Virus record (IMG/VR): IMGVR_UViG_3300035661_000012
Location: 90,305-154,304 of that record
DNA: 64,000 bases
Reading direction: 5' to 3' (one strand)
DNA from: a virus
The notes under the pieces are model-generated. The model had not been told where the DNA came from. It ran no database searches and worked only from the letters and a program-made list of their open reading frames with translations. This document shows, piece by piece, positions 1 to 64,000 of this stretch. The translations under genes were made by a program, and so were the position numbers. Numbering within the stretch: position 1 is the first letter of the stretch; the number at the start of each line of letters is the position of its first letter.

Positions 1-13
1 GTGTGCGTTGTTA

Positions 14-1351
14 TTATCCATGTGTTCCTCGGTGTTTCATCCATTGCTCAAATGGATATTCTGGAAAAGATATTAGTGGTATTGCGCTTCTGCCTTTATT
101 TAGAAATCGGCCAAAGCTTAAATCGTATTTTATTGGGTCTATATCTGTTATTCTAAGCGCATAAGATACAAGGCTTCCAGCTGCAGAGCCTCTGCCTGGT
201 CCTACTAGAATTCCATGAGTCTTAGCCCATACAACATAATCAGAAACTATTAAGAAATAGCTAGCAAAGTTCATCTGAGTGATTATTTGAATCTCATATA
301 GCAATCGATTTTTATATTCCGCGGGAACTTTATTTGTCCCCATTCGTTTAATAAGACCTTCTATTGCTCGTTTGCGAAATAGTTCGTCTTCATGACGAAT
401 ATTTCCAAACGTCGGAATTTTATAATTACCGAACTCGAATTCAAAGCTTACTCTATCTGCTATCTCTAATGTATTATTTATAGCTTCTGGATATTGTGAA
501 AATCTCTGTTTTAAATATTCCTCGTCGGGCAGATAGTAACCATCTCCCGGATATTTTCCAAAATCTGGATCATCTAAGGTTGTTTTCTTTCTATCGGCTA
601 ACATCATATCGTGTATAGTCACATCTTGGTCAAGCACCATATGTGTGTCGCCGGTTGCAACTGTTTTAATTTTATATTTGTCGGCGAATTCTAATATTGC
701 TTCTCTAATAATAGCTTCCTGTCTTAACCCATGGTTCATAATCTCTAAATAAAATCTGTCGCCGAAAATTTCCTTATGCCATTTAATTACATCTTCTGGA
801 CTTTCTTTACGATGTTTATCGCAAATATGTCCATCGCTACAATCAGCGCATTCTATAGCCGTTAGTGTTTCATAGCCATCTTCGTCTTTGAATGAGATAT
901 TTCTTTGGTCCATAATAGTTTTTGATAAATTAGAGGCAAGGCATCCAGATAATACTATTAAGCCTTCATTGTATCTGCGTAATAATTCTCTATCTATGCG
1001 AGGCTTACGATAAAACGATTCAGCTTTAAATGATTCGTTTACTAAAGTGCATAAATTCTGCCAGCCCTTTTTATTCATAGCTATCAATGTTAAATGATAG
1101 TAATGGTCTATCTTATTCTCTTTATCAAATCGCGAACGATTAGCAACATAAGCTTCCATTCCTAAAATAGGCTTAATATCAACGGCTTTCATTGTTTTGT
1201 AAAATTCAACTGCTCCAGATAATGTTCCATGATCAGTTAAAGCAATTGCCGGGTATTTTAGTTCTTTTGCTCGTTTTGCTAAATCTGGAATCTTGGCAAC
1301 ACTATCCATCGTAGAGAATGTCGTGTGCTGATGTAGATTTACGAAGTTCAT
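14..1351 (-). CDS. dnaE: DNA polymerase III alpha (DnaE-type), N-terminal part only
   Basis: 445 aa. The N-terminal PHP domain is clear: HQHTTFS near residue 8, LTDHGTLSGAVEF, ILGMEAYV and VATGDTHMV. The start of the C-family polymerase core follows (VGPGRGSAAGSL, TDIDPIKYDLSFGRFLNKGR, about residues 385-420). A cysteine-rich insert (CADCSDGHIC) near residue 168 may bind zinc. The start has an AGGA Shine-Dalgarno 7 nt upstream. The frame then reads SAIPLISFPE and stops after about 20 more residues, exactly where the family has PDIDxDF with its catalytic aspartates. Full-length DnaE is over 1000 aa, so this is a truncated, split or intron-interrupted polymerase gene whose remainder would lie left of the window. 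Confidence 0.85.
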   Translation of the reverse strand: MNFVNLHQHTTFSTMDSVAKIPDLAKRAKELKYPAIALTDHGTLSGAVEFYKTMKAVDIKPILGMEAYVANRSRFDKENKIDHYYHLTLIAMNKKGWQNLCTLVNESFKAESFYRKPRIDRELLRRYNEGLIVLSGCLASNLSKTIMDQRNISFKDEDGYETLTAIECADCSDGHICDKHRKESPEDVIKWHKEIFGDRFYLEIMNHGLRQEAIIREAILEFADKYKIKTVATGDTHMVLDQDVTIHDMMLADRKKTTLDDPDFGKYPGDGYYLPDEEYLKQRFSQYPEAINNTLEIADRVSFEFEFGNYKIPTFGNIRHEDELFRKRAIEGLIKRMGTNKVPAEYKNRLLYEIQIITQMNFASYFLIVSDYVVWAKTHGILVGPGRGSAAGSLVSYALRITDIDPIKYDLSFGRFLNKGRSAIPLISFPEYPFEQWMKHRGTHG

Positions 1352-1365
1352 TGTTATTTCCTAGT

Positions 1366-1815
1366 TTATGCTTCTATATCTGACTGATTGTCATAAATGA
1401 TATGATGTCTAAATACACTTTTGCATTCGTTTAATGTTGGAAAGCAATTATGTGTGCGGATAATATTGAATTTTTCTATCCAATATGGTTGTATGTATTC
1501 AACTCTTGTTGATAAGGTATAGAATACCTCTTTTTTACCATTGTGCTTGATGAATTTGTCTTTAGTAGTTTCTATTATCTTTTCTTTAGACAGAAATGAC
1601 TTTTTGTTAATCAAATATCTCTTGTACACCGGTGTAACAGCAAGTAGCTTTCTGTCAAGAATCATCTCTGAATTTAATAATTCATTTAATTCTTGCTCCG
1701 ATGATAAAAGAAAATATCTGATCTCGCCTTTTATTGTTACTTTGAGTATAGTGTAATCATTACTAAAGACCATTTCTTCTGACGGCGATAATTCTTTAGT
1801 TTCTGCTTGGTTCAT
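1366..1815 (-). CDS. Hypothetical protein, 149 aa
   Basis: No family recognised. The product is polar with no membrane segment. It contains aromatic and basic stretches (VFYTLSTRVEYIQPYW) and a single Cys in the C-terminal quarter. The start overlaps the end of the upstream UDG-like gene by 20 nt, so translation is probably coupled. It lies immediately before the DnaE fragment in the same operon, which weakly suggests a replication or repair role. Confidence 0.6.
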   Translation of the reverse strand: MNQAETKELSPSEEMVFSNDYTILKVTIKGEIRYFLLSSEQELNELLNSEMILDRKLLAVTPVYKRYLINKKSFLSKEKIIETTKDKFIKHNGKKEVFYTLSTRVEYIQPYWIEKFNIIRTHNCFPTLNECKSVFRHHIIYDNQSDIEA

Positions 1816-2437
1816 GTAGTTGTTCTCTTATAGTGTATGTGCGTGAATAGATATAGCGTAAGCTACTTTGATAATCTCTTTGTTTAATGTCAGAAAATAA
1901 GCCGACTATATCAGGATCTTCGATTGGATAAATTTCAAATAGCCCGTTATGAAAAATTGTTGGGGATTCCAACATCATATTATAATTCCACCGGTCCATT
2001 TTTTCTCCTAACGATAGTACAAATGATTCATATCCTAAAGGAATAATTAGCGATGGGTGAAGACTTTCTATGATTTCTTCATAGATCCATAGTAACTTAT
2101 TTATCTCGTCTAATTCGAATTTACTATTGCCTAAGCGGGTAAATGGGACGATATTGATAAAAAGGAAGTCATCTTCTTTGAATCCGTTCCGCAAAGCCAT
2201 AGCTTTAAAAGTTGCTCCTGTAGGGCATTGAAAAGCACAGTTATGCACGTTATTATATTTCGCCCAAAATAATTCTGTAAAATCAGCGTTTATTTTACAA
2301 ACTATGATGGGACTATCTGCATTGCCTCCCCATATAATATGGTGGTCGTCATATAGCCTCTGTGGTTGATTAGATTTTTTAGATATAAATTTGCCTATTT
2401 CATCAGATAGGCCGTTTAGAATCGCTTCTTTGTCCAT
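1796..2437 (-). CDS. Uracil-DNA-glycosylase-superfamily-like protein
   Basis: 213 aa. The arrangement resembles the UDG fold: PTGATFKAMAL near residue 70, a hydrophobic strand FLFINIVPFTRL near residue 93, a strand LIIPLGYESFVLSLG, and a late histidine segment PTIFHNGLFEIYPIEDPD near residue 160. These match the spacing of motifs in family 4/5-type UDGs and phage UDG-like proteins, but the canonical GExPG loop is not obvious, so it may recognise a base without being a classical glycosylase. An AGAGGT Shine-Dalgarno precedes the start. It neighbours SprT-like, RecA and DnaE genes. Confidence 0.45.
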   Translation of the reverse strand: MDKEAILNGLSDEIGKFISKKSNQPQRLYDDHHIIWGGNADSPIIVCKINADFTELFWAKYNNVHNCAFQCPTGATFKAMALRNGFKEDDFLFINIVPFTRLGNSKFELDEINKLLWIYEEIIESLHPSLIIPLGYESFVLSLGEKMDRWNYNMMLESPTIFHNGLFEIYPIEDPDIVGLFSDIKQRDYQSSLRYIYSRTYTIREQLHEPSRN

Positions 2438-2464
2438 CTGGACCTCTAAATAATATGTAAATAT

Positions 2465-3016
2465 TTAGCGATTCAGCTTTATTTGCATTATAAATTCATC
2501 GCTGAATTCACCATTATTGTATTTGGTACAACATTTAGCGCATGCAGCGTTTACAATTCGAGAGGTTTTATTTTGAAACTGGTAGGTGTATCCGCATTTT
2601 GGACATGTGGCAACATATCGTTTTTGTGGCTGCTTGATATGTGGCAATGCTAATTTTGACGGCGTTACATCAAGCCACTCGCACATTTTAAAAAATATCT
2701 CATTATGAGCTGATTGCTCTGACAAGATATGTGCGAATTCATGTTTAATAATATCAGCTACGGCTTTCTCGTTGTTTATTTTAATAACCGGCTCTGATAT
2801 TTCAAATCTTTTCTCTCTAAAAAATGTAATTCCCGCTGAGTTAATGCGTTTGTTAAGGCTGAACGTCCAGCCCATTTCGGAGATCCCGAATTCATCCATG
2901 AGTTCTTGGATTAATTTCTTAGCTTTATCAATATTCATTGTTATCTCTGGAAATATATCCTGCAAATATAAATTTGCAGGATACTTGGGTTTAGTATCCA
3001 TGTCAATATATGACAT
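2465..3016 (-). CDS. SprT-like zinc metalloprotease
   Basis: 183 aa. Mid-protein it carries the SprT/Spartan active-site motif HEFAH within IIKHEFAHILSEQSAHNEIF. This is followed by a C-terminal zinc ribbon, CPKCGYTYQF with a later CAKCC pair. SprT-family proteins are thought to cleave DNA-protein crosslinks or act as nucleoid-associated proteases. The ATG at 3016 (MSYIDMD) lies just after the recA stop. A TTG at 3034 overlapping the recA stop and an ATG at 3001 are alternatives, and none has a strong Shine-Dalgarno, so coupling to recA translation is likely. Confidence 0.8.
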   Translation of the reverse strand: MSYIDMDTKPKYPANLYLQDIFPEITMNIDKAKKLIQELMDEFGISEMGWTFSLNKRINSAGITFFREKRFEISEPVIKINNEKAVADIIKHEFAHILSEQSAHNEIFFKMCEWLDVTPSKLALPHIKQPQKRYVATCPKCGYTYQFQNKTSRIVNAACAKCCTKYNNGEFSDEFIMQIKLNR

Positions 3017-3023
3017 AGTAGCA

Positions 3024-4121
3024 TTATGATTCAACGTCTAGAAGTTCGCCGGTTTGCAAATCGACTTTTTCTAGCAGATAAGGGCGAGTTTTTTGCCAAA
3101 TCTCTTCTAAAAGCTCAGGCTTCGCTTTTAATTTAAGCCGCGCCATATTCAATCCATTACCTAACGATTGCTCTCCATAATAGTAGTAGTTACCTTTCAT
3201 TATAACAACGCCTGTTTTAACAGCGAGATTTAGTTTATCAGCTTCAATAGAAAATCCTTCGCCGGGTATAAATAAAAACGACTCTTTGAGAAACGGAACA
3301 CCAAGTTTATTCTTGTCGCCGAAAATTGTTACTATCAAACCAATAAATTGATCCTTGCTATCATATAATTCTTTGTCGATGGAGAATTTCAATGCAGTGT
3401 GCGGATAGAATTTCATTGCGTTACCACCGGTATATTTTCTGCCGATGGATTTCATCATTCCACCCATGCTGACGATATTTTCGCGCATTTGATTAATATA
3501 AATAATAGAGCATTTATTATCATTAGCCGGGCCAACAATTCCTTCTAAATGTCTAGATAGCCTACGTGCTAATTCTCCCACTGAATCCTTACCATTCTCA
3601 GCTTCATATGTGCGCTGAGTCCCTAAAGCAGATACAGAGTCACAGACTACTATGTTAACTGCTCCGCTTTTAACATAGATATTGATAGCATCGAAAGCTT
3701 GTTCTCCGTAGTCTGGAATGATCAGATGAAATAGATCTTCGCGTGTATAGTCAATGCCAAACGCTTTTTTAGCGTATTTTGCATCGAAGGATCGTTCAGC
3801 ATCGCACCACATGCCTGGCATGTTATCGGCGTTTAGCCAGCCTACTATTTGCTCAGCTAATGATGATTTGCCGCATGATTCCATGCCGAAGAAGTTATAT
3901 AGTTTTCCGAGAGCAAAGCCACTATCTGGCCCCGTGTATCTACCGGATAAGATATAGTTAAGACTCGGTAACGGTAACTCTTTTCTTGAGACCACCATAT
4001 CTTCTACGCGATCATAGTATAGAGTAGCCTCTGTGTGTAAGTTTAGCAATTCTGCTTTGGCGAGGGCCAAAGCAGAATTATTCGCGGTTGCTGTAGTTTC
4101 TTTGTTTGTTCTCTTAGCCAT
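3024..4121 (-). CDS. recA: RecA recombinase
   Basis: 365 aa, close to bacterial RecA length. Walker A GMESCGKSSL lies near residue 78, Walker B VNIVVCDSVSAL near 153, the L2-region INQMREN near 214, and KYTGGNAMKFY just after. It forms ATP-dependent filaments on ssDNA for strand exchange. The ATG start at 4121 is preferred; an in-frame TTG at 4187 with an upstream GGAG would add 22 residues. A sigma70-like promoter lies about 180 nt upstream (4305-4334), and the intervening leader carries a hairpin motif shared with the 68-aa gene at 4532-4738. Confidence 0.93.
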   Translation of the reverse strand: MAKRTNKETTATANNSALALAKAELLNLHTEATLYYDRVEDMVVSRKELPLPSLNYILSGRYTGPDSGFALGKLYNFFGMESCGKSSLAEQIVGWLNADNMPGMWCDAERSFDAKYAKKAFGIDYTREDLFHLIIPDYGEQAFDAINIYVKSGAVNIVVCDSVSALGTQRTYEAENGKDSVGELARRLSRHLEGIVGPANDNKCSIIYINQMRENIVSMGGMMKSIGRKYTGGNAMKFYPHTALKFSIDKELYDSKDQFIGLIVTIFGDKNKLGVPFLKESFLFIPGEGFSIEADKLNLAVKTGVVIMKGNYYYYGEQSLGNGLNMARLKLKAKPELLEEIWQKTRPYLLEKVDLQTGELLDVES

Positions 4122-4184
4122 TGTGATTCCGTTGGAGTGAATATCGTATATAATTTGTTTGCTGAGGTTAGTGACTAGTCTTTT

Positions 4185-4220
4185 CAATCACTTTAATCTC
4201 CTATCTCTAGGGGAGTCGGC
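4185..4220 (-). promoter_or_regulatory. Hairpin leader motif, copy 1 (upstream of recA)
   Basis: Transcript sense reads GCCGACTCCCCTAGAGATAG and continues GGAGATTAAAGTGATTG. CCUA/UAGG pair around a GAGA (GNRA) tetraloop, and the 3' arm merges into a GGAG Shine-Dalgarno-like sequence. A near-identical element stands before the gene at 4532-4738 (4764-4798). A post-transcriptional control site is inferred; it could also be an alternative ribosome-loading site for the TTG at 4187. Confidence 0.5.
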
Positions 4221-4304
4221 GTTGTCTAGTCGTCGGTTGTTATAACGCGAGGGCTTTAGACGAAAACTAGCGAACGCGTCGACTTTCGTAAACCTTATTA
4301 CTTA

Positions 4305-4334
4305 AATATAATGAAAACCCGTAATACGTGTCAA
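4305..4334 (-). promoter_or_regulatory. Sigma70-like promoter for recA
   Basis: On the minus strand a perfect -35 TTGACA (4329-4334) is followed after 18 nt by -10 TATATT (4305-4310; TTATAT at 17 nt is an alternative). Transcription would begin near 4298 and run into the recA leader. This suggests recA is read by host RNA polymerase. Confidence 0.7.
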
Positions 4335-4531
4335 GTAAAAAATTATAAGTTATTACAAGACAATAAGTTACAGAGGTGAATCGGACACGATGTCTTTGAG
4401 TTTTCCGAGGACTTGTGTGTCCGATTAAGCCTTGTGTGTCGCAGTAAAAAAGGGGGCGCTCTTAAAAATACTCCCACCATTTCATAATGATCCCACCACC
4501 TAAAAAGGCTGCCGGGACCTAATAAAAATTC
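4335..4531. other. Intergenic stretch upstream of recA promoter
   Basis: About 200 nt with no convincing gene. It contains an interrupted dyad CGGACAC ... GTGTCCG (4393-4425) able to form a hairpin, and a purine-rich run AAAAAAGGGGGCGC. The dyad could be an operator for the recA promoter or the terminator-proximal end of the 68-aa gene transcript. Confidence 0.35.
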
Positions 4532-4738
4532 TTAGTCTTTACTTTTTTCTTCGACTTTTATAAGTTCATTTACATAATTGATAATCTCTTCATCAGTATC
4601 AAAGGAATCAATTACCGTTGGTTCTGTATCTGCGTCTGTTGGTAATTCAGTTAGTGTATATTTGCGATTTTCGTATACACTTATATTAAACTTTTCCTTT
4701 AATACATTGATTGCTTCTTCGAATGTTGTAATTTCCAT
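4532..4738 (-). CDS. Small acidic protein, 68 aa
   Basis: The product is strongly acidic (TDADTEPTVIDSFDTDEEI) with an N-terminal amphipathic helix. No family recognised. A GGAG Shine-Dalgarno sits 9 nt before the ATG. Its leader shares a hairpin motif with recA, suggesting co-regulation. Such acidic phage proteins are sometimes DNA mimics, but nothing here proves that. Confidence 0.65.
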   Translation of the reverse strand: MEITTFEEAINVLKEKFNISVYENRKYTLTELPTDADTEPTVIDSFDTDEEIINYVNELIKVEEKSKD

Positions 4739-4763
4739 AATATGTCTCCATTTATTTATTTTC

Positions 4764-4798
4764 TAATCACTTTAATTCCTATAACTAGGGGTGTCGGC
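4764..4798 (-). promoter_or_regulatory. Hairpin leader motif, copy 2
   Basis: Transcript sense GCCGACACCCCTAGTTATAG then GAATTAAAGTGATTAG. CCUA/UAGG close a GUUA loop. Conservation with the recA copy extends on both sides of the hairpin, while the loop differs (GUUA versus GAGA). It lies in the 5' leader of the 68-aa gene. Confidence 0.5.
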
Positions 4799-4852
4799 TT
4801 AGCAACTGAATTTAAAATCATTAGTCAGCGTTAGCTGACATTCAACTTGACT

Positions 4853-4879
4853 AAAAAACAGCCCTCTTGTCAGAGCTGT
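4853..4879 (-). terminator. Intrinsic terminator candidate
   Basis: In minus sense, ACAGCTCT-GACA-AGAGGGCTGT is followed by TTTTTT. It sits in the divergent gap between the 68-aa gene and hsp20. It would stop leftward transcription coming from the 5.4-6.2 kb genes through the hsp20 antisense region. Confidence 0.5.
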
Positions 4880-5007
4880 AATTAGCATTGGTAAAAATGC
4901 CATTTTGTGGGACAGAAATGCTGTTTTTTACGATTGGCATGGATTTTGGTAATTGCGAGATACAAAACAACTAATTAAATAACAAACTAATCAAAAGGAG
5001 GTTACTT

Positions 5008-5349
5008 ATGATACACAAATATTTCTACGCATTTTCTTCTTCTAATTTTAATTATCCAGCAACCTTTTCTCCAAAAATAGATGTTTCTGAGGAAGAAGAC
5101 AAAATCAACATTATTGCCGAAATTCCTGGCGTAAAGAAACAAGATGTTAAAATTACATTAGAGGATGATATTTTAACTATCGAGGGAGAAAAGAAACAAG
5201 GATCTGAAAAGTCTCTTAGCTTCAAACGTAGCTTTACTCTGCCTGCAGAAGTTGACGGGGAAAAAGTAGAAGCTAAGATTGAAGATGGAATATTGAATAT
5301 CTCGTTTAAAAAATTAGAACCGCGTAGAAAAATAATAGAGCTGGTTTAA
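5008..5349 (+). CDS. Small heat-shock protein, Hsp20/IbpA family
   Basis: 113 aa, the only gene clearly on the plus strand. The alpha-crystallin domain runs from about residue 20 to the end: EIPGVKKQDVKITLEDDILT, RSFTLPAEVDGEKVEA and GILNISFKK. It is an ATP-independent holdase for unfolding proteins. AAAAGGAGG lies 7 nt before the ATG, and a terminator hairpin follows the stop. The short N-terminus (about 20 residues) and lack of an IXI tail may limit oligomer size. Confidence 0.93.
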   Translation: MIHKYFYAFSSSNFNYPATFSPKIDVSEEEDKINIIAEIPGVKKQDVKITLEDDILTIEGEKKQGSEKSLSFKRSFTLPAEVDGEKVEAKIEDGILNISFKKLEPRRKIIELV

Positions 5350-5366
5350 TTCCAGCTCTTATTTGT
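5338..5366 (+). terminator. hsp20 terminator
   Basis: GAGCTGG-TTTAATT-CCAGCTC followed by TTATTTGTT. The stem overlaps the last codons and stop of hsp20. Confidence 0.7.
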
Positions 5367-5737
5367 TATTCATTTTTATGTTTGTATTTATATAATTCAA
5401 TTATAATTTTTGGCAATTCGTGTCCATACACATCAGATTTGCAATATATTTTATCAAAACAATTACAATCTTCTGGTAATTGCTCCATTAAATATGCCGT
5501 ATATCCTACTATTAAGCTTTTAACATCTCTGCTCTTTAATTCATTTGCAATAGTACAACCATCGTTTTTTGGCATATTAATATCACTAATTATCACATCG
5601 TAGTCATTAGTTAGCGATAGTTCAATTCCTTCTTCAACATCTTTAGCAAAATCTGGTTTGATATCATATTTTCTAAATGCTAATCGAAGCATCATTAACA
5701 TTGATTCATCGTCGTCAATTATTAGCACTTTTATCAT
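5366..5737 (-). CDS. Response regulator receiver domain (CheY-like), stand-alone
   Basis: 123 aa, receiver domain only. KVLIIDDDES holds the acidic pocket, YDVIISDINMPKNDG the phospho-acceptor Asp, and GYTAY the switch Thr position. No output domain is present and no histidine kinase is visible nearby. The chosen ATG at 5737 gives the canonical CheY start; a longer reading exists but overlaps the upstream gene. It probably taps into host two-component signalling. Confidence 0.8.
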   Translation of the reverse strand: MIKVLIIDDDESMLMMLRLAFRKYDIKPDFAKDVEEGIELSLTNDYDVIISDINMPKNDGCTIANELKSRDVKSLIVGYTAYLMEQLPEDCNCFDKIYCKSDVYGHELPKIIIELYKYKHKNE

Positions 5738-5915
5738 GTTTATTAGACCTGCATTGTTTATGATATGATTGATATTCAGTATCTTGATCATCACCTATTA
5801 TTTCGCGTATATGTTCTTCATTGCTTCTAATCCACGTGTGGCATATAGAACATTTACGAGCTAATGGGCTTTTTACCAAAAGTAAGTTTTTATTTATCTT
5901 TTTTATTATTTGCAT
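5715..5915 (-). CDS. Small zinc-finger-like protein
   Basis: 66 aa. A CSICHTW ... YHKQC arrangement looks like a single treble-clef or LIM-type zinc site. An upstream ATG at 5957 falls inside the terminator stem at 5947-5969, so the ATG at 5915 (MQIIKK) is preferred. The stop overlaps the start of the response regulator, indicating coupling. Function unknown. Confidence 0.5.
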   Translation of the reverse strand: MQIIKKINKNLLLVKSPLARKCSICHTWIRSNEEHIREIIGDDQDTEYQSYHKQCRSNKHDKSANN

Positions 5916-5938
5916 TATACAATAGCCATTGATTTGAG

Positions 5939-5969
5939 AAAAAAAACTAAGTGGCATATAGCCACTTAG
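5939..5969 (-). terminator. Intrinsic terminator
   Basis: Minus sense CTAAGTGGC-TATAT-GCCACTTAG followed by eight U residues. It ends the transcript of the 73-aa gene. Confidence 0.8.
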
Positions 5970-6034
5970 CAGGAGATGTCAGTTAAGGTTGGGGAGAACC
6001 ATATGAAAGCACTGACAAAATGATGAACATGTGT

Positions 6035-6256
6035 TCAATAAATATTTAATTCTTTAATGTAAGCTAAATCTTCATCGCTAATATTAATATTGATTTCGTC
6101 AATATTAATATCGATGCCGATTGTACCTCTATCGGCTTTATTGTCTATTACCGCTATTTCGTTAATTGCTTTATGTACGGCCTCTCTTAGTGAATTCGCT
6201 TCAACAGCTAATACAACTGACCGCTCATATTTAATTGGAATATTGTAAAATCTCAT
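6035..6256 (-). CDS. Hypothetical phage-type small protein, 73 aa
   Basis: A short alpha/beta protein with VVLAVEANSLREAVHKAINE, a pattern common in small phage proteins of unknown role. The C-terminal half is acidic (DINIDEININISDEDL). The Shine-Dalgarno is weak. It is followed by a strong terminator (5939-5969), so it forms a short transcription unit. Confidence 0.6.
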   Translation of the reverse strand: MRFYNIPIKYERSVVLAVEANSLREAVHKAINEIAVIDNKADRGTIGIDINIDEININISDEDLAYIKELNIY

Positions 6257-6342
6257 AGTATTTCTATATTAGTTAAAATGTAATTTATTTTTTTTTGGTG
6301 TATTTTCAATGTAAACGCCAAAGGTTTAAACTTATTTTCGTC

Positions 6343-6385
6343 TTAAAAAGTTCCTTTATACCCCGATTTCTCGGGGTTTAAAAGG
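6343..6385 (-). terminator. Strong terminator at end of nrdJ downstream region
   Basis: Minus sense: a long stem with core ACCCCGA-GAAA-TCGGGGT, extended by CCTTTTAA/TATAAAGG and followed by AACTTTTT. It ends the hairpin-rich stretch that follows nrdJ. Confidence 0.75.
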
Positions 6386-6719
6386 AAGACCGTGATACGG
6401 CTATTCGCCCTTATGGGCTCTAACAAGCCAGTTATACCACACAGCAGCAGCCGTTGCTGGCATTTATGACAGCAACAGCCGCTGCTGTTAATTGCTAAGC
6501 CATTATTGTTTAATGGTTTCCTCTTAGGCTCCTTTGCAGGAGCCCATCAAAGGAATCGTGCGACGCACTGTTACTACCAGGACTCTTCGAATCCATCGTG
6601 CGGTGTCCATGGTAGAGATCTAGATCCAATGCATCCTATACAGCTACAACTACGGTTGTAGCTGTTGCTGATTATGTCTCAGATGTTCTGAGTTTTTCAT
6701 TTTCTTTAATAATTCATTT
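6386..6719 (-). ncRNA. Candidate structured non-coding RNA downstream of nrdJ
   Basis: About 330 nt without a gene, dense in hairpins. In minus sense: CTCAG/CTGAG; ACAGCTACAA/TTGTAGCTGT; a stem CTACCA-GGAC/GTCC-TGGTAG; GGCTCCT-GCAA-AGGAGCC with a GNRA loop; CCATT/AATGG; an interrupted palindrome at 6441-6488; GCCC-ATAA-GGGC; and CCG/CGG. A terminator follows. It may be an independent RNA or a processed 3' UTR. I do not match it to a named family. Confidence 0.5.
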
Positions 6720-9503
6720 TCAACCACAGCCTGTTGTTTCACCACAGCTTAAACATGTATTGCATTTACCGGTCTTTACCATCAAGCCGCCACAGATATG
6801 GCAAACTTCACCAGTGTGGATGCTTTTTTGTTCTTCGTGTTTTTCTTGTATTTCAGGCTGAATTGATATTTGTTCTTCGCTTACTTTATCCTGGCTATCT
6901 GGGTTTTCTTGTTTATCGAGATAATTGAACATTAAGAATTTGCTTATGTAATCAATAACACTCGTAGCAAAGCGGATATCGGCGTTTGTTGTAATTCCTG
7001 ATGGTTCAAATTTAGTGTTTAAGAATTTCTGGGTCATAAATTCTAATGGTACACCATATTGTAGTGCAATACTAAACATCGTTGCCCAGCTATCCATGAG
7101 TCCAGAAATTGTTGAGCCTTCTTTAGACATATTAACAAATATTTCGCCAGGTTTATTATCGTCATAGAATCCAACTGTTAAGAATCCTTTGAATCCGCCG
7201 ATACTAAATTTATGCGTAATTGACTTTCTAGTATTTGGCAGCTTCTTTCTTATTGGTTTTGGTCTTCCATTTGATAATCCGTCTTGGACTATTTCCACGG
7301 TTTGTTTTTCGCTTTTTGTATTTAATGGTTGACTGGATTTACAGCCGTCTCTATAAATTGCTAAAGCTTTTAGATCTTTGTGATATGCCATTTTATAGGC
7401 TTCCATGACATCTTCTATGGTTGCCGAATTTGGCATATTAACAGTTTTGCTAATAGCACCAGACAAGAATGGTTGAATGGCTGCCATCATATTAATATGG
7501 CCTTGCCATGGTATATTTTCACCAGTTCCAAATGATGTGGCAAATATACTTCTATGTTCTGGTGCTATTGCTGTATCGCTAACTAATTTATTTTTCTCAA
7601 TATCTGTAAGTATCGATTGTATAGTTTTTTCTTCATATCCTAATGTTTCTAAGGCGTATCTTATTGATGGGATTGTTAAGATTAATTCTCCGCCGCCGAC
7701 TAATTTTTTATAGCTTACTAAACCTAATACTGGTTCAACTCCTGTTGTTTCACAATCCATCATAAAACTAATTGTTCCCGTCGGTGCTAACACTGTTACT
7801 TGAGCATTTCGCATTGGTATAAAATTGCCCGAAGCATCACGCTCTGTAACTGTTTTAATTTGTTCTATTGCTTTATCTGTAATATCAGATAAATATTTGT
7901 CATCGGGGTGCAAAATTGATATTCTATTTTGTAAAACTAGTGTAGCATCATAATGTTTACGTAAAACATTAGCCATTGCTTCTGCATTTTTCTCCCATTC
8001 TTCAAATGCACCTAATTCTTTGCCTAACTCACCAGATGTTGCATATGAAGTATTATGTATAAGTGCAGAAATTGCTGCTGCTAAATTTCTTGCTTTATGC
8101 GAATCATATGGTAATCCATAACTTAATAATAGAGCACCTAAATTTGTAAAACCTAAGCCGATAGTACGATATTTCTTAGTTTCGGTGGCTATTTTCTCTG
8201 TAGGATATGCTGCTTCGCTGATCCATATATCTTTGGCCACAGTTGCTATACGAGATGCATGTATTAGGCCATCAATATCGAAACTATTAATCCAAGCGTT
8301 ATCTACTTTTTTATGTGAGAAAAACTTCATTAAATTTAATGAGCCTAAATTACATGATGTATCGTCTAAAAACATGTATTCGCTACATGGATTTGAAGCA
8401 GTGATTGTTCCGCTATTTGGGCATGTATGCCATTCGTTAATCGTATCGTGAAATTGAATGCCTGGATCTCCTGTTAGCCATGCGCATTCTGCTGCTTCTT
8501 TAAATAGATTTTTGGCCTTTAGCCATTCAATAACTTTATATCCGCCTTCTTTTTTCAGGAGCCAAGAATCATCTTTGCTTCTATAAAATTGTCCTTGTGC
8601 ATTTGCATAATTTGGATCAAATTCCACTGCCGTTGGATATCTTTCTAATAAAGCCCAATCTTGATCTTTTTCTACAGCTTCCATAAAAGCATTTGTAGCT
8701 CTTATTGATTGATTGCTGTTCTGAAAATATACGCTGCCATAAGCACCTTTTGGATCGTCAAATCTATTATTCCAACCAGCTGCAATTAGTGCTTGAACTT
8801 TCTTCTCTTCTTCTGCTTTTTGCCAAATGAATTCTCTAATATCTCCATGATCCACATTAAGAATTTCCATTTTGGCTGCTCGTCTATTTTTGCCTCCAGA
8901 CTTAGTTACATTAGCTACGGCATCATAAATTTTCATAAAACTATTAGGTCCAGAAGCTTTTCCGCCGCCAGATACACCTTCTCTTGAGCTTCTAAGTTTG
9001 CTTCTGTTGCTGCCAGCGCCTGAGCCGCCACGGAATACCTGCATTTCAACAGCTGCATTTGCACCTATTGATTCAATTGTATCTTCTGCTGATATAATAA
9101 AGCAAGCGGATACTTGTTGTCTAGACCATGGGTTTCCTATGTTAAACCATACAGGAGAATTAAATGAATACATTTGATATAAAAGCATATACGTTAATTC
9201 TTCTGCATAGATTGTCTTATCTTCATCGCTTGTAAAATAACCTTGCTTTTGTCCCCATTGGACATTTGTATTTACTACGCGATTTATTAATTGTTTAAGA
9301 GAATATTCTCTTTCTTCTGTGTTTAATTTCCCGCAAAAATATTTACTTGCTATAATATTTATTGCGTTTTGCGAATAGAAATCTGGGAATTCTACCTTTT
9401 CTTGTTTGAATTGAGATCCAGGAATTTCTGCATCTACTGTTATCCAATTCACTGTGTCAAATGGATGAACTCCTTCTTTAGTAAATCGACGATTAAACTG
9501 CAT
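6720..9503 (-). CDS. nrdJ: Adenosylcobalamin-dependent (class II) ribonucleotide reductase
   Basis: 927 aa. It reduces ribonucleotides to deoxynucleotides using vitamin B12, independent of oxygen. Visible motifs: FRGGSGAGSNRSKLRSSRE, the active-site NPCSEY near residue 370, CNLGSLNL, the substrate-loop PTGTISFMMDCETTGVEP near 600, and a C-terminal cysteine cluster CHICGGLM ... CLSCGETTGCG for thioredoxin-type re-reduction. AAGGAG lies 6 nt before the ATG. Length and motif order match the NrdJ/NrdZ type. With ThyX at 38.6 kb it points to autonomous dNTP supply and a host (or medium) that provides cobalamin. Confidence 0.95.
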   Translation of the reverse strand: MQFNRRFTKEGVHPFDTVNWITVDAEIPGSQFKQEKVEFPDFYSQNAINIIASKYFCGKLNTEEREYSLKQLINRVVNTNVQWGQKQGYFTSDEDKTIYAEELTYMLLYQMYSFNSPVWFNIGNPWSRQQVSACFIISAEDTIESIGANAAVEMQVFRGGSGAGSNRSKLRSSREGVSGGGKASGPNSFMKIYDAVANVTKSGGKNRRAAKMEILNVDHGDIREFIWQKAEEEKKVQALIAAGWNNRFDDPKGAYGSVYFQNSNQSIRATNAFMEAVEKDQDWALLERYPTAVEFDPNYANAQGQFYRSKDDSWLLKKEGGYKVIEWLKAKNLFKEAAECAWLTGDPGIQFHDTINEWHTCPNSGTITASNPCSEYMFLDDTSCNLGSLNLMKFFSHKKVDNAWINSFDIDGLIHASRIATVAKDIWISEAAYPTEKIATETKKYRTIGLGFTNLGALLLSYGLPYDSHKARNLAAAISALIHNTSYATSGELGKELGAFEEWEKNAEAMANVLRKHYDATLVLQNRISILHPDDKYLSDITDKAIEQIKTVTERDASGNFIPMRNAQVTVLAPTGTISFMMDCETTGVEPVLGLVSYKKLVGGGELILTIPSIRYALETLGYEEKTIQSILTDIEKNKLVSDTAIAPEHRSIFATSFGTGENIPWQGHINMMAAIQPFLSGAISKTVNMPNSATIEDVMEAYKMAYHKDLKALAIYRDGCKSSQPLNTKSEKQTVEIVQDGLSNGRPKPIRKKLPNTRKSITHKFSIGGFKGFLTVGFYDDNKPGEIFVNMSKEGSTISGLMDSWATMFSIALQYGVPLEFMTQKFLNTKFEPSGITTNADIRFATSVIDYISKFLMFNYLDKQENPDSQDKVSEEQISIQPEIQEKHEEQKSIHTGEVCHICGGLMVKTGKCNTCLSCGETTGCG

Positions 9504-9514
9504 TATTTCTCCTT

Positions 9515-10048
9515 TTAATCTTGAGTTGGTAATATCCGAGTGATATTTTTCATTTCACTCATAGTTGCGTTCGCTAACACTTCAAGATTTGAAGCAATAG
9601 AGCGAAGTTTTTTTAGCTGTAACTCAAAGAATTCAACTGTTATTTTGCCAAGTTCAACCTCTACATAGTCATTTACGTATTCACCTCTGGCTAGAGATTC
9701 TGCCTTGGTTCTGGTTTTTATCGTTCTATCACTACTTAATAACCTCGCAGATTTATCTTCGATTTGTTTAGTAACAAAAGCAGATAGAGTTTCTGAACTG
9801 AATTTTAATTCAGAATGTATATCAGCACACATTTCTATTTTTCTAGATATATCGCTGATAAGATATTTAAGTGTGGCAAAATCTGGTTTTTCTGGAATTG
9901 GCACAGAAAAATATAGTGTCCACTCTCTAATGCTTTTGCCTTTGAATTTAATTTGCGTTGTAAAAAACTGCGAGTTTCTACCAAAATTCTCGAAATGAGC
10001 TATGTTGGTTTCGCTTATGGCTGTATTTAAATTTTTATTTTCTTCCAT
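9515..10048 (-). CDS. Hypothetical helical protein, 177 aa
   Basis: Predominantly helical and charged, with possible coiled coil in the C-terminal half (FFELQLKKLRSIASNLEVLA). The ATG at 10048 has AGAGGATTTT upstream and is preferred to an ATG at 10081 that lacks one. It sits 11 nt upstream of nrdJ and is probably co-transcribed. No family recognised. Confidence 0.65.
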   Translation of the reverse strand: MEENKNLNTAISETNIAHFENFGRNSQFFTTQIKFKGKSIREWTLYFSVPIPEKPDFATLKYLISDISRKIEMCADIHSELKFSSETLSAFVTKQIEDKSARLLSSDRTIKTRTKAESLARGEYVNDYVEVELGKITVEFFELQLKKLRSIASNLEVLANATMSEMKNITRILPTQD

Positions 10049-10281
10049 TGTAAAATCCTCTGTTTTCCAACATGCCTCCACTTTGCGATGGAGGCTTATG
10101 GACTACCTCATCTCTGTTGTCTTTTAAACGAGAAGTCCTTTCTCGTTTTAGTCGCTTGAATGAATTTGCATTCAAGTGAGCATCAGCGTTAGTTCCCTAT
10201 GCTCGTTCTTCCCTAGCGTCGTGAACTAATTATATAGCCAGCACGAGCAATTTCGTGAACAGACCATATAATTAGCACGCG
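10049..10281 (-). promoter_or_regulatory. Hairpin-rich leader before the 177-aa gene and nrdJ
   Basis: No gene in this 233-nt gap. In minus sense successive stems are: CTAATTATA/TATAATTAG enclosing CACGA/TCGTG; GAGCAT/ATGCTC; CTTGAATG/CATTCAAG; AAACGAGAA-AGGAC-TTCTCGTTT; and GCCTCCA/TGGAGGC close to the start codon. A structured 5' leader or processed RNA is inferred. No B12-box GCCACTG is seen, so it is not an obvious cobalamin riboswitch. Confidence 0.45.
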
Positions 10282-10866
10282 CTATTTAATTTCATAGAAA
10301 TGAGCTTTGTCGAATTCAAATAATTGTCTTGCATATATCAAGACTATGAATTCCTCGTATGTTAAAGAGAAATCTTCGGTTGGATTTAATTCTTCTGGGC
10401 GAATTTCAAGTACTATATTTGCTGGTTTTAACCGAAGTTTAATAACTTGACGTTTTGTTTTCTTCTTAAATAAATTACCTAAAGCTTTTTCTAATGTCGG
10501 CGGAAAAAATTTCATGTCTATTTCTGAAGATATAAAATGCTTAGCTTTATATTCTTGCAATTTCTCAATTAATTCATTCTTCAGATTTGTTGACGACATA
10601 TATACTTTAGGCGTTGGAATAACAAACTCTGGCTTATATTTATCTTGTATAAACTCTTTACCATAGATTTTTTCTACTTTGCTAACAATCGCTGCCTTGC
10701 TTTTAACTTGATCATGTACCCAAAAAATATCATGCTGACTAGCACTATCTTTATCTGGTAAATTACTAACATCATATAATCCAAATGGAATTCCGATATT
10801 TTCAAATGTTTGTCTTACGGTATCCATGTCAATATCGGATAAATTACTTGTAAATACTAGTATCAT
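10282..10866 (-). CDS. Hypothetical protein, 194 aa
   Basis: Begins with a Rossmann-like strand MILVFTSNL. A basic central segment (NLFKKKTKRQVIKLRLK) could bind nucleic acid. No recognised family. Its start overlaps the last base of the upstream gene, so it belongs to the RT/ThiF operon. It is the last gene of that operon before the structured leader. Confidence 0.6.
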   Translation of the reverse strand: MILVFTSNLSDIDMDTVRQTFENIGIPFGLYDVSNLPDKDSASQHDIFWVHDQVKSKAAIVSKVEKIYGKEFIQDKYKPEFVIPTPKVYMSSTNLKNELIEKLQEYKAKHFISSEIDMKFFPPTLEKALGNLFKKKTKRQVIKLRLKPANIVLEIRPEELNPTEDFSLTYEEFIVLIYARQLFEFDKAHFYEIK

Positions 10867-11699
10867 TATTCCACCGTATTAAATATTTCGACCATAGTAA
10901 CGCTTAACATCTTACCTAAAATAGCTCTATAAACAGCCTCTGGATTATTGTATTTGTCCACAGTTGGTATTCTAAAATCATATACAGGCCTGTTTACAAT
11001 AACCGGAGCTGGAGTTTTTCTTGTTCTTTTACTTGTTTTCTTTTGAATAGTTTGTATTTCGACGGATTCTGCTGTTTCTTTCTCTAAAGTTGTTTCTTCG
11101 CTTAAATTCTCAATTTCGGTTTTCAATGATACTCCAAATAATGTCGTTAATCCATCCCAAGTTCTAAATTTTAGATTTTCTAGTTTTAGCACCTCTGCAC
11201 TAATTGATTTTGGCAGGTTTGAATAATACTCCCATATCCCATTTGCAAACATTTCTTCTGTGCCATTTGGATCCTTAAAGGTTGGAATAAGGCCTAAGTC
11301 GATATCAAGGCCAAGAGTACCGCCGATTACATTAATATGATTTGTTAAGAATTGGTCGGTATTTTCAAATGTAATAGCTTGTATATATTCAGGATCGATT
11401 TTTCCTATTACACGGTAATACTCAATATCGCCTATTTCAGTTGGTTCGATTGATAACTTTAGCTGCGGGAAATTAATATTATTCCATACATTTTGATTAG
11501 CATTATCATTGTAGTTTACAAGGTTTAATTTCTTTCCTTCAATCATAATGCGAACAATAGATTCATAAATCTTTTGTCGGTTATTTTTTGTTGCACCTGA
11601 AAGATAGAAGCCAAAACGCTTTGTATCATCATGGTATTTTATGCTATATCTTCCTGGAGTAATTTCTCCTGCTCTATCTGCGACTCTGCATTTATACAT
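10866..11699 (-). CDS. Hypothetical protein, 277 aa
   Basis: The ATG at 11699 has GGAG at good spacing and overlaps the upstream gene by 61 nt. Residues about 205-235 form a low-complexity linker rich in Glu, Lys and Thr, with a basic patch KKTSKRTRKTPAP. Both ends look globular. No family recognised. Part of the operon downstream of the reverse transcriptase. Confidence 0.6.
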   Translation of the reverse strand: MYKCRVADRAGEITPGRYSIKYHDDTKRFGFYLSGATKNNRQKIYESIVRIMIEGKKLNLVNYNDNANQNVWNNINFPQLKLSIEPTEIGDIEYYRVIGKIDPEYIQAITFENTDQFLTNHINVIGGTLGLDIDLGLIPTFKDPNGTEEMFANGIWEYYSNLPKSISAEVLKLENLKFRTWDGLTTLFGVSLKTEIENLSEETTLEKETAESVEIQTIQKKTSKRTRKTPAPVIVNRPVYDFRIPTVDKYNNPEAVYRAILGKMLSVTMVEIFNTVE

Positions 11700-12070
11700 T
11701 GTTGGCTCCAAAAATTAATTAATATTTGTGCTTGTATTTGCGCAACTCTTATTATACTTGCATCTATATCTAAAACAAAGTTTGTGGCAATGACAATTAT
11801 ATCGTCTTCTTTTGCTCTAGCAATATCATTTTTAACGATATTAAGCAAAGACTCTTTGTCTGAAGATATTTTTAATTCTTCGCCTACACGATATAGATAA
11901 TACTTGTTTCCGTCTTCTGTTTCTTCTTCGAAGAATATATAATAAGTTGCTTTTCGATCGCCTATTAGCGTATTTACTATAGAATTAAAAAGCCGAGGAT
12001 TTTCTCGGCCTTTGAATTCCATTAATTGCTCAAAATACGCCCACATAGGCATATTAATAAGAGCATTCAT
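11639..12070 (-). CDS. Hypothetical protein, 143 aa
   Basis: Mixed alpha/beta, with DRKATYYIFFEEETEDGNKY suggesting a beta hairpin. The C-terminal helix is Gln/Glu rich. AAGGAG precedes the ATG at good spacing. It lies immediately after the Whirly-like gene in the RT operon. No family recognised. Confidence 0.6.
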   Translation of the reverse strand: MNALINMPMWAYFEQLMEFKGRENPRLFNSIVNTLIGDRKATYYIFFEEETEDGNKYYLYRVGEELKISSDKESLLNIVKNDIARAKEDDIIVIATNFVLDIDASIIRVAQIQAQILINFWSQQCINAESQIEQEKLLQEDIA

Positions 12071-12071
12071 T

Positions 12072-12545
12072 TTAATCTCCTTCTACAATAGCATTTTCTA
12101 CGCCAAGGATAATATTTTGGTTATCTTCAATAAAACGCTTTAACATCAAAAATTCTCCCATTGTTAATGGCACTGATACTTTAAGATCACCAGAGAAGAA
12201 TGTTATAAAAAATGTTCCCGGATTTTGTCCTGATGCTATCATTAATTTTTTGTAAATAGCTTGTTCGTCTGCTTTGCCTGCATTTGGATTATGCACTAAG
12301 TCTAATTTCATTTCTTGTCCGCGTTGATAATTATATATAGCATTATAGAATAGCGGATAGTCATTTGAACTAAAAGCAAATGTTATTTTTTTGCTCCAAT
12401 CATAGACTTTGTCTTTTCCTGGTATTGCGTTTGCGACATTAAATAATAAAGCACCTTGTTTTTGTAGAAAGCCATTATTTGCTTTGGCTCTTATAATATC
12501 GCATTGTAAGGCTGCACTTTTTTTGTAGATTTGAAAATGATTCAT
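12072..12545 (-). CDS. Whirly-like ssDNA-binding protein
   Basis: 157 aa. It resembles the Whirly/MRP fold of plants and kinetoplastids: a QGALLFNVANAI strand, the hallmark VYDWSKKITFAFSSNDYPL near residue 47 (compare YDW-K-FALS), and a second half GTFFITFFSGDLKVSVPLT followed by MGEFLMLKRF, matching the repeated sheet-helix unit. Whirly proteins bind ssDNA and promote repair or recombination. It lies between a zinc ribbon and a 143-aa protein, two genes after the reverse transcriptase. The assignment is by pattern only. Confidence 0.6.
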   Translation of the reverse strand: MNHFQIYKKSAALQCDIIRAKANNGFLQKQGALLFNVANAIPGKDKVYDWSKKITFAFSSNDYPLFYNAIYNYQRGQEMKLDLVHNPNAGKADEQAIYKKLMIASGQNPGTFFITFFSGDLKVSVPLTMGEFLMLKRFIEDNQNIILGVENAIVEGD

Positions 12546-12546
12546 C

Positions 12547-12807
12547 TTATTCTTCCTTATTTGTATTATCTTGTTTATAGCTATCGGGTCCCATTAATTT
12601 ATATAAGTTTTCATGTGGGACTGGTTCTCTTTTGCCTGTGAATTTTCCTCGTTTTTCTGGATCTAAATGATCACGAGAATAGAAGATAGCGCCACAATTT
12701 AGACAAGCTTCATCTGCGTCAAAAGCTTTCCATATTTTGTTAACTTTGTCGCTACCACAAAACGGGCATTTGTTATCGAGAATATTTGGTGTTGTGTCAG
12801 TTGTCAT
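12547..12807 (-). CDS. Zinc-ribbon protein, 86 aa
   Basis: Four cysteines in KCPFCGSDKVNKIW ... CLNCGAIFY form a zinc ribbon in the N-terminal half. The C-terminus is charged and unstructured. GGAG lies before the ATG, which overlaps the 3' end of the reverse transcriptase gene by 11 nt, implying coupled expression. Likely a small nucleic-acid or protein-binding partner of the RT operon. Confidence 0.65.
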   Translation of the reverse strand: MTTDTTPNILDNKCPFCGSDKVNKIWKAFDADEACLNCGAIFYSRDHLDPEKRGKFTGKREPVPHENLYKLMGPDSYKQDNTNKEE

Positions 12808-13645
12808 TTAAGATTCTCCGTGCAAGTTTTTGTAAATAAAAATAGTTTTTCTTGTTATCTGCTAGATTAAGTTGTTCGATTTTTCCACGTATATGCGGAT
12901 TGATCTGACGAATATTAATTAGCTCTTTGATAATGTTCTGAATATATTGACGCTCAATATTTCGTTTAACATTAACCACGATGCCTAAAACTAATTGTCT
13001 TTGATAATAAGGCATCACTTTACTTTTTCGTAAGTTTAGTTCGAAACCATATCGCTTACAAATATCGTTAATAATCGATATAGTTTCTTTTGGAACAGAG
13101 TTACCAGAGATATATAGATTATCTCCATAATTTGAATAACTCCATTGGTTTCGATCGCATATTTCCTGTATACTAACATCAATCGGTTGTCGTATAGCAT
13201 TAGCGATATGTGGAGATGTTATGAAACCTTGTGGAAGTTTTCCATTGTACGTTAATAATTCAATAAAATCTTGTAAATCAATGTTAAGCAAATTAAGTAA
13301 CTCGGGGATTTTCTGATTATAAACAAATAGCCCGATTAGATGATCTTTCGTAATGTTATCATAGAAATTCTTAATATCGGCTTCTAAAACGTATCGTTTG
13401 CCAACATGAATATTAGCACAGTCTCCCCTTGATCTTCCTTTTATCCAAGCATAGCTTGCATGATGAATATTAAAAACATTGTTATCAATGAAATAGTCAA
13501 GAATATATTTCTGTGCCTTTTTATATTCTGAATTTGGAGCAATAATATGACGACGTTTTATTTTGCCTTTCTTTTTTCTATGCTGCACATACGTTGATAC
13601 ATAATTTGCTTTATTGGCAAGTATATTCTTTATAAGCTGACGCAT
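12797..13645 (-). CDS. Retron-like reverse transcriptase with altered YxDD motif
   Basis: 282 aa, RT domain only. Visible blocks: RRHIIAPNSEYKKAQKYIL (RT1), AWIKGRSRGDCANIHVGKRY leading into LEADIKNFYDNI (motif A), KLPQGFITSPHIANAI (RT4), YSNYGDNLYISG (motif C), GFELNLRKSKV (RT6) and RQLVLGIVVN (RT7). Blocks RT6-RT7 look like retron RTs. Motif C is YGDN instead of YADD, losing the second catalytic Asp. Only 5 nt separate it from thiF, so there is no room for an upstream msr/msd RNA. No maturase or endonuclease domain is seen. The start lacks a clear Shine-Dalgarno, suggesting coupling to thiF. Confidence 0.88.
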   Translation of the reverse strand: MRQLIKNILANKANYVSTYVQHRKKKGKIKRRHIIAPNSEYKKAQKYILDYFIDNNVFNIHHASYAWIKGRSRGDCANIHVGKRYVLEADIKNFYDNITKDHLIGLFVYNQKIPELLNLLNIDLQDFIELLTYNGKLPQGFITSPHIANAIRQPIDVSIQEICDRNQWSYSNYGDNLYISGNSVPKETISIINDICKRYGFELNLRKSKVMPYYQRQLVLGIVVNVKRNIERQYIQNIIKELINIRQINPHIRGKIEQLNLADNKKNYFYLQKLARRILNDN

Positions 13646-13650
13646 GTTAT

Positions 13651-14457
13651 TTACGATGCTTTTTGTAATAAAGTTGCTAAATCAAACTCTTTTTCCACGA
13701 ATGGGTTAGTATTCCATTCAATAAATCTCACTTTGCCGGTTCTATTAAATAATACCATGTCATATTTAAGGTCGTTGTCAACATACATAGAATAGACCAT
13801 ATTAGTTATCAGTGTTCCGGCGAGTAAATTTACAGCAAGAGATTGTGGATTGAGTAATGCATTGACGGCACAATTTTGTCTTTGTTCTCTTTCGACTGCT
13901 TCTTCTTTCTCTGCTTCTTCATTATTAAATTCATGCGGATAAACATCAACAACTGTTCTTGACTTAGTAATTAACGAGTCATAATAAACTATTTGTCCAA
14001 ATGTATCGGTATTTCCGCAGCTTAACCATGCTATTGATTGAGAATTAGTAAACCGATTTCTTGATCTAACAAATTCATTAATTATTAAGCGTGTACGGAT
14101 ATTATCTACAGTATCTATAATCAAATATGTGTCTGGATTGCTATAATATCCTGATCTATATGGATCGCAGATAGAATAGATATTATCTTTATCTAAAAAG
14201 CTATTTATATATGATACCTTTACTCCAAAAGCAAAGCCATAGCGTTTAGCTAATACTTCTGCTTTATATTCTCCAATATCATCGACAACAAAATTTTGCC
14301 GATTACAATTTTTCTCTTCTACTTTATCTGCGTCCATAATTATAATATCCGGAGCATTAGGAAGATGACTAGCCATTCTAATGATATTTGGTATAGCATA
14401 TCCTCCTGTTCCGCCAGCACCAACAAATAATATTGTGCTTCTTTTTGAGACGACCAT
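13651..14457 (-). CDS. ThiF/E1-like adenylyltransferase (PRTRC ThiF type)
   Basis: 268 aa. The nucleotide-binding loop FVGAGGTGGYAIPNII is near the N-terminus, an acidic residue in IIIMDADKVEEKN, and the NCNRQNF motif typical of E1-like enzymes. QNCAVNALLNPQSLAVNLLA near residue 195 carries a candidate catalytic Cys and matches the PRTRC-ThiF C-terminal pattern. E1-like enzymes adenylate the C-terminus of a ubiquitin-like protein. AGGAGAAGATAAAT precedes the ATG. It follows the JAB gene by 2 nt and precedes the reverse transcriptase. Confidence 0.87.
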   Translation of the reverse strand: MVVSKRSTILFVGAGGTGGYAIPNIIRMASHLPNAPDIIIMDADKVEEKNCNRQNFVVDDIGEYKAEVLAKRYGFAFGVKVSYINSFLDKDNIYSICDPYRSGYYSNPDTYLIIDTVDNIRTRLIINEFVRSRNRFTNSQSIAWLSCGNTDTFGQIVYYDSLITKSRTVVDVYPHEFNNEEAEKEEAVEREQRQNCAVNALLNPQSLAVNLLAGTLITNMVYSMYVDNDLKYDMVLFNRTGKVRFIEWNTNPFVEKEFDLATLLQKAS

Positions 14458-14459
14458 AT

Positions 14460-15404
14460 TTATCTTCTCCTGTTTTTGTAATAATCCTCGTATCCGAAGC
14501 CATATTGCATTGGATCTAAATAAGTGTGTATGCTTTCACTTGCAGGTGGATCTCCATAGATTGGTCTTGTGGATATTATTTCGTCGTCAAATAAATCGCC
14601 TTGAATAACTCTATCTTTAGTTTTGTAATCATTATTATTTGCTAGCCATTCGTTTACTCTATTTTCATAGAGACGATTAGACAACTTGTTTTCATAATCA
14701 CCAAACATAGTAATATCAAATTCGTGTTTCCACAAAGGCTCAAAAACATCTTCTAAATTAAGATCAACTTTTTTATTTCCGAGTGCAAATCTTATTTGAT
14801 ATGTCGGATATATTTTAAATATATCGCCAATTACTAAGTGAATACTTTCTAAATTTCGATGATCGGCATCATCAACTGCTGAAAATCTACCAGTCATTGT
14901 ATGATGAGAATGTGCTTGTACTACTAAAATATTATCTTTATCCGACGGAAAATTATCATGTTCTATATCCCATTCTACAAGAGCGCCTGAGATAATTTGT
15001 TTTGGAATCCAGAAAAAGAATTCTTGTCTTATTTTATTCCAATAAATTCGCACATAAACTTCTGTCTTATATTTTTGATATACCACACGGAACCATTCCA
15101 ATATATCTAAAAACATTTTAGCTGGAACTTTTGGCACCTTTAATTGTATGCCTTCTTTTTGGTATTCGCCATTTACTATTCCCTTAAAATCATAACTAAC
15201 TTCTTTAATAACAAAACGAGCTAAATCAGTTTCTTTAACAGTATATATACCGTCGTTTTGAATAAGCGTAGTTGAATTTACTCCCGGTTGAAAAGTATAT
15301 GTTCCAATTTGTAGTACATGGCTATTATTTATTTGATTCCGTAGTTCATTTATTGCTTGAAGTTCACTATCTGTGAAACCATTGTTTTGATTTTTCTTAG
15401 CCAT
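14460..15404 (-). CDS. JAB/MPN metalloprotease-like protein (PRTRC protein A type)
   Basis: 314 aa. The JAMM zinc motif is present: HSHHTMTGRFSAVDDAD near residue 170 (HxH-x7-SxxD), with an upstream Glu in the preceding strands. JAB proteases remove or process ubiquitin-like tags. The ATG at 15404 with AAAGGAG is preferred to one seven codons upstream. The N-terminal half is a beta-rich domain as in PRTRC protein A. It lies between the E2-like and E1-like genes. Confidence 0.85.
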   Translation of the reverse strand: MAKKNQNNGFTDSELQAINELRNQINNSHVLQIGTYTFQPGVNSTTLIQNDGIYTVKETDLARFVIKEVSYDFKGIVNGEYQKEGIQLKVPKVPAKMFLDILEWFRVVYQKYKTEVYVRIYWNKIRQEFFFWIPKQIISGALVEWDIEHDNFPSDKDNILVVQAHSHHTMTGRFSAVDDADHRNLESIHLVIGDIFKIYPTYQIRFALGNKKVDLNLEDVFEPLWKHEFDITMFGDYENKLSNRLYENRVNEWLANNNDYKTKDRVIQGDLFDDEIISTRPIYGDPPASESIHTYLDPMQYGFGYEDYYKNRRR

Positions 15405-15418
15405 ATTTTGTTCTCCTT

Positions 15419-16078
15419 TTACCATAATTTTATTGCTTCTTTAATTGTTTTTCCTGACATTTGTCCACTTCTTAATATGTGAGAGGCCTCAACCCATTCT
15501 TGCTCTGATTGAAATGTAATGTTATTGACACGGCGGATATCATCCATATTAACCAAATCCGTATTTCTTTCGGCATTAAACCACATATTAATAATTGTAT
15601 TTAGTTCATGTAAACCATGAATACTTCTTAATTCTCTAGTTAAAACATCTCCCCAGCACAAACGTGCATCACCATAAACATTATTTAAGCGAACTTGGTA
15701 TATTCTGGTATTTTCTCGTGGCGGATTAAAACTACTAAATATCGACGTATTAATAACTTTATACATATTATTCTCTACCCGCAAATCAAATAAGAAATAC
15801 AGATACGGATAGTGTAAATGATATTGTATATTAGAATATGTAAAATCAAGATATTGCGTATTTCTACACACTAATACCTTCATGTTTACATCTTTAACTT
15901 CATACCATACTATCCATAGAGGCATAATCATACTTGATTCTTCTTTAATACTAAATAATTGCCTAAGCTCATCTATGGAAACTATTTTAGGTTCGTAAAT
16001 ATTGGCGCTTCCTTGTTTATTGATATTGTCTATAATCGCTATACGATCATATACTGTTATATTAGCTATTTTGTTCAT
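15419..16078 (-). CDS. E2-like protein (PRTRC protein B type)
   Basis: 219 aa. The central region RIYQVRLNNVYGDARLCWGD near residue 125 resembles the conserved NV-G-CxG segment of PRTRC protein B / Prok-E2_D proteins, with Cys in the CWG step as a candidate thioester residue. It is predicted to carry an activated ubiquitin-like modifier. It overlaps the upstream gene by 17 nt. Gene order B, A, ThiF matches known PRTRC cassettes. Confidence 0.72.
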   Translation of the reverse strand: MNKIANITVYDRIAIIDNINKQGSANIYEPKIVSIDELRQLFSIKEESSMIMPLWIVWYEVKDVNMKVLVCRNTQYLDFTYSNIQYHLHYPYLYFLFDLRVENNMYKVINTSIFSSFNPPRENTRIYQVRLNNVYGDARLCWGDVLTRELRSIHGLHELNTIINMWFNAERNTDLVNMDDIRRVNNITFQSEQEWVEASHILRSGQMSGKTIKEAIKLW

Positions 16079-16697
16079 CTGATAACTCCCTGATTAAAAT
16101 CTTATGTATAAAATCCAGCGCTATGAAATATGATAATAAAGAAAAAGCAACCCTATGATTCCATATTGGAGATGAAGTAATAATAAGCGGATATCGAGTC
16201 TGCTCTTCTAATCCTGCATTTACAATTTGTATTAAGTAATTTGGTGCAGTATTATCATCGCCGATATATTTCATAAAATCATTACGCAGAACATTCCATG
16301 CTTCTGCATATTTTGCTTTACCTTCACTTGTATCAACGATATTGTAAAATGTTGATGCTATAAAATTAGTAATAAAACGTGATAGCACTAATTGTAGCTC
16401 ATAGCCCCTAGCTCGTGTTGTTGTTGCAGATGTTGAAAATGAACATCCGCCAATATTTAAGACTGTTTGATGATGAGCTGCTGAATATTGTTCAATAAGA
16501 GGATTCATATTTTCTCTATAATATTTTTCAACAGCTTTAATAATTGTAAACATTATTCTTCTGTTGTAACTTGCGGTTAATTGCCATTGGTTGCGTGTAG
16601 TAATAAATCTTTTATCTAATGCGTATTTAACCAGCAGCAATAGCCGTAAGTTTGTTGATACGTTTTGCATGTTAGCAATTACTTTGTCGTCATACAT
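16062..16697 (-). CDS. Helical protein in PRTRC-F position
   Basis: 211 aa, mostly helical, with a small loop NIGGCSFSTSATTTRARG. No direct family match by eye. Its place between the C-type and B-type genes is where PRTRC protein F stands, so a divergent F is inferred from order alone. No clear Shine-Dalgarno; its start overlaps the end of the 75-aa gene. Confidence 0.5.
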   Translation of the reverse strand: MYDDKVIANMQNVSTNLRLLLLVKYALDKRFITTRNQWQLTASYNRRIMFTIIKAVEKYYRENMNPLIEQYSAAHHQTVLNIGGCSFSTSATTTRARGYELQLVLSRFITNFIASTFYNIVDTSEGKAKYAEAWNVLRNDFMKYIGDDNTAPNYLIQIVNAGLEEQTRYPLIITSSPIWNHRVAFSLLSYFIALDFIHKILIRELSDEQNS

Positions 16698-16917
16698 AGT
16701 TTTTACTCATTTTAAATGTTGATTGAACATAACGTAATCTATCAGTAATAATATAATTGTAGTTTATTTCAAAATTAGTTAGACTTTTTGCTTCTTCCGC
16801 TGTCATTTCTGCGATTCTCCGTAATGATGGATCAGCACATAACTCATATAAGAGTTTAAGTTGAGGATTATCTTGTAATCCTGCGAATTTGGTTAAAATA
16901 TCTTGTCCGGTTAACAT
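16690..16917 (-). CDS. Hypothetical protein, 75 aa
   Basis: A small helical protein (LTGQDILTKFAGLQDNPQLK). The ATG at 16917 has GGAGATCTT upstream. It follows a terminator (16932-16962) that separates it from the C-type gene, so it may be the first gene of its own transcript or be expressed by partial readthrough. Confidence 0.55.
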   Translation of the reverse strand: MLTGQDILTKFAGLQDNPQLKLLYELCADPSLRRIAEMTAEEAKSLTNFEINYNYIITDRLRYVQSTFKMSKNYV

Positions 16918-16931
16918 AAGATCTCCGTAAT

Positions 16932-16962
16932 AAAAAAGCCCCTCCACATAACGTAGAGGGAC
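16932..16962 (-). terminator. Intrinsic terminator inside the PRTRC-like cassette
   Basis: Minus sense CCCTCTAC-GTTAT-GTGGAGGG followed by GCTTTTTTATTA. It lies right after the 62-aa C-type gene and would set its expression above that of the downstream enzymes. Confidence 0.8.
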
Positions 16963-16974
16963 TTTGGTTGTGGA

Positions 16975-17163
16975 TTATTTACCAAGTTTGCCAGCTTTCA
17001 TTTTGAAATTGATAACTTTGTTTCCAGAATCATCTGTATAAACTTCTGCTACTGTGTCATCAATTTCTGGTGCATGACCACGCAATGCAGCTTTAGCAGC
17101 ATCTACACTAATGTCACCTGGAACTGTTGCTGTCATATCAGCATATTTTACGATTGTTGCCAT
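16975..17163 (-). CDS. PRTRC protein C-like small protein, candidate ubiquitin-like modifier
   Basis: 62 aa. It resembles PRTRC protein C: an N-terminal strand, a DISVDAAKAALRGHAPEI helix with the PEI/PEL step, a strand pair, and a C-terminal AGKLGK tail comparable to the G-KG ends of the family. The size and flexible Gly-Lys tail fit a beta-grasp-type modifier, though a free di-Gly terminus is not present and JAB processing would be needed. AAGGAG precedes the ATG. A terminator follows immediately. Confidence 0.65.
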   Translation of the reverse strand: MATIVKYADMTATVPGDISVDAAKAALRGHAPEIDDTVAEVYTDDSGNKVINFKMKAGKLGK

Positions 17164-17177
17164 GGATACGTTACTCC

Positions 17178-17474
17178 TTAATTTTGTGCGTTATTAATTA
17201 ATGATTGAAATACGCTTGCTGTTAACGGTTCTCTTCTTGGTTGTTGAGATTCCGTTTGCTCACGTTGTACGTAATTATTTAAGATATCTTGGAATGTTTC
17301 CTGAGTTAAGACAAGGGTGTCATTAAGCTGATCGTTGACATTATTCAAATTGTCTTCCGACATTTGATCATTGTCGTCAAGACGATATTCTACTGTTTCA
17401 ACGCCGCTGAATTCGAGTACGCCACCTGGAACGTATAACTCAAGAACGCTTCCTTCTAATCTGAAGCTAATCAT
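17178..17474 (-). CDS. Hypothetical acidic protein, 98 aa
   Basis: A compact N-terminal beta segment (ISFRLEGSVLELYVPGGVLE) is followed by an acidic, Asn/Gln-rich linker and a C-terminal helix. CGGAGG lies 9 nt before the ATG. It could be a second small modifier or PRTRC-E analogue, but this is positional guesswork. Confidence 0.55.
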   Translation of the reverse strand: MISFRLEGSVLELYVPGGVLEFSGVETVEYRLDDNDQMSEDNLNNVNDQLNDTLVLTQETFQDILNNYVQREQTESQQPRREPLTASVFQSLINNAQN

Positions 17475-17526
17475 TTGTTACCTCCGATAATATTGGATTT
17501 GTTAATTAGATTTTTTTTACTGTATT

Positions 17527-20500
17527 TTAATAATCCACATCTTCTTCGGCGAATTCTGCCTCTTCTTCATCTATTTCTTCAATAACTGAAGATGATTCAA
17601 GAATATCGTTGATATACGGGCGAATTATTTTACAGTATCCTATTTTAGATAGATGATTATCATCTATGTTGTTTAGATTATCAACAAGGCCTGCTATATA
17701 TTCTGAATCTCCGCCTGAATGAATTCTAGAAATTGTAATTATGGTTTTATCCTCTTTCGCTAATTTCATGGCTTGTAAATATAAATCAGCATCTTCAGGA
17801 GTCATATCTAGCATATTTGTTAATATAGGCTTGATTAACTCTACTTGCTCTTCTCCAAAATTAGATAAAGCAAATACATCATAACCAGAAGCCCCACCTT
17901 CTATATGTTTAACTCCTTCAATAACCGTATCTTGCAGAATGCGCGAAGTGATATGCTGTAGGTACATCATCTTATGTTTATTGATATTACCATTAGCATA
18001 CATCCATTCAATTGCAGTATGGATTCTCCATAAGTCTACAGTCCCCATTCCTATTCTTGTTTTGGCTATTGCTGCGTCAGCTAATATATCAGCAAATTTA
18101 TCGCGTGAAATTTCATAATATTTGAATGGTTTCTCTTCAACATCTAGAAATTTCTCGTTTTTGCTAATTTCGCTTTTGATATATTGTGTTATCCAACGTT
18201 TTTCATAACCTAACAAATAGTCAGGATTAGCAGAATATTTAGCTAATTCTTGTTGAATAGATTGATGCAGAGGCACAGCAATAGGATATAAGTCGCCATC
18301 TGTATCTGATTTGTCAAGCAGGATATCTATCGTATTACGCAGAACAGCGCCGGCAGTATATTCTGGCAACACAATCTGATTGATATCCATTTTGTATTCT
18401 TTCTTAAGATATTTAGCAAACTGATTAAGCGTAAGAACTTCTCTTGTATGGAATTGAAATCGCCAAATAACTGGGTTTCTCACTCCAATTTCATAGATAC
18501 GTTTAAGACCCGTTTGCTTTTTGAATGCTTGGATTTGTTTAATGAGTCTTTGGTCAAGAACAACTGTCGTTCTTCTTGGCACATAGACACTTGCTAGTTG
18601 TTTGAGATTTCCTCCAGGTAATTCTGGGGAAGTAACTTGAGATAATGCGGCTCTTTTAGAAAATATCTCATGATTGATATAAAAGATATACTTCTTGAGA
18701 TTTTCTAAAAGCTGTTCTTTTGTCGCTTCTCGTTTGTAAAGTTTTCGAAGGGTCATTAATATAAATTGAGAAAATGTAACAAATTGCGGATAAGTAACTG
18801 TACCCGCCCCAACATATGTCATTTGCTCAATAATATTAAAGCTTGGAAATCTTATATATCTATTCTCATATTTTACATAGAATCCTTGGTTAAATGGATT
18901 AAGTAGGATATTATTAGTATTATATGAGACACTCCATGACGATGGATTAAAATAACTCCTCGATATTTTATCTTGAAAAACTGGGTCGTCCCATTGATAT
19001 ACTGGAGTTCCATCATTATATCGGTTGAAAGATCTCAATTTGAGGAGTTGCTTTAAAATTCCTTTGTTTGATCCGTTTATGTAATTGTCATAGATTAGAT
19101 TTGCGGCTTTTTCAAGATGATGATTATTTGCATTATACATATATTTCATCGTTTCTTGCATTACACGTACACCATTACTTTTACAATCATTACTAAGATC
19201 GGTAACGCCAAAACTCATAAGACCAAAGTAAACCTTATAAGTTTTGCCCATATAGACCCAGTCAACTTGTTGTAATTCTTGGCACATAATGTTGACTTCA
19301 TCTTCGGGATAATCATTAGCATTTAATGTGATAGAATCGTCTGGGCCATTTTCTGATAAAACAAAGTTTAACCAGCTCATTTTAATGCCATTGTGTCCGC
19401 TTTTAAGGGAAGTTGGACCAATGACCATCTGGACTGGTATTTTATCTTTGCCGAATTGTTTTGGTGGTATAATATATCCTAGATCCTCTCTTGGATGCGT
19501 AACACCTTTAAGTCCATAATCTGATATTAATCTAGCAACTCCCATTTTGGCTACAATCTTCACGATAATTTTATAAGAGTTGTACATGGGGATTATATCT
19601 TCGATCACTCCACCTTTGTAATTAATATCATATATAACTGCAGGGAATCCTTCGAGATCATAAGCTATTATATCACCAGGATTTAATACATCGCCTTTTT
19701 GAGCTAAAATGACATCTTTGTTGGGAGTCATAAAAGTGCGGCGAACAAAGAATTCTTTTTCGGCTAATTGCTTATTAATGAGTATCTCGCCAACGGATAA
19801 TGTAAATTTACCTAGCGGCGATTGATCTTCAGTTTTGTCTGTTGTTATTGGTATAAAAACAGTATAAGCATTAATCTTTTCTTTATTATTACTTTCAAAT
19901 AAATGATCCTGTTCTGGCTCTAATGGCTGTAATAATTCACTGGTATAGTGCAATCTTAGTCTTTCTGGCAAAGATGACTTAGGCTCATATATTGAAGTAA
20001 TTGCGTTATCTGTAGAAGAATATCCTGCGGCTTGTATTTGCTTACCAAACAAGTTACAGTAAATTCCTTCGGATAATTCATCTACGCGAATTGGATCATT
20101 AAATAGCTTAGAATATTTCCTAATATCTTCTTCGGATTTTGGAATAGCGGATTCCCATAATGCTCTACCAATACAATCGTAATATTCCTTTTTATTATTC
20201 TTTTGTCTGAATGTTTTTACTATGCGAATACGATGCTCAATTTTTAGACGATTATTATAACTGACAGGCTCTATTTTCATTAAGCCATCCAAAACTTTAG
20301 AAACATCTTTTCTAAGGAATTTATGATGTATATATTTATAGTCAGATCGCCTGAAATATTCTAGTCTATCCATTACAACAAGGATTAGCATTTTATCTAC
20401 ATCAAGAATGCATTCATCGTCGTCTAAATAGAAATATGGAGATAAACGAATATCGTCTGCTGTCAATTTTGGAATGATAACTGGAGAATTAAACTGATTA

Positions 20501-20619
20501 TTAAAAATTAACTCATAATGATCTCCGTTACGCATACGGAATAAAGATCCCGCATAAAAATTTAATACATTATCCAAGCTATTAATTTTATCTAAACGTT
20601 CGAGTATTTTTTTATACAT
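17527..20619 (-). CDS. Multisubunit-type RNA polymerase-like protein (beta and beta' signatures fused)
   Basis: 1030 aa. Near residue 400, KIPVQMVIGPTSLKSGHNG aligns with the beta-subunit PVDIVLNPLGVPSRMNxGQ block. Near residue 725, NPVIWRFQFH matches the beta' RAPTLHRLGIQAF step. Near residue 780, DKSDTDGDLYPIAVPLHQSI matches NADFDGDQMAVHVPL, with the DxDGD metal-binding aspartates intact. A C-terminal IGMGT helix follows about 90 residues later. Both double-psi barrels thus appear in one chain, as in YonO/QDE-1-like enzymes. The C-terminus is very acidic. It shares a few bases with the upstream gene. Confidence 0.75.
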   Translation of the reverse strand: MYKKILERLDKINSLDNVLNFYAGSLFRMRNGDHYELIFNNQFNSPVIIPKLTADDIRLSPYFYLDDDECILDVDKMLILVVMDRLEYFRRSDYKYIHHKFLRKDVSKVLDGLMKIEPVSYNNRLKIEHRIRIVKTFRQKNNKKEYYDCIGRALWESAIPKSEEDIRKYSKLFNDPIRVDELSEGIYCNLFGKQIQAAGYSSTDNAITSIYEPKSSLPERLRLHYTSELLQPLEPEQDHLFESNNKEKINAYTVFIPITTDKTEDQSPLGKFTLSVGEILINKQLAEKEFFVRRTFMTPNKDVILAQKGDVLNPGDIIAYDLEGFPAVIYDINYKGGVIEDIIPMYNSYKIIVKIVAKMGVARLISDYGLKGVTHPREDLGYIIPPKQFGKDKIPVQMVIGPTSLKSGHNGIKMSWLNFVLSENGPDDSITLNANDYPEDEVNIMCQELQQVDWVYMGKTYKVYFGLMSFGVTDLSNDCKSNGVRVMQETMKYMYNANNHHLEKAANLIYDNYINGSNKGILKQLLKLRSFNRYNDGTPVYQWDDPVFQDKISRSYFNPSSWSVSYNTNNILLNPFNQGFYVKYENRYIRFPSFNIIEQMTYVGAGTVTYPQFVTFSQFILMTLRKLYKREATKEQLLENLKKYIFYINHEIFSKRAALSQVTSPELPGGNLKQLASVYVPRRTTVVLDQRLIKQIQAFKKQTGLKRIYEIGVRNPVIWRFQFHTREVLTLNQFAKYLKKEYKMDINQIVLPEYTAGAVLRNTIDILLDKSDTDGDLYPIAVPLHQSIQQELAKYSANPDYLLGYEKRWITQYIKSEISKNEKFLDVEEKPFKYYEISRDKFADILADAAIAKTRIGMGTVDLWRIHTAIEWMYANGNINKHKMMYLQHITSRILQDTVIEGVKHIEGGASGYDVFALSNFGEEQVELIKPILTNMLDMTPEDADLYLQAMKLAKEDKTIITISRIHSGGDSEYIAGLVDNLNNIDDNHLSKIGYCKIIRPYINDILESSSVIEEIDEEEAEFAEEDVDY

Positions 20620-20995
20620 TTAGACTCCTCAAAGCATTTTGAATTATTTTTATAAATTCATAGGATACTAGTCCAGAATATTCACGATCAATAATTACAT
20701 CCTTATGCGTGTATTTGCCAGAGAATTTGTTGTTGAATAGATTAGAAAAATAGTCGGCATTTGTTCCGAGAAATATAAACGAACCAACAAATCCGGCTTG
20801 TATTTGAGCATTACTGAAAGCTTTCGTAACAACATTATTGTTGCGGTATTCGAAAGTTAAGCCTTTGAATACGATCAAATGTCCTATAGTTTCTCCATTG
20901 CCATATTCGTTTAGAATAGGAGTGATAATTTTAACGGCCTTGCTATCCTTAATAAATGGAGCTATAAGTTTTACTTTGTCTCCCTCGACGATCAT
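20612..20995 (-). CDS. Hypothetical protein, 127 aa
   Basis: A beta-rich N-terminus (VKLIAPFIKDSKAVKIITPI), with no cysteine motif or membrane segment. AAGGAGTCATT precedes the ATG. It overlaps the RNA polymerase-like gene by 8 nt and is probably a translational lead-in. No family recognised. Confidence 0.6.
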   Translation of the reverse strand: MIVEGDKVKLIAPFIKDSKAVKIITPILNEYGNGETIGHLIVFKGLTFEYRNNNVVTKAFSNAQIQAGFVGSFIFLGTNADYFSNLFNNKFSGKYTHKDVIIDREYSGLVSYEFIKIIQNALRSLNV

Positions 20996-21014
20996 AATGA
21001 CTCCTTTAGATTAA

Positions 21015-21215
21015 TTAAATATCTTCTTCCATTGAAGGTATTTGCCCGTCAATTTCATAATCTTCTGGTTCTGGTACAGTAGAAAAGAATAAAACCATAT
21101 CCGTTTTGGTATTTTTATCTTTGAACCAAACTGCTCCTGTAGATGTAGATATATCTATTGGTTCGATATTATGGTTTTGCATAATTTTTTTAACGGCGTC
21201 TAAAAATTCTTGCAT
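21015..21215 (-). CDS. Hypothetical acidic protein, 66 aa
   Basis: MQEFLDAVKKIMQNHNIEP start with GGAG 7 nt upstream (ATG at 21215). The C-terminus is acidic (EPEDYEIDGQIPSMEEDI). A terminator lies just upstream, so it begins a new transcription unit leading into the polymerase-like gene. Confidence 0.6.
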   Translation of the reverse strand: MQEFLDAVKKIMQNHNIEPIDISTSTGAVWFKDKNTKTDMVLFFSTVPEPEDYEIDGQIPSMEEDI

Positions 21216-21240
21216 GATAATCTCCTTTGCTTTAATTAGT

Positions 21241-21269
21241 AAAACAAAGCCCCTCGCAATAAGGGGCTT
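21241..21269 (-). terminator. Intrinsic terminator
   Basis: Minus sense AAGCCCC-TTATTGCGA-GGGGCTT followed by TGTTTT. It closes the small membrane-protein transcript. Confidence 0.75.
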
Positions 21270-21291
21270 CTCCTTCGCGCAAACCAAGTTG

Positions 21292-21492
21292 TTAAACAAG
21301 TACGGCAGATACACTGGCAATAGCCTGAACGACTCTTGCAGCGATAACAAATCCGGATGCAAAGGCTGGTGATACAAGTCCGATTAAGAGAAGAGCTGCT
21401 ATTAAAAGCGCCCATTTCTTCATATTTGATGGTAATGGCCCATGAACTTGATTTACTAAGCCTTTCATTCCGAGTGTTTGTTGATTGTGCAT
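21292..21492 (-). CDS. Small membrane protein, 66 aa
   Basis: An N-terminal polar tail of about 23 residues, then MKKWALLIAALLLIGLVSPA and a second hydrophobic stretch to the end. This looks like two transmembrane helices, or a signal anchor ending in AFASG. GGAGGTTAG precedes the ATG. Location just before a terminator. It could be holin-like; size fits but evidence is thin. Confidence 0.6.
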   Translation of the reverse strand: MHNQQTLGMKGLVNQVHGPLPSNMKKWALLIAALLLIGLVSPAFASGFVIAARVVQAIASVSAVLV

Positions 21493-21515
21493 CTAACCTC
21501 CATATAGTTTGCGGG

Positions 21516-21992
21516 TTAAATGCTTATTTCTTTTATCTTTTCTATATCATCGAGATTTATTCGCTTTTGAGTCTCTACGTTTTTGATCTGTCTAATTTTT
21601 TCATCCTTGCCAAGTGATTTTATTTCATAGCCATTTTTCTCAATATTATGAAAGACCACCACTTCAAAACGTTGAGGCATAGTAAATTTATCTTCTTCGG
21701 TTTTGATAAGCACATTTATATAGAATTCGGCGTATGTAAATGGCATAAAGCCCTTATACATATCTAAGCATGGAACTAATTCTTTGATGTATTCTTTAAA
21801 TTCAGGAACTGTCAAAATTGTAGATCTTTTCTTGAATACTCCTTTAATAAATGGACCGCTATCATAATTTCCAAACGAATATATTCCCATGCTAATATTG
21901 TATTTATTCGCCAAATCCAATATCTTTGTTTCGTAACCCGGTGCAACAAGCATTCTATTAGCTAATAAGAGTGTGGTTATTTGCTGTTCCAT
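21516..21992 (-). CDS. Hypothetical protein, 158 aa
   Basis: Mixed alpha/beta with a charged C-terminal helix (NLDDIEKIKEISI). GAGG lies before the ATG. No motif recognised. It is clustered with small genes ahead of the RNA polymerase-like protein. Confidence 0.6.
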   Translation of the reverse strand: MEQQITTLLLANRMLVAPGYETKILDLANKYNISMGIYSFGNYDSGPFIKGVFKKRSTILTVPEFKEYIKELVPCLDMYKGFMPFTYAEFYINVLIKTEEDKFTMPQRFEVVVFHNIEKNGYEIKSLGKDEKIRQIKNVETQKRINLDDIEKIKEISI

Positions 21993-22024
21993 AGAGCCTC
22001 ACAAGTTTGAAATTCATTAATAAT

Positions 22025-22243
22025 TCATTTATCAAGCTCGGCTCCGCAGACTTCACATTCAAGAAAAGAAAGCGGATCATTCGGGTCCTTTTCTGTAACT
22101 ATTGGATGCGGACAAGCTTGACGTAAATCTGATAGTCTTTGATATAATGACTGCTTAGCTTTACGAGCGTTTTCATCGATTTCTCTGATTTCTGATTCGA
22201 TTTTATATCGCTCGACAAATATTTCATATGCTTTTCGTGTCAT
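22025..22243 (-). CDS. Small zinc-binding protein with coiled coil
   Basis: 72 aa. An N-terminal charged helix (KIESEIREIDENARKAKQSL) is followed by ACPHP ... CEVCGAEL, a probable single zinc site (C-H-C-C). AAGGAG precedes the ATG. Function unknown. Confidence 0.6.
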   Translation of the reverse strand: MTRKAYEIFVERYKIESEIREIDENARKAKQSLYQRLSDLRQACPHPIVTEKDPNDPLSFLECEVCGAELDK

Positions 22244-22255
22244 GGATTATCTCCT

Positions 22256-22729
22256 TTAATGTTGCGGTTCTATAAAACTTGCGTCTTTTATAATCTTCCC
22301 ATCTGCATCTTTTTTACTACCCTTAGCATCATTATGATCGCAAATTCTTTTTAATACAATTGCCGGATCCATTTCTAATTTATAGTTTGTACCAACTGAT
22401 ATGAATTGTATATCTCCAATTGCATCAACTAATGCGGATCTTGTAATTTTGCGTATTTTTGGCTCTCCTGTTGCTGGATCAATAGATGTTATTGTTAATA
22501 TATCATTCTTCATTTCTGTTTGTTTACTAGAGTGTTTATTTGCAAATTCAACAGCCATAGCTTTTGCTTCTTTATTACTATATCCGCAGAATTCAAATAA
22601 TTCTTCGGCTAGCATTCTGGTTTCTAAATAATGATCAAAATTGTCATTGTTACGGATATGATTCCATCTCATTATTCTGATAAATAAATCTTGTGATGTT
22701 TCGTTTGTATTTGTAATCTCTTGTTTCAT
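22256..22729 (-). CDS. MazG-like NTP pyrophosphohydrolase
   Basis: 157 aa. The all-alpha NTP-PPase pattern is visible: the metal-binding AEELFEF near residue 45 and VDAIGDIQFIS near residue 105. A C-terminal tail HNDAKGSKKDADGKI then SFIEPQH resembles the NxSK-DG-KGP-xxPP tail of phage PRA-PH-like enzymes. These hydrolyse NTP or dNTP to monophosphates for pool cleaning or alarmone control. GGAG precedes the ATG. Confidence 0.72.
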   Translation of the reverse strand: MKQEITNTNETSQDLFIRIMRWNHIRNNDNFDHYLETRMLAEELFEFCGYSNKEAKAMAVEFANKHSSKQTEMKNDILTITSIDPATGEPKIRKITRSALVDAIGDIQFISVGTNYKLEMDPAIVLKRICDHNDAKGSKKDADGKIIKDASFIEPQH

Positions 22730-22757
22730 GAATGCTCCATTTTATTATATTATTTAA

Positions 22758-23141
22758 TTAGCTCGTAAATAATTTTTTGGCTCTTTCTGCTCTTTCTTCA
22801 AATAAAGATTTTTGCGGCTTTTGTATTTGATCAAGAACCTCGTCTTCATTTAATTCAGGATTATCTGCAATCGCCATTACTAATGTAGCAATTAAAGAAA
22901 TCTCCTGAATTTGCATATTATCAATAACCTTTGATTTTTCATTCATATAACCGTCAACAATAACAAATTGATTTTCTAAGCCTTCAAATTTAGATGCATT
23001 TTCACGAAAGGCAATAACGTTTAAATATTTGTTATTTTTATATTTAATTCTCGCACGACACATTAATCCTTTGCTATCATTGTTTATGATATCAACGGAT
23101 TCAACTTTACCAACTATTGAGAATGACGCTTTTCCTTCCAT
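22758..23141 (-). CDS. OB-fold ssDNA-binding-like protein
   Basis: 127 aa. SFSIVGKVESVDI, KYLNVIAFRENASKFEGLEN and FVIVDGYMNEKS follow the strand pattern of SSB-type OB folds. The C-terminal tail is charged but lacks the acidic SSB tip. It is shorter and more divergent than the SSB at 47.7 kb. AGGAG precedes the ATG. Confidence 0.5.
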   Translation of the reverse strand: MEGKASFSIVGKVESVDIINNDSKGLMCRARIKYKNNKYLNVIAFRENASKFEGLENQFVIVDGYMNEKSKVIDNMQIQEISLIATLVMAIADNPELNEDEVLDQIQKPQKSLFEERAERAKKLFTS

Positions 23142-23142
23142 A

Positions 23143-23835
23143 TTAAGCTCCTATTTCTGCATTTTCTTCATCTTCTAAGACCTCGAAATCTAATTCTGGA
23201 TCGTTATCATTTGCATCATTTATAATTTCTTCTTTTATTTCTGGTTGTTTTTCTGCAAAAATGTCGCCAGCAAATTCTTTCTCCATTTCTTCATTGCGTT
23301 CAACTTTAACGATTGGTTCGTTTTCGATCGCAACTGTGTCAGCTTTCTTGCTTGTAATAACTTTGATTGTTTTGCCATTGACATCAAGATTATTTGTTAT
23401 TGTTTTATTTTTCGCAGAATGATGTATTTGCATTGTTTGAACTAATAGTTTGAAAGAGGTGAGATTGCGACATTCTGTAACATTGAAAATATTATCATAG
23501 ATCACCTGTGCGGTAACATCGCCGCCTATATTGTAAATAATAATTCCGCCCAAATAGCTTACAGCGATTGTTTTTGATATAGCATCAAAAGAAATAATCA
23601 TATTATCGTCATTGATATGGATTGGATCAATTTCTGTAACCATACCAATATATTTAGTTTGCGATGTACTGACTACGAGTTTTATGAATTCTTGGTATTT
23701 CTGTTCATCTGTATATTCCTTTTGCTTTTTGATGAACGTTCTGATGGTTTTGAGCAGATAATCCATGTAATGCATGGGCTCAAATTCTATGAAAGCCACC
23801 ATGCCATTACTGATTAGATAAATATTGCGTTTCAT
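23143..23835 (-). CDS. Hypothetical protein with acidic tail, 230 aa
   Basis: A globular N-terminal region of about 160 residues with beta strands (ISKTIAVSYLGGIIIYNIGG). A long acidic low-complexity tail follows (NDANDNDPELDFEVLEDEEN). The stop abuts the OB-fold gene. Acidic tails of this kind often interact with ssDNA-binding or replication proteins. No family recognised. Confidence 0.6.
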   Translation of the reverse strand: MKRNIYLISNGMVAFIEFEPMHYMDYLLKTIRTFIKKQKEYTDEQKYQEFIKLVVSTSQTKYIGMVTEIDPIHINDDNMIISFDAISKTIAVSYLGGIIIYNIGGDVTAQVIYDNIFNVTECRNLTSFKLLVQTMQIHHSAKNKTITNNLDVNGKTIKVITSKKADTVAIENEPIVKVERNEEMEKEFAGDIFAEKQPEIKEEIINDANDNDPELDFEVLEDEENAEIGA

Positions 23836-23891
23836 TTTATTACCTTAGCTTTGTTGTTAATTTGTTTATTTTCGCCGAAAACAATTCATGG

Positions 23892-24497
23892 TTATAATTC
23901 TTTGAGTAATAAGCTTTGGAATTTCTTTTTCTTAAAGAATAACTCAAGTAGCTGAATGACATCCCAGGCATCAGCTAATGCTTCATGCTTAACTGTATTG
24001 CCAAGATTTGCCCTTTGCTTGCAAATTTCGGTTCCTGGAAGGCTGTCATCTTTTTCAGGATCAAAGTATAATATTGCCGGGTCTAATGCCCGATGGCGTA
24101 CATTGATCTTCTTTTCAAAGTTTGGCAGCCTTTTAAGGAACTGTAAATCGAAGGAGAGGACGTTTTTACCAGCTAATGTTATCCATAATTGATCATCATC
24201 TTTGACGTCTTGATATTTGCGAAGAAATGTTTCTAATCTATCAACAGCTTCTTCTGGGGAGCAAAATAAATCGGACTTATTCTTATCTGCCATCATACTA
24301 ATAATTCTGTTGTTTAAATTCAATGCATATGGTTCGCCGACAATAGGAAAATGGCGAATATATGTATGGAACTTCGGAGATTCTTCATAACTCTTAGGAT
24401 TAGTCGTATCATAAATGATAGCACCAATTTCTAAGACTTGACAATATTCAGGGTTTAATCCTGTTGTTTCTATATCTAAGCTTACTATGATAGCCAT
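23892..24497 (-). CDS. DnaQ-like 3'-5' exonuclease (DEDDh)
   Basis: 201 aa. Exo I SLDIETTGL near residue 6, Exo II GKNVLSFDLQFL near 108, and Exo III KHEALADAWDV near 168 with the His of the DEDDh class. It could act as a proofreading subunit for the DnaE-type polymerase or as an RNase T-like enzyme. AGGAATAAAAT precedes the ATG. Confidence 0.85.
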   Translation of the reverse strand: MAIIVSLDIETTGLNPEYCQVLEIGAIIYDTTNPKSYEESPKFHTYIRHFPIVGEPYALNLNNRIISMMADKNKSDLFCSPEEAVDRLETFLRKYQDVKDDDQLWITLAGKNVLSFDLQFLKRLPNFEKKINVRHRALDPAILYFDPEKDDSLPGTEICKQRANLGNTVKHEALADAWDVIQLLELFFKKKKFQSLLLKEL

Positions 24498-24506
24498 ATT
24501 TTATTC

Positions 24507-24947
24507 CTAAAAAGGGGCAATATCGCAAATGATAAATCGCCCATCGTTTAAAATTTCATTGATTACGGGATAAACTTCTCCCCAAAACAATCCTCCATTT
24601 CCGCATCCAACATGAGGAAGATAAACTCTCTCTAAGCCTATTTTATCAGCCAATATTCTTAGGTTATAAGCGCTTTGCTTTATTAAATGTATATCTGATT
24701 TCTGTTGTGGATTGTGTTTTGTTGGAAAGGATACTAAATTAAATTCTTTGACATAAAATGGAAAGTTTCCATGTTCTCTAACCATGCTCCCAAGTCTTAA
24801 TGGAAGAGATGGATATCTCTCCTTAGCTTCAAGAGCTAATCCGCGTCCCATAATTAACTCACCATTAACAGTTACACCATTTGTTGGAATTGCTATTGTT
24901 TGATCTCTTGAATGCAGTATCCATATATCGCCGATTAAATGTTTCAT
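24507..24947 (-). CDS. Macro-domain protein
   Basis: 146 aa, a single macro domain. IAIPTNGVTVNGELIMGRGL is the first ribose-binding loop, and LPHVGCGNGGLFWGEVYPVI the second phosphate loop. These bind ADP-ribose or related nucleotides and may hydrolyse O-acyl-ADP-ribose, ADP-ribose-1-phosphate or ADP-ribosylated targets. The ATG at 24947 with GGAG is preferred. Nearby are a SLOG-like protein and MazG-like enzyme, together a nucleotide-signalling neighbourhood. Confidence 0.8.
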   Translation of the reverse strand: MKHLIGDIWILHSRDQTIAIPTNGVTVNGELIMGRGLALEAKERYPSLPLRLGSMVREHGNFPFYVKEFNLVSFPTKHNPQQKSDIHLIKQSAYNLRILADKIGLERVYLPHVGCGNGGLFWGEVYPVINEILNDGRFIICDIAPF

Positions 24948-24982
24948 TTTAACTCCAATAGATAACCATAGCTTAAAATACA

Positions 24983-25384
24983 TTAATAATTCATTGGTTC
25001 CGGAGGTATGATTTTGACTTCATTGTTGACTATATTACGGTTGTAGCGTATTGGTATTGGTTTATCCAATAATTTATCCCCGATTTTTATTATTGAGGCA
25101 CATTCTCTAGAATATGCGAATGGTTCTTTTTCATCTAATTCAAGAATATCATTGGTAAAATTTATTTCCTGCTCTAAAAATATCGATGTATTGCGTTTAT
25201 TTAAGCCATATTCTTGACCGCGCATTAATTGTCTGCGTAAATGTATTTGTGCACGTAGAACGTCCAGTGTTACAGAAATAGCCTTTTTTAGTGTATTAAA
25301 TGCTGTCTTTCTTTTGCATTTGTCACTAACTGATAAAAGCATCATTCTTTTAGCTAAAGACCAATGAGATGATATAACTGACAT
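24983..25384 (-). CDS. Hypothetical basic protein, 133 aa
   Basis: The N-terminal half is basic and helical (KRKTAFNTLKKAISV, RAQIHLRRQLMRG), compatible with nucleic-acid or membrane-surface contact. The C-terminus is proline-rich (KIIPPEPMNY). TTGGAG precedes the ATG. No family recognised. It lies between the SLOG-like and macro-domain genes. Confidence 0.6.
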   Translation of the reverse strand: MSVISSHWSLAKRMMLLSVSDKCKRKTAFNTLKKAISVTLDVLRAQIHLRRQLMRGQEYGLNKRNTSIFLEQEINFTNDILELDEKEPFAYSRECASIIKIGDKLLDKPIPIRYNRNIVNNEVKIIPPEPMNY

Positions 25385-25397
25385 GTTTTCTCCAATT

Positions 25398-25937
25398 TTA
25401 TAAACTTCTGCGTATTAAATCGCGGATAGCAAATCTTCCTTTTGGGGTGAGTTCTCTACTTCCTATACCTGCAAAATTATCTTCTGTAATAAATAAATTG
25501 TTAAGCGGATTCCAAATATTTTCATCGTATAAATATTTATACCATATATCATCGTTCTGATCATAAACGTAAACTGGGCATTTTTTTAATAATATCGCCA
25601 TACTAACTGCCCATCCAGTTCCGCCTTTAACAAGTCCTTCTTCATCAATTGTAGATACTGCATATATAGCATCAGAATTTGTTACTTGAAACCAATTACG
25701 AGATATTAGTTGTCTAACATACAATGATGATGGTGTATTCCGCTTTAGATACTTTCTTACTTTCTCTAAAGCATTGTATCCCTCTTGCAACTGTTCTTGG
25801 CTGATAATAACACGATTAGTGCTTGCTGTATTGTGACCAACGAAAGAATATGCTTTAACTTTCCAGCCCATTCTAATCGATTCTTTTTCAAAGACTGTAT
25901 CAGCACCAGTTGCACCACCAGAATGACATATTTTCAT
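25398..25937 (-). CDS. SLOG/DprA-like nucleotide-binding protein
   Basis: 179 aa. Rossmannoid SLOG features: ICHSGGATGADTVFEKES at the N-terminus and GLVKGGTGWAVSMAILLKK in the middle. The C-terminal FAGIGSRELTPKGRFAIRDL resembles the start of another such domain. SLOG proteins bind or cleave nucleotide messengers derived from NAD or related molecules. The chosen ATG at 25937 has GGAG 6 nt upstream. Confidence 0.7.
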   Translation of the reverse strand: MKICHSGGATGADTVFEKESIRMGWKVKAYSFVGHNTASTNRVIISQEQLQEGYNALEKVRKYLKRNTPSSLYVRQLISRNWFQVTNSDAIYAVSTIDEEGLVKGGTGWAVSMAILLKKCPVYVYDQNDDIWYKYLYDENIWNPLNNLFITEDNFAGIGSRELTPKGRFAIRDLIRRSL

Positions 25938-25950
25938 AGTTATCTCCATA

Positions 25951-25976
25951 AAAAAAAGAGAGACCGAAGTCTCTCT
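25951..25976 (-). terminator. Intrinsic terminator with UUCG tetraloop
   Basis: Minus sense AGAGAGAC-TTCG-GTCTCTCT followed by TTTTTT. It overlaps the stop codon of the transglycosylase gene. Confidence 0.88.
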
Positions 25977-26697
25977 AGTTATTTACATTTAATATTTGAC
26001 CGAGCCTAATGTTGTCATTCGCATTATACTCGGTTGGTATTTGCTTTGTTCGTTTCGTTCGTATTATTTCTTTGGCTATTCTTTTCATCCATAAATCCGA
26101 GGTAACCAGTTCCATTTTGTTTAGATATGTATTAGAATATGCTCCATAATATCTTCGTATAACGTTATCTAAAATGGTGTACTCTGATTGAGTATATTTG
26201 CTCATTTCGTCATTAATTAAATAACGCAGAATATATCCAGAAGCTTTAATTGACACATCGGGCAAATACAGATCCATTTCAGTTTCGGCTATTTTATGAG
26301 CTTTTAGACTATCGCCCCAAAAAACCCACATAACGCCGCCTAAACCAACTGCATTAGTGGTTATAGATTTTCCCTTAGCAACAACGTTTACTGTAGGATG
26401 CGTAATCATAAATCTATAATCTGATTCTACGCGGAAGATTGCATGCATTAGACCAACAGGCAATTTATATTCTTTTGAAGTTTGCTCTATTGCTTCTAAT
26501 ATAATTTTTCTAACATGCGCAGAATAACCATATGTTAGTAAATCGTCATTAACTAATCTTAGCTCATAGGAAGTATCATCTGTATTTGTATTTGCTAATG
26601 TATTAGTTGATGGTCGTGTTTTTAAAAATACCACAAGTGATATTAAAATCACAGCTATTACAAAACCAAAAATATATATTTTGTTGATTTTGTTCAT
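25975..26697 (-). CDS. Membrane-anchored lytic transglycosylase (SLT-like)
   Basis: 240 aa. One N-terminal transmembrane helix (YIFGFVIAVILISLVVFL), a Thr/Asn linker, then an SLT-type domain: LPVGLMHAIFRVESDYRF has the catalytic Glu, and NAVGLGGVMWVF replaces the usual GLMQ step. A late YYGAY resembles the family's NxAYNAG region. It cleaves peptidoglycan glycan strands; a lysis, entry or remodelling role is possible. AGGAGG lies before the ATG at 26697. Confidence 0.75.
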   Translation of the reverse strand: MNKINKIYIFGFVIAVILISLVVFLKTRPSTNTLANTNTDDTSYELRLVNDDLLTYGYSAHVRKIILEAIEQTSKEYKLPVGLMHAIFRVESDYRFMITHPTVNVVAKGKSITTNAVGLGGVMWVFWGDSLKAHKIAETEMDLYLPDVSIKASGYILRYLINDEMSKYTQSEYTILDNVIRRYYGAYSNTYLNKMELVTSDLWMKRIAKEIIRTKRTKQIPTEYNANDNIRLGQILNVNN

Positions 26698-26710
26698 TAA
26701 GCCTCCTATT

Positions 26711-26923
26711 TTATTTTTTACCATAATCGGTAGCGTGAAATCCACTGCCTTTAAACTTATGTCCAACATGGCCGTTCCACACTCTTTTCATAGGTTGTGA
26801 ACAAGCTGGACATTTAAACGAGTCTTTTAACTGCTCGTATTCATTACTGCCAAGTAATTCGGTGATTGTTTTGTTATAATTTAGGCAATCTGGATTCTTG
26901 CATATAAAATCATATAAGGGCAT
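26711..26923 (-). CDS. FmdB-family zinc-ribbon protein
   Basis: 70 aa. MPLYDFIC ... C at the N-terminus, FKCPACSQPMKRVW in the middle, and FKGSGFHATDYGKK at the end match the FmdB putative regulatory family, including the GSGF-TDY tail. AAGGAGG precedes the ATG. Confidence 0.85.
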   Translation of the reverse strand: MPLYDFICKNPDCLNYNKTITELLGSNEYEQLKDSFKCPACSQPMKRVWNGHVGHKFKGSGFHATDYGKK

Positions 26924-26941
26924 AGTTCCTCCTTTTCTTGT

Positions 26942-27958
26942 TTATTTTTGGTTTAATAAGTATTGATTACTAATAACTTTGAATGAAACTCTGCCTTCAT
27001 GAGGATCAATAGTTTCTTCTTTGCATTTTATTACAATGCCTTCTCTATATTGAGAGCTTTGAATAGCTGATTTACCATCTGCAAATTGCAGGATTGCTTC
27101 TAATTTATCTGCGTTTTGGGCAATGTCATTAATGGATTTGTCTTCTGAAATAATAGGCGCTGTTGGAATTGCTAATCGTTTGGCTATATTGACAAATTCG
27201 TTCCACTCGATATATCGTTGCTTATCAATATCATAAATATCAAATAGTCTTAGCTCTGGTGATATGCGTTGATAAACATTTTTCTGAATGCCAGGGCCAA
27301 TAATTTCCCCTTGTATAGCTAAGTTTCTATTGAGATCGCGTAATTTATTCTCAATATCATATTTCTTAGCTATTTGCCAATATAAGCTATTTGATTCTTT
27401 TAATTCTAAATTACGAGAACATACACCAAATTCATTATTATTAATATAGTAAGTGCTTGATGTTCCGTCTAATTTTTCAGTAATGACAACTATATTAGAT
27501 GCATATTTATCAAGAAAGTTCGGGATATTTTGAATACGCGGCTGATCTGTTTTTGGAATAAAAGAAGGGAAGCCACCTTTTGCTTCTCCGTTAATCTTTG
27601 TTTCTTCTTCATATAAAGTTATTCCAAGTATATCCGTTACATCAACTCCAGGCTTTAAAACGAAGCCATCCATCTTTGGTAATATACTAAGTGGGAAAAT
27701 AATTCCCTGCGATATTTGACCGCGTAATTTAATTGTGCGAATACGATAATTTTTATCTTTCAGAAAGGCAAATTCTTCTTTCGGCGGCAAAATTGAATCT
27801 ATTTCGCAGTATATACATAACTCTCCTGGTTGAAATTCACCTTTCTTTACAACTACCCGCCATCCAGAATCTACCATAGTAGCGAGCTCAATATTATCAG
27901 CATTTTCAATAGGATATAGTTTATCAATGACCTTTAGAGTAGCTAAGGCTCTTTCCAT
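26942..27958 (-). CDS. RNA ligase, DRB0094 (Rnl5) family
   Basis: 338 aa. An N-terminal OB-like domain (GWRVVVKKGEFQPGELCIYC) precedes the nucleotidyltransferase core: motif I ITEKLDGTSSTYY near residue 160 has the adenylated Lys, motif III follows near GEIIGPG, and VIKCKEE near the end resembles motif V. It seals RNA nicks, especially 3'-OH/5'-PO4. GAGGT precedes the ATG. It is one of three ligases in the window. Confidence 0.88.
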   Translation of the reverse strand: MERALATLKVIDKLYPIENADNIELATMVDSGWRVVVKKGEFQPGELCIYCEIDSILPPKEEFAFLKDKNYRIRTIKLRGQISQGIIFPLSILPKMDGFVLKPGVDVTDILGITLYEEETKINGEAKGGFPSFIPKTDQPRIQNIPNFLDKYASNIVVITEKLDGTSSTYYINNNEFGVCSRNLELKESNSLYWQIAKKYDIENKLRDLNRNLAIQGEIIGPGIQKNVYQRISPELRLFDIYDIDKQRYIEWNEFVNIAKRLAIPTAPIISEDKSINDIAQNADKLEAILQFADGKSAIQSSQYREGIVIKCKEETIDPHEGRVSFKVISNQYLLNQK

Positions 27959-27974
27959 TATTACCTCTTGTTAT

Positions 27975-28346
27975 TTAATTAGCTTTGTCAGAAACGAAGG
28001 TTATTCCTTGTATTTTTAGTTCGCTAACTTTACCTTCTTTTACTTTTTCTTTTAATATTCCCTTAGTGATATTATTCCGCTCGCAATATTCTTCTTCTGT
28101 GTACCAATCTGCTGATAAATCTTGCGTATGCGTTCTAATAGTATCAGTTTTAAGTTTATCGAAATCAATTTTATATGGATCAATTATCATAGCGAGTAAA
28201 TCATATTCATCCTCGCATGTAATTTTAGATGCTTCGACAAGTACTTGCCTATCATCAAGATCTATAATCTCACGATCATGATACCAGGCGAGAGAATATC
28301 TATTATTGTCTAATTTCTTGATTACTATTTTTCTGTGATGTAACAT
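27975..28346 (-). CDS. Hypothetical protein with HTH-like C-terminus, 123 aa
   Basis: The C-terminal third (YTEEEYCERNNITKGILKEK) resembles an excisionase/MerR-type helix-turn-helix: a tyrosine-acidic lead, a short recognition helix and a following beta wing (GITFV). The N-terminal half is unrecognised. The ATG at 28346 is chosen; a second ATG four codons upstream is possible. Confidence 0.55.
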   Translation of the reverse strand: MLHHRKIVIKKLDNNRYSLAWYHDREIIDLDDRQVLVEASKITCEDEYDLLAMIIDPYKIDFDKLKTDTIRTHTQDLSADWYTEEEYCERNNITKGILKEKVKEGKVSELKIQGITFVSDKAN

Positions 28347-28379
28347 AATTATTACCAATTTAGTTTAATTAAAAACGGA

Positions 28380-28613
28380 TTACGGCTCTTTAATTGGAAG
28401 GCCTTTTTCTAGCATTGATCTAAAATTCACTTCCTTAACCTTGTCAAGATTTGCAAGAGCTTCGTGTATTGTATCTCCATCTGCCATAAAAGCTTCTCTG
28501 CCAAGCATTGGTATGCAGGCGCAATAACCACCACCTTCATCTTTTGGTATTTTAGTAATACCGATAGGATATTTGATTCTCATATAGTATTCTAGCTTTT
28601 CCTGAATACTCAT
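28380..28613 (-). CDS. HicB-like protein
   Basis: 77 aa. YPIGITKIPKDEGGGYCACI with a later GDTIHEALANLDKV and the closing PIKEP match the RNase-H-like fold of HicB antitoxins. No HicA toxin gene is visible next to it and no DNA-binding tail is present. AAGGA precedes the ATG. Possibly an orphan antitoxin neutralising a host HicA. Confidence 0.65.
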   Translation of the reverse strand: MSIQEKLEYYMRIKYPIGITKIPKDEGGGYCACIPMLGREAFMADGDTIHEALANLDKVKEVNFRSMLEKGLPIKEP

Positions 28614-28810
28614 TTTTCTTCGTCCTTAAAGTTCTCTAAGTTATTGAGAAATTCATTGAATTGCTTTAGCGTTGCAGTGTATATTTCTGCAAGCCTCTCA
28701 ATAAGCTCCTTTTGTTTTGCAATAAGCTTATTTTGCGCATCCATTTTTATAGCCATTATTAAAGCAACATCCACAGCTATGATAAGTAAAATTTGCCATA
28801 TTGAAAGCAT
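28610..28810 (-). CDS. Small membrane protein with coiled coil, 66 aa
   Basis: The N-terminal helix LSIWQILLIIAVDVALIMAI spans a membrane, followed by a charged coiled coil (KQKELIERLAEIYTATLKQF). AAGGAATAATAAA precedes the ATG. The topology resembles spanin or Rz-like and other phage membrane subunits, but it has no Cys/lipobox. Confidence 0.6.
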   Translation of the reverse strand: MLSIWQILLIIAVDVALIMAIKMDAQNKLIAKQKELIERLAEIYTATLKQFNEFLNNLENFKDEEK

Positions 28811-28821
28811 TTTATTATTCC

Positions 28822-28983
28822 TTAGATTAAAATTAATATTATTGGCAATAAAATACCAATGATTAATATAATTCCACTGATGTATTGCAGACCGCTTTTT
28901 CTGTATGGGCAATCTTCTTCTTCGCAAATTTCACAGTCATAATGCATCGCACTTTCATAGTTTCCATTACAAGCTTTGTTCAT
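28822..28983 (-). CDS. 53-aa cysteine-rich membrane microprotein
   Basis: Starts MNKACNGNYESAMHYDCEIC, continues with EEEDCPYRKS, then a hydrophobic tail of about 20 residues (GIILIIGILLPIILILI). Four Cys suggest a zinc site facing the cytoplasm with a C-terminal tail anchor. CGGAGAAGAAA is ideal Shine-Dalgarno spacing. The start overlaps the last codons of the 131-aa zinc protein. Too short for default gene callers. Confidence 0.65.
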   Translation of the reverse strand: MNKACNGNYESAMHYDCEICEEEDCPYRKSGLQYISGIILIIGILLPIILILI

Positions 28984-29362
28984 TTTCTTCTCCGCTTATT
29001 CTTTTGACTATTTCGTTTACTATAGTAGTCGACGCATAGCACATACCATTTTTAACTGGTAGAACTTTTGCAAATTCTGTATCCTTTCTTACTTGAAGCA
29101 CCCTTCCTGTGCAATATGGATCATTTCTGTCATCAGTTTTAGCTTCGTCAAATTCAAGGATGATATTATATTCATCCATTCGGAATTTCTCTTTGCAGTC
29201 ATCGCATGGTTCTTCTAAGAAGCCTACCACTTTTCCATGATATTGCGATAAGTCTGTCAATGGTTCGCCATTAAAATATCTTGTGGCTACTACTATTTCT
29301 GCATCAACTTCTTTATGACAAACTCTGCATACTCGTTTTACTAAAGCTACATGTTCTGCCAT
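28967..29362 (-). CDS. Zinc-binding protein, 131 aa
   Basis: VCRVCHKEV near the N-terminus and PCDDCKEKF about 40 residues later form a four-Cys zinc site. The rest is a mixed domain with VVGFLEE and GRVLQVRKD strands. No family recognised. It overlaps the microprotein start downstream. Confidence 0.6.
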   Translation of the reverse strand: MAEHVALVKRVCRVCHKEVDAEIVVATRYFNGEPLTDLSQYHGKVVGFLEEPCDDCKEKFRMDEYNIILEFDEAKTDDRNDPYCTGRVLQVRKDTEFAKVLPVKNGMCYASTTIVNEIVKRISGEENEQSL

Positions 29363-29383
29363 GTTATTACCTTTGTATTATTT

Positions 29384-29614
29384 TTAAGATTCGTTATTAT
29401 GCTTTATATAATATTCTTTAATTCTCTGAAATAGATCTGGCTTATAATATTTGCATTCGCCATCAAGATTAGGATAATCAGAGTCAAGAATATGAACAGT
29501 TTTTCTAAATTTGCCCGCTATATAATTTTCTTCCACCCCTAGCTGTGGAGCTACACAATAAACTTCGTGCCTAAAAAACTTGCAATTCTTACAATAGACT
29601 TTCATTGTTTCCAT
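29384..29614 (-). CDS. Small four-cysteine protein, paralogue of 40659-40886
   Basis: 76 aa. KVYCKNCKFFRHEVYCVAPQ with a later LDGECKYYKP. Cys positions, the APQ-GxE step and the DSDYPN-GxCxYY ending are shared with the gene at 40659-40886. A zinc-knuckle-like fold is likely. Start may be the ATG three codons further in, which has GGAAACA upstream. Confidence 0.6.
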   Translation of the reverse strand: METMKVYCKNCKFFRHEVYCVAPQLGVEENYIAGKFRKTVHILDSDYPNLDGECKYYKPDLFQRIKEYYIKHNNES

Positions 29615-29644
29615 CTTTTTATTGAGTTAATTTGATATTTAAGA

Positions 29645-29890
29645 CTACGATTGTGCTTCATCGTTAAGTTCCTTTGCATTATTAAGCATGTATCTGCTTA
29701 ATTTCCGATAGGCTTCTTCGACGCTCTTGTTGTCAAAGCCTCTGAATTTAACCCTTGCGGGATAAATATTCTTAATCTTATCGTTTTCAATATCAAATAC
29801 CAAAGCCCATCCAAAAATGTGGAGTATTTGATTAACGATCAACACTAATCCTGTATCTCTAAATTCCGACCACTCTTTCTTGGTTATCAT
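29645..29890 (-). CDS. Hypothetical protein, 81 aa
   Basis: The segment LVLIVNQILHIFGWALVFDI and the pattern EWSEFRDTG resemble small phage proteins of unknown role. The ATG at 29890 has GGAGAATAAG. The longer reading overlaps the upstream gene without a Shine-Dalgarno. Confidence 0.6.
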   Translation of the reverse strand: MITKKEWSEFRDTGLVLIVNQILHIFGWALVFDIENDKIKNIYPARVKFRGFDNKSVEEAYRKLSRYMLNNAKELNDEAQS

Positions 29891-29891
29891 C

Positions 29892-30107
29892 TTATTCTCC
29901 GTTTTCTTTATTGTTTTTAAGTGTAAAGTTCTTTTCATAGGATAGCTCGAAGTCATAATGCGTACTTTCTGATGTACCTTGCATAATTGCATAGCGTATC
30001 ACATTTGGTAAAATAATCAACGCGGTTATTATTCTCTCCGATTGTGTTTCATCGGTTTTTAAATAAACCACGTCACCGATATTAAACTTATTTTCGATTA
30101 TCATCAT
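29892..30107 (-). CDS. Hypothetical beta-rich protein, 71 aa
   Basis: FNIGDVVYLKTDETQSERII and SESTHYDFELSYEKNF follow a pattern I recognise in small phage and mobile-element proteins with no known function. It may be a small barrel. Neighbouring genes are of similar size on the same strand. Confidence 0.6.
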   Translation of the reverse strand: MMIIENKFNIGDVVYLKTDETQSERIITALIILPNVIRYAIMQGTSESTHYDFELSYEKNFTLKNNKENGE

Positions 30108-30130
30108 TATTATTGATTTCCCTTTTTTGG

Positions 30131-30505
30131 TTAATCATTATCTGCATTTTCCTTCATACTCATCTGTTTCAACTTTTTTACGAATAATTTGAAATCAGTA
30201 CTTTCTGTTACAACTGAGTTTAGACAGCGATTACCCGCTGGACGTTTTTCTACAAGAGAATATGTTAATACACGTTTAGTTTCTCTAGTTCCGTGTGATT
30301 TTGTGTCATTATGTTTTGTTATATAATCAACGTATTCTACCTTTTCTATCCATTGCCCCGTTGAAGAATGAAGGTGCGGACTCCCGGGGAGTGAAACGTA
30401 ACCAAGGCGTCGAAGTATATTTTTCTCTGATTTAGTGAAATCCGGCATAAAATCAATATATCCCTTCAAATCTTTTTTTGGCACCAATTGACGTTCTATT
30501 TTCAT
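30131..30505 (-). CDS. Hypothetical protein, tandem paralogue A, 124 aa
   Basis: Shares with the next gene upstream the blocks DFTKSEKNILRRLGYVSLPG, HLHSSTGQWIEKVEYVDY and STDFKLFVKKLKQM. The basic TKSEK-LRR segment could contact nucleic acid. GAGG precedes the ATG. Tandem duplication with about 45 percent identity by eye. Function unknown. Confidence 0.6.
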   Translation of the reverse strand: MKIERQLVPKKDLKGYIDFMPDFTKSEKNILRRLGYVSLPGSPHLHSSTGQWIEKVEYVDYITKHNDTKSHGTRETKRVLTYSLVEKRPAGNRCLNSVVTESTDFKLFVKKLKQMSMKENADND

Positions 30506-30521
30506 TTTTTATCCTCATTAT

Positions 30522-30887
30522 TTATTTTTTTTCTTGATCATACATCTTTTTTAATCTTTTCGCGAATAATTTGAAATCAGTATTCTCTAGTATTATTGTG
30601 TTTGAATAGCTACCTGGGCGTCTTTCTGCAAGAGCATATACCAAGATACGATTAGTTTCTGTAACGCCTGTTAATTTTGTATCTTCATAGTTTACTACAT
30701 AATCAACACGCTCTATTTTTTGAATCCACTTTCCTTGCGAAGAATGGAGAAATTGGCTTCCAGGGAGTGGGGCATAGCCAAAACGGCGAAGCATGCTCTT
30801 TTCTGATTTTGTGAATTCTGGTACAAAATTAACATATCCTGTTATTGAATCATTTTCTAATATCAATCGTTGTGGTAATGTTTTCAT
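30522..30887 (-). CDS. Hypothetical protein, tandem paralogue B, 121 aa
   Basis: Paralogue of the downstream gene: EFTKSEKSMLRRFGYAPLPG, FLHSSQGKWIQKIERVDY and NTDFKLFAKRLKKM. Both keep a conserved HSS-G-WI core and C-terminal basic helix. AAGGAAG precedes the ATG. Confidence 0.6.
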   Translation of the reverse strand: MKTLPQRLILENDSITGYVNFVPEFTKSEKSMLRRFGYAPLPGSQFLHSSQGKWIQKIERVDYVVNYEDTKLTGVTETNRILVYALAERRPGSYSNTIILENTDFKLFAKRLKKMYDQEKK

Positions 30888-30937
30888 TTCTTCTTCCTTT
30901 TGATTATTATTTAATGGGCAAATATAAGGTTTTCTTC

Positions 30938-31303
30938 CTATTTCTTATCTGCCTGTTTATCTAAGGTAGTATCTATAATACCATTGATTTCATCAAATTC
31001 AACGAAATCGACTGTCGCTATTTTTGCATAAAAAGTGAATGGTGTTTCTAAATATCCCGAATTTGAGACAATATTGTGCTTCTGTTTATATTGTTCAAAA
31101 TTATAATATCCGAATCTTTCTTTTTTGGTATTTCCATTAGGAAACACATGCAATGGAAATCTGCTTTCCATTAATTCTAAAAGCTTATTCCCCATGTCAC
31201 AGGCATTTTCATATGTATCATACATACCTAAAGCTACAGTTTTATCGTCATAGCTAAAGGGGGACCGTGGTCTAATTTCAAATGTTAGCAAATATTTTTT
31301 CAT
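30938..31303 (-). CDS. Hypothetical protein, 121 aa
   Basis: Begins KKYLLTFEIRPRSPFSYDDK with an alternating beta pattern; the C-terminus is charged. AAAGGAG precedes the ATG. No family recognised. Confidence 0.6.
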   Translation of the reverse strand: MKKYLLTFEIRPRSPFSYDDKTVALGMYDTYENACDMGNKLLELMESRFPLHVFPNGNTKKERFGYYNFEQYKQKHNIVSNSGYLETPFTFYAKIATVDFVEFDEINGIIDTTLDKQADKK

Positions 31304-31307
31304 AAGG

Positions 31308-31871
31308 TTATTCTCCTTTTACATAATAAAAATCAAATTCATCTTCAATTTCATTTTCTGCAGGTTCTCTATCAAAAGATTTTTTGTAACTTGATCTTAC
31401 TAAATATGCGGAGTACCATCTTCCATTCTGCATACTGCTTGTGCCATTATCCCATACAATGACATATGGTAATTCGCTTATCTCATCAAATAGTTCTGTG
31501 TTGATAGTCTCTCCATCGAAAATCTTCTTGAAGAACTTAAATTCTTCTTTTGATTCATCGTATAATTTTTTATTTTTATTCGCCAGATTTTTCAAATACA
31601 ATCTTATTGCTTTATTAATTCCTTGATAAAATCTATATTCATTCATATCATGCATATCATTAAAGATTTTATCAGTTTCTTCTTTTGATAGGTATTCGTT
31701 TTCAAGTTTGACATTATCTTCTTTTTTGGCTGCGAACCTACTACAATAAAATCCCTCAATATCTTGATCGGGGATTTCATCTTCCAGCACTGTACATGTC
31801 GCAAAACAAACACCTTCAGCAGTTTCAAAAACAATGTGCTTGCAATTTGCACAACATTTATTAGTTTTCAT
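31308..31871 (-). CDS. Cysteine-rich N-terminus protein, 187 aa
   Basis: CCANCKHIVFETAEGVCFAT with a later GFYCSRF gives a zinc-knuckle-like N-terminus resembling the small four-Cys proteins of this window. A charged helical middle and an acidic C-terminus (AENEIEDEFDFYY) follow. AGGAAG precedes the ATG. Confidence 0.6.
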   Translation of the reverse strand: MKTNKCCANCKHIVFETAEGVCFATCTVLEDEIPDQDIEGFYCSRFAAKKEDNVKLENEYLSKEETDKIFNDMHDMNEYRFYQGINKAIRLYLKNLANKNKKLYDESKEEFKFFKKIFDGETINTELFDEISELPYVIVWDNGTSSMQNGRWYSAYLVRSSYKKSFDREPAENEIEDEFDFYYVKGE

Positions 31872-31882
31872 TTATTAGCTTC

Positions 31883-33034
31883 CTAATGTTTTTTCCAATA
31901 TTGTTTTGCCAGATTAATCCATTTGCCTGTTTTATCAATCTCCGAAAGTTTTTCAAGTCCTTGCTTATGATTAAATCGCTTCCAATGTCTACCTGCATAA
32001 TATATCCATTCGCCAACCTTATCAATTTCTAAAAGCTTTTCAAGTCCTAGCTTATAATCAAAGCGTTTCCAACGTGTTCCTGCATGATATATCCATCTGC
32101 CCGTATTATCAATCTTCGAAAGTCTTTGAAGACCTGACTTGTAATCAAAGTTTTTCCAATCATTTCCTGCATAATATATCCAGCGTCCAGTTTGGTCAAC
32201 TTGTATTAATCTTTGCGCTGCCAGCTTATAATTAAATTTATCCCAATAGACGCCCGCATAATATATCCAATCACCATTTCTGTCAGCTTTTAAAAGTCCT
32301 TCAAGTCCTAAGTCATAATCAAATTCAGTCCAATCAATCCCCGCATAATATATCCGTTGTCCAGTTGGGTCAACTTTTGATAATTTTTGAATTCCCAGCT
32401 TATAGTCGAATTTATCCCAATAGATTCCTGCGTAATAAATCCATTCGCCAGTTTTATCAATTTTAAGGAGTCCTTTAAGTCCTAAGTCATAGTTAAACTG
32501 TTTCCAATGCTTACTAGCGGAGCAAATCCATTGACCAGTTTTATCCACTTCTAATAACTTTTTAAGCCCAAGCTCATAATCAAAAAAATCCCAATATGCT
32601 CCGGCATTGAATATCCATTCTCCGTTTTTATCAACTTCAAGCAGCCTCTTAAAACCTAATGCGTAATCAAATTGCTCTAAATATTCTCCGGCGGAAGATA
32701 TCCAGTCGCCGGTCTTATCGTATTTGGATAAAATCTTAAAATCATCTGGCAGGAATTCTAATATTTTGATTTTATTCCCAACGGCTTTTTTGTCATCTTT
32801 GTCAACCACATCAAGCTCAACAATACCATAATGAGACTTTTTTATATTATGATAAAAGAGAGTCTCTGATATGTCGAAATTGGCTGAAGCGTGAAATCCC
32901 GCCTCGCGTAATTTAACATCTTTCTTATTCATTCTATAGGTTTTGCCTTCTTTGTAGTAAAACTTAGCTTTATCAAAATCAGGCTGGCAATAATAACCTT
33001 TTTCATCTCTATAGAAAGCTTTGATAGTTCGCAT
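31883..33034 (-). CDS. Large 29-residue-repeat protein, 383 aa
   Basis: The N-terminal domain (about 1-105; GFHASANFDISETL, YGIVELDVVD, KIKILEFLPDDFKIL) is shared with two neighbours and resembles DUF7666-like phage domains. About nine tandem 29-residue repeats follow, with consensus AG-xWxxFDYxLGLxxLLxxD then KTGxWIY. The periodic W, F and L positions suggest a helical solenoid. AGGGAGG precedes the ATG. Three paralogues occur in 3 kb. Confidence 0.75.
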   Translation of the reverse strand: MRTIKAFYRDEKGYYCQPDFDKAKFYYKEGKTYRMNKKDVKLREAGFHASANFDISETLFYHNIKKSHYGIVELDVVDKDDKKAVGNKIKILEFLPDDFKILSKYDKTGDWISSAGEYLEQFDYALGFKRLLEVDKNGEWIFNAGAYWDFFDYELGLKKLLEVDKTGQWICSASKHWKQFNYDLGLKGLLKIDKTGEWIYYAGIYWDKFDYKLGIQKLSKVDPTGQRIYYAGIDWTEFDYDLGLEGLLKADRNGDWIYYAGVYWDKFNYKLAAQRLIQVDQTGRWIYYAGNDWKNFDYKSGLQRLSKIDNTGRWIYHAGTRWKRFDYKLGLEKLLEIDKVGEWIYYAGRHWKRFNHKQGLEKLSEIDKTGKWINLAKQYWKKH

Positions 33035-33052
33035 TGGTCCTCCCTTATTTGG

Positions 33053-33412
33053 TTATCTTATTGATTTAAGGATGTTATGTAATGCCCAGTATTCGGGATT
33101 AAAGATGGCATCGATCGTTTCTGGTAAGAGATTCACTGTTATAACGATTATAAAAACTAATATAACCACAAATAAAAGCATGGCTATAGATTCAAAATCA
33201 CCTTTGGTATTCTTGAGGTTCTTGTCTTTATTATGTTTAAAGGCATATTTGAACATTAATGTATCTGCGATTATAAAAAAGACAATCGTCGCTATATTTT
33301 TAAATGCTTCAATATGAGCTTGATGCATGAGTACATTCCACAAATGATCAGTTGTTGTACCAAGCTTATTTGCTAATCCTTCCAATAGATTTGTAATTTT
33401 GTTATCTAACAT
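33053..33412 (-). CDS. Membrane protein, 119 aa
   Basis: Two to three hydrophobic helices (NIATIVFFIIADTLMFKYAF, AMLLFVVILVFIIVITVNLL). The N-terminal 30 residues are polar. AGGGAATAAAA precedes the ATG. Encoded between two 29-residue-repeat paralogues, so a membrane partner of those proteins is possible. No family recognised. Confidence 0.6.
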   Translation of the reverse strand: MLDNKITNLLEGLANKLGTTTDHLWNVLMHQAHIEAFKNIATIVFFIIADTLMFKYAFKHNKDKNLKNTKGDFESIAMLLFVVILVFIIVITVNLLPETIDAIFNPEYWALHNILKSIR

Positions 33413-33431
33413 TGTTTTATTCCCTTTTTTA

Positions 33432-34082
33432 TTATTTAATTAATGTATTTTGATATTTAGATAAAGGCTCTTTCCAATTTTCTTCTGCCCTACGTAACCA
33501 TTTTGTTGCGTTAAGTTCCAAAAGTCGTTCATATCCAAGTTTGTAGTTGAACTCTTTCCAATGAAATCCAGCACGATAAATTCGTTCTCCATGCTCATCA
33601 ACTTCTAAGAGCTTTTTAACCCCGAGCTCGAAATCAAACTTCTTCCAGTTGAGTCCGGCGTTATATATCCACTTGCCGGTTTTATCGGCTTCTAAGAGCT
33701 TTTGAAAACCTACTTGGTAATCAAAATCCTTCATGCTGCATTCCGCGAAGAATGTCCATGCGCTAGTCTTGTCATATTGAATTAGGATGTTAAAATCTCT
33801 TGGTAGGAATTCTAATATTTTGATTTTGTAACCAACAGCCTTTTCGTCATCAGATTCCGTTGCTTTTAAATCAACGATTCCATAGTATGTATCTTCTACA
33901 GTATAGGAAGTAAGAGTTTCGGATATATCGAAATTCGCTGAGGCATGAAAGCCCGAGTGGCACAACTTAACTTTGCTCTTATCCATTGCGTAAGTTTTAC
34001 CTTCTTCGTAATAAAACTTCTCTGTGTAGGGCTTGCAATAATACCCTTTTTCATCTTTGTTAAAAGCTTTTATTGTTCGCAT
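33432..34082 (-). CDS. 29-residue-repeat protein, 216 aa
   Basis: Same N-terminal domain as the 383-aa protein (GFHASANFDISETLTSY, IKILEFLPRDFNIL) followed by about three repeats (NAGLNWKKFDFELGVKKLLE). The last repeat is degenerate (NATKWLRRAEENW). AAGGAGTAATAG precedes the ATG. Confidence 0.7.
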   Translation of the reverse strand: MRTIKAFNKDEKGYYCKPYTEKFYYEEGKTYAMDKSKVKLCHSGFHASANFDISETLTSYTVEDTYYGIVDLKATESDDEKAVGYKIKILEFLPRDFNILIQYDKTSAWTFFAECSMKDFDYQVGFQKLLEADKTGKWIYNAGLNWKKFDFELGVKKLLEVDEHGERIYRAGFHWKEFNYKLGYERLLELNATKWLRRAEENWKEPLSKYQNTLIK

Positions 34083-34100
34083 CTATTACTCCTTTTAATC

Positions 34101-34736
34101 TTAATACGAGAATGTTTTGGAATCAAATTGTTTCCAAGTTCTTCCCGCATAATATATTACTTCACCAGTTTGGTCAACTTCTAATAATCTCTCTAATCCT
34201 AATTTGTGATCGAATTGCTTCCAAGTTTTGCCAGCCCAATAAATATAAAGCCCTTTCTTATCAACTTCTAAAAGCTTTCTAAAAGCTGTTTTATAGTCAA
34301 AGCGTTTCCAATTTCTACCCGCTTCATATATCCATCTACCAATTTCATCAATTTGTAAAAGCTTTTGGAATCCTAATTCATAGTTGGATATTTCCCGATA
34401 AACTTTATTATAAATCCACTCGCCAGTTCTGTCATATGCGGATAGGATATTAAAATCGTCGGGTAAAAACTCTAATATTTTTATCTTATCACCAACGCAT
34501 TTTCCATTGCTTGATTCGATTACATTTAAATCCACTATTCCATAGCGTGCATGTGCTATATCATAGTAGTCAATGGTATCAGATATATCGAAATGACTTG
34601 AAGCGTGGAACCCTGATAAGCATAATTTAATATCATCAGCTTTATAAATCTCGCCTTTCTCATAGTAGAATTTCTTATCATTGGGCTTACAATAATAGCC
34701 CTTCTTATCTCTATAGAAGGCTTTGATTGTTTTCAT
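34101..34736 (-). CDS. 29-residue-repeat protein, 211 aa
   Basis: Third paralogue: GFHASSHFDISDTIDYY, IKILEFLPDDFNIL, then about three and a half repeats ending abruptly (TWKQFDSKTFSY). The ATG at 34736 (MKTIKAF) matches the starts of the paralogues. It overlaps the upstream gene by 26 nt. Confidence 0.7.
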   Translation of the reverse strand: MKTIKAFYRDKKGYYCKPNDKKFYYEKGEIYKADDIKLCLSGFHASSHFDISDTIDYYDIAHARYGIVDLNVIESSNGKCVGDKIKILEFLPDDFNILSAYDRTGEWIYNKVYREISNYELGFQKLLQIDEIGRWIYEAGRNWKRFDYKTAFRKLLEVDKKGLYIYWAGKTWKQFDHKLGLERLLEVDQTGEVIYYAGRTWKQFDSKTFSY

Positions 34737-35103
34737 CTGTTCGCCCTTTATTTTCTTTCCAATTCGGCTCATACTCGTTTAATAATTGTTTTGCTAAATC
34801 TTTCCAACTTTGTCCCCAAGTTCGCAAATTTGCATTGGCTTCTCTTAATTCTTCAAGCTCTTTCTCAAGTCCAGTCAATTCATATTGTATATCGTAGAAT
34901 TTATCTTCGTGTCCACATCCATCGCCAATTTCACGGCATTCGCATTTTGATTGATATGCTATGTTATACACTTTATTTATCGCTCTAATTATACTGTCTA
35001 TATCTGGACAAGTGTTTTCAGGAGGTTTTTGGAGACCCAAGATTTCTTCGCTTGTTTTTGGCTTCGGCTTAATCTGGCCGTTGATATTTATTACTTCTCC
35101 CAT
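34711..35103 (-). CDS. Coiled-coil protein, 130 aa
   Basis: An acidic coiled coil in the C-terminal half (YELTGLEKELEELREANANL) with a short KCECREIGDGCGHED cysteine patch just before it. AAGGAG precedes the ATG. Possibly a multimerisation protein; no family recognised. Confidence 0.6.
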   Translation of the reverse strand: MGEVININGQIKPKPKTSEEILGLQKPPENTCPDIDSIIRAINKVYNIAYQSKCECREIGDGCGHEDKFYDIQYELTGLEKELEELREANANLRTWGQSWKDLAKQLLNEYEPNWKENKGRTDENNQSLL

Positions 35104-35127
35104 TTTTGTTCTCCTTGTTTTTAAGGC

Positions 35128-35367
35128 TTATAGATTTATTAGTAAAACAAGTTTTGCAACTTCCAATAATTGTTGAGCCAAATTAGCTTTGCCTTTCTTG
35201 GATTCATCTATTTTGAACGTTACATTCAGTTTAATTTCACCTAATTGTATTTCTATATCATGCACTAGATAAAGTTTATCGACAGCAATACCTTCGTTTT
35301 CAAAAGCGAAAGGTTCTTTGCTAACTTTATGTTTGATTTCAACATTCTCTTTCTTTGTCGTTGTCAT
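35128..35367 (-). CDS. Hypothetical protein, 79 aa, paralogue of 35789-36187
   Basis: Shares VEIKHKVSKEPFAFENEGIA, EIQLGEIKLNVTFKIDE and a C-terminal leucine-rich helix with the larger gene at 35789-36187. ACGGAAATAAT precedes the ATG. A recent duplication with N-terminal loss. Confidence 0.6.
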   Translation of the reverse strand: MTTTKKENVEIKHKVSKEPFAFENEGIAVDKLYLVHDIEIQLGEIKLNVTFKIDESKKGKANLAQQLLEVAKLVLLINL

Positions 35368-35368
35368 A

Positions 35369-35581
35369 TTATTTCCGTCTTAATTCATCTATCATTTCCA
35401 TTGGATTTTCAGCTTCCAATAGTTTTATAATCCAAGCGCTGATATTTATAGAAGCTATATGCTCCCAGCCTTTTTTAATCAATTTGTCATGTTCAGCTTC
35501 TGCAGAAATTAAGTCAAGAACTTTCATCTTTTTTTTCTTTCGATAGATAAAAATTAATATAGGTTCATTGTATTCTGTCAT
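35369..35581 (-). CDS. Hypothetical small protein, 70 aa
   Basis: A basic N-terminus (YRKKKKMKVLDLI) then LIKKGWEHIASINISAWIIK, a pattern seen in many small phage proteins. The start at 35581 has AGAGAATAAA; an in-frame ATG 18 codons later is possible. Confidence 0.55.
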   Translation of the reverse strand: MTEYNEPILIFIYRKKKKMKVLDLISAEAEHDKLIKKGWEHIASINISAWIIKLLEAENPMEMIDELRRK

Positions 35582-35597
35582 TTTATTCTCTTTTTAT

Positions 35598-35786
35598 CTA
35601 TAATTCGCATTCTTCTAACTTGAATTTCTTGATTTTATACCCAGCCTTCTTGGCCTCTTTCCAAGTAAGGAGAGAATTACCTGTAAATTCAAAGAATGCT
35701 TTTTTGGTTTCTCTTATTGTACCTCGTATTAAGAAAGGAAGTATTATATCATTAACAACTATCCCGTAAACTATTTGAGTTTTCAT
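35598..35786 (-). CDS. Hypothetical basic small protein, 62 aa
   Basis: A hydrophobic N-terminal segment (YGIVVNDIILPFLI), then a basic AKKAGYKIKKFKL segment like those in short phage proteins with a WKEAKKAGYKI motif. CGAGAATAGCG precedes the ATG. Confidence 0.55.
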   Translation of the reverse strand: MKTQIVYGIVVNDIILPFLIRGTIRETKKAFFEFTGNSLLTWKEAKKAGYKIKKFKLEECEL

Positions 35787-35788
35787 CG

Positions 35789-36187
35789 CTATTCTCGTTT
35801 TATGTTTTTAATTTCGTTTCGTAAAAGTAAGCTTACAGCTTCTAATAAATGCTGAACCAATAATAATTCTTCAAGATTGGCTTTATTTCTTTCAAGCTCA
35901 TTTATCTTAAATGATGTGCTTAATTTGATTTCGCCTAGTTGCATTTCTATAGTGTGTTCAAGCACATAAAGTCTATTGACAACAATACCTTCGCTTTCGA
36001 AGGTTAGTAATTCTTTATTAACTTTATGCTTTATTTTAAGATTCTTTCTTTTTGCGTTTTGCTCTTCTGTTAATAATTCAGAGGATAATTTATCTTCAAA
36101 GGTTTCGCGTTTCTTGCTCCCAGGTTTACCAATATATTTGTCAATAACTTGCTCTAAGCTTTTGGTTTTTAGTTCTCGCTTTTTCAT
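35789..36187 (-). CDS. Hypothetical protein, 132 aa, paralogue of 35128-35367
   Basis: A basic N-terminal extension (KKRELKTKSLEQV ... GKPGSKKR) is added to the domain shared with the 79-aa gene (LKIKHKVNKELLTFESEGIV, IEMQLGEIKLSTSFKI). No clear Shine-Dalgarno; probably coupled to the upstream gene. Confidence 0.6.
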   Translation of the reverse strand: MKKRELKTKSLEQVIDKYIGKPGSKKRETFEDKLSSELLTEEQNAKRKNLKIKHKVNKELLTFESEGIVVNRLYVLEHTIEMQLGEIKLSTSFKINELERNKANLEELLLVQHLLEAVSLLLRNEIKNIKRE

Positions 36188-36189
36188 TG

Positions 36190-36921
36190 TTATTTTGTTT
36201 TAAATTTCTCGATGAATCTTTTTCTTTGCCATGCTTCGAATTTTTCTCGTATGCCTAAGAAATCTCCAATAGCGTTCTCCCATCCAATGCCATCTAGTTT
36301 AGAATAGTTGCCTTGGTATAAATAAACAACATCGCCGCAGATTTTTGATTTAGATTCATAGCATAACGAACCTATCAGATTATGCCATGCTAACTGACCA
36401 AATATCCAATTTAATTTGTCAGTTGAACGCCAGTATTTGCTTTGTCTGATATAAGATGTTAGTGAATCGCTATTGAATCTAATTTTATTTCTCGCAGTGT
36501 TACCGAGTTCGAGATTAGCATTAGCAAAGAATTGTTTCTTTTGGGCGAGGACTTTATTATATTCCTCTTCTGTCATTTTACCTGTTTCTACCCAATCTTC
36601 GTAGAACTCTTCAATAGACCATAATATATCATCGCCGCAATCTTTAAATTCATCATAAATAATTTCGTAGAACCAATTCTGATCAAAATCTGCTAAGCCC
36701 CAACCTGCAGCTGGCATTAGGAAATGTTTGAATCCTAATGTTTTAAGATGCTCATAGAATGCACGCATCTTTTTAGCGTGTTTTATTTGGTTTTCATGAT
36801 AAGATAATGAAGGATCTGGATTCCAATCTAGATTTATCGCATATCCATTGAATCCTAGCTTTACCATTTCAGTTAAGAATTCATCGCTTTTGTTTGGATG
36901 GTATAATCCTAAGATTCTCAT
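36190..36921 (-). CDS. Hypothetical protein, possible TIM-barrel-like, 243 aa
   Basis: Begins MRILGLYHPNKSDEFLTEMV and GFNGYAINLDWNPDPS, then HLKTLGFKHFLMPAAGWGLA; the strand-helix alternation and aromatic-acidic strand ends resemble a glycosidase-type barrel start, but no catalytic pair is evident. GAAGGAG precedes the ATG. Its last 4 nt overlap between neighbours, so it is operonic with the RNA ligase. Confidence 0.55.
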   Translation of the reverse strand: MRILGLYHPNKSDEFLTEMVKLGFNGYAINLDWNPDPSLSYHENQIKHAKKMRAFYEHLKTLGFKHFLMPAAGWGLADFDQNWFYEIIYDEFKDCGDDILWSIEEFYEDWVETGKMTEEEYNKVLAQKKQFFANANLELGNTARNKIRFNSDSLTSYIRQSKYWRSTDKLNWIFGQLAWHNLIGSLCYESKSKICGDVVYLYQGNYSKLDGIGWENAIGDFLGIREKFEAWQRKRFIEKFKTK

Positions 36922-37151
36922 AGTTGCTCCTTCAGCAAATAGAAGTTAAAGTCGCTGTATATTTTACGGTCTTTTGATCGAAAATATGCAGTGTAGCATT
37001 TAAATTGTGCGTTAGTTAATTTATCATTAACAACCACATTCTCTGCGACAGCTATAAAAGAGCGTTTACATATGCTATCAAAATCTTCTTTAGTGATTAA
37101 TTTATTGCGATAGTTCTTTTGCATCCATTGGAATTCTGAATAATCTTCCAT
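36918..37151 (-). CDS. Hypothetical protein, 77 aa
   Basis: A small charged protein with one Cys pair separated by about 25 residues, DSICKRSFIAV and QFKCYTAYF. ACGGAG precedes the ATG. Encoded 1 nt after the RNA ligase stop and overlapping the next gene by 4 nt. Confidence 0.55.
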   Translation of the reverse strand: MEDYSEFQWMQKNYRNKLITKEDFDSICKRSFIAVAENVVVNDKLTNAQFKCYTAYFRSKDRKIYSDFNFYLLKEQL

Positions 37152-37152
37152 A

Positions 37153-38184
37153 TTATTCTCCGTGCTTTGGTTTTAATAATTTCCAAATATCTTTAGAATA
37201 ATCTTTTCCATCAAGCATCTTGAAAACTACAGATTGATATCTTCTTTCTATGTTCATTATATATATCGCGGCATTTTTTCTTGGTAAGTGCTTAACGGTC
37301 TCAGTTAATATTTTAGAATACAATTCTATAAGCTCATATTGTTTAATGAACGTCTCGTAGGTATCTAAGAAATATTGCATATATTCATCTGGCAATATAT
37401 TTATGATATCGTCTAATGGTTTATTTTCTGATAGCCATTGCCATATTAGTTTCTCGTTGAAATTGGATACAAGTTTATGTAAACGGAGATAATTGTCAAA
37501 TTTAACTTTAACTCTGTATCCGTCTGGCCATTTTAATACAAAGCCTTCTTCATTTGGAGTGTTGAGGCTTTTAAGGTATTTGATATAATCATCCTCTGGG
37601 GCATCTATTTTTTCAACAACACGAAGGAAATCAAGATTTCTATATTGCTCGATATCTTCTTCTGTGCTATCTTCGTTGTTAATAATAGCTAATAATACTA
37701 ATTCGTCTTTTGGATATAAGATAACTATTTGATTGCTCGGACCAATTAATTCAAATAGGAAGGTATATTGTTTTTCGTGCGATAAAATAAAATCTAATAG
37801 TTGCTTATTATTATAAATCAACCTATTTGCTATTCTTGCTTGATCCGAGGTAAAGCTTCCCCTTGTTGCTATTATCAAATTACTATGATAGACGGTTACA
37901 ATAATTAGAGATCCGTCAAGCTTTTTATAGATATCTGGTTTTTGAGAAGGAAGCGGAGTGAAAATCTCTTCGATATTGAAGAACTTTTTGAATGGCCGCG
38001 CGATTATTGTTCCTTCACCATCCAGAATTAATCCTCTACATTGTGTTGTTAAATCATCCCAGGCTTTATCGAATTGACATTTGGGCGTGTAGTTGTAAAT
38101 CCAAAGGTCATAAGAGAAATGTTTCTGTTTAGTAATAAGACCTTCGCTTATTCTATTTTCCAGATCTAATAAATTGTATTTCAT
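37153..38184 (-). CDS. RNA ligase, T4 Rnl1-like
   Basis: 343 aa. TTQCRGLILDGEGTIIARPF and KKFFNIEE precede motif I YKKLDGSLIIV near residue 87 with the adenylated Lys; RGSF (motif Ia), FLFELIGPSNQIV (motif III/IIIa), EGFVLKWPDGYRVKVKF (motifs IV and V) follow in order. It resembles T4 RNA ligase 1, which repairs tRNAs cut by host anticodon nucleases. No Pnkp-like end-healing partner is visible. The start lacks a good Shine-Dalgarno. Confidence 0.9.
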   Translation of the reverse strand: MKYNLLDLENRISEGLITKQKHFSYDLWIYNYTPKCQFDKAWDDLTTQCRGLILDGEGTIIARPFKKFFNIEEIFTPLPSQKPDIYKKLDGSLIIVTVYHSNLIIATRGSFTSDQARIANRLIYNNKQLLDFILSHEKQYTFLFELIGPSNQIVILYPKDELVLLAIINNEDSTEEDIEQYRNLDFLRVVEKIDAPEDDYIKYLKSLNTPNEEGFVLKWPDGYRVKVKFDNYLRLHKLVSNFNEKLIWQWLSENKPLDDIINILPDEYMQYFLDTYETFIKQYELIELYSKILTETVKHLPRKNAAIYIMNIERRYQSVVFKMLDGKDYSKDIWKLLKPKHGE

Positions 38185-38194
38185 ATCGGTTTCA

Positions 38195-38259
38195 ATAAAT
38201 AAAGCGGATCTATTTGCTAAAAATGGGTGCTAATCATTTAATTAATATATAGATCCGCT
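38195..38259 (-). terminator. Long-loop terminator candidate
   Basis: Minus sense AGCGGATCTAT ... ATAGATCCGCT (11 bp, loop of about 35 nt) then TTATTTATT. It lies between the 94-aa gene and the RNA ligase, so the ligase may need its own promoter. Confidence 0.5.
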
Positions 38260-38304
38260 AAGTGTGGGTTGTTTAATTAGTTTAGCTTACGGCTATTATG
38301 ATTA

Positions 38305-38589
38305 TTATTTTGTCCGCTGAAAAGCGGCTTGTTTGTTTAGTTCATTGTCGTTGTTAGTACTCGACAATGGAATATCGAGTGTATCGTATTTGATCGATTG
38401 CATCAATTTTAAGATGCTCTGGGCCAATCTCTTAGTTTGGGAAACTGTCAATATCATAATTGTTGATTGATAGAAATCAATATCAGAATCAGCAATTATT
38501 TTGTAAGCGGATTTTTTATCCTTAGCATCCAAAACTCTGGTGTCAAATGTGTCTCTGCTAATGTTATTAATTAAGACCAAGTATTTCAT
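38305..38589 (-). CDS. Hypothetical protein, 94 aa
   Basis: Begins KYLVLINNISRDTFDTRVLD, with helices to the middle and a polar C-terminus. CTGAGGTTAAA precedes the ATG. No family recognised. Confidence 0.6.
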   Translation of the reverse strand: MKYLVLINNISRDTFDTRVLDAKDKKSAYKIIADSDIDFYQSTIMILTVSQTKRLAQSILKLMQSIKYDTLDIPLSSTNNDNELNKQAAFQRTK

Positions 38590-38621
38590 TTTAACCTCAG
38601 ATAGAATGATTTATTTCGTTT

Positions 38622-39281
38622 TTAAGCTAGAAACGAAATATTTGATTCCCTGTTAATATCGCCAAATAGTATTGGCAGTTTCTCTTTTAGTTTTAATAAC
38701 AGCGGATACATCACTTCTCGCATTTGAGGATGTGCATCTCTGGCGGCTCTTAATAAAAGAATATGTCGCCACTCACGAATATTTGCTGTAATAATAATTT
38801 CTGTTTTTAGTGAATTTGGTAAAACGCTTCTAGCTATTTGAGGTGATTCACCAGCTTCGATTAGAGCATTATAAGTAGCTTCGCAATTTGCCATATGACT
38901 TAGCCATAAATCAAAGCTTCTTTCGCTATTTTTTAAATGATCGCAAATATCAATAAATGTGATATTGCCATCAAATTTATCATTGGTATAGTTACAATAT
39001 CTGGTGCTTTCTTGTGTAAAACTTGCTAAGCGATGTCTAACTATTTCATGGCTTACACCTCTATCGAAAATAAATTTAACAGATAAGCTTTCATGCTCGA
39101 GAACAGATTCATGGTTTTTGCTTATTATCATAGGAATAAATTTCTCATAGCTATTATCTGTTATTTTATCTTCGCTTTTCCAAGATATTCTTCCAGCTCT
39201 TTCGATATTCTTATAAATGCGGAGAATATCTTCTTTCTCAAGAGATGTTAGAATTTCAAAGCTTGGTTTAATTATTTTCAA
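38622..39281 (-). CDS. thyX: Flavin-dependent thymidylate synthase ThyX
   Basis: 219 aa. The signature RHRLASFTQESTRYCNY near residue 80 matches RHRxxS-QxSxRY; LPNSLKTEIIITANIREWRH near 155 and the following RAARDAHPQMREV complete the fold. It makes dTMP from dUMP using FAD, NADPH and methylenetetrahydrofolate. Start is a TTG with GAGGATACA upstream. It complements NrdJ in dNTP supply. Confidence 0.93.
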   Translation of the reverse strand: MKIIKPSFEILTSLEKEDILRIYKNIERAGRISWKSEDKITDNSYEKFIPMIISKNHESVLEHESLSVKFIFDRGVSHEIVRHRLASFTQESTRYCNYTNDKFDGNITFIDICDHLKNSERSFDLWLSHMANCEATYNALIEAGESPQIARSVLPNSLKTEIIITANIREWRHILLLRAARDAHPQMREVMYPLLLKLKEKLPILFGDINRESNISFLA

Positions 39282-39289
39282 TGTATCCT

Positions 39290-39973
39290 CTAAGATTCTA
39301 ATTGTGGATCTGGAGCAGTAAATGCTTGTCTAACAAGTTGTAATTTCCGCAATGTATCATTTATAATCTCAGTTACAGAACGTCCTTGTCTTACTAGCAG
39401 ATACCAATAGTGCATTAATTTAAGTGTGCCAATTTCATTTATGCCAACGATTTTGTGTAATCTGTATACGATGCTAGCCATGATACGTCCATATTCGCCT
39501 CTTCCATAATAATCGTTTTTAGGATTAAAGAAAGGAATGAGTAATCTGCAATGTCTTACTGTAAAATCTTTGTCACTATCTCTTTCTAGCTTAGCTTTCT
39601 TCAAAAGACCTTCTGGTATATATTGCAGAGATAAGGTATTAATATAATATTGTGGTGATATACCGAGAATTTTAGCTTTTTCTTTTACACTTAGATTTGT
39701 ATGTGCACGAGAAAATGCTGCGATTCTTTTGAAATAATCATTACCGTTTTCAACTGTAACCTTTGGAACATTTTTAGGCACAGGTCTATTATCTTTGCTA
39801 ACACCAATTGATCGTACAGCAGTTCTTGTTTGCAAAGCTATTGATGGTTTAACTGCAGTGGAATATACGTGAATTGTAGTTAATTCACCCACGGGGTTAT
39901 CTTTTCTAACTTGATAATCCTTATTAACTACATAATTTTCTGGAACAGTATCTGGAATTAATGTTATTTTCAT
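39290..39973 (-). CDS. Hypothetical protein with HTH-like segment, 227 aa
   Basis: LSVKEKAKILGISPQYYINT near residue 98 resembles a helix-turn-helix with the conserved xxxGISxxY turn. The N-terminal 90 residues are beta-rich. The C-terminal LLVRQGRSVTEIINDTLRKL may be a second helical unit. AAGGAG precedes the ATG. Probably DNA-binding; family unknown. Confidence 0.6.
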   Translation of the reverse strand: MKITLIPDTVPENYVVNKDYQVRKDNPVGELTTIHVYSTAVKPSIALQTRTAVRSIGVSKDNRPVPKNVPKVTVENGNDYFKRIAAFSRAHTNLSVKEKAKILGISPQYYINTLSLQYIPEGLLKKAKLERDSDKDFTVRHCRLLIPFFNPKNDYYGRGEYGRIMASIVYRLHKIVGINEIGTLKLMHYWYLLVRQGRSVTEIINDTLRKLQLVRQAFTAPDPQLES

Positions 39974-40006
39974 ATTGGTTCTCCTTTTTAATTTGTGGTC
40001 TTTGTT

Positions 40007-40396
40007 TTAATTACCTATTTTATAAAAGTTATGATGAAAGTCGCATAGAGTTCTTATCCATCTTCCATATCGTGGCTTGCCCTGTTCGCCACAAAGTTCG
40101 CAGATAGCATAAGAATCATTTTCGGCTTTTTGAATTCTTTCGAATATCTCTTTAGTTCCTCCATTAATAGAAAAACGTAATCCGCCGAATTTTTCTTCAA
40201 TATCGAATATTTCTCTATTCCATCCTAAAGCTATTAAATCTTCTATTAGCTTTTTAACTAATCCATACCAACCCAGAGCTATTAAGAAAGTATCTGATGA
40301 TTGAATTAAATTATTAGGATCTGATGACCAAGCATTTTTTAATCCGCCTATACTTACTATATAAGCATCTAAATCTTCTTTTGTTACAGTGTTCAT
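40007..40396 (-). CDS. Hypothetical zinc-binding protein, 129 aa
   Basis: The conserved block EKFGGLRFSINGGTKEIFER is followed by a C-terminal zinc site CELCGEQGKPRYGRWIRTLC and DFHH. This FGGLR plus CELCG-TLC-H pattern is familiar from widespread phage and mobile-element hypothetical proteins. A terminator lies directly upstream, so the gene starts a new unit. Confidence 0.65.
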   Translation of the reverse strand: MNTVTKEDLDAYIVSIGGLKNAWSSDPNNLIQSSDTFLIALGWYGLVKKLIEDLIALGWNREIFDIEEKFGGLRFSINGGTKEIFERIQKAENDSYAICELCGEQGKPRYGRWIRTLCDFHHNFYKIGN

Positions 40397-40421
40397 TTGG
40401 GCAGCTCTTAATATTATTAAT

Positions 40422-40460
40422 AAAAAAAATGCACGTATAGCCAGACCAAACTATACGTGC
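40422..40460 (-). terminator. Strong terminator
   Basis: Minus sense GCACGTATAG-TTTGGTCTGG-CTATACGTGC followed by ATTTTTTTT. It ends the candidate small RNA (40461-40600). Confidence 0.85.
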
Positions 40461-40600
40461 AGGAGCCCAGTTGACCGTCCAGATATAACTGGGATAATTA
40501 GCGGTGGATATCGTATCGCTAAACCGCGGGCACGAGGCCCAAGATATTAGAAGGAAGCGAATACATAGCCACATAAAAATGTCAAGCGGAAATCATACTA
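40461..40600 (-). ncRNA. Candidate small structured RNA
   Basis: Minus sense: GGGC-CTCGT-GCCC, then GCGGT ... ACCGC, then CCCAGTT ... AACTGGG, ending in the strong terminator at 40422-40460. A TTGACA box lies just upstream (around 40585-40590). No ORF of convincing quality. Size about 120-170 nt including terminator. Class unknown. Confidence 0.5.
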
Positions 40601-40647
40601 CTAAAATCTCACCTATAGATAATAGAAGGAAGTAAGTATATAGCCGC
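40541..40647 (-). repeat. Two 29-bp direct repeats
   Basis: Plus sense AGATATTAGAAGGAAGCGAA + TACATAGCC (about 40540-40569) and AGATAATAGAAGGAAGTAAG + TATATAGCC (about 40617-40646); 23 of 29 bases match. They flank the candidate small RNA promoter area. Possible protein or polymerase binding sites. Confidence 0.5.
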
Positions 40648-40658
40648 CTAATTAATCA

Positions 40659-40886
40659 TTATTTGTTAAAAATCTTCTTAAACAAGCTTACTTTGTATTT
40701 CGGCTCGTAATATTCGCAATCGCCATAGCGATTTGGATAATCAACGCTGTCGACATCAATTGTTCTCTGAGATTCACCATATACATAGCTTACCTCTATT
40801 CCTACTTGAGGAGCTGCGCAACTATCTCTAAATATGGTTTGTTTAAAATATCTACAATCTTTGCAAAAAACTTTCGTTTTTTCCAT
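40659..40886 (-). CDS. Small four-cysteine protein, paralogue of 29384-29614
   Basis: 75 aa. KVFCKDCRYFKQTIFRDSCA with later YGDCEYYEPK. Same Cys framework and APQ-GxE / VDYPN steps as the paralogue. GTTGGAG precedes the ATG. Confidence 0.6.
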   Translation of the reverse strand: MEKTKVFCKDCRYFKQTIFRDSCAAPQVGIEVSYVYGESQRTIDVDSVDYPNRYGDCEYYEPKYKVSLFKKIFNK

Positions 40887-40902
40887 TTAAACGTCTCCAA
40901 CT

Positions 40903-42951
40903 CTATAAATATTTACCAATTATTTCTGCAGTGTTATATGCAAAGTCCTCATCGAAAACAACATCAGCCTTTTGTCTATTTCTTATTATTATGCATTGAC
41001 CTTTTGCATTGAACTTTAATAATTCATAAACTGTCGGCTTAGTCATTTGAATAATTGCAGATGCTACTTCAGCAGTTCTGGTAAATGCCCTTTCTGTTAT
41101 TCGCTCTTGAGTGACTTCCATGTCCATCCAATATATCTTGCCTCTAAATAAATCAATGAGCACTGGATGATTTGTTCGCGCACCGTTTACTAAATCTATC
41201 TTCTCTTTAACTGATTTCGGTTCAAATATTTCTCCGCTATTTGGATTTTTACGCTCCATCCAACCGAAGAAACATTCTGACATATCGCAGAATTTCTGAT
41301 ATGTAAATGAATATACTTGCGGGACTATATAACGAATTCCATTTGCTAAAGCTTCTTTGCAATTGATGTCAATAAATTCAGCAGCACCATTTGGAGCTCG
41401 TGTGATATCTCCAGAATGATAAGCAAAGTTACTTCTTAAATTCGTCCATGAAGTCCAATTAGTTGTTTGCATTGCTTCATTTAAATATTGAGCGCTTAAA
41501 TCAATATCAATTCGCTGACTATTATCGCATATCTCATAACCAAGATAATCTTTTGATTCACTATTATCTTTCCAATAGATAAAGAATCTAAGAGTTTTGG
41601 TATTGTCGAAGTTGAATACAGAACCTCTACCAATAGTTCTAATTGATCTTGACGCTGAGCGTAAAGAGAATGGTATTGTGTAATTTTGTAATTCTGGCGA
41701 GATATAAACTTTTGAACCAGCGGGAATATTATTTCTATCCGCATATATTTTAATTAATGCGTTATTAATAATATCTATCACTTTAGCTTTGGTTTTCTTT
41801 TCTATTATGAAGTTTTCTACAGGATTATCTGTTATGAAAGCCTTAGCTACTTTACCTTTAGGAATAATTAATCTTTTATCTGTTGCGGATAGAAAGCGAG
41901 ATCTAGTTTGCAATAATACCTTAGTTGAGATTCCATTAGCAACGCTTTCAAATATTTTAAGAATTGCCTCTCTATCATTAATCTTTGCATTACGTAATAA
42001 TCTATGCATATTACGAGCAAGATTACCAGGTCTTGTAGCTAATAATTTGGCCGCATTAATTATTTGCCCGCTGCTAAATAAATCTTCTACTTTAGAAAAG
42101 AAAGACTTGACTTGATTATCACGCAAAAGCTTAAATGCTTTTGCTGTATCTGGAAACTGTCTTTTATATTCCCCTGGATGCAAAATCTCACCTAAACGCA
42201 AGAATACTTCTCTGCGGATTTTCATTTCTTCGGCATTAATACAGGATTCGAACATAGAAAGAATTTGTCTGCGTTTTTCTCTACTTAATTTCTTAAAACG
42301 TGTATTCTCGGCTAAGGATATATCTCCATCGCTAAGCATAACAGCATATCTTAAAACATCTGTGGTTGTCTTAAAGAAACGGCTTATATCAAAGTATTTG
42401 GATAGAAAAGCGAGATTTTCTTTATTCGGGATTTCATCTATTGATGATAATATCGGCTTAATTAAATCTTGATTAGCGGCTATCTCCTCTTTGATATTAT
42501 CAGAATATTCAACCTTAGAGTTTAATAACTGCTTAAAATAAGCGATCGCGTCTTCTTCTTTTAATATGTCAATAACAGTAAATTTGCTTTGCTCATCATA
42601 TAATGCCCGGTTTACTTTCTCATAATCTGGCAAGATTCCAAACCAATAATGAACTAATGCATTCATTAATAATTCAAAACTGGTGGCATCTATTACTTGC
42701 TTCGGAAAATTTGGATACATCGGATTATATTTAACATGAGCCCCAACTTTTTTACGCAGATAATAGATTAATTTATCAGCGAGATCGTCTATTTGTGTCT
42801 CGGTCATACCGGAAATAGCGACAAATAAATCCTTGCTAAGCGTAAAACCTAAAGATTGAATATTTTTTAATAATGTTGCCGCTAAAATTTGTTGGCCTAG
42901 ATAAGGAGTACCATAATTAGTAACTAATACTTTATCGTTTATGATTCTCAT
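40903..42951 (-). CDS. Large protein resembling TerD-associated MXAN_6230/SCO0854-type proteins
   Basis: 682 aa. The N-terminal helical region has YNPMYPNFPKQVIDATSFEL then MNALVHYWFG, similar to a block in MXAN_6230/SCO0854 proteins. The C-terminal half has TLRFFIYWKDN and NSQRIDIDLSAQYLNEAM, recalling the TerD-type DLDLSA motif, and ends in a mixed domain. The ATG at 42951 has ATAGGAG. A 200-nt structured leader precedes it. Function uncertain; TerD-type proteins are linked to stress and phage-resistance chemistry. Confidence 0.55.
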   Translation of the reverse strand: MRIINDKVLVTNYGTPYLGQQILAATLLKNIQSLGFTLSKDLFVAISGMTETQIDDLADKLIYYLRKKVGAHVKYNPMYPNFPKQVIDATSFELLMNALVHYWFGILPDYEKVNRALYDEQSKFTVIDILKEEDAIAYFKQLLNSKVEYSDNIKEEIAANQDLIKPILSSIDEIPNKENLAFLSKYFDISRFFKTTTDVLRYAVMLSDGDISLAENTRFKKLSREKRRQILSMFESCINAEEMKIRREVFLRLGEILHPGEYKRQFPDTAKAFKLLRDNQVKSFFSKVEDLFSSGQIINAAKLLATRPGNLARNMHRLLRNAKINDREAILKIFESVANGISTKVLLQTRSRFLSATDKRLIIPKGKVAKAFITDNPVENFIIEKKTKAKVIDIINNALIKIYADRNNIPAGSKVYISPELQNYTIPFSLRSASRSIRTIGRGSVFNFDNTKTLRFFIYWKDNSESKDYLGYEICDNSQRIDIDLSAQYLNEAMQTTNWTSWTNLRSNFAYHSGDITRAPNGAAEFIDINCKEALANGIRYIVPQVYSFTYQKFCDMSECFFGWMERKNPNSGEIFEPKSVKEKIDLVNGARTNHPVLIDLFRGKIYWMDMEVTQERITERAFTRTAEVASAIIQMTKPTVYELLKFNAKGQCIIIRNRQKADVVFDEDFAYNTAEIIGKYL

Positions 42952-42959
42952 TTTGTGTC

Positions 42960-43155
42960 TCCTATTAATTAAATAAAAGTATAGCAGGCAACCGGCACGG
43001 CCGGCAGCTATATCCAAGATTGGCCCATCGCGGAGGATGACTCACTGCAAGGAATTTGGTAATCGCATCAAATTACGCATCAGAGACGAACGTTTGTTTA
43101 ACCCGGGTACAGTCCCTTATCCTTTGTAGCTCTAGGCTACTGCCTGCCACTATCC
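42960..43155 (-). promoter_or_regulatory. Structured 5' leader of the 682-aa gene
   Basis: A multibranch fold closed by GCAGGCA (near 43140) and TGCCTGC (near 42985), with GTAGC-CTAGA-GCTAC, GGG-ACTGTA-CCC, AATTTG/CAAATT, CATC-CTCCGC-GATG and CCGGC-CGT-GCCGG inside. GC content is clearly above the surroundings. This is the layout of a riboswitch or other structured leader; no known class recognised. Confidence 0.5.
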
Positions 43156-43202
43156 TTCTCTGCCGATTTTATTCAGCATCTTATAAAGAAGAATTTCGTT
43201 GT

Positions 43203-43430
43203 TTATTTTTTTGATCTATCGCGAAAATGGAATTTAATCATGAAACTGCCAAGAATAAATACAATTATGGCAGTGATTATCATATGCATGAATAAAAATG
43301 CGCCTATACTACAAGAGATAATAATTAGCCAAATCCATGAACCTAAGACATCATATCTCTTGAGAATAAAGAAATAAAACCAAATAAGTATTAATAATGA
43401 AAACAAGCTTAGACCTATAAATAAAAACAT
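43203..43430 (-). CDS. Small membrane protein, 75 aa
   Basis: Two to three hydrophobic helices (IGLSLFSLLILIWFYFFIL, WIWLIIISCSIGAFLFM, IITAIIVFILGSFMI) and a basic C-terminus. TAAGGAG precedes the ATG. No family recognised. Confidence 0.6.
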   Translation of the reverse strand: MFLFIGLSLFSLLILIWFYFFILKRYDVLGSWIWLIIISCSIGAFLFMHMIITAIIVFILGSFMIKFHFRDRSKK

Positions 43431-43445
43431 TTCATATCTCCTTAA

Positions 43446-45068
43446 TTATTTATCTAAATGCCATTCGACGAGTTTAGCTGCTCTTCCTTCATGACCATTA
43501 CGGCTAATTACTTTAGCGACTCTGCCTTCATACAAATGCGGATTATTAATTATATCCATATTTGCATCAAAGCTGCCTATTTGACCTGGGCCGAGCTTAA
43601 ATTCTTTTCCACTAGTTAAACTCTCGAACCAAACTACGCCTTTGATATTTCCCTTTTCACTGATAGCTAAATCTACTTTCTTTACTTTCCAATCATCCGG
43701 ATCCTGAAACCATTTAATCTTATAACCTTCGTTAATACTCAATCCTTTTGGCACGGCTACTAAACCTTCCCACGATTTTATTATTTCCTGCGGAACTAAA
43801 TCAACCACATCGAGAATAGAACTTTTCTGCGCCATCTTTAATTGCAATTCTCTATTCTTGAAGAATGGCAAATTATGAACATCTTTTCCTTTCCATTTAT
43901 CTACACGATATAATCTAATTTCTGGAACTACATCGTCTGGTCTAACTTGATTGCTATTTAGTATTCCGCCGATCTCGTGTGCCTTTAAATATCTACCATT
44001 CTTTTTGAATAATAATTCACCCATTGCGATTGGCTTGCTAGAATGTTGCATATCTGCAATCTCCCATACTTTGGGCGTATATTCTATTCTTTCTCCGGTT
44101 TCTTTGCTGATACGCGGAGACCAAACAGTTGTTCTTTTGCCGACCACAATATAACAGCTTGCTCCATCATATTTGCGAGTAGTTGTTGCCGCATCAGTTT
44201 TCTCTTTAAATTTATCAAATTCATCAGGGCTTATCATTTTTAGATGCAATCTATCTTCTAATTTCTTTGGAGCTTCTGATTTCAGAAATCCCCATACAGC
44301 TATTGGCGCTCTTTTTTCATCGCCGTTATACAATTTATGTATATACATTGATTTATTAGGATCAATAGCTGGTATCCACATTTCTGCGGTTTGCCCTTTT
44401 TTATCAGAAATCTTAAATATTGTTCCTTTGGTTTGCAAAATCACTTGTCGCGTTTCTCCGCTGCCATATCCTTCTTTTGGACCATCGCCATAAGCCCAGG
44501 ATATTTTAGCTTCATCGGGATTATGATCCAGATTCTGCGGAAGACGACTTCTACCAGCGACTTCATTTCTAATATGCTCTATCAAAGCATCTTTCGATGC
44601 TTGTGTGAGCTCTCCTTTGTTATTATATTTTATCTTAGATTCAACTGGTTTTCCAGATACGCGGATAATGAAACTTGTTCCATTTCCAAAATGAATATCA
44701 AGATGCTTTTGAGCTTTATATGCATCATGATATACTATGGTTATATCTATATTTCCACGTTCATTAAACCATGATCGCTTAGGATCAATTAAATGAGATG
44801 TATTGCTTACAGTTTCTTCTTGAACTTTAGCAACTGCTTTATTAAAGATTTTTCCGGCGGTTTTATGTATCACCTTACCTGCTAAATGATTACCAACAGC
44901 CGTTCCTAAAGATTGCTCTCCTTTTATAACCGGGAGGGCTTTTTTTACCATGCGTCTTATTTTCATAGCTTTTACCAGCCATTTAATAGCCGTTGCTTCT
45001 TCCCAATATGGAGTCATAAAGGAATAAGAATCCGCGGCATTTATTAATCCTTCGGTTAAATATCTCAT
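43446..45068 (-). CDS. ATP-dependent DNA ligase with N-terminal extension
   Basis: 540 aa. Motif I TTRKYDGASCYIV near residue 298 carries the adenylated Lys; SPRIS (Ia), MGELLFKKNG (III), EGLVAVPKGL (IV) and GYKIKWF (V) follow in order, then an OB-like C-terminus. The first 280 residues form an unusual extension with beta-rich and basic segments (MKIRRMVKKALPVIK). It joins 3'-OH/5'-PO4 nicks in DNA. Start overlaps a zinc protein by 2 nt spacing. Confidence 0.85.
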   Translation of the reverse strand: MRYLTEGLINAADSYSFMTPYWEEATAIKWLVKAMKIRRMVKKALPVIKGEQSLGTAVGNHLAGKVIHKTAGKIFNKAVAKVQEETVSNTSHLIDPKRSWFNERGNIDITIVYHDAYKAQKHLDIHFGNGTSFIIRVSGKPVESKIKYNNKGELTQASKDALIEHIRNEVAGRSRLPQNLDHNPDEAKISWAYGDGPKEGYGSGETRQVILQTKGTIFKISDKKGQTAEMWIPAIDPNKSMYIHKLYNGDEKRAPIAVWGFLKSEAPKKLEDRLHLKMISPDEFDKFKEKTDAATTTRKYDGASCYIVVGKRTTVWSPRISKETGERIEYTPKVWEIADMQHSSKPIAMGELLFKKNGRYLKAHEIGGILNSNQVRPDDVVPEIRLYRVDKWKGKDVHNLPFFKNRELQLKMAQKSSILDVVDLVPQEIIKSWEGLVAVPKGLSINEGYKIKWFQDPDDWKVKKVDLAISEKGNIKGVVWFESLTSGKEFKLGPGQIGSFDANMDIINNPHLYEGRVAKVISRNGHEGRAAKLVEWHLDK

Positions 45069-45070
45069 AA

Positions 45071-45313
45071 CTACATCTTCGTAAATCCTATTGGATTTAT
45101 CATTCTACAATATGGACAGCATAATAGATATCGGCTTCCATAATAATTAACATAGACATAATGTTTAAATGCGTGATCAAGATATTCATTTGATTCGATT
45201 AAGAGAATATCTTTGTCATCAAGCTGATTATCACAATGCTCGCATTTAAATCTTGCGCCAGTTATTAAATTCGGAGCAACATCAATTAGCTTTTTATAAA
45301 TCACATTTGACAT
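45071..45313 (-). CDS. Zinc-ribbon protein, 80 aa
   Basis: FKCEHCDNQL and LLCCPYCRM form a four-Cys zinc site around a charged middle. GGGGAG precedes the ATG. Encoded just before the DNA ligase, possibly an accessory factor. Confidence 0.6.
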   Translation of the reverse strand: MSNVIYKKLIDVAPNLITGARFKCEHCDNQLDDKDILLIESNEYLDHAFKHYVYVNYYGSRYLLCCPYCRMINPIGFTKM

Positions 45314-45361
45314 TTTATTTGCTCCCCTTGTGTGTTAAGCTCATAAGATGAGAATAAAAAA

Positions 45362-45613
45362 TTATGATTGCTTGCGTAATCTCATTCTTATTTTCATTAT
45401 TTTAATTAAAGACAATATAGCTAACGAAGATACTAATGTTACAAATGTAGCTGGATTAATCCATGCTGGTAAAGCTATAGCAGATAGATATGGTTTCGTT
45501 AGCATAATAGTTCCTAAAGTAGCTAAGCCTAAAATAATAATTGCTTCTAAATTTTCAAAAAACTCTCTGATTTTGCGTAAAAATGCAACGATTAAATCAA
45601 TTAAGAATTTCAT
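45362..45613 (-). CDS. Small membrane protein, 83 aa
   Basis: An amphipathic basic N-terminus (IVAFLRKIREFFENL) then two hydrophobic helices, ending in IKIMKIRMRLRK. GGAG precedes the ATG, which overlaps the upstream gene by 4 nt. Topology resembles small phage membrane-remodelling or superinfection-type proteins. Confidence 0.6.
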   Translation of the reverse strand: MKFLIDLIVAFLRKIREFFENLEAIIILGLATLGTIMLTKPYLSAIALPAWINPATFVTLVSSLAILSLIKIMKIRMRLRKQS

Positions 45614-46926
45614 AGCGGTAACTCCTCTATTTCGTATTTAACACTTTTCATATCTGATAAATCTATTTCTTCTTTTGATTCATAGCTGAAAGCGGCTTCT
45701 AAATCTATTTCTGGTGTTTCAGTGAACAGCTGGAAATATTGAAGATCTGGAGATGCATTATTTATTAAAATCAGCTGATACATCATCTCATCGACTACTT
45801 TATCAATTTCTTCATAGCCGAAATATTCATCGAAATCAAATATAATACGCTGTTCGCTTGATGCAAATGTATATTTATTATAATTCAGGATATACATAGT
45901 ATGATAAGTTCTTCTCATAACGGGGATTTTATTAATTCCGGCGTTTTTAAGCAACGATATATATACTAAATATCCTAATCTATGCAGCGTCGCGAGATTA
46001 TTATTGCCCATCTTAACTTTATATTTACTCTCTAAACTCTTGATAATCTCATTTACTTCAGGGAATTCTTCTGTTGATCTCGCAGCATTAGTGAAAAACG
46101 AATCAAGCATATTATTAAAATAAGAGATGTTTTTAGTCCAAACGCCACTTATCTGTTCATTAAAGAATCGCCTATTAATAATCTCCGGTTTATCAAAATA
46201 TACAGCATTTGCATAATATATATATGGAGTTTTTAATTTCCACATATAATTACCATTAGTTGGTAATTTCTTCGCATCCAAATATTTCCAATGAGCTGGA
46301 AGTTCATCTTTTGCAAAGGTAACTACTAATGGTATTTTGTGACCATTAATAACTACATACGGGATTATATGGAACAGAGAATTAATGCCCTGCTCGGTGA
46401 TTTCCTGCGTAATCTTTTTACCTTCGCTGAATCTCAAATCAGTGACTTTTACTAAATTTGCATATTCAGGATTAAACATCGGAAAGAACGCCATTATTTT
46501 ATCATCGCTCCATATTCTATTTTGGCTGAGCATTCCACGAGTGATTATCGTTAAAATTGCGAACGATTCATTAAAATCATATTCTCCTAAATCATCCCAA
46601 TCTATCTTGCCAACTTCATTATAATTATGCTGAATATCTAATGGCATAGGCATATTTTGCAGCAAATCAAAATAAGCCGTTACTTTTCTATCCGAAACAT
46701 TATTATCCATCAATCCCATAAGAGAGCCTGCACTAACAGCGTGATTGCTTGCCACTAAAGATAAAGCAAGAGAATTCACTTTTACCTTAATGAATCTCTT
46801 GCTATTCTTAATATTCGGGAGCAATTTATCAATCATTTGGACAACTGAGAATATCGGCTCGAAGGAATTGAAATTAAAATAGTCGCGGAAAAAATCTTCT
46901 ACGTGCTTTACATTTGTTAAAAACAT
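45610..46926 (-). CDS. Hypothetical protein, 438 aa
   Basis: A large soluble protein without recognisable catalytic motifs. Features: DLQNMPMPLDIQHNYNEVG, IIPYVVINGHKIPLVVTFAK and an acidic C-terminal tail (EEIDLSDMKSVKYEIEELPL). Encoded between SSB-side genes and a small membrane protein. It could be a structural or replication accessory factor; unknown. Confidence 0.6.
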   Translation of the reverse strand: MFLTNVKHVEDFFRDYFNFNSFEPIFSVVQMIDKLLPNIKNSKRFIKVKVNSLALSLVASNHAVSAGSLMGLMDNNVSDRKVTAYFDLLQNMPMPLDIQHNYNEVGKIDWDDLGEYDFNESFAILTIITRGMLSQNRIWSDDKIMAFFPMFNPEYANLVKVTDLRFSEGKKITQEITEQGINSLFHIIPYVVINGHKIPLVVTFAKDELPAHWKYLDAKKLPTNGNYMWKLKTPYIYYANAVYFDKPEIINRRFFNEQISGVWTKNISYFNNMLDSFFTNAARSTEEFPEVNEIIKSLESKYKVKMGNNNLATLHRLGYLVYISLLKNAGINKIPVMRRTYHTMYILNYNKYTFASSEQRIIFDFDEYFGYEEIDKVVDEMMYQLILINNASPDLQYFQLFTETPEIDLEAAFSYESKEEIDLSDMKSVKYEIEELPL

Positions 46927-46930
46927 TTTA

Positions 46931-47305
46931 TCATCCCAATGTAGTTATTGATGATTCTCCTACTAATTCAATAATATTGCGGATATGGAAGAGCGCCATA
47001 TCTAAAATCTTTTCTCTATCCATATTCGTAGCCTTTTCAATTTCGTCCCAATCTATTTCATCCTTTGACAAATTAAAAAACTCTTCTCCCATATCATCTT
47101 TGATATCATCAATACAATCTAAAATATCTTTTCCTGTGAATAGATATTGAAAATCATCAGCTGATTCTTCTAGCATAGATTGTATGAATTGAACTATTCC
47201 GGTCATTAGACTATCCTGCGGAACTAATTTATAGATCGGTTGCACTTCTAATGTAATCGGAGCGTTTGATTTCTTTACGAGATCAACTAATTCGCTAGAA
47301 TGCAT
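46931..47305 (-). CDS. Hypothetical acidic protein, 124 aa
   Basis: Mostly helical and acidic (DEIDWDEIEKATNMDREKIL). The ATG at 47305 has AAAGGAG; a longer reading would overlap the upstream gene by 47 nt without a Shine-Dalgarno. No family recognised. Confidence 0.6.
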   Translation of the reverse strand: MHSSELVDLVKKSNAPITLEVQPIYKLVPQDSLMTGIVQFIQSMLEESADDFQYLFTGKDILDCIDDIKDDMGEEFFNLSKDEIDWDEIEKATNMDREKILDMALFHIRNIIELVGESSITTLG

Positions 47306-47306
47306 A

Positions 47307-47726
47307 TTAATATCTCCTTTTATCTTTGCGATTAACTTTTTCTTCTGAGCCATTTGTTTTCTTTGTAACAGCTGGCATTGGATTATATGGTTCTCTTAAA
47401 ATCGGCGGAACAATAATATTAACGGCTTGTTCAAATTCCTTTATTATCCATATATCTATTGGCTCGGTAGATTTTAGCGGATAGAAAGTTGCCTTTTTAA
47501 CCATATTCTCATTGAATATTTTATCCGGTGCTTTTCTCGTTATTAAGCCAATGATATTTATAACCGGCGCACCAATTTCATTAACTGTCTCATAAAATAA
47601 ATGAGCAACAACCTTTTCGTGCATCGGAGTTAAATGAGATAAGGGAGAAGCGTAGACCATAAATTTATCTCCGTTCTCCCTTGTATATGTTATGCCAACT
47701 GTATCTAAAATACGTTGAACATCCAT
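47307..47726 (-). CDS. Hypothetical protein, 139 aa
   Basis: Mixed fold with HEKVVAHLFYETVNEIGAP and a basic C-terminal tail (SEEKVNRKDKRRY). It starts 2 nt after the SSB stop and may be translationally coupled. No family recognised. Confidence 0.6.
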   Translation of the reverse strand: MDVQRILDTVGITYTRENGDKFMVYASPLSHLTPMHEKVVAHLFYETVNEIGAPVINIIGLITRKAPDKIFNENMVKKATFYPLKSTEPIDIWIIKEFEQAVNIIVPPILREPYNPMPAVTKKTNGSEEKVNRKDKRRY

Positions 47727-47727
47727 A

Positions 47728-48189
47728 TTACATTAGCCTTTCATCATCAATGAATTCTTCATAATCAGCCACTTCAATTACTTTCTGAACTGGAGCTGCT
47801 TTCTTAGAAATAGCTTTTTTAGATGGAGGAGCTGCTGGAGCTTCATCATTAGCGGTAGATTTTTGCTCATCGTGAGGACAAATATCTTCAACGACTAAAT
47901 CTGTGAATGAAGCTTTAGTTCCATCTTCTTTTTCATATGTCCCTGTTCTAAGAGAGCCTGAAAATGAAACTCTGCGGCCTTTCTTCAGCTTATCTGCAAT
48001 AGCTGGATGAAGTGCATTAAAATACACTAAATTAACATAATTGGCACGCTCTTGCTTATTACCACTTGCGTCTTTATAGACATAATTCTGAACTCCACGC
48101 ATCTTAGTAATTGTGCCTGAATTTGTTGAAATTACTTCGGCATCGCTTGTTAAACGAACGACACCACTGACTTTTAAGAATTCTAACAT
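47728..48189 (-). CDS. ssb: Single-stranded DNA-binding protein (SSB)
   Basis: 153 aa. The OB fold is evident: FLKVSGVVRLTSDAEV, ERANYVNLVYFNALHPAIAD, KGRRVSFSGSLRTGTY. A Pro/Ala/Lys linker then an acidic tip EEFIDDERLM follow, the tip being the usual site for partner proteins. AAAGGAG precedes the ATG. It coats replication ssDNA and recruits RecA, ligase and exonuclease factors found in the window. Confidence 0.88.
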   Translation of the reverse strand: MLEFLKVSGVVRLTSDAEVISTNSGTITKMRGVQNYVYKDASGNKQERANYVNLVYFNALHPAIADKLKKGRRVSFSGSLRTGTYEKEDGTKASFTDLVVEDICPHDEQKSTANDEAPAAPPSKKAISKKAAPVQKVIEVADYEEFIDDERLM

Positions 48190-48278
48190 AGTAGACTCCT
48201 TTTGTTTTGTTATTAGATTAGTTTGTTGATTTATTAATAATCCACCAAAGAGAAAAGTTTTTGATGACTATAATATAC

Positions 48279-50300
48279 CTAATTGGCTATTTGTTTTTGG
48301 CTAATAAAATTGTCTCTTTCTATTTCGATATTAGCCGTGAGATTACCATAGTTTAATGTAATCAATTTATTACGGTGATCACTATTCTTTGGATCGAGTT
48401 CATAGCAGATATTAGAAATTTGCATAAGCAAACTCGAGCTAAAGCCGTTTAACGCCTTTGATAATAAATGCGCTGCGAGCAACAAATCTTCCTGAGTGAC
48501 AGTTCCATTATATTTCAATCTATGCTGATTTTCTTTATAGCGAGCTATATAATAAGCATTCTCGTGATAGAATATATTGAAACATTCGGGATAGAGATTG
48601 CGCAGCTCCGTGAGCGTGATATCGCTTGTAGATATTATCTCATTTTCTAAGATATTCTTAGCATATTTAAATTCCTGAGAATCTTGCATATTATTCATTA
48701 TATGATGATAAGCCGGATATATTATTTTCATTATCTCAGGCAGCTTATTTGCTTCGATTTTATATAATCTTACGATAAATTGTATTGTTGAGCGGATAGC
48801 GTCCTTATTGAGAATTGTGAAAAATCGGCTGCTTCCTTTTCCTAATTCGCCTGTATATCCTGCTACGCAATGATGTTGACGAACGCCTTCGAGTAACATT
48901 TTTGCGCCGTCATCCATCTCTTTGATAATAGTATTCGTTTCTTTGCTTATCGTATTAATAATTCTCTCAGGAAGCGATATTACACTAGTTTTCTTGAATG
49001 AAGCTATTTCTTTTTCGATTAATTTCCTTGCCGCGGCCATAAATTCTATATGGCTATTCACTTTAATATTATTACTTTCGATGATTCCAATGGCTATTAA
49101 TCCATATTCTCTTAATAGCTCTTGGAGAAATTCATAATATTCAATAAAATGCGGCACAGTAAAAAATCCCACATTACGCAATAATCCGGAATGCTCTTTG
49201 AAAAACGCATTTACTTTCTTCAGCGTTGCTTGCTTTATCTCCGGATAATGATATCTATCGCGGATAAAGGAAAATGTGAATAACGGATATTTCCAACAAG
49301 CTTCTATGATATTATCTCTTAGATATTTACTAAGCGTATTATCATAGATAATATTATAGAGAAAGATGTTTAGATATTGATTGCCAAATTCATCGATTCT
49401 GAGGGATTTGGATAATGATTTTATTAATTCGGCGACTTTTATTTCTTTATCTTTGACACGGTCTAACACTTCTTCGTTAAATTCGAAATACAACAGATTA
49501 GTTCTCTGCAATTCATAATAATTCGTGCTAGTAGAGATATCAATATATCTTCCATATTGCTCACAATATTTCTTTGCCTCTGGATATTTATTCACGGAGA
49601 TTTCAGTGACTCTGAAATTGAAATATTTGCTCGCAAAAGCTAATTTATCTATCTCATCTTCAATATTACAATACAAATAAGGATTCTCCAATACCTTATT
49701 AAATAACCGCGGCAAACTTGAACCAACATTCGTTGCATAGATTATTTGTAATTGCAGACTAGATAAAAAGCTCACAAACCAATTGGTATAAACCAATGTT
49801 TTCGTCTTTAAATCAATACCTACCTGCACAGAATTAAAATCAAAATGAGAAATAATCTCATAAGCGAAATTCATAGTGCTAAAACTAACATCCACTATGA
49901 TATAATTCGCCTTTCCATTGTATAAAACGCGTAAAATGCGATAATCCGCTTTACTTCCAATAGCTAATCTGTCTATATTATATTCATTACTAAATGATAT
50001 ATTTTCGGAATATACAGTTTCGCAATAAGCATAGATATCGTAAACACCTTCAATATGTATTTCATTAGTAATAAATATATCTACATCATTAATCGGAGCA
50101 TTTATATTATATATCATATTCATTATGATATTACCAACAGCTCCGCCACATACAACGCCTTCATTTGGAAGATAGCAGATAGAATTAAGTTCTCGGAGGA
50201 TTTTATCTGGGAGTTCGGGATTTTCTAAAAATGCCCGAACTTCCTTTTCATCCTTCGGATACATTTTAACCTGCGGTCTTAAATCATTCGCTGTCATCAT
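48279..50300 (-). CDS. Nucleotidyltransferase-like plus PcfJ-like protein, 673 aa
   Basis: The N-terminal segment VCGGAVGNIIMNMIYNINAP then NDVDIFI near residue 50-75 has the GG ... DxD pattern of minimal nucleotidyltransferases. The C-terminal third, with GVRQHHCVAGYTGELGKGSS near residue 470, resembles the PcfJ family of plasmid and phage proteins. The middle is helical. The last 17 nt overlap the membrane-protein gene upstream. A fusion of both is unusual. Confidence 0.6.
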   Translation of the reverse strand: MMTANDLRPQVKMYPKDEKEVRAFLENPELPDKILRELNSICYLPNEGVVCGGAVGNIIMNMIYNINAPINDVDIFITNEIHIEGVYDIYAYCETVYSENISFSNEYNIDRLAIGSKADYRILRVLYNGKANYIIVDVSFSTMNFAYEIISHFDFNSVQVGIDLKTKTLVYTNWFVSFLSSLQLQIIYATNVGSSLPRLFNKVLENPYLYCNIEDEIDKLAFASKYFNFRVTEISVNKYPEAKKYCEQYGRYIDISTSTNYYELQRTNLLYFEFNEEVLDRVKDKEIKVAELIKSLSKSLRIDEFGNQYLNIFLYNIIYDNTLSKYLRDNIIEACWKYPLFTFSFIRDRYHYPEIKQATLKKVNAFFKEHSGLLRNVGFFTVPHFIEYYEFLQELLREYGLIAIGIIESNNIKVNSHIEFMAAARKLIEKEIASFKKTSVISLPERIINTISKETNTIIKEMDDGAKMLLEGVRQHHCVAGYTGELGKGSSRFFTILNKDAIRSTIQFIVRLYKIEANKLPEIMKIIYPAYHHIMNNMQDSQEFKYAKNILENEIISTSDITLTELRNLYPECFNIFYHENAYYIARYKENQHRLKYNGTVTQEDLLLAAHLLSKALNGFSSSLLMQISNICYELDPKNSDHRNKLITLNYGNLTANIEIERDNFISQKQIAN

Positions 50301-50541
50301 TGTTTTCTGTTAAATCAATTGATAAATTATAGTTTTTAACAAAGCGGCCATAAAAAGCCATCGCTGTAATTATATCCCATAAAATAAAGAATACAATAGC
50401 TAACGGCCCAAAAACTATAATTGCGGCTATCATCAACAAAACATATAAACCGACAACAATAAATGGATTACTAACAAGAATAGCGGTTTTAACTACAGAT
50501 TTTGCTACCGCTTGCTTTGCTGCTCTAGTTATATCTTTCAT
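50284..50541 (-). CDS. Small membrane protein, 85 aa
   Basis: Two hydrophobic helices (NPFIVVGLYVLLMIAAIIVF, LAIVFFILWDIITAMAFY) with a basic N-terminus and an acidic C-terminus. GTAGGAGTGGAG precedes the ATG. No family recognised. Confidence 0.6.
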   Translation of the reverse strand: MKDITRAAKQAVAKSVVKTAILVSNPFIVVGLYVLLMIAAIIVFGPLAIVFFILWDIITAMAFYGRFVKNYNLSIDLTENNDDSE

Positions 50542-50815
50542 CTCCACTCCTACTTTTATATGTAATAATTAGTTTATTTGCTTCGGCTAAAACTTCATAG
50601 TTATTGCATACTATCTCGCCATTACAAAAAATCGCGGAATGAATTGTATCATAACTCACTATTTTAATGCCCATAATAACATTTTCACTCAAAACAACAT
50701 AATTACCTTTATGCAATATCTCTAATGGCACAGCTAAAGTAATTATATCCGTGGTAATAACTTCTCCGTTGACTTTAACATCAACGATAAACTGAATATT
50801 ATTTTCTTCCAGCAT
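50525..50815 (-). CDS. Hypothetical beta-rich protein, 96 aa
   Basis: FIVDVKVNGEVITTDIITLA and KIVSYDTIHSAIFCNGEIVC suggest a small barrel. The start overlaps the RNase H stop region by 17 nt. An upstream GTG at 50818 is possible. No family recognised. Confidence 0.55.
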   Translation of the reverse strand: MLEENNIQFIVDVKVNGEVITTDIITLAVPLEILHKGNYVVLSENVIMGIKIVSYDTIHSAIFCNGEIVCNNYEVLAEANKLIITYKSRSGDERYN

Positions 50816-51302
50816 CACTATAAATCTCTCCTTTTATTGAAGTGAACCACTTCTTTATTTGAATATTGTGCTTTTTAATTAATTGCTGAGCTTCTCTAAT
50901 AAGCTCCATAACCTTCTCCTTATCATCCTTAGTATTAGGCTTACCCTTCGTTACCCACGAAATAGCCGTAACACTATCAGAATAAATAATCCGCGGGATA
51001 TCTTCTTCTATATGCCTATCTATATACCTACAGGCATTAACAATAGCTTCTAATTCCCTAAAATTATTAGTTCTATTCTCAGAATCACTACCTTCGAGAA
51101 CTACAGTAGTGCCTAAGGTGACTTTCCATCCTCCGGGACCATTCTGAGCTCCCCAACCATCGCAAGTGAAAAAATCGGCGGGAAGGACCTCCTCTTTTTC
51201 CTCTCTTACCTCTACTACCTTAACATCTCTAATAGTAGATAACTCATATAATAGCTCGGAGGAAGAAAGATTACTTACCAAACTAATAAAATACTTAGAC
51301 AT
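50799..51302 (-). CDS. Ribonuclease H
   Basis: 167 aa. Catalytic acidic residues appear in order: FFTCDGWGAQNGPGG (Asp), NNFRELEAIVNACRY (Glu), IIYSDSVTAISWV (Asp) and a late YSDAGRK (Asp). An N-terminal 30-residue extension precedes the fold. It cuts RNA in RNA:DNA hybrids, relevant to primer removal and to a reverse transcriptase in the same element. AAAGGAG precedes the ATG. Confidence 0.88.
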   Translation of the reverse strand: MSKYFISLVSNLSSSELLYELSTIRDVKVVEVREEKEEVLPADFFTCDGWGAQNGPGGWKVTLGTTVVLEGSDSENRTNNFRELEAIVNACRYIDRHIEEDIPRIIYSDSVTAISWVTKGKPNTKDDKEKVMELIREAQQLIKKHNIQIKKWFTSIKGEIYSDAGRK

Positions 51303-51554
51303 AAAGATTCTCCTTTGTTAAAAAAAGCCGCGAAAATAAAAATCTCACCTTTCTATCTGCTCTATATCATTAAATACTATATACTATAGAGACACCACTA
51401 ACATCAACGATAACATCATCAATATTAGCTAAACCTCAGCAACAATCGCAAAATAAGCGATATTCGCGATATTTGACAATATCTAGCGATATAGCCGTGA
51501 TAACGGCACTATTTGCGATAATAATAATAATGGCGATATTTTGCGATATCCGAT

Positions 51555-51607
51555 GGTAATTGATGGTACCCAGCGGTAACTGTGGTATCCAGAGGTAACT
51601 AACGGTA
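51555..51607. repeat. Six phased GGTA iterons
   Basis: GGTA(A/C/T) begins at 51555, 51565, 51575, 51584, 51594 and 51604, near one DNA turn apart. The repeats alternate GGTAAYT and GGTAYCC. Such phasing places all copies on one helix face, as for initiator or repressor binding sites. Confidence 0.6.
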
Positions 51608-51620
51608 CCCGGTCACCACC

Positions 51621-51719
51621 GCAGCCTCTCATTGCCTTAGCCAACTGAAATATTCGTTTTTATCATTGTTTTCGCCATTGCAGTCTCTCGTTACCTTAGC
51701 TCACTGAAATGCTTATTTT
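51621..51719. repeat. Pair of 40-bp direct repeats
   Basis: GCAGCCTCTCATTGCCTTAG at 51621 and GCAGTCTCTCGTTACCTTAG at 51680, both continuing C(Y)(M)ACTGAAAT; 59 bp between starts. About 80 percent identity over 40 bp. Confidence 0.6.
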
Positions 51720-51873
51720 GCCAATAATCGCTAGTATCTCTGTAGTGTCTATAGTATTAGTCTCTATAGTATATAGAGAGGGCGGGTAGAGAGAGAGTTA
51801 TATGCGGGGTTTTTTATTTCCCGCGGGCTATAAAATGTGTATTTAGCTTAAAAATGCGTTATCCTTAGGGTTA

Positions 51874-51909
51874 AGAGAGGATTTTATTCCTGGCGGGAAT
51901 AAAATCTCT
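51874..51909. repeat. Long hairpin
   Basis: AGAGAGGATTTTATTCC-TGGCG-GGAATAAAATCTCT forms a 13-14 bp stem with one bulge. No U-tract follows on either strand, so it is not a standard terminator. Confidence 0.5.
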
Positions 51910-52100
51910 TCTGTCTCTGTTAATGATATAGTATATACACAGAGACCACTATATCTTAGCATTACAGTAATCGTTTACTATTAGATGTCAGTTTTCTCTC
52001 AGAGGCAAGCGAGATTCTACAAAATCGCGCGGGAAAATATCTCTCTTTTCCCTTATCCGCTAATATCTCTACTATACAGTTATATCCTTAGACTATATAC

Positions 52101-52320
52101 TATCCTCCGGAGAGGGATTATTATCCTCCGGGGGCATTATTTATCCTCCGGCTAGCGTTTATCCTTCGGATATTGGCTATCCTTCGGGGTTTTAGCTGTT
52201 TTCCGGTGGTTATTTATCCTCCGGGGCTGTTTATTATCCTCCGGAGAGGGTTGGTTATCCTCCGGGATATTAGATATTCTTCGGAGATTACTATCCTCCG
52301 GTTGTTGGTTATTCTCCGGG
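52101..52320 (-). repeat. CCGGAGGATA decamer array
   Basis: At least 11 copies, seven exact (TATCCTCCGG in plus sense at 52101, 52122, 52142, 52215, 52235, 52256, 52292) and four with one or two changes, spaced mostly 17-21 bp. The array covers the 3' half of the 106-aa gene and continues past its stop. Each copy contains a perfect Shine-Dalgarno core on the minus strand. Confidence 0.75.
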
Positions 52321-52472
52321 GGTTTATTTGGTAGGTTTGTTATACCTGCATATATGAAGATAAATGAGAAAATAGCGAATAATGCGGCAATTATGTAATT
52401 TTCGGCGTCATAATTTCTTATTGATGCTATACAGAATAGTAGTGATGTAAAATAAGCATATAGGGGTTTCAT
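52152..52472 (-). CDS. Membrane protein with repeat-derived polar tail, 106 aa
   Basis: Two N-terminal hydrophobic helices (YFTSLLFCIASI, IIAALFAIFSFIFIYAGI) then a low-complexity tail with PED/RRI units (PEDSNLRRISNIPEDNQPS). The tail is encoded by the decamer array read in several frames, so it may be a by-product of repeat expansion. AAGGAACACT precedes the ATG. Confidence 0.55.
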   Translation of the reverse strand: MKPLYAYFTSLLFCIASIRNYDAENYIIAALFAIFSFIFIYAGITNLPNKPPENNQQPEDSNLRRISNIPEDNQPSPEDNKQPRRINNHRKTAKTPKDSQYPKDKR

Positions 52473-52517
52473 TGTTAGTGTTCCTTTTTTGTGCGGGAAT
52501 TTTTATTCCCGCCAGGG

Positions 52518-52889
52518 TTATTTATCCTTATCTGCTTCAATAGCTTGTTCTCTTTGCTTTTTACGCTTATACATTATTATTAACAGCAATATAGATATTG
52601 CATCGCTAAATGCCATACCTAATATACCGCCTTCTACGCCTTGGCCCATTCCTAAGACATCTACGGCGCTTATGGTTATCATCATATCGAGGATAAAATA
52701 GCGGCCTTCTGTGACTAATATTCGTAGGTTATCATAGTAAAAGCGGAATTGTTGGAATAGCCCCATTTTTCTCCATTTTTCATCATCGGGCTTTAGGGGC
52801 ATTGCTTCTATGGCGGTTTTTATTTCTAGATACCATAGAGACACAGTTAGCGCGATGATCAGGAGACCGAAACCGAATAATCCTAGCAT
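52518..52889 (-). CDS. Membrane protein, 123 aa
   Basis: An N-terminal hydrophobic helix (LGLFGFGLLIIALTVSLWYL), a soluble middle (LKPDDEKWRKMGLFQQFRFY), then two more hydrophobic helices and a basic/acidic tail. AAAAGGAG precedes the ATG. No family recognised. Confidence 0.6.
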   Translation of the reverse strand: MLGLFGFGLLIIALTVSLWYLEIKTAIEAMPLKPDDEKWRKMGLFQQFRFYYDNLRILVTEGRYFILDMMITISAVDVLGMGQGVEGGILGMAFSDAISILLLIIMYKRKKQREQAIEADKDK

Positions 52890-52927
52890 TTTTGCTCCTT
52901 TTTAATTGTTTTTGCTCTGTTCTCGAT

Positions 52928-52960
52928 AAAAAATGCGGGCAGATTAATTCATCTACCCGC
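52928..52960 (-). terminator. Intrinsic terminator
   Basis: Minus sense GCGGGTAGAT-GAATTA-ATCTGCCCGC followed by ATTTTTT. It ends the 111-aa gene unit. Confidence 0.85.
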
Positions 52961-52971
52961 TGCAGGAATAA

Positions 52972-53307
52972 TTATTCTTCAGTTTTCTTAGCTTCTTCAA
53001 TATCAGCTTCTGTAACTTTAACTGCCTTAGCTAATTCATAGGCGATTTTGATGTCTTCTAATTTCTCTCTTGCTGCTTTGATTCTATCAGAAAGACCACG
53101 AACTACATCTGCTGGGGATGTGTCAAATGCCAATTTGGCTACTTTCCCAACAGCGCCGGTTCCATTTTTTACGCCATTTACTACATCTGCTGGTGATGAA
53201 TGATATGCGCTATTCAATTCATTAGCTATACCAGCGATTAATTTGTTTTGCTTAGCTTCTTCTGAGAAAGCTTGAGCGGCTTTTTTGAATCCAGATAAAA
53301 TACCCAT
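52972..53307 (-). CDS. Hypothetical helical protein with duplicated SPADVV motif, 111 aa
   Basis: Two copies of (S/T)SPADVVxG (near residues 38 and 63) mark an internal repeat. The C-terminus is a charged coiled coil (REKLEDIKIAYELAKAVKV). GAAGGAGG precedes the ATG. Abundance is suggested by the strong Shine-Dalgarno and dedicated terminator. Family unknown. Confidence 0.65.
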   Translation of the reverse strand: MGILSGFKKAAQAFSEEAKQNKLIAGIANELNSAYHSSPADVVNGVKNGTGAVGKVAKLAFDTSPADVVRGLSDRIKAAREKLEDIKIAYELAKAVKVTEADIEEAKKTEE

Positions 53308-53327
53308 GGTATCCTCCTTCGTTTAAG

Positions 53328-53552
53328 TTATTGGTTATTGTTTTTAGGTTTAGATTGTATTATTTTACTAATGTATGGCTTCAATACGAAGACCAATGCC
53401 ACTGCAGCGGGTATGAAAAGAGATATTCCAACGGATAAGAGAATTATAGTGACCACGGCGAAGAGAAAAAATGCCGGAATAACCACAATAATCCACATTA
53501 TTCGCTTAATATCTTCTTTCCAAGCATCATTATTTACGTTTCTTGTTGACAC
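53328..53552 (-). CDS. Small membrane protein, GTG start, 74 aa
   Basis: Two hydrophobic helices (IMWIIVVIPAFFLFAVVTII, ISLFIPAAVALVFVL) and a basic Asn-rich tail. The GTG start has GAGGTAGCCC upstream and overlaps the preceding gene by 23 nt. No family recognised. Confidence 0.6.
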   Translation of the reverse strand: MSTRNVNNDAWKEDIKRIMWIIVVIPAFFLFAVVTIILLSVGISLFIPAAVALVFVLKPYISKIIQSKPKNNNQ

Positions 53553-53943
53553 GGGCTACCTCAACATTTTGTGGATAAGCCACAACAGCTGCCTTTTCTT
53601 CTTTAGGGACTATTAACTCTCCTGTATTTAAGAAATTCATATAAGCCGTATTTGCATGATCATCTGGCACAGATACTGACTGCATATCTGTTATATCACG
53701 CAATTTAGACTCAGGAACTCCAACGCGATACATTTCATATTCTGCGTTTTTACGGAGTCTGTCATGAAAGCGGAAACCTACAGCTTCAAGACCACGGCGG
53801 ATAGGAGAAATTATATCTGCGGGGATTTTTACCCACAAATTCAACCATCCACTATTCTTATTATATGAACGTACTAGGACAGGAATTTGATACTCCTTCT
53901 TTCCTATAAGCATAGGAATCGGAGAATATTCAATTGTAGTCAT
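53530..53943 (-). CDS. Hypothetical protein, 137 aa
   Basis: IEYSPIPMLIGKKEYQIPVL then a central basic/aromatic segment (GFRFHDRLRKNAEYEMYRVG). It ends in a basic tail RVNKKRK. AAGGAGGTCAGCT precedes the ATG at 53943. No family recognised; pairing with the next small gene suggests a complex. Confidence 0.6.
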   Translation of the reverse strand: MTTIEYSPIPMLIGKKEYQIPVLVRSYNKNSGWLNLWVKIPADIISPIRRGLEAVGFRFHDRLRKNAEYEMYRVGVPESKLRDITDMQSVSVPDDHANTAYMNFLNTGELIVPKEEKAAVVAYPQNVEVARVNKKRK

Positions 53944-53969
53944 AGCTGACCTCCTTTTTTGTTTGTTAT

Positions 53970-54296
53970 TCATTGATTGATTTTACGACCGGCGGCTTGT
54001 TCTCTTTCTAATGTTCTTATCTGCTTAAAAACACTAATTGCACCGCTAGCAAACTGTGGAACTAACGATCCAATGGCTTTTACTCTTTCTGGGTACGTCT
54101 TAAAGAAAGTGTTGAATTCCTGGGCAGTTAATTCATAAGAAATACTAGCCTTAGCATCCTTCAAATCAATGATGTCGGCATAATCCTGCTCTGTAGTAGG
54201 TTCTGCGACTTCACCGGGATACTTGGTCTTATTAGTTGTTTTGTTATCGCTCTTATTAGTGAAAGAGCCTACGTTGAAACCTATTGTGAACTTCAT
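53970..54296 (-). CDS. Hypothetical protein, 108 aa
   Basis: KFTIGFNVGSFTNKSDNKTT N-terminus, Lys/Thr/Glu linker, then a helical ELTAQEFNTFFKTYPERVKA domain. AAGGAGGTAAC precedes the ATG. No family recognised. Confidence 0.6.
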   Translation of the reverse strand: MKFTIGFNVGSFTNKSDNKTTNKTKYPGEVAEPTTEQDYADIIDLKDAKASISYELTAQEFNTFFKTYPERVKAIGSLVPQFASGAISVFKQIRTLEREQAAGRKINQ

Positions 54297-54320
54297 TTGT
54301 TACCTCCTTTTGTTTTGTTG

Positions 54321-54458
54321 TTAGTTATTGTTATTTAGGCTTCGTTTATATGCGAAAAACGCGGGAATTGCATAAAATACTAAGATTCCAAGCATTGGAT
54401 TACTATACATTACATAAACCAATGCGGATAAAACTGTTGTTATTATTAAATATTTCAT
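54321..54458 (-). CDS. 45-aa membrane microprotein
   Basis: MKYLIITTVLSALVYVMYSN then PMLGILVFYAIPAFFAYKRS and a polar Asn tail: two hydrophobic segments. GGAGGTAAAAT at ideal spacing is strong evidence for translation. Similar to other microproteins of this region. Confidence 0.65.
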   Translation of the reverse strand: MKYLIITTVLSALVYVMYSNPMLGILVFYAIPAFFAYKRSLNNNN

Positions 54459-54536
54459 ATTTTACCTCCGTCATCAGCTTTTTTAAGGACTTTGAACCTT
54501 CATTGGTAGCTTTACGGAGGAGCATATCGCTCGCTC

Positions 54537-54725
54537 CTATAGCTTCCCATATCTCTTAAACATACCGTTTATATAGTTATGGTTAGCCCTATCTATATCA
54601 TAGATACGAATCGCAGCCTTTTGCGGAGGCTGTTTGGTTTGAATATTTTCAAAAAGCTCGGGTTCTTTCTCCCTCAATTCCTTTAATTTACGGTCAAATA
54701 GCTCTTGACGTTCTTGCTTTGTCAT
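54537..54725 (-). CDS. Hypothetical charged protein, 62 aa
   Basis: A highly charged N-terminal helix (KQERQELFDRKLKELREKEP) with a basic C-terminal GMFKRYGKL. AAAGGAG precedes the ATG. A terminator lies upstream, so it starts a unit. Confidence 0.6.
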   Translation of the reverse strand: MTKQERQELFDRKLKELREKEPELFENIQTKQPPQKAAIRIYDIDRANHNYINGMFKRYGKL

Positions 54726-54753
54726 TGTGATATCTCCTTTGTTATTAGTGAAT

Positions 54754-54779
54754 AAAAAAGGCGACCGTTTAGGTCGCCT
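54754..54779 (-). terminator. Intrinsic terminator
   Basis: Minus sense AGGCGACC-TAAAC-GGTCGCCT followed by TTTTT. It overlaps the stop codon of the 62-aa gene at 54778-54966. Confidence 0.85.
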
Positions 54780-54966
54780 ATTGCTTATCGAGAGAGAGAG
54801 TTTGCCCTTTTTCGGGCGGAAAACTTAATTCTGCTTGCACCGCAGGCTTTGACTTAGAGACAGTCCAGCCACGCCCCTTTACATATCTCAGAGGATAATA
54901 CCTCCCTGTTACGCTCCATAGCGTATCACGATATGATTTTGCGGCGCCAATACTCTTAAAATACAT
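54778..54966 (-). CDS. Hypothetical basic protein, 62 aa
   Basis: KSIGAAKSYRDTLWSVTGRY is followed by a basic GRGWTVSKSK segment. AAGGAGAGATTT precedes the ATG at 54966. No family recognised. Confidence 0.6.
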   Translation of the reverse strand: MYFKSIGAAKSYRDTLWSVTGRYYPLRYVKGRGWTVSKSKPAVQAELSFPPEKGQTLSLDKQ

Positions 54967-54997
54967 AAATCTCTCCTTATCTGCCTCATTTAAAAAC

Positions 54998-55037
54998 AAA
55001 AAAGCCACTATATAGCGAGGGCACTCTATACAGTGGC
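54998..55037 (-). terminator. Intrinsic terminator
   Basis: Minus sense GCCACTGTATAGAG ... CTATATAGTGGC followed by TTTTTTG. It ends the unit coming from the 128-aa gene. Confidence 0.75.
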
Positions 55038-55064
55038 CGGTAGAGAATAGAGCTATGAAGAGCC

Positions 55065-55451
55065 CTATTTAATAGCATGAATCATATCCTTCAGATGCCA
55101 TTGTAAATCGCGGGTAACATCATAAAACTGCTTATAACACTCGATTTTCATGGCTTTTAAGCTTTTTTCGGGAAAGTAAGCACCCCGGAGAGGCTTTTTA
55201 GCTGCTTCTTCTACAGACTTAATGTCCAATGTAGGCAACTTTACCTTCAGGGATTTAATTAATTCGGCGGCAAATTCATCTTTTACCTTCTCTAAAACCT
55301 TAAAACTATCCTCAAGACTACTTCTTAACTCTTCTAAGGACTTAGCTTTAGAGAGAGACTCAGCATAATGGCTCTTGATTTCATCGATTTTACGCTGCCA
55401 TTTGTTTCTGCCGGTGAAACTGCTGATAATATCTTCTTTTAACGCTTTCAT
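55065..55451 (-). CDS. Hypothetical coiled-coil protein, 128 aa
   Basis: Long charged helices (SLSKAKSLEELRSSLEDSFK) and a C-terminal aromatic helix. AAGGAGACAGTT precedes the ATG. No family recognised. Confidence 0.6.
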   Translation of the reverse strand: MKALKEDIISSFTGRNKWQRKIDEIKSHYAESLSKAKSLEELRSSLEDSFKVLEKVKDEFAAELIKSLKVKLPTLDIKSVEEAAKKPLRGAYFPEKSLKAMKIECYKQFYDVTRDLQWHLKDMIHAIK

Positions 55452-55469
55452 AACTGTCTCCTTTTTTTA

Positions 55470-55832
55470 TTAGTTTACGCTGTTACTTAATATTTCGAAG
55501 AGATTCATATCGTATTTGTTGTTAAATTTGCCAAATACTTTAGTGTACAGATAGCAAGTTTTGCTAATAGCGAAAAAGCTTTCAGCTTTTTCTTCTTTGC
55601 ATCTTGCCTGGAAAGCCTCAACTTTCTCCTTGATAAGGAATAATTCTAAGGCTAACCTGATATTCTCGCTGATATTCTCAGCGGAGCCGATGATATCTAA
55701 AATGTCGGCGGGCAAATCTTCATTCCCTATCTGCATTGGAAGTAACACATACTCTACAGAATCAAATCCTTCTGTACGTGCTACAGCAACATCAGTGATA
55801 TCCTCAGTAACGAGAAATAATCTCCTTGTCAT
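55470..55832 (-). CDS. Hypothetical protein, 120 aa, paralogue of 56928-57173
   Basis: RLFLVTEDITDV then GFDSVEYVLLPMQ, and a later AFQARCKEEKAESFFAI align with the smaller gene at 56928-57173. One conserved Cys lies in RC-xEK/DAE. It overlaps the upstream gene by 4 nt. Confidence 0.6.
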   Translation of the reverse strand: MTRRLFLVTEDITDVAVARTEGFDSVEYVLLPMQIGNEDLPADILDIIGSAENISENIRLALELFLIKEKVEAFQARCKEEKAESFFAISKTCYLYTKVFGKFNNKYDMNLFEILSNSVN

Positions 55833-56062
55833 GGCTTTTTAGCCTCCAATGGCTGATAAATAAGCCAATGATAGATGATCATAATTCTTTTTTCGGGGCC
55901 AAACAACTCACAGATAGAGTCCCAATCCATCCCGGAGATCCTTACGATTCCCTCCTGCATGAATGCTCTCTCTTCCGGAGTTAAGGTGTCCCACCATTTC
56001 AGTGCTTCTCTCTGCATATTATACCAGAATTCGAAAGAAACATCTTCTTTAATATTTTCCAC
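55829..56062 (-). CDS. Hypothetical protein, 77 aa, paralogue of 56073-56276
   Basis: EALKWWDTLTPEERAFMQEG then ISGMDWDSICELFGPEKRI matches the neighbouring 67-aa gene. A small helical protein with a conserved (I)SG(M/I)(D)W core. Function unknown. Confidence 0.6.
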   Translation of the reverse strand: MENIKEDVSFEFWYNMQREALKWWDTLTPEERAFMQEGIVRISGMDWDSICELFGPEKRIMIIYHWLIYQPLEAKKP

Positions 56063-56072
56063 GGCTTCCTCC

Positions 56073-56276
56073 TTATATTACGGAGTTACTAATATAGTTA
56101 TCTAATTTGATCTTATTATAGATAAGATCGATAGCTTCTTCTGGAGTGAATAATAACAAGAAATCTTCCCAGCTAATACCGCAAATTTCCTTAGAATTCT
56201 CTTTAATATACGTTTGTACTGCTGGAGCTAAGTTATTAAACCACGACAAAGCTTCACTTCTTTTTGCATTTTCCAT
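56073..56276 (-). CDS. Hypothetical protein, 67 aa, tandem paralogue
   Basis: EALSWFNNLAPAVQTYIKEN then ICGISWEDFLLLFTPEEAID. The ATG at 56276 has AAGGAG at good spacing; a longer reading to 56432 is a shadow of the microprotein gene next door. Tandem duplicate of the 77-aa gene. Confidence 0.65.
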   Translation of the reverse strand: MENAKRSEALSWFNNLAPAVQTYIKENSKEICGISWEDFLLLFTPEEAIDLIYNKIKLDNYISNSVI

Positions 56277-56287
56277 GTTTTTTCTCC

Positions 56288-56446
56288 TTATTTTAGATCT
56301 TGAATGAATAACATATAATAAGTGATTCCCACCAAGAACAGCGTCAAGAATATCAATAACGTTGCTAATAAGCGTTCCTTGACAATAAACGCTCCAGCGG
56401 TGGATAACACTATTGCTACTAATAAAACCCATATAACTGCTGCCAT
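56288..56446 (-). CDS. 52-aa two-helix membrane microprotein
   Basis: MAAVIWVLLVAIVLSTAGAF, then KERLL, then ATLLIFLTLFLVGITYYMLF. AAGGAGGTACAA is a near-perfect Shine-Dalgarno. Small hydrophobic phage proteins of this type act as holins or membrane effectors. Confidence 0.65.
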   Translation of the reverse strand: MAAVIWVLLVAIVLSTAGAFIVKERLLATLLIFLTLFLVGITYYMLFIQDLK

Positions 56447-56516
56447 TTGTACCTCCTTATGTTAATGTTTTTAAGATTTTTCGACATGACAATCGTCTCA
56501 TGTCGAAGTTTATTGA

Positions 56517-56918
56517 TTAATTCGAAGACATTTCTGTCTCCTGAGTGTAAATTGTTATCTCATTTTTACTTTTTGTGCTTAATGTAGAATGCGAATGGCG
56601 GTTAACAACCACCAAGAAATCCTTGTCAGTTACACCATATCTGCTAATAAACCTATTTAACGCATTTACTAAAGGCTCACCGGAGATCTGATGCCATACA
56701 TCTTCTCCTACAGTCCATGAGCCAGTGGTTATCTCTCCGCTGTATAATACATTATCGCGGAGGAAATAAACAGTATATTCTTCCATATAGCCCGATTTAT
56801 CGTAGAAATTAACAAATGAACGCTCCATAAGAGCTTCATTTAATTCCTCGACAGCAATATCGGCCTCTGTATAGCCTGGAATGCTGACCAAAAACGGAAA
56901 ACGCTCCAAATAATCCAT
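56517..56918 (-). CDS. Hypothetical protein, 133 aa
   Basis: VSIPGYTEADIAVEELNEAL followed by beta strands (YMEEYTVYFLRDNVLYSGEI) and a polar tail. TTTTAGGAGGCAGAT precedes the ATG. No family recognised. Confidence 0.6.
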   Translation of the reverse strand: MDYLERFPFLVSIPGYTEADIAVEELNEALMERSFVNFYDKSGYMEEYTVYFLRDNVLYSGEITTGSWTVGEDVWHQISGEPLVNALNRFISRYGVTDKDFLVVVNRHSHSTLSTKSKNEITIYTQETEMSSN

Positions 56919-56927
56919 ATCTGCCTC

Positions 56928-57173
56928 CTAAAATGGGCCAACGGAAGCGAAATATGTGCGGACAGTGACATATCCTTCAGCATCTTCAAGATCGCAGCGT
57001 TCATAAAACTCTCCTATCTTCTCTGTAAGCGGAGCGATTAACCTTTCAATCGCCTCTTCAGTGGGATAGCAAGAGGTATCGGGGACTTGAAAATATTCGA
57101 CAGTATCCCAACCTTCATACTGCTTATCTGGTGTCTGAGGAATGACATCCGTTAAAACTAGCAACTTTTTCAT
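56928..57173 (-). CDS. Hypothetical protein, 81 aa, paralogue of 55470-55832
   Basis: KKLLVLTDVIPQTPDKQYEG then WDTVEYFQVPDTSC and FYERCDLEDAEGYVTVRTYF. The start at 57173 has AAGGAG. Its leader contains two copies of a 65-nt repeat. Confidence 0.6.
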   Translation of the reverse strand: MKKLLVLTDVIPQTPDKQYEGWDTVEYFQVPDTSCYPTEEAIERLIAPLTEKIGEFYERCDLEDAEGYVTVRTYFASVGPF

Positions 57174-57210
57174 TTTGATCTCCTTGTTTTTTATTAAAAA
57201 AAGCCAACTT

Positions 57211-57357
57211 ACCCTCATGTCTTTATTCATGGGTCACTATACCGCTAAATTGCGAATATAGCAAGGAAGGAAACCCTCCCAGAATAAACTCCCATGTCTC
57301 TATTCATGAGACGCCATACCCTTTCTGAGGAATATAACGCGGAGAATCAACACTCCC
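57211..57357 (-). repeat. Tandem pair of 65-nt imperfect repeats in a leader
   Basis: Plus sense CTCATGTCTTTATTCATGGG (57213) and CCCATGTCTCTATTCATGAG (57291) begin parallel stretches that also share CATACC/TATACC, GAATATA and CTCCC near their ends. They lie upstream of the 81-aa gene and can each form an ACCCATG/CATGAGGGT-like stem. Regulatory role inferred. Confidence 0.5.
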
Positions 57358-57377
57358 CGGCAAGTTGGAAGTTATCT

Positions 57378-57434
57378 TGGTGATTCAGGTGGGAATCGAA
57401 CCCACTCTTTCAGGCTACCATTAACCACAGAACC
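57378..57434 (-). ncRNA. tRNA-like structure without anticodon arm, encoded ACCA end
   Basis: Minus sense: acceptor GGTTCTG pairs CTGAATC (one mismatch), D-like arm GGTT-AATGGT-AGCC, a 7-nt link TGAAAGA where the anticodon arm should be, T arm GTGGG-TTCGATT-CCCAC with canonical T loop, then ACCA. A full cloverleaf does not fit. It may be a tRNA-like processing signal or decoy. Confidence 0.55.
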
Positions 57435-57581
57435 GCCACACAAGTTATCTTAGGCAACTCGATAACCTGTAGTCTCGCTAATCACCCTTCTCTTAAAATG
57501 GCGAGGTTGCTCTGGCCATTTAAGATTCCTTGGTTTACTTAGCTATCCATAAAAAAACCGCCAAAATCTCTCTCTACCCGC

Positions 57582-57875
57582 TTATCTTACTACATCTCCT
57601 ACTTTATAATTAGTATCATGAGATATAGCGACAACATAACCATTCAATTTTGGATCAAATATAGCAACAGCGCCTACCGTATGAGCATATTTATGGATAA
57701 TTACGGCGGCTACGGGCAAACTTGCTGGCCCGTTGATCTTCAAAAGCGGCACACCAATAATATGCGGAGCGTTTGCGGCGACATATTTAACGATCTCATC
57801 GTTACTTGCGGGGTCGCCGAACCCGATTGTAAGAATGTTAGTGTCTTTGTCGAAGTTAAGATTATAAACTGCCAT
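57582..57875 (-). CDS. Csx3-like ring nuclease
   Basis: 97 aa, the full length of a minimal Csx3. FGDPASNDEIVKYVAANAP precedes KINGPASLPVAAVIIHKYAH and FDPKLNGYVVAISHDTNYK with VGDVV. The HKYAH histidines and the Asp of FDPKL correspond to catalytic positions of Csx3/Crn3, which degrades cyclic oligoadenylate. In a phage it would silence type III CRISPR signalling. Plain AAAAAGGAGG precedes the ATG. No CRISPR or cas gene is nearby, so it stands alone. Confidence 0.85.
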   Translation of the reverse strand: MAVYNLNFDKDTNILTIGFGDPASNDEIVKYVAANAPHIIGVPLLKINGPASLPVAAVIIHKYAHTVGAVAIFDPKLNGYVVAISHDTNYKVGDVVR

Positions 57876-57928
57876 TTTGTACCTCCTTTTTAATTGTTAT
57901 TATTGAATTCCACAATTGGTTCTATGCA

Positions 57929-57953
57929 TTAAAGCCGCCCTTTTTGGGGCGGC
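57929..57953 (-). terminator. Hairpin, probable terminator
   Basis: Minus sense GCCGCCCC-AAAAA-GGGCGGC followed by TTTAATGC; the U-tract is short. Confidence 0.55.
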
Positions 57954-58016
57954 ATCTATTGGTTTACAGACAAAAAAGCCGCGGGAATATCTCTATCCTT
58001 CCCTATCTGCTTAAAT

Positions 58017-58083
58017 AAAAAAGCCATAACTACATAACAATCCCTGTACAATCACAAAAAAACAGAGATCTGTAGCTATGGCT
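58017..58083 (-). terminator. Long-stem terminator
   Basis: Minus sense AGCCATAGCTACA ... TGTAGTTATGGCT (13 bp) followed by TTTTTTA; loop of about 36 nt with an internal CTCTGTTT run. It ends the 59-aa microgene unit. Confidence 0.7.
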
Positions 58084-58122
58084 ATAGGGCAAGGAGATGC
58101 CATTTTCAATCACATAGCTTTC

Positions 58123-58302
58123 TCAGGGATAATGCGACGTCAACGATGACCAACTCCGCGAGGCGGAGCCGAGCGGCAACGATCTTACGCCGGCAACGTG
58201 CGACGCGGAGCCGCGGAGGGACGACGCGGCGGAGCGGAGCTGGCTAATATTAGTGCATGCGTATACGATATTAACGATGTTTCTAGCGATTAAAGCTTTC
58301 AT
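58123..58302 (-). CDS. 59-aa microgene disrupted by a GC-rich insert
   Basis: The start MKALIARNIVNIVYACTNIS has GGAGGTTGAA at good spacing, so the 5' end is a real gene. From codon 21 on the sequence is strikingly GC-rich and Ser/Arg/Ala-biased (LRSAASSLRGSASHVAG), unlike every other gene here, and looks like an inserted repeat read through by chance. Confidence 0.45.
   Translation of the reverse strand: MKALIARNIVNIVYACTNISQLRSAASSLRGSASHVAGVRSLPLGSASRSWSSLTSHYP
58130..58250. mobile_element. GC-rich repeat insert
   Basis: About 120 bp well above 65 percent G+C by eye, in a genome near one third G+C. Contains dyads CTCCGCGAGGCGGAG and CGCGGAGCCGCG and recurring GGCGGAGC/GCGGAG words. It resembles a short interspersed palindromic repeat. 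No terminal repeats or target duplication are clear. Confidence 0.45.
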
Positions 58303-58320
58303 TTCAACCTCCATAGATTA

Positions 58321-58343
58321 AAAAAAAGCCCTCGTAAGAGGGC
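58321..58343 (-). terminator. Intrinsic terminator
   Basis: Minus sense GCCCTC-TTAC-GAGGGC followed by TTTTTTT. It ends the RNA polymerase-like gene. Confidence 0.85.
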
Positions 58344-58353
58344 TAATAACCGA

Positions 58354-60978
58354 TTAAAATACAACCCAAATAGACTTTGTGCTGCTTATTTTGGTCGAAA
58401 CTCTTCCCTCTTTCTCGTCTCTTTTGATAGAATAATATGGGAAGAATGTGCATTTTGCTGGAATTTTGCCATCGAATCCGTCTTCTGCCTTCAATTCATA
58501 CTTGCCAAAGAATAACTTACCATTCTTAACAACTAATTCATTAAGATTAGCGAAATCTATATTCTTTGGAAGACCTTCACCGAAGAATCTAACAACTGTT
58601 GTCTTCTTCTTTGTCTCGGCAAGCTCCATAGCTGGATAATCTGTTCTGAAAGCTTCCCAGAATTTATCAATATGAAGAACGAAGCTACCTGTTGGGCTTT
58701 GAGTTTTATTTAAATACTCTCTGATATATTGAATCTTAGCAGCGAGACAGATGCTCTTTGTTGCCTCTTCGACAAATGAATAGAAAATCTTCATGATTTT
58801 CTCATCATGGAGTTCGCCATTAGGAGCTGTATGGCTATTCAAGATGCCGAGAGCTTTTAAGATTAGGAATTGTCTCTTGATTTCATTATTATCCATGCCA
58901 GAAATATCAGCGATACCCATATATGGAGGACGGCTGAATACTGGTAGGGGTTGTTTCATTTTATCAAGCTCGGCAATCTTCTTATTTGCTAACTGTATAT
59001 TAGCATTCCAAACATGATCCATATGATGAAGTGGTTCGCTGATTGTATATTTCTTAGTAAATTCAGCAAAATCATCAAATTCTTCATCTTTGATTTTCTT
59101 GAGTTTCCATTCTGTATTGACAAGCTCTCTAACCAATCTCTCTGTTTCATAATCACGATTGCGGATAGCCATAATTCTATCCGTCATATCATGCTTTGCA
59201 CTCTTGATTACGGCTTCGATCCCTTCATAATAAACTTTAAGCAATTCTAACGCATTTTCTTCATCAACTAAGCCATTATCAATAGCAACCTCCATCATAT
59301 AATAATTATCGGTGAGCTGACCAATAAGCGAGGAATTTGCCATAATTTCGCTCATTATTATGGCAATGTTTTCAATAGTGATATCATAACGTTTGCGAGA
59401 TCTGGAAACTACATTGATATCACGCAACGGTTTAACCAAATTATTATCAATGGCGAATTTAACAGCATCGCCAACAACACCGAAAACACCATCGCCATCA
59501 CCATCTACATTTATACTATCGGCAAGGGACTTAGACAAGATCCAATATTTAGAACGACGATTAACATCGTTCATCTTAACGATACCTAAGCCAGCAGTTA
59601 TCGGATACTTGCCAATTATTGTATCACCTTTCTTGTTATATTTTAAGCCGGCGGCAATCCAATCTTCAACAACTACAGCAATTCTCATTGTTGCATTTGG
59701 ATTTGGACGTTTAACCAAATATCTAGCTATTTGGCGTTTGATATATTCATTAACAGCTGGATAGCTAGGTCCTAAAGTTAACAATCCAGCAATCATTTTA
59801 TAGCTTATCTGCAATGGTTCATACGGTTCATTATTCATATGAGCAGCAATGCGGCGTTTAGCCTCCATACCGAGAACTATGTCTTTATAATCAAAGTCAT
59901 AGCTCATTTCATCGGCAAATAGCTGACTTAGTTTATTGCTGAGTTTGAAGAATTGATAATATTCAAAGCCAGTAGATATACTTTGATTGTTAACTGTTCT
60001 GACATTATTATAAGTGATTCCTAATAAACCGGACATATAACCTGGCGCTGGTTTATTAATCTTAAAATCATCTACGCACATAACGATGTCAGCAGACATA
60101 TCAACATGACTGAGCATTAGACCAATCTCCTTTGCAGAATCTAAGGAAATGATATTGCCTTTACCGATGCTGTTACCAGCCTTTAATCTAAATTGACCAG
60201 GCAATATTCTATTCTTTACATCGATAGCAGTACCATATCCAGGAACTAAGCCGATTTCTCTGAATTCCTCGGCACTCAAAACCTGGATCTTATTTAGTTT
60301 ATAGAACATTGGACGGCCATTATAAATGCTGACTGGCGTCATCGGAAGCGAGAGATAACCAACAGCATCTGCAGCCTGAGCAAATGGGTGATTTGGCCAT
60401 TTAACGCCATAAAATACACCCTTGTTTGTCGAGGTGCCACCATAGAGGTCGCAACCCTCCTGTTTAAAGAATGCAAATAAGATTTCTGGCAATTCTGGAG
60501 ATGCCAAAAATTCATTCTTTATCTTTTCTGTACGTGCAGATATCTCGTAACTTCTTGTTTCGAGAATTTCTGGCATATCACCATCCAAACAGTATCTCAT
60601 TTCAATACCATCTGGAAATTGATACTTATCTTTGTGAACGCGTACCTTGGCGATCTTGAAACTACTGCCATCTCTGACAACATCCACGATGAATCTGTGG
60701 ATTTTAGCTGGTTTGATGTCTGTTGCTACGCCATTGGGCGTGAATTCGTCGATGCTAAACAATGCATCGATAAAACGAGTGATTGAATCTGCTTTCATTG
60801 CTTTCTCCTTATTGTTATTGTGATTGAAAAGATTGCTGATTAAAAGATCGTCTGCTGTTTTAACTTGAGCGTTCATTGTTCTCTCTCCTTGATTTGTGAT
60901 TGTGATTGTTTTAGTTGTGTTCATGTTGAGCATATTGATATTTATGCTCTTGTCAATTGTGTTGATATTTGTATTCAT
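58354..60978 (-). CDS. Second RNA polymerase-like protein (YonO/QDE-1-like barrel)
   Basis: 874 aa. SKSLADSINVDGDGDGVFGV near residue 500 contains the DGDGD form of the DxDGD metal motif; IMANSSLIGQLTDNYYMMEV about 60 residues later parallels the IG-NxHL helix of RdRp/YonO proteins. Upstream, YLVKRPNPNATMRIAVVV recalls the RxPxxxxxS region of beta'-like chains. Three in-frame ATGs, at 60978, 60876 and 60798, each have their own AAGGAG; the shortest starts MKADSITRFI. It ends at a strong terminator. Probable virus-encoded RNA polymerase. Confidence 0.65.
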   Translation of the reverse strand: MNTNINTIDKSININMLNMNTTKTITITNQGERTMNAQVKTADDLLISNLFNHNNNKEKAMKADSITRFIDALFSIDEFTPNGVATDIKPAKIHRFIVDVVRDGSSFKIAKVRVHKDKYQFPDGIEMRYCLDGDMPEILETRSYEISARTEKIKNEFLASPELPEILFAFFKQEGCDLYGGTSTNKGVFYGVKWPNHPFAQAADAVGYLSLPMTPVSIYNGRPMFYKLNKIQVLSAEEFREIGLVPGYGTAIDVKNRILPGQFRLKAGNSIGKGNIISLDSAKEIGLMLSHVDMSADIVMCVDDFKINKPAPGYMSGLLGITYNNVRTVNNQSISTGFEYYQFFKLSNKLSQLFADEMSYDFDYKDIVLGMEAKRRIAAHMNNEPYEPLQISYKMIAGLLTLGPSYPAVNEYIKRQIARYLVKRPNPNATMRIAVVVEDWIAAGLKYNKKGDTIIGKYPITAGLGIVKMNDVNRRSKYWILSKSLADSINVDGDGDGVFGVVGDAVKFAIDNNLVKPLRDINVVSRSRKRYDITIENIAIIMSEIMANSSLIGQLTDNYYMMEVAIDNGLVDEENALELLKVYYEGIEAVIKSAKHDMTDRIMAIRNRDYETERLVRELVNTEWKLKKIKDEEFDDFAEFTKKYTISEPLHHMDHVWNANIQLANKKIAELDKMKQPLPVFSRPPYMGIADISGMDNNEIKRQFLILKALGILNSHTAPNGELHDEKIMKIFYSFVEEATKSICLAAKIQYIREYLNKTQSPTGSFVLHIDKFWEAFRTDYPAMELAETKKKTTVVRFFGEGLPKNIDFANLNELVVKNGKLFFGKYELKAEDGFDGKIPAKCTFFPYYSIKRDEKEGRVSTKISSTKSIWVVF

Positions 60979-61035
60979 GACATCTCCTTTGTGATTTGTT
61001 GTGATTTATTTGTGTGTTTATCGATTTATGCGCCA

Positions 61036-61347
61036 CTAGAGAGGATGCTTATATTCTTCTAATGGCGTAACAGCGCACGCTGGGCCTTCGTGGTAAAATT
61101 CTACCACATACCACTTTCCGTCCAGGCCTTGCATGATTTCTGGGTCGGGCAATTCACCTTCGTGCATGCTCTGACCCGTGAATTTCCAGGGACGTTTTTC
61201 GAAAATGATCTCCTCCCTGATTATCTTGTCCCCGTACTCATCTCCATTCAAATACGCTTCGTCTTCACGAAGGTATGAAGGGATATAAGTAACCCATCCT
61301 ACTGCATCGGACTTCGGGCCGCAGTAGAATGAAATCGCCTTTTTCAT
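61036..61347 (-). CDS. Hypothetical protein, 103 aa
   Basis: KKAISFYCGPKSDAVGWVTY start with AAAAAAGGAG; acidic middle and a C-terminal CAVTPLEEYKHPL. No family recognised. First small gene upstream of the polymerase-like protein. Confidence 0.6.
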   Translation of the reverse strand: MKKAISFYCGPKSDAVGWVTYIPSYLREDEAYLNGDEYGDKIIREEIIFEKRPWKFTGQSMHEGELPDPEIMQGLDGKWYVVEFYHEGPACAVTPLEEYKHPL

Positions 61348-61424
61348 GGCTACTCCTTTTTTTATGTGGTAAATTAATTTGATAAGCAAAGTACCGGCGG
61401 GAAGAAATGACTGCCATTCGGCAA

Positions 61425-62201
61425 TCATTCAACCCAATCTATCGTGAAATTTGGAAGCGTTTTTGCAGCTTCTTTTATCACCTCATGCATCTCTGGTGAC
61501 ATTGCTCTGTCATACGAGAATAGACAGTCGTCTGATAAAAAGACAGTTAAATCGCCATCACCTTTAATGAAGAAATCGGTCAATTCTGTCTTAACCGTCA
61601 GATAATATTTCTTTCTGAGGTCGATATTATCAGAAGTCCATACAATTTCGTGTATGGTCTCTTCGGAATTTTCAATTACATCGATAGAGATGATGGTTCC
61701 GTTGATTCTACGCTTACTAACTACTACGCCAGTTGGCGTACAGCTTGTTACAATCATAGAAACAATGTCACCAGAATTAAGAAGCATAAATGGAATCAAT
61801 CTGTCATTTTCATCAACGCCATAATCACAGTTCCAAATCTTCGTCGAAATGACTTCTGGCATCCGGATGATTTTTATGCCCAGTTCTTCGAGAAAATCAT
61901 ACTCCTTTCTTGGAGGAGCAATGATTAGTTCGAATTGACGAATATAACTGAGTATTTCTTCATATTGAGCAACTTCTGTTATGCCAATTTCCGGATAGGC
62001 GTCTTTAAAATATACAAATTCGCCGTATCCAAAATCGTCGGCAATATATTCATTACCACAACCGTCATTGTTGTGGTAAGAGAAATCAAATACCTCACGA
62101 CTATCTGTAAATCCGCACCCACAACTATAAGCACCACCATATTGGTGTGCTAATTCGCTATATTGACTAGCAGATAAACCGATGAATGATAAAGTTTTCA
62201 T
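61425..62201 (-). CDS. Hypothetical protein with Cys/Gly-rich N-terminus, 258 aa
   Basis: GGAYSCGCGFTDSREV and NNDGCGNEYIADDFGYGEFV near residues 25-60 resemble the CDCG ... HGCGYEYIG segment of the gene at 62932-63243. A Rossmann-like middle (IRQFELIIAPPRKEYDFLEE) follows. The ATG at 62201 has AAGGAG and is preceded by one of three repeated structured leaders. Confidence 0.6.
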   Translation of the reverse strand: MKTLSFIGLSASQYSELAHQYGGAYSCGCGFTDSREVFDFSYHNNDGCGNEYIADDFGYGEFVYFKDAYPEIGITEVAQYEEILSYIRQFELIIAPPRKEYDFLEELGIKIIRMPEVISTKIWNCDYGVDENDRLIPFMLLNSGDIVSMIVTSCTPTGVVVSKRRINGTIISIDVIENSEETIHEIVWTSDNIDLRKKYYLTVKTELTDFFIKGDGDLTVFLSDDCLFSYDRAMSPEMHEVIKEAAKTLPNFTIDWVE

Positions 62202-62204
62202 AAT

Positions 62205-62316
62205 ATTCTCCTTGCCCATTTTGGGCGATTTTTACCCTACAAAAGCCATATCACTCGATATGTTAAACTCGGGTTAATTGTTTCGTCAGCTATTTTTATA
62301 GTGGGCCTACTTCCAC
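62205..62316 (-). promoter_or_regulatory. Repeated structured leader, copy 1
   Basis: Minus sense, 5' to 3': hairpin GTGG-AAGTAGGC-CCAC; AGCTGACGAAAC pairing with GTTT; a loop ACCC able to pair with downstream GGGT (pseudoknot); hairpin CATATC-GAGT-GATATG; GGCTTTTGTAGG; hairpin GCCC-AAAAT-GGGC; then AAGGAG and the start. Copies 2 and 3 keep these pairings with changed bases. Confidence 0.65.
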
Positions 62317-62323
62317 TTATTAG

Positions 62324-62370
62324 CTCCCGCGCCCGACTTGAACGGGCAACCAGCCTTACTGGGGCGGGAA
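62324..62370 (-). ncRNA. 47-nt minimal tRNA-like fold A
   Basis: Minus sense: 7-bp acceptor-like stem TTCCCGC/GCGGGAG, 1-nt link, D-like hairpin CCAG-TAAGG-CTGG, 2-nt link, T arm GCCCG-TTCAAGT-CGGGC with canonical T loop, joined directly to the stem as in tRNA. There is no anticodon arm and no CCA. It lies between the 123-aa gene and leader copy 1. Confidence 0.65.
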
Positions 62371-62375
62371 AGAGA

Positions 62376-62747
62376 TTATGACCGATGAACAATATAAAGG
62401 TCGGGGATAACATATTCTTCGCCCCTAACCTTTATCATTTTATATCGTTCATCAATCTCATCTACCTGCATACTTGAATTCTCTCCCATTATCTCAATAC
62501 TGCCATTATCTCTTATTATGACAGCAGAGATCACGGGGTTTAATAATCTGACAATTCCCCTAAACATCGGTTGACCTTTACGATCAACCTTATTCAAAGG
62601 AATTTCTTCGATTATGTCAGCCTCCCAAATCTCATCTTCTCTAACGAGTTTGAGATTTTCGAAGGCCGGAAAGACAACTCTTCCATTTCGGAAGATCGGG
62701 TCGCTCGTGAGCCTCCCGAACTTGTCTCTCTTTATTTTAAATATCAT
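62376..62747 (-). CDS. Hypothetical protein, 123 aa
   Basis: IFKIKRDKFGRLTSDPIFRN start, beta-rich throughout (AVIIRDNGSIEIMGENSSMQ, MIKVRGEEYVIPDLYIV). The start is preceded by structured leader copy 2 and AAGGAG. No family recognised. Confidence 0.6.
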   Translation of the reverse strand: MIFKIKRDKFGRLTSDPIFRNGRVVFPAFENLKLVREDEIWEADIIEEIPLNKVDRKGQPMFRGIVRLLNPVISAVIIRDNGSIEIMGENSSMQVDEIDERYKMIKVRGEEYVIPDLYIVHRS

Positions 62748-62751
62748 AATG

Positions 62752-62862
62752 AACTCCTTGCCCTTCTGGGCGATTTATGTCCTACGAAAGCCACGTCATC
62801 TAACGTGTTAAACTCGGACTTATGGTTTCATCAGCTATGGTTTATAGTGGAGCCTATTCCAC
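62752..62862 (-). promoter_or_regulatory. Repeated structured leader, copy 2
   Basis: Same element: hairpin GTGGA-ATAGGC-TCCAC, AGCTGATGAAAC, loop GTCC pairing with downstream GGAC, hairpin CACGT ... ACGTG, GGCTTTCGTAGG, hairpin GCCC-AGAA-GGGC, AAGGAG. Compensatory changes relative to copy 1 support the structure. Confidence 0.65.
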
Positions 62863-62869
62863 TTTCTAG

Positions 62870-62916
62870 TTCCCACGCCCGACTCGAACGGGCAGCTGGC
62901 CTTTCCAGGGCGGGAA
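62870..62916 (-). ncRNA. 47-nt minimal tRNA-like fold B
   Basis: Same length and layout as copy A: stem TTCCCGC/GTGGGAA, D-like hairpin CTGG-AAAGG-CCAG, T arm GCCCG-TTCGAGT-CGGGC. The D-like stem is swapped base for base against copy A (CCAG/CTGG versus CTGG/CCAG), strong evidence for selection on structure. Confidence 0.7.
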
Positions 62917-62931
62917 AGAGATAAGCAGAGA

Positions 62932-63243
62932 TCAATCCCAGATCAATACTGGGATTGCCAATTGCTTTTCTATTATCTCACCAGCGATGTCGCCTCTTTT
63001 AACAACGACGACATTATATTCGCCTCTTATTGAGGCGTTAACGATATTATCTATTATATCGTCGTCGTTTATAATGACCACATCATATTCACATCTGCGG
63101 CCAATATATTCGTAACCGCATCCGTGTGGTGTTTGTTCCTCGTGTGCTGCGCCACAATCGCAGACCCAGCGGTTTGCAAAGTGGTTATCGAGGAAATTAA
63201 TTAATTTAATAGATGGTTCGAAGTTGATAACTAATGATTTCAT
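62932..63243 (-). CDS. Hypothetical zinc-like protein, 103 aa
   Basis: WVCDCGAAHEEQTPHGCGYE followed by YIGRRCEYDVV contains four Cys and a His for a possible zinc site. Then alternating strands (DVVIINDDDI, YNVVVVKRGDI). Start preceded by leader copy 3. Related in its Cys block to the 258-aa gene. Confidence 0.6.
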   Translation of the reverse strand: MKSLVINFEPSIKLINFLDNHFANRWVCDCGAAHEEQTPHGCGYEYIGRRCEYDVVIINDDDIIDNIVNASIRGEYNVVVVKRGDIAGEIIEKQLAIPVLIWD

Positions 63244-63245
63244 AA

Positions 63246-63356
63246 CATCTCCTTGCCCTTTCGGGCTATTTTTGTCCTACTAAAGCCACGCCACTCGGCA
63301 TGTTAAACTCGGACCTAGAGTTTCGTCGGCTATTTTTAACGCGGGCCTACTTCCGC
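63246..63356 (-). promoter_or_regulatory. Repeated structured leader, copy 3
   Basis: Hairpin GCGG-AAGTAGGC-CCGC; AGCCGACGAAACTC pairs six bases with GAGTTT; loop GTCC pairs with GGAC; hairpin CATGCC-GAGT-GGCGTG; GGCTTTAGTAGG; hairpin GCCC-GAAA-GGGC; AAGGAG. No tRNA-like unit precedes this copy. Confidence 0.65.
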
Positions 63357-63379
63357 GATCAATTCTATAATTGGTTCGA

Positions 63380-64000
63380 TTATGTCAACTTATGGAAGGC
63401 CTCTACAAGACCTTCCGCAATACTATCGATAAGGCCAACGTTAACTCTATAAACGTACATAACCCTACCGTTATTTACTGGCATCCATTCAGCTTTTGGA
63501 CTACCAGAATTATGAGCATAAGTATCCATATAAATCCATGTGGATTTTGGTGATATCTTATGCTGCATTAGATGGCCTATGCCATCGCCGTCACCAATAT
63601 AGAGAACATAGTCGAATTTATCGTATATTCTCTGCTGATCAATTGACTGATCTTTGTTTTCATCTATTATTTCGCCATTTCCATTTGACGCATAATAGAT
63701 GTCGACATTGATATCTTTGGCGAATTTTGCTAATGCTTGGGCGATCTTTTTCGTAGCACCCGAGAATGCGGCACATGAACCGCTCTCATCATTTGTGATG
63801 AGAATCTTTGGTCCCGTACTCATCCGCCAAGGATCATATACTGCAGGTAGCGGATTTCTATTTGTTGCCCGCAGTATTTCGTATTTCAAAGGATTCATTT
63901 TCTCTTCTTCAATTGTGGGTAATCCTTTCAAACCCCACAATTTAGCCAACGTTTCAACACAAATCATTACTTCGCGATCATCTACTTCGACATCGCCACC
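63380..64000 (-). CDS. vWA-like protein, N-terminus outside window
   Basis: Open reading frame continues to the window edge, so the gene is partial here. PKILITNDESGSCAAFSGAT has a MIDAS-like DxSxS, followed by KIAQALAKFAKDINVDIYYA and KFDYVLYIGDGDG, the order seen in von Willebrand factor A domains. The C-terminus (RVNVGLIDSIAEGLVEAFHK) is helical. Such domains bind metal and partner proteins. Family not secure. Confidence 0.5.
   Translation of the reverse strand, partial: GGDVEVDDREVMICVETLAKLWGLKGLPTIEEEKMNPLKYEILRATNRNPLPAVYDPWRMSTGPKILITNDESGSCAAFSGATKKIAQALAKFAKDINVDIYYASNGNGEIIDENKDQSIDQQRIYDKFDYVLYIGDGDGIGHLMQHKISPKSTWIYMDTYAHNSGSPKAEWMPVNNGRVMYVYRVNVGLIDSIAEGLVEAFHKLT

Follow-up and report, generated by a model that had tools for sequence, protein, structure and literature searches.

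The stretch of DNA analysed here (the window, 64,000 nucleotides) covers positions 90305-154304 of a 154,304-base IMG/VR virus record, a linear metagenomic contig that may be incomplete. The open reading frame to which an earlier note had assigned a stand-alone Csx3-like ring nuclease is a real gene with exactly the boundaries given below.

57582..57875, minus strand: csx3/crn3-like gene, 97 aa, ATG start (from sequence comparison)
57882..57889, minus strand: Shine-Dalgarno sequence AAAGGAGG, 6 nt before the ATG of csx3 (read from the sequence)
57934..57953, minus strand: GC-rich hairpin GCCGCCCC-AAAAA-GGGCGGC, upstream of csx3 (read from the sequence)
57340..57359, minus strand: terminator-like hairpin, downstream of csx3 and of a tRNA-like element (from a consensus scan only)

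The ribosome-binding site of csx3 is strong, and the gene sits deep within a long run of phage genes on the same strand, with a GC content (41%) slightly higher than that of its neighbours (36-39%) and a third-position GC (0.36) as in the neighbours. The terminator-like hairpin suggests that csx3 is a separate small transcription unit, and the GC-rich hairpin, which has a weak T tail and received no call in the terminator scan, is possibly the end of the upstream transcript. The tRNA-like sequence (57378-57434, minus strand) has a D arm, a T arm (GTGGG-TTCGATT-CCCAC) and an encoded CCA, and is without an anticodon arm. It matches the tRNA-like mascRNA family of Rfam at a sub-threshold 19.3 bits, all Rfam matches near csx3 being under the gathering thresholds; its cloverleaf was not recovered by MFE folding, and no copies were found in viral contigs by a strict pattern.

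The carrier phage

Terminase, portal, capsid, tail sheath and baseplate genes are found in the rest of the record, which indicates a contractile-tailed phage. By terminase the best cultured match is Moorella phage MTATph1 (33%), the tail sheath matches both this phage and Acinetobacter phage ME3, and the sole match of the capsid protein is one identical short contig. The claim of the earlier note that no cas genes are nearby holds for the window and for the whole record, as RAMP, Cas10, Cas10 palm and DUF1874/AcrIII-1 genes were all absent from the 154,304 bases in a search where control genomes matched PF03787, PF22335 and PF08960; for the query with a Cas10 protein there was no control of this kind. 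A cas operon that could explain the gene was thus looked for over the full record and none was found, and with the phage structural genes on the same contig the virus does carry a stand-alone Csx3 homologue. That a piece of a host type III locus had been misassembled into, or binned as, phage DNA is scarcely credible to us: the linear metagenomic nature of the contig and the slightly raised GC of csx3 would fit such an origin, but the position of the gene within the same-strand run with no cas genes beside it, its third-position GC and the structural module argue against it.

Family membership and host relatives

The window protein matches the Pfam family Cas_csx3 (PF09620) with 39.2 bits (E=6e-10; curated cut-off 21), and the genome search gave 38.8 bits for the same family, which matched in none of the 14 control genomes. 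An HMM built from host relatives only gave 98 bits (E=1e-29), while the best of 2,000 shuffled window proteins reached 8.4 bits, and no second match to it was present among the other ORFs of the phage record. The protein falls under the cut-off of the NCBIfam Crn3 equivalog TIGR02579 (30.9 against 55.4 bits), which is the cut-off used by PGAP for crn3 calls. Members of the same branch within type III loci also fall under it (25.8 bits), and automated crn3 calling therefore overlooks the branch. The AF2 model of the window protein (pLDDT 83.8) has AfCsx3 (Archaeoglobus fulgidus AF1864; PF09620, TIGR02579) as its top PDB match with probability 1.00 and E 1.2e-3, but the TM score is only 0.42, a poor superposition, and a fold search against BFVD gave nothing significant. 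The AfCsx3 query sequence agrees with the PDB stretch seen in the pairwise alignment described below and scores 143.7 bits with TIGR02579. The two proteins share the Pfam family and differ in that the window protein is phage-borne, without cas genes and under the equivalog cut-off. Judged by sequence comparison, the window protein belongs, as a phage-borne member, to the type III-associated Csx3 (Crn3-like) family and is not a textbook Crn3.

The nearest cellular relatives, 50-58% identical, come from genomes of Cyanobacteria, Poribacteria, Desantisbacteria and Chloroflexi, where they are encoded by small csx3 genes. Core type III cas/RAMP genes were found by blastp within 8 kb in 49 of the 72 relative loci, ancillary type III genes only in 17, and neither in 6, a count in which many contigs end early around the relatives. 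The location of these kin in type III loci bears out the connection to type III systems made in the earlier note. The usual gene order is TIGR03985 - csx3 - csx3-AAA - cas10, and in Nostoc the small csx3 has TIGR03985 on one side and csx3-AAA on the other, with CARF, RAMP or cas10-csm genes coming after. Members of the cyanobacterial branch (for example WP_114082153.1 of Nostoc sp. ATCC 53789), which are annotated as 'CRISPR-associated protein Csx3', resemble the window protein in about 50% identity, equal length and all branch-conserved residues, but they sit in type III operons beside csx3-AAA and cas10/csm genes.

Active site

The HKYAH and FDPKL motifs named in the earlier note are both present. 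Its description of a full-length Csx3 pattern with the catalytic region stands as far as these motifs and the Pfam match go, but was overstated, as the protein has HxxxH and not HxxH, Lys in place of Arg71 and a score under the Crn3 cut-off. Numbered from Met=1, the residues of the window protein correspond to those of AfCsx3 as G49/G45, H61/H57, H65/H60 (by profile alignment), D74/D69, K76/R71 and H86/H80, so that the equivalents of G45, H57, D69 and H80 are kept, whereas S44, R46 and I49 are replaced by Asn, Pro and Leu. None of the branch-conserved residues is missing from the window protein; among 47 aligned branch sequences H61 is found in 44, H65 in 42, D74 in 47, K76 in 46 and H86 in 41. 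Lys at the R71 position is found throughout the HxxxH branch. In AfCsx3, H60 and D69 are essential, and H57, H80 and R71 are invariant (PMC7371418). In the literature found, Crn3 activity, the Mn2+-dependent cleavage of cyclic tetra-adenylate by a head-to-tail tetramer, has been demonstrated for AfCsx3 only, and no biochemistry was found for the HxxxH/Lys branch.

A pairwise alignment with AfCsx3 sets Ala opposite H60, and the HKYAHT of the window protein is letter for letter that of 6yud, the chain of the H60A mutant, which is catalytically dead yet binds cyclic tetra-adenylate (cA4) and forms filaments (PMC7371418). Read in this way the window protein would be a natural H60A and hence a dead sponge. 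This reading was weakened, although retained as a rival, because the type III-linked branch shares HxxxH and the profile alignment pairs H65 with H60, placing one inserted residue before H65. The spacing between H65 and D74 is 9, the same as between H60 and D69 in AfCsx3, and in the AF2 model H61 and H65 lie on the same helix, one turn apart. Branch conservation, the profile alignment and the H65-D74 spacing lead us to lean towards a catalytically active protein, while the naive alignment, the score under the equivalog cut-off and the Lys at the R71 position count against activity on cA4.

The substitutions also bear on the ligand. The branch departs from AfCsx3 at R46, I49 and R71, which are conserved cA4 contacts in that protein (PMC7371418) and are Pro, Leu and Lys in the window protein. 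This could mean that the ligand of the HxxxH/Lys proteins is a different one (cA3, cA5, cA6, SAM-AMP, or a linear or RNA 3' end) and that the phage counters that signal. Work cited in PMC7371418 initially characterised AfCsx3 as an RNA deadenylase, and the phage ring nuclease Crn4b accepts cA3. We nevertheless consider another ligand very unlikely, as direct evidence for such a ligand was not found and the ring nucleases seen so far in effector-bearing loci accompany cA4 effectors only (PMC12409355).

Csx3 and Crn3 in other phage-like records

The window protein has company in other phage-like records, where the recurrence of the family was also seen. Classical Crn3 proteins, with HxxH/Arg and scores above the equivalog cut-off, turned up in four virus contigs in alignment-based scans; these contigs are labelled here L092 (42 kb), L093 (45 kb), L094 (272.6 kb) and L095 (77 kb). 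Single-protein scans with the window protein found nothing in viral contigs or annotated phages. No RAMP/Cas10 genes were found in L092-L095. A terminase is present in L094 and L095, in L092 it is a weak match only with an internal stop, and in L093 there is none. In Pyramidobacter sp. YE332, Crn3 lies beside integrase, LexA and DUF2800/2815 genes in an 18-kb record. The window's own branch is found as a stand-alone csx3 in the phage-like Nostoc C052 plasmid pC052_F (L014), with a terminase gene about 8 kb away, and in a prophage-like region of Nostoc FACHB-110 (L040), which has a Rad52-like protein, HTH repressors and a csx3 neighbour that resembles an integrase by eye only. L040 is one of the six loci with neither core nor ancillary type III genes, and a rough tree of about 100 columns groups it with the window protein and pC052_F (support 94/81). 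Two further kinds of arrangement are as follows.

L094, 5920-6873: classical Crn3 and a convergent neighbour gene, a separate Csx3-type AAA ATPase, in the 272.6-kb virus contig
L091, 1427-1729: Csx3-like protein without the catalytic histidines, in a 189-kb phage with baseplate genes
L103, 3001-3303: Csx3-like protein without the catalytic histidines, in a related 189-kb phage with baseplate genes

The L094 pair looks like a Csx3-AAA fusion that has been split in a huge phage. L040, pC052_F, L092-L095 and L091/L103 resemble the window in that csx3 stands alone on the DNA of a phage or prophage; differences from the window protein are that L092-L095 are classical and L091/L103 lack the His face. 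The L091/L103 protein has lost H57, H60 and H80 and keeps the SG and YDPK elements, and a dN/dS of about 0.3 between the two genes indicates purifying selection, making it a candidate oligoadenylate sponge.

The window protein could likewise be a sponge that binds cA4 on its D74/K76 face, polymerises and cleaves slowly or never, so that the messenger is kept from the effectors. Besides the retention of the His-less protein under selection and the match of HKYAHT to a mutant that still binds, this is consistent with the type III-linked Csx15 working mainly as a cA4 sponge (PMC13148439). However, the window protein, in contrast to L091/L103, retains every His conserved in the branch, H65 falls on H60 in the profile alignment, and the messenger output of type III systems has been argued to be too large for sponging to pay (PMC13148439). 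We regard a sponge as unlikely.

Another viral contig, L090, holds a C-terminal csx3 remnant only, which indicates that csx3 genes also decay in phages. The gene in the window could in the same way be a drifting remnant, or a moron or passenger that tunes the type III system of the host or of another element or limits toxicity to the producing cell. The intact reading frame with its strong ribosome-binding site and complete set of branch-conserved residues speaks against this, as does the repeated presence of csx3 in phage-like records without cas genes, and such a role appears quite improbable to us.

Proposed function

Viral ring nucleases act as anti-CRISPRs (PMC12751052), although an anti-CRISPR role of natively expressed AcrIII-1 has been disputed in a reference cited in PMC12751052 and PMC13131331. 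The earlier note took AcrIII-1 as the known viral family, which is too narrow, as AcrIII-2 (SAVED), phage Crn4b, Csx16 and Csx20 have also been published; it was correct in that the fold of Csx3 is distinct from AcrIII-1. In a published survey that applied a Crn3 profile to 28,114 phage genomes, AcrIII-1, Csx20 and Csx16 are listed and Crn3 is not (PMC12409355), and our tblastn of 50,697 annotated phage records gave no match to the window protein or to four further Csx3/Crn3 queries. The family is present in metagenomic viral contigs, and we found no earlier report of its use by phages in the literature, where further papers are possible. The window protein would resemble AcrIII-1/Crn2 (DUF1874) in its role, a virus-encoded removal of cA4, but the fold is unrelated, and a PF08960 match is absent from the phage record and present in the control genomes. 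What would link the window protein to AcrIII-2, phage Crn4b and phage Csx16/Csx20, which have other folds and belong to other sequence families, is that phages employ ring nucleases which also occur in the type III loci of hosts. In AcrIII-2 the cA4 is sandwiched between stacked subunits, as proposed here for the window protein.

The reading that we put forward, with about even confidence, is that the window protein is an anti-type III factor that removes cA4, depletion by cleavage being more likely than sequestration. The phage would have acquired its csx3 from the HxxxH-branch type III locus of a host. When the type III system of the infected cell makes cA4, the window protein would stack head-to-tail and trap the molecule between dimers, where the H61/H65/H86 face of one dimer and the D74/K76 face of the next would cleave the ring with the help of a divalent metal. 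With cA4 lost, the ancillary effector nucleases would stay inactive and the infection could proceed. The gene, its family, its phage context, the lack of cas genes in the record, the type III linkage of the relatives and the recurrence in other phages are observations, and we infer cA4 as the ligand, cleavage beyond mere binding and the anti-CRISPR effect. Plasmid interference was unaffected when the csx3-AAA gene slr7080 of a cyanobacterium was deleted (PMC9676260), which counts against this reading.

A broader proposal, which is speculative and somewhat unlikely, is that Csx3 has been taken up by phages on several occasions and serves them in two anti-alarm modes, a cleaving one in L092-L095 and perhaps in the HxxxH branch of the window, L040 and pC052_F, and a binding-only one in the catalytically stripped L091/L103. 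Csx3 would then be a general means for phages to oppose oligoadenylate signals, among them signals other than cA4. If active, Csx3 would add a further fold to those with which phages counter type III CRISPR, and the naturally occurring HxxxH and His-less variants lend themselves to testing what distinguishes an oligoadenylate nuclease from a sponge.

Other genes of the window

Several other genes of the window, all on the minus strand, were noted along the way. A reverse transcriptase (12797-13645) is retron-RT-like (PADLOC RT_III-A, 150 bits) with YGDN as catalytic motif, and directly adjoins a ubiquitin-type cassette of a ThiF E1-like and a JAB protein (13651-15425), the latter resembling PRTRC system protein A at 43 bits, under the cut-off of 101.8. 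An 874-aa protein with NVDGDGDG (58354-60978) had no match in Pfam, PHROG, NCBIfam or PDB and no kin were found for it; it is a possible divergent two-barrel RNA polymerase. A macro-domain protein (24507-24983) matches DarG with 61.7 bits and is possibly an antidote to host DarT-type ADP-ribosylation. At 31883-34772 there are three adjacent paralogous genes with repeated 'LLEVDKTGEWIYNAG'-type motifs.

Follow-up and report, generated by a model that had tools for sequence, protein, structure and literature searches.

In mitochondria, RNase P and RNase Z cut at tRNAs and so free messages from a polycistronic transcript. The two enzymes recognise the acceptor/T-arm helix together with the elbow formed between the GG of the D-loop and the T-loop, and a CCA blocks RNase Z. 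The phage elements described here resemble this punctuation in that tRNA folds stand between genes, but the mitochondrial spacers are working tRNAs, whereas the phage elements cannot decode. Mimicry of the acceptor/T-arm without a normal anticodon arm is likewise found in the tRNA-like domain of tmRNA and the 3' tRNA-like structures of plant viruses, although these carry a terminal CCA and function in ribosome rescue or replication, while the main type of phage element (type 1) is internal and CCA-less. Human mascRNA is cut from a longer precursor by RNase P and RNase Z, and its crystal structure shows an elbow in a reduced mimic, where two Gs of the D-loop make stacking and pairing contacts with the T-loop (PMC11693755). 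The mascRNA/menRNA family (RF01684; 3' ends of MALAT1 and MEN-beta) shares with the phage elements the compact tRNA mimicry and a small D-arm whose two essential Gs make contact with the T-loop, and the GG and TTCRA of the mascRNA elbow are also kept in the phage elements. However, mascRNA is eukaryotic, has an anticodon-like stem and receives CCA, whereas the phage elements have no anticodon arm, measure 47-53 nt and lie between genes.

RNase P also cuts non-tRNA phage RNAs and polycistronic mRNAs (reviewed in PMC11143913). Among such substrates, the C4 antisense RNA of P1/P7 and intergenic sites in E. coli operons are comparable to the elements studied here. To our knowledge, these phage and operon substrates are single cases, and we know of none that is a recurrent fold of acceptor, D-arm and T-arm. 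Where hammerheads flank single genes in prophages, a proposed role is to divide long phage transcripts into messages the length of an operon or a gene (PMC3088659). Self-cleaving hammerhead and twister ribozymes in phage gene gaps occupy the same kind of intergenic slot as the elements described below; unlike these ribozymes, the mini-tRNAs match no ribozyme family, and their cutting would need a host enzyme.

Two anticodon-less tRNA-like elements at gene boundaries

The window analysed covers the rightmost 64 kb of virus record IMGVR_UViG_3300035661_000012 (154,304 b). Because the window end overlaps the record start by 185 b with 1 mismatch, the phage genome is probably circular. All genes around the two elements under study, A and B, are carried by the minus strand, and the elements were therefore read on that strand (Table 1). 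Each is 47 nt long and consists of a 7-bp acceptor stem, one C, a 4-bp D-like hairpin whose loop ends in AGG, two nt and a 5-bp T-stem closed by the loop TTCAAGT (A) or TTCGAGT (B), a structure with a stability of about -24 kcal/mol. A sequence-only reading of this DNA had described an identical 7-1-13-2-17-7 layout in both, and this proved correct, along with the coordinates, as did its statement that the D stem is inverted base for base, CCAG/CTGG in A becoming CTGG/CCAG in B. Compensating changes in the acceptor, which it had also claimed, are not seen when A and B alone are compared, since these differ only by wobble (T-G to T-A, G-C to G-T), but do appear once four further copies are added.

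Table 1. Features of the locus, in window coordinates
Feature	Start	End	Strand	Description
Twister-P1-like self-cleaving ribozyme motif	54467	54518	-	39.9 bits, E 3e-5, under the Rfam gathering score
Type-2 element	57382	57434	-	acceptor GGTTCTG/CTGAATC (6/7), D-arm GGTT-AATGGT-AGCC, T-arm GTGGG-TTCGATT-CCCAC, ACCA
Conserved 5' hairpin domain joined to type-2 element	57438	57484	-	common to related phage G001
Gene 3' of element A and leader 1	61425	62219	-	264 aa; no family match
Leader 1, repeated structured 5' leader	62224	62316	-	between element A and gene 62219-61425
Element A, minimal tRNA-like fold	62324	62370	-	5' to 3' from 62370: acceptor TTCCCGC, C, D-like hairpin CCAG-TAAGG-CTGG, TT, T-arm GCCCG-TTCAAGT-CGGGC, acceptor GCGGGAG
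Gene preceding element A	62376	62747	-	123 aa; no family match; homologues in G001
Leader 2, motif as leader 1	62766	62862	-	between element B and gene 62747-62376
Element B, layout as in A	62870	62916	-	5' to 3' from 62916: acceptor TTCCCGC, C, inverted D stem CTGG-AAAGG-CCAG, CT, T-arm GCCCG-TTCGAGT-CGGGC, acceptor GTGGGAA; G-T wobble in acceptor
Gene preceding element B	62932	63243	-	103 aa; no convincing family match
Leader 3, motif as leader 1	63262	63357	-	upstream of gene 63243-62932; no mini-tRNA ahead

The TTCRANY T-loop, the 7-bp acceptor and the GG in the D-loop are features of canonical tRNAs, and an anticodon arm is absent from A and B, the distance from acceptor to T-stem being just 16 nt. 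No canonical four-arm tRNA was called in the window or in the sequences L004 and L022. Type-1 elements and leaders fit no Rfam family at gathering or permissive thresholds, and no ribozyme family (hammerhead, twister, pistol and others) gave an Rfam match over them. That A and B are structured tRNA-like elements is near certain. Element A starts 5 nt and element B 15 nt past a stop codon, and each is directly followed by a structured leader (leaders 1 and 2), so both parts of the earlier description of their position stand. On the 3' side, A is followed by a C at the discriminator position and then TAA, with no CCA, and B by C-TAG; a T-run follows neither.

The leader motif is present in four copies, the fourth at L004 2279-2170 (-), and shows covariation; its order is a hairpin, a TAAA-ATA stretch, GAGTTYAAC, a second hairpin and GTAGG. 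It was not found near the orthologues in G001. Assignment of the leaders by eye to hammerhead or pistol was rejected, with no Rfam match, and the motif could be a riboswitch, a ribozyme or a protection element.

Two protein searches returned G001 (IMGVR_UViG_3300005573_000055, 155,523 b) as the sole relative found, and INPHARED contained no relative. At 58354-60978 (-), the window also encodes an 874-aa protein with INVDGDGDGVFG, which by eye resembles the DxDGD motif of single-chain YonO-like RNA polymerases; Pfam and PHROG gave no match for this protein, and a protein search with its gene found zero relatives.

Further copies and compensatory change

When the 64 kb were scanned for the architecture (at least 6/7 acceptor pairs, a TTCRANY loop on a T-stem of 5 bp, and a hairpin containing GG), it was found at three places, all on the minus strand, namely A, B and 57434-57382, while 100 dinucleotide shuffles of the window contained none. 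To the right of position 64,000, where the sequence-only reading had proposed to look for more copies, two type-1 copies, C and D, lie across the origin in the first 2.2 kb of the record, which joins the window end. Copy C sits between an AAA ATPase gene and its next gene, and copy D precedes a long non-coding stretch or non-coding RNA rather than a gene. G001 holds two type-1 copies, E and F; the genes on either side of copy E are those that flank copy C, and no gene directly follows copy F.

The six copies were aligned, and D-loop letters beyond four were removed by hand ahead of the pair count. In this alignment 97.9% of the cells pair, and 8 of the 16 pairs, distributed over all three stems, change on both sides. 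The covariation score was 0.433, compared with 0.05-0.112 for slid-partner controls. Since half of the pairs change on both sides, the score is far above the slid controls and the shuffles hold no look-alikes, the fold of the type-1 elements is under selection. A covariance model found exactly four copies in this genome and two in G001, all with E < 1e-11; it was built from those same six copies, and its weight therefore lies in the absence of additional ones. None of the six is followed by CCA. At L004 2375-2336 (-), a stem TTCCCGCA...TGCGGGAA has the type-1 acceptor letters without a T-loop, and is possibly a decayed fifth copy.

Two other non-coding features were observed in this part of the genome. 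Upstream of the AAA ATPase gene lies a structured non-coding RNA of ∼470 nt (L004 about 2050-1560, -; homologue L022 about 12340-11863, -), which is conserved in G001, its predicted fold showing 25 compensatory pairs changed on both sides, and has no Rfam match, making it a candidate for a new large phage ncRNA. In addition, L004 3005-2680 (-), a non-coding stretch near a strand switch, carries a run of short imperfect AGAGAGCGACTGACTGA-like repeats.

A second type of element

The third place found by the architecture scan holds an element of a second type, in which the linker TGAAAGA stands where the anticodon arm belongs. Its homologue in G001 keeps the stems with compensating changes: the acceptor there is GGCTCAG/CTGAGCC, without the single mismatch of the window copy, and the D stem changes from GGTT to GGCT. 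The window copy has ACCA and the G001 homologue is without CCA. Against the Rfam mascRNA-menRNA model (RF01684), type 2 scored 19.3 bits, far below the gathering score of 42.5, and was therefore not filed under that family; type 1 gave no match to it. A pattern made from the 5' domain of type 2 matched 39 contigs, all of them by chance except G001.

Similar folds in unrelated phages

A pattern scan of IMG/VR, together with the covariance model, found similar folds in unrelated contigs. In a wide scan of the public phage contigs of IMG/VR, in which the T-arm plus a preceding CA was fixed and nothing else, 49 stretches were recovered, and most of them form an acceptor stem around the T-arm, with letters that vary from phage to phage. 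To assess this pairing, flanks were swapped between matches. Among the 38 distinct matches, an acceptor pairing score of at least 6 was reached by 74% with their own flanks and by 12% with swapped flanks, and a score of 6.5 by 39% and 2.6%, respectively. With a different T-stem (GCCGG/CCGGC), the values were 70% and 16% (n=10). Bacterial genomes gave only 23% with own and 12% with swapped flanks (n=26), and the class is therefore mainly viral. Because the T-arm sequence was held fixed in the wide scans, its constancy across phages is partly by construction, and the breadth obtained is a lower bound. The insert ranges from 13 to about 60 nt, so that the mini form stands at one extreme; a GG-loop hairpin was present in 6 of the 10 short-insert matches, against 1.6 expected (p=0.001). 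CCA followed none of the 38 matches. ARAGORN, where scanned, called none of the mini forms, and neither did Rfam.

The position of these matches relative to genes was also not random. A Shine-Dalgarno sequence and start codon were found at most 70 nt downstream of 23 of the 38, compared with 18% at random positions, and many copies stand 5-40 nt before the Shine-Dalgarno. An upstream frame of at least 100 codons ended within 150 nt of 16/28, compared with 28% at random, and 7 of these 16 frames ended 3-7 nt from the element. Copy number was four in the phage studied here, two each in G001, G002 and G011, and one in most contigs. The copies in L008 and L082 are followed by terminator-like hairpins.

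The search of cultured phages gave no clear example. When single elements were compared with INPHARED by BLAST, only chance-level matches resulted (E 2-6), of which phiHau3, 16-3, Xkcd426 and Spikelee, read individually, were unconvincing as members of the class. No element was present near the DnaE gene of Gordonia phage Gray, Rhodococcus phage E3 or Mycobacterium phage ScoobyDoobyDoo, the cultured relatives of contig L146 at this gene. Plausible mini-tRNA folds were seen in bacterial genome matches from Rathayibacter (L202), a Clostridia MAG (L210) and Crossiella (L216), possibly within prophages, and these could supply a culturable test system.

Ribozyme-like motifs in gene gaps

On one strand of phage contig L166, four motifs follow within 4.2 kb (4902-701, -), each just before a gene: first a twister-like one, then one resembling hammerhead type II, a mini-tRNA and finally a second twister-like one; the scores of the ribozyme-like motifs fall under the Rfam gathering values. 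In the window, a small ORF has the twister-P1-like motif directly ahead of its Shine-Dalgarno and start, and the 3' strand of the motif's P1 extends into that Shine-Dalgarno, so that cutting could free it. A twister match was obtained in just 2 of the 20 phages tested, and the co-occurrence of mini-tRNAs and ribozyme-like motifs is thus an association in two genomes and not a statistic.

Discussion

Structure, compensatory conservation, intergenic placement, absence of CCA and spread through unrelated phages were all computed directly, and from these we infer that the elements mimic pre-tRNAs and draw the host's RNase P and RNase Z to polycistronic phage transcripts, which are thereby cut into separate messages, a reading to which we assign a probability of roughly 0.58. 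A and B would be two of four copies, besides the second type, of a mimic that lacks an anticodon arm, stands between genes and acts in cis; its 12-bp acceptor/T-arm helix and the elbow formed by its T-loop with the GG in the D-like loop would be read by the host enzymes that trim tRNA ends. RNase P would cut 5' of the acceptor stem, a few nt past the stop codon of the preceding gene, and RNase Z would cut after the discriminator; no CCA follows the fold, and RNase Z would therefore not be blocked. A mini-tRNA of ∼48 nt would be released, the upstream message would gain a defined 3' end and the downstream message a new 5' end, which in the window would begin with a structured leader.

The coaxial acceptor plus T-arm helix and D-T elbow of known substrates are present at the level of secondary structure and of the conserved GG and TTCRA, the tertiary contact being presumed, and the lack of CCA that suits RNase Z holds for 6/6 type-1 elements and 38/38 of the wide class, with the ACCA of the type-2 element in the window as the exception. 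Because the key features are kept, the decoding arm is dropped and CCA is absent, punctuation is the most economical reading. The suggestion in the sequence-only reading that the elements are RNase P/Z cutting guides is thus the better supported of its two proposals, given this signature, the between-gene sites in many unrelated phages and the slots shared in one phage with motifs of self-cleaving ribozymes, with the cutting itself still conjectural. Its other proposal, translational decoys, is not favoured: there is no overlap with a Shine-Dalgarno, a leader of ∼100 nt precedes the start codon for the copies in the window, and one copy precedes a non-coding RNA. Counting against punctuation, position 1 is usually U, not G, and absence of CCA weakens binding by RNase P of the E. 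coli type. Placement between genes is also not universal, as copies D and F show.

Several other explanations have to be weighed against punctuation. The elements might act in cis without being cut, either as a mimic bound by a tRNA-binding protein, for which a T-arm-modifying enzyme (TruB, TrmA), EF-Tu or RNase P as a binder are candidates, or as a 3' barrier protecting the upstream message. A T-loop of this kind is read by TruB and TrmA, the structure is very stable, and the many wide-class copies close ahead of a Shine-Dalgarno would suit such a role; nevertheless, we consider it unlikely, since the elements do not overlap the Shine-Dalgarno and the leaders of A and B intervene, D and F do not precede genes, and the acceptor letters vary freely among phages while pairing is kept, which fits enzymes reading the shape of the helix. 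Action in trans, with the excised RNA working as a decoy or as an effector that counters host tRNA enzymes or a tRNA-targeting defence, is suggested by the tRNA fold without an anticodon arm and by the genomes with multiple copies, but the sites are tied to gene boundaries and not to tRNA clusters, and most contigs have a single copy, making this explanation rather improbable.

The remaining two explanations appear very doubtful. Sequences derived from tRNAs are common in phages, and some wide-class inserts, at 40-60 nt, approach full tRNA length, so the elements could be relics, left either by the decay of phage tRNA genes or by att cores that derive from tRNA genes of the host. Covariation argues strongly against this, with compensatory changes in all three stems, as do the recurrent position from stop to start and the consistent absence of CCA in the wide class. 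An att core from a tRNA gene was rejected specifically, since such a core, expected beside an integrase, is the 3' half only, whereas here both acceptor halves are present and co-vary, in several copies per genome. Equally hard to credit is a terminator or antiterminator hairpin acting on transcription: in its favour, the elements are strong GC-rich hairpins directly past stop codons, and terminator-like hairpins lie 3' of the L008 and L082 copies, but A and B lack a T-run, a separate terminator hairpin is present where termination is likely, and hairpin terminators require no T-loop or D-loop consensus.

Beyond this phage, we consider the chances about even that the elements form a widespread class of anticodon-less mini-tRNAs, previously unnamed in the open-access literature, that serves as punctuation in tailed phages and is the RNase P/RNase Z counterpart of the ribozymes sharing its slots. 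If so, phages would run tRNA punctuation of the mitochondrial style without tRNAs, and would gain a general device for dividing transcripts by means of enzymes that the host needs. As substrates of RNase P and RNase Z, the elements would also be both natural and minimal, and they would form an additional class of tRNA-like RNA overlooked by ARAGORN and Rfam. The standing question of the role of self-cleaving ribozymes between phage genes would become testable through a comparison of two ways of cutting, unrelated to each other, that occupy the same slots.
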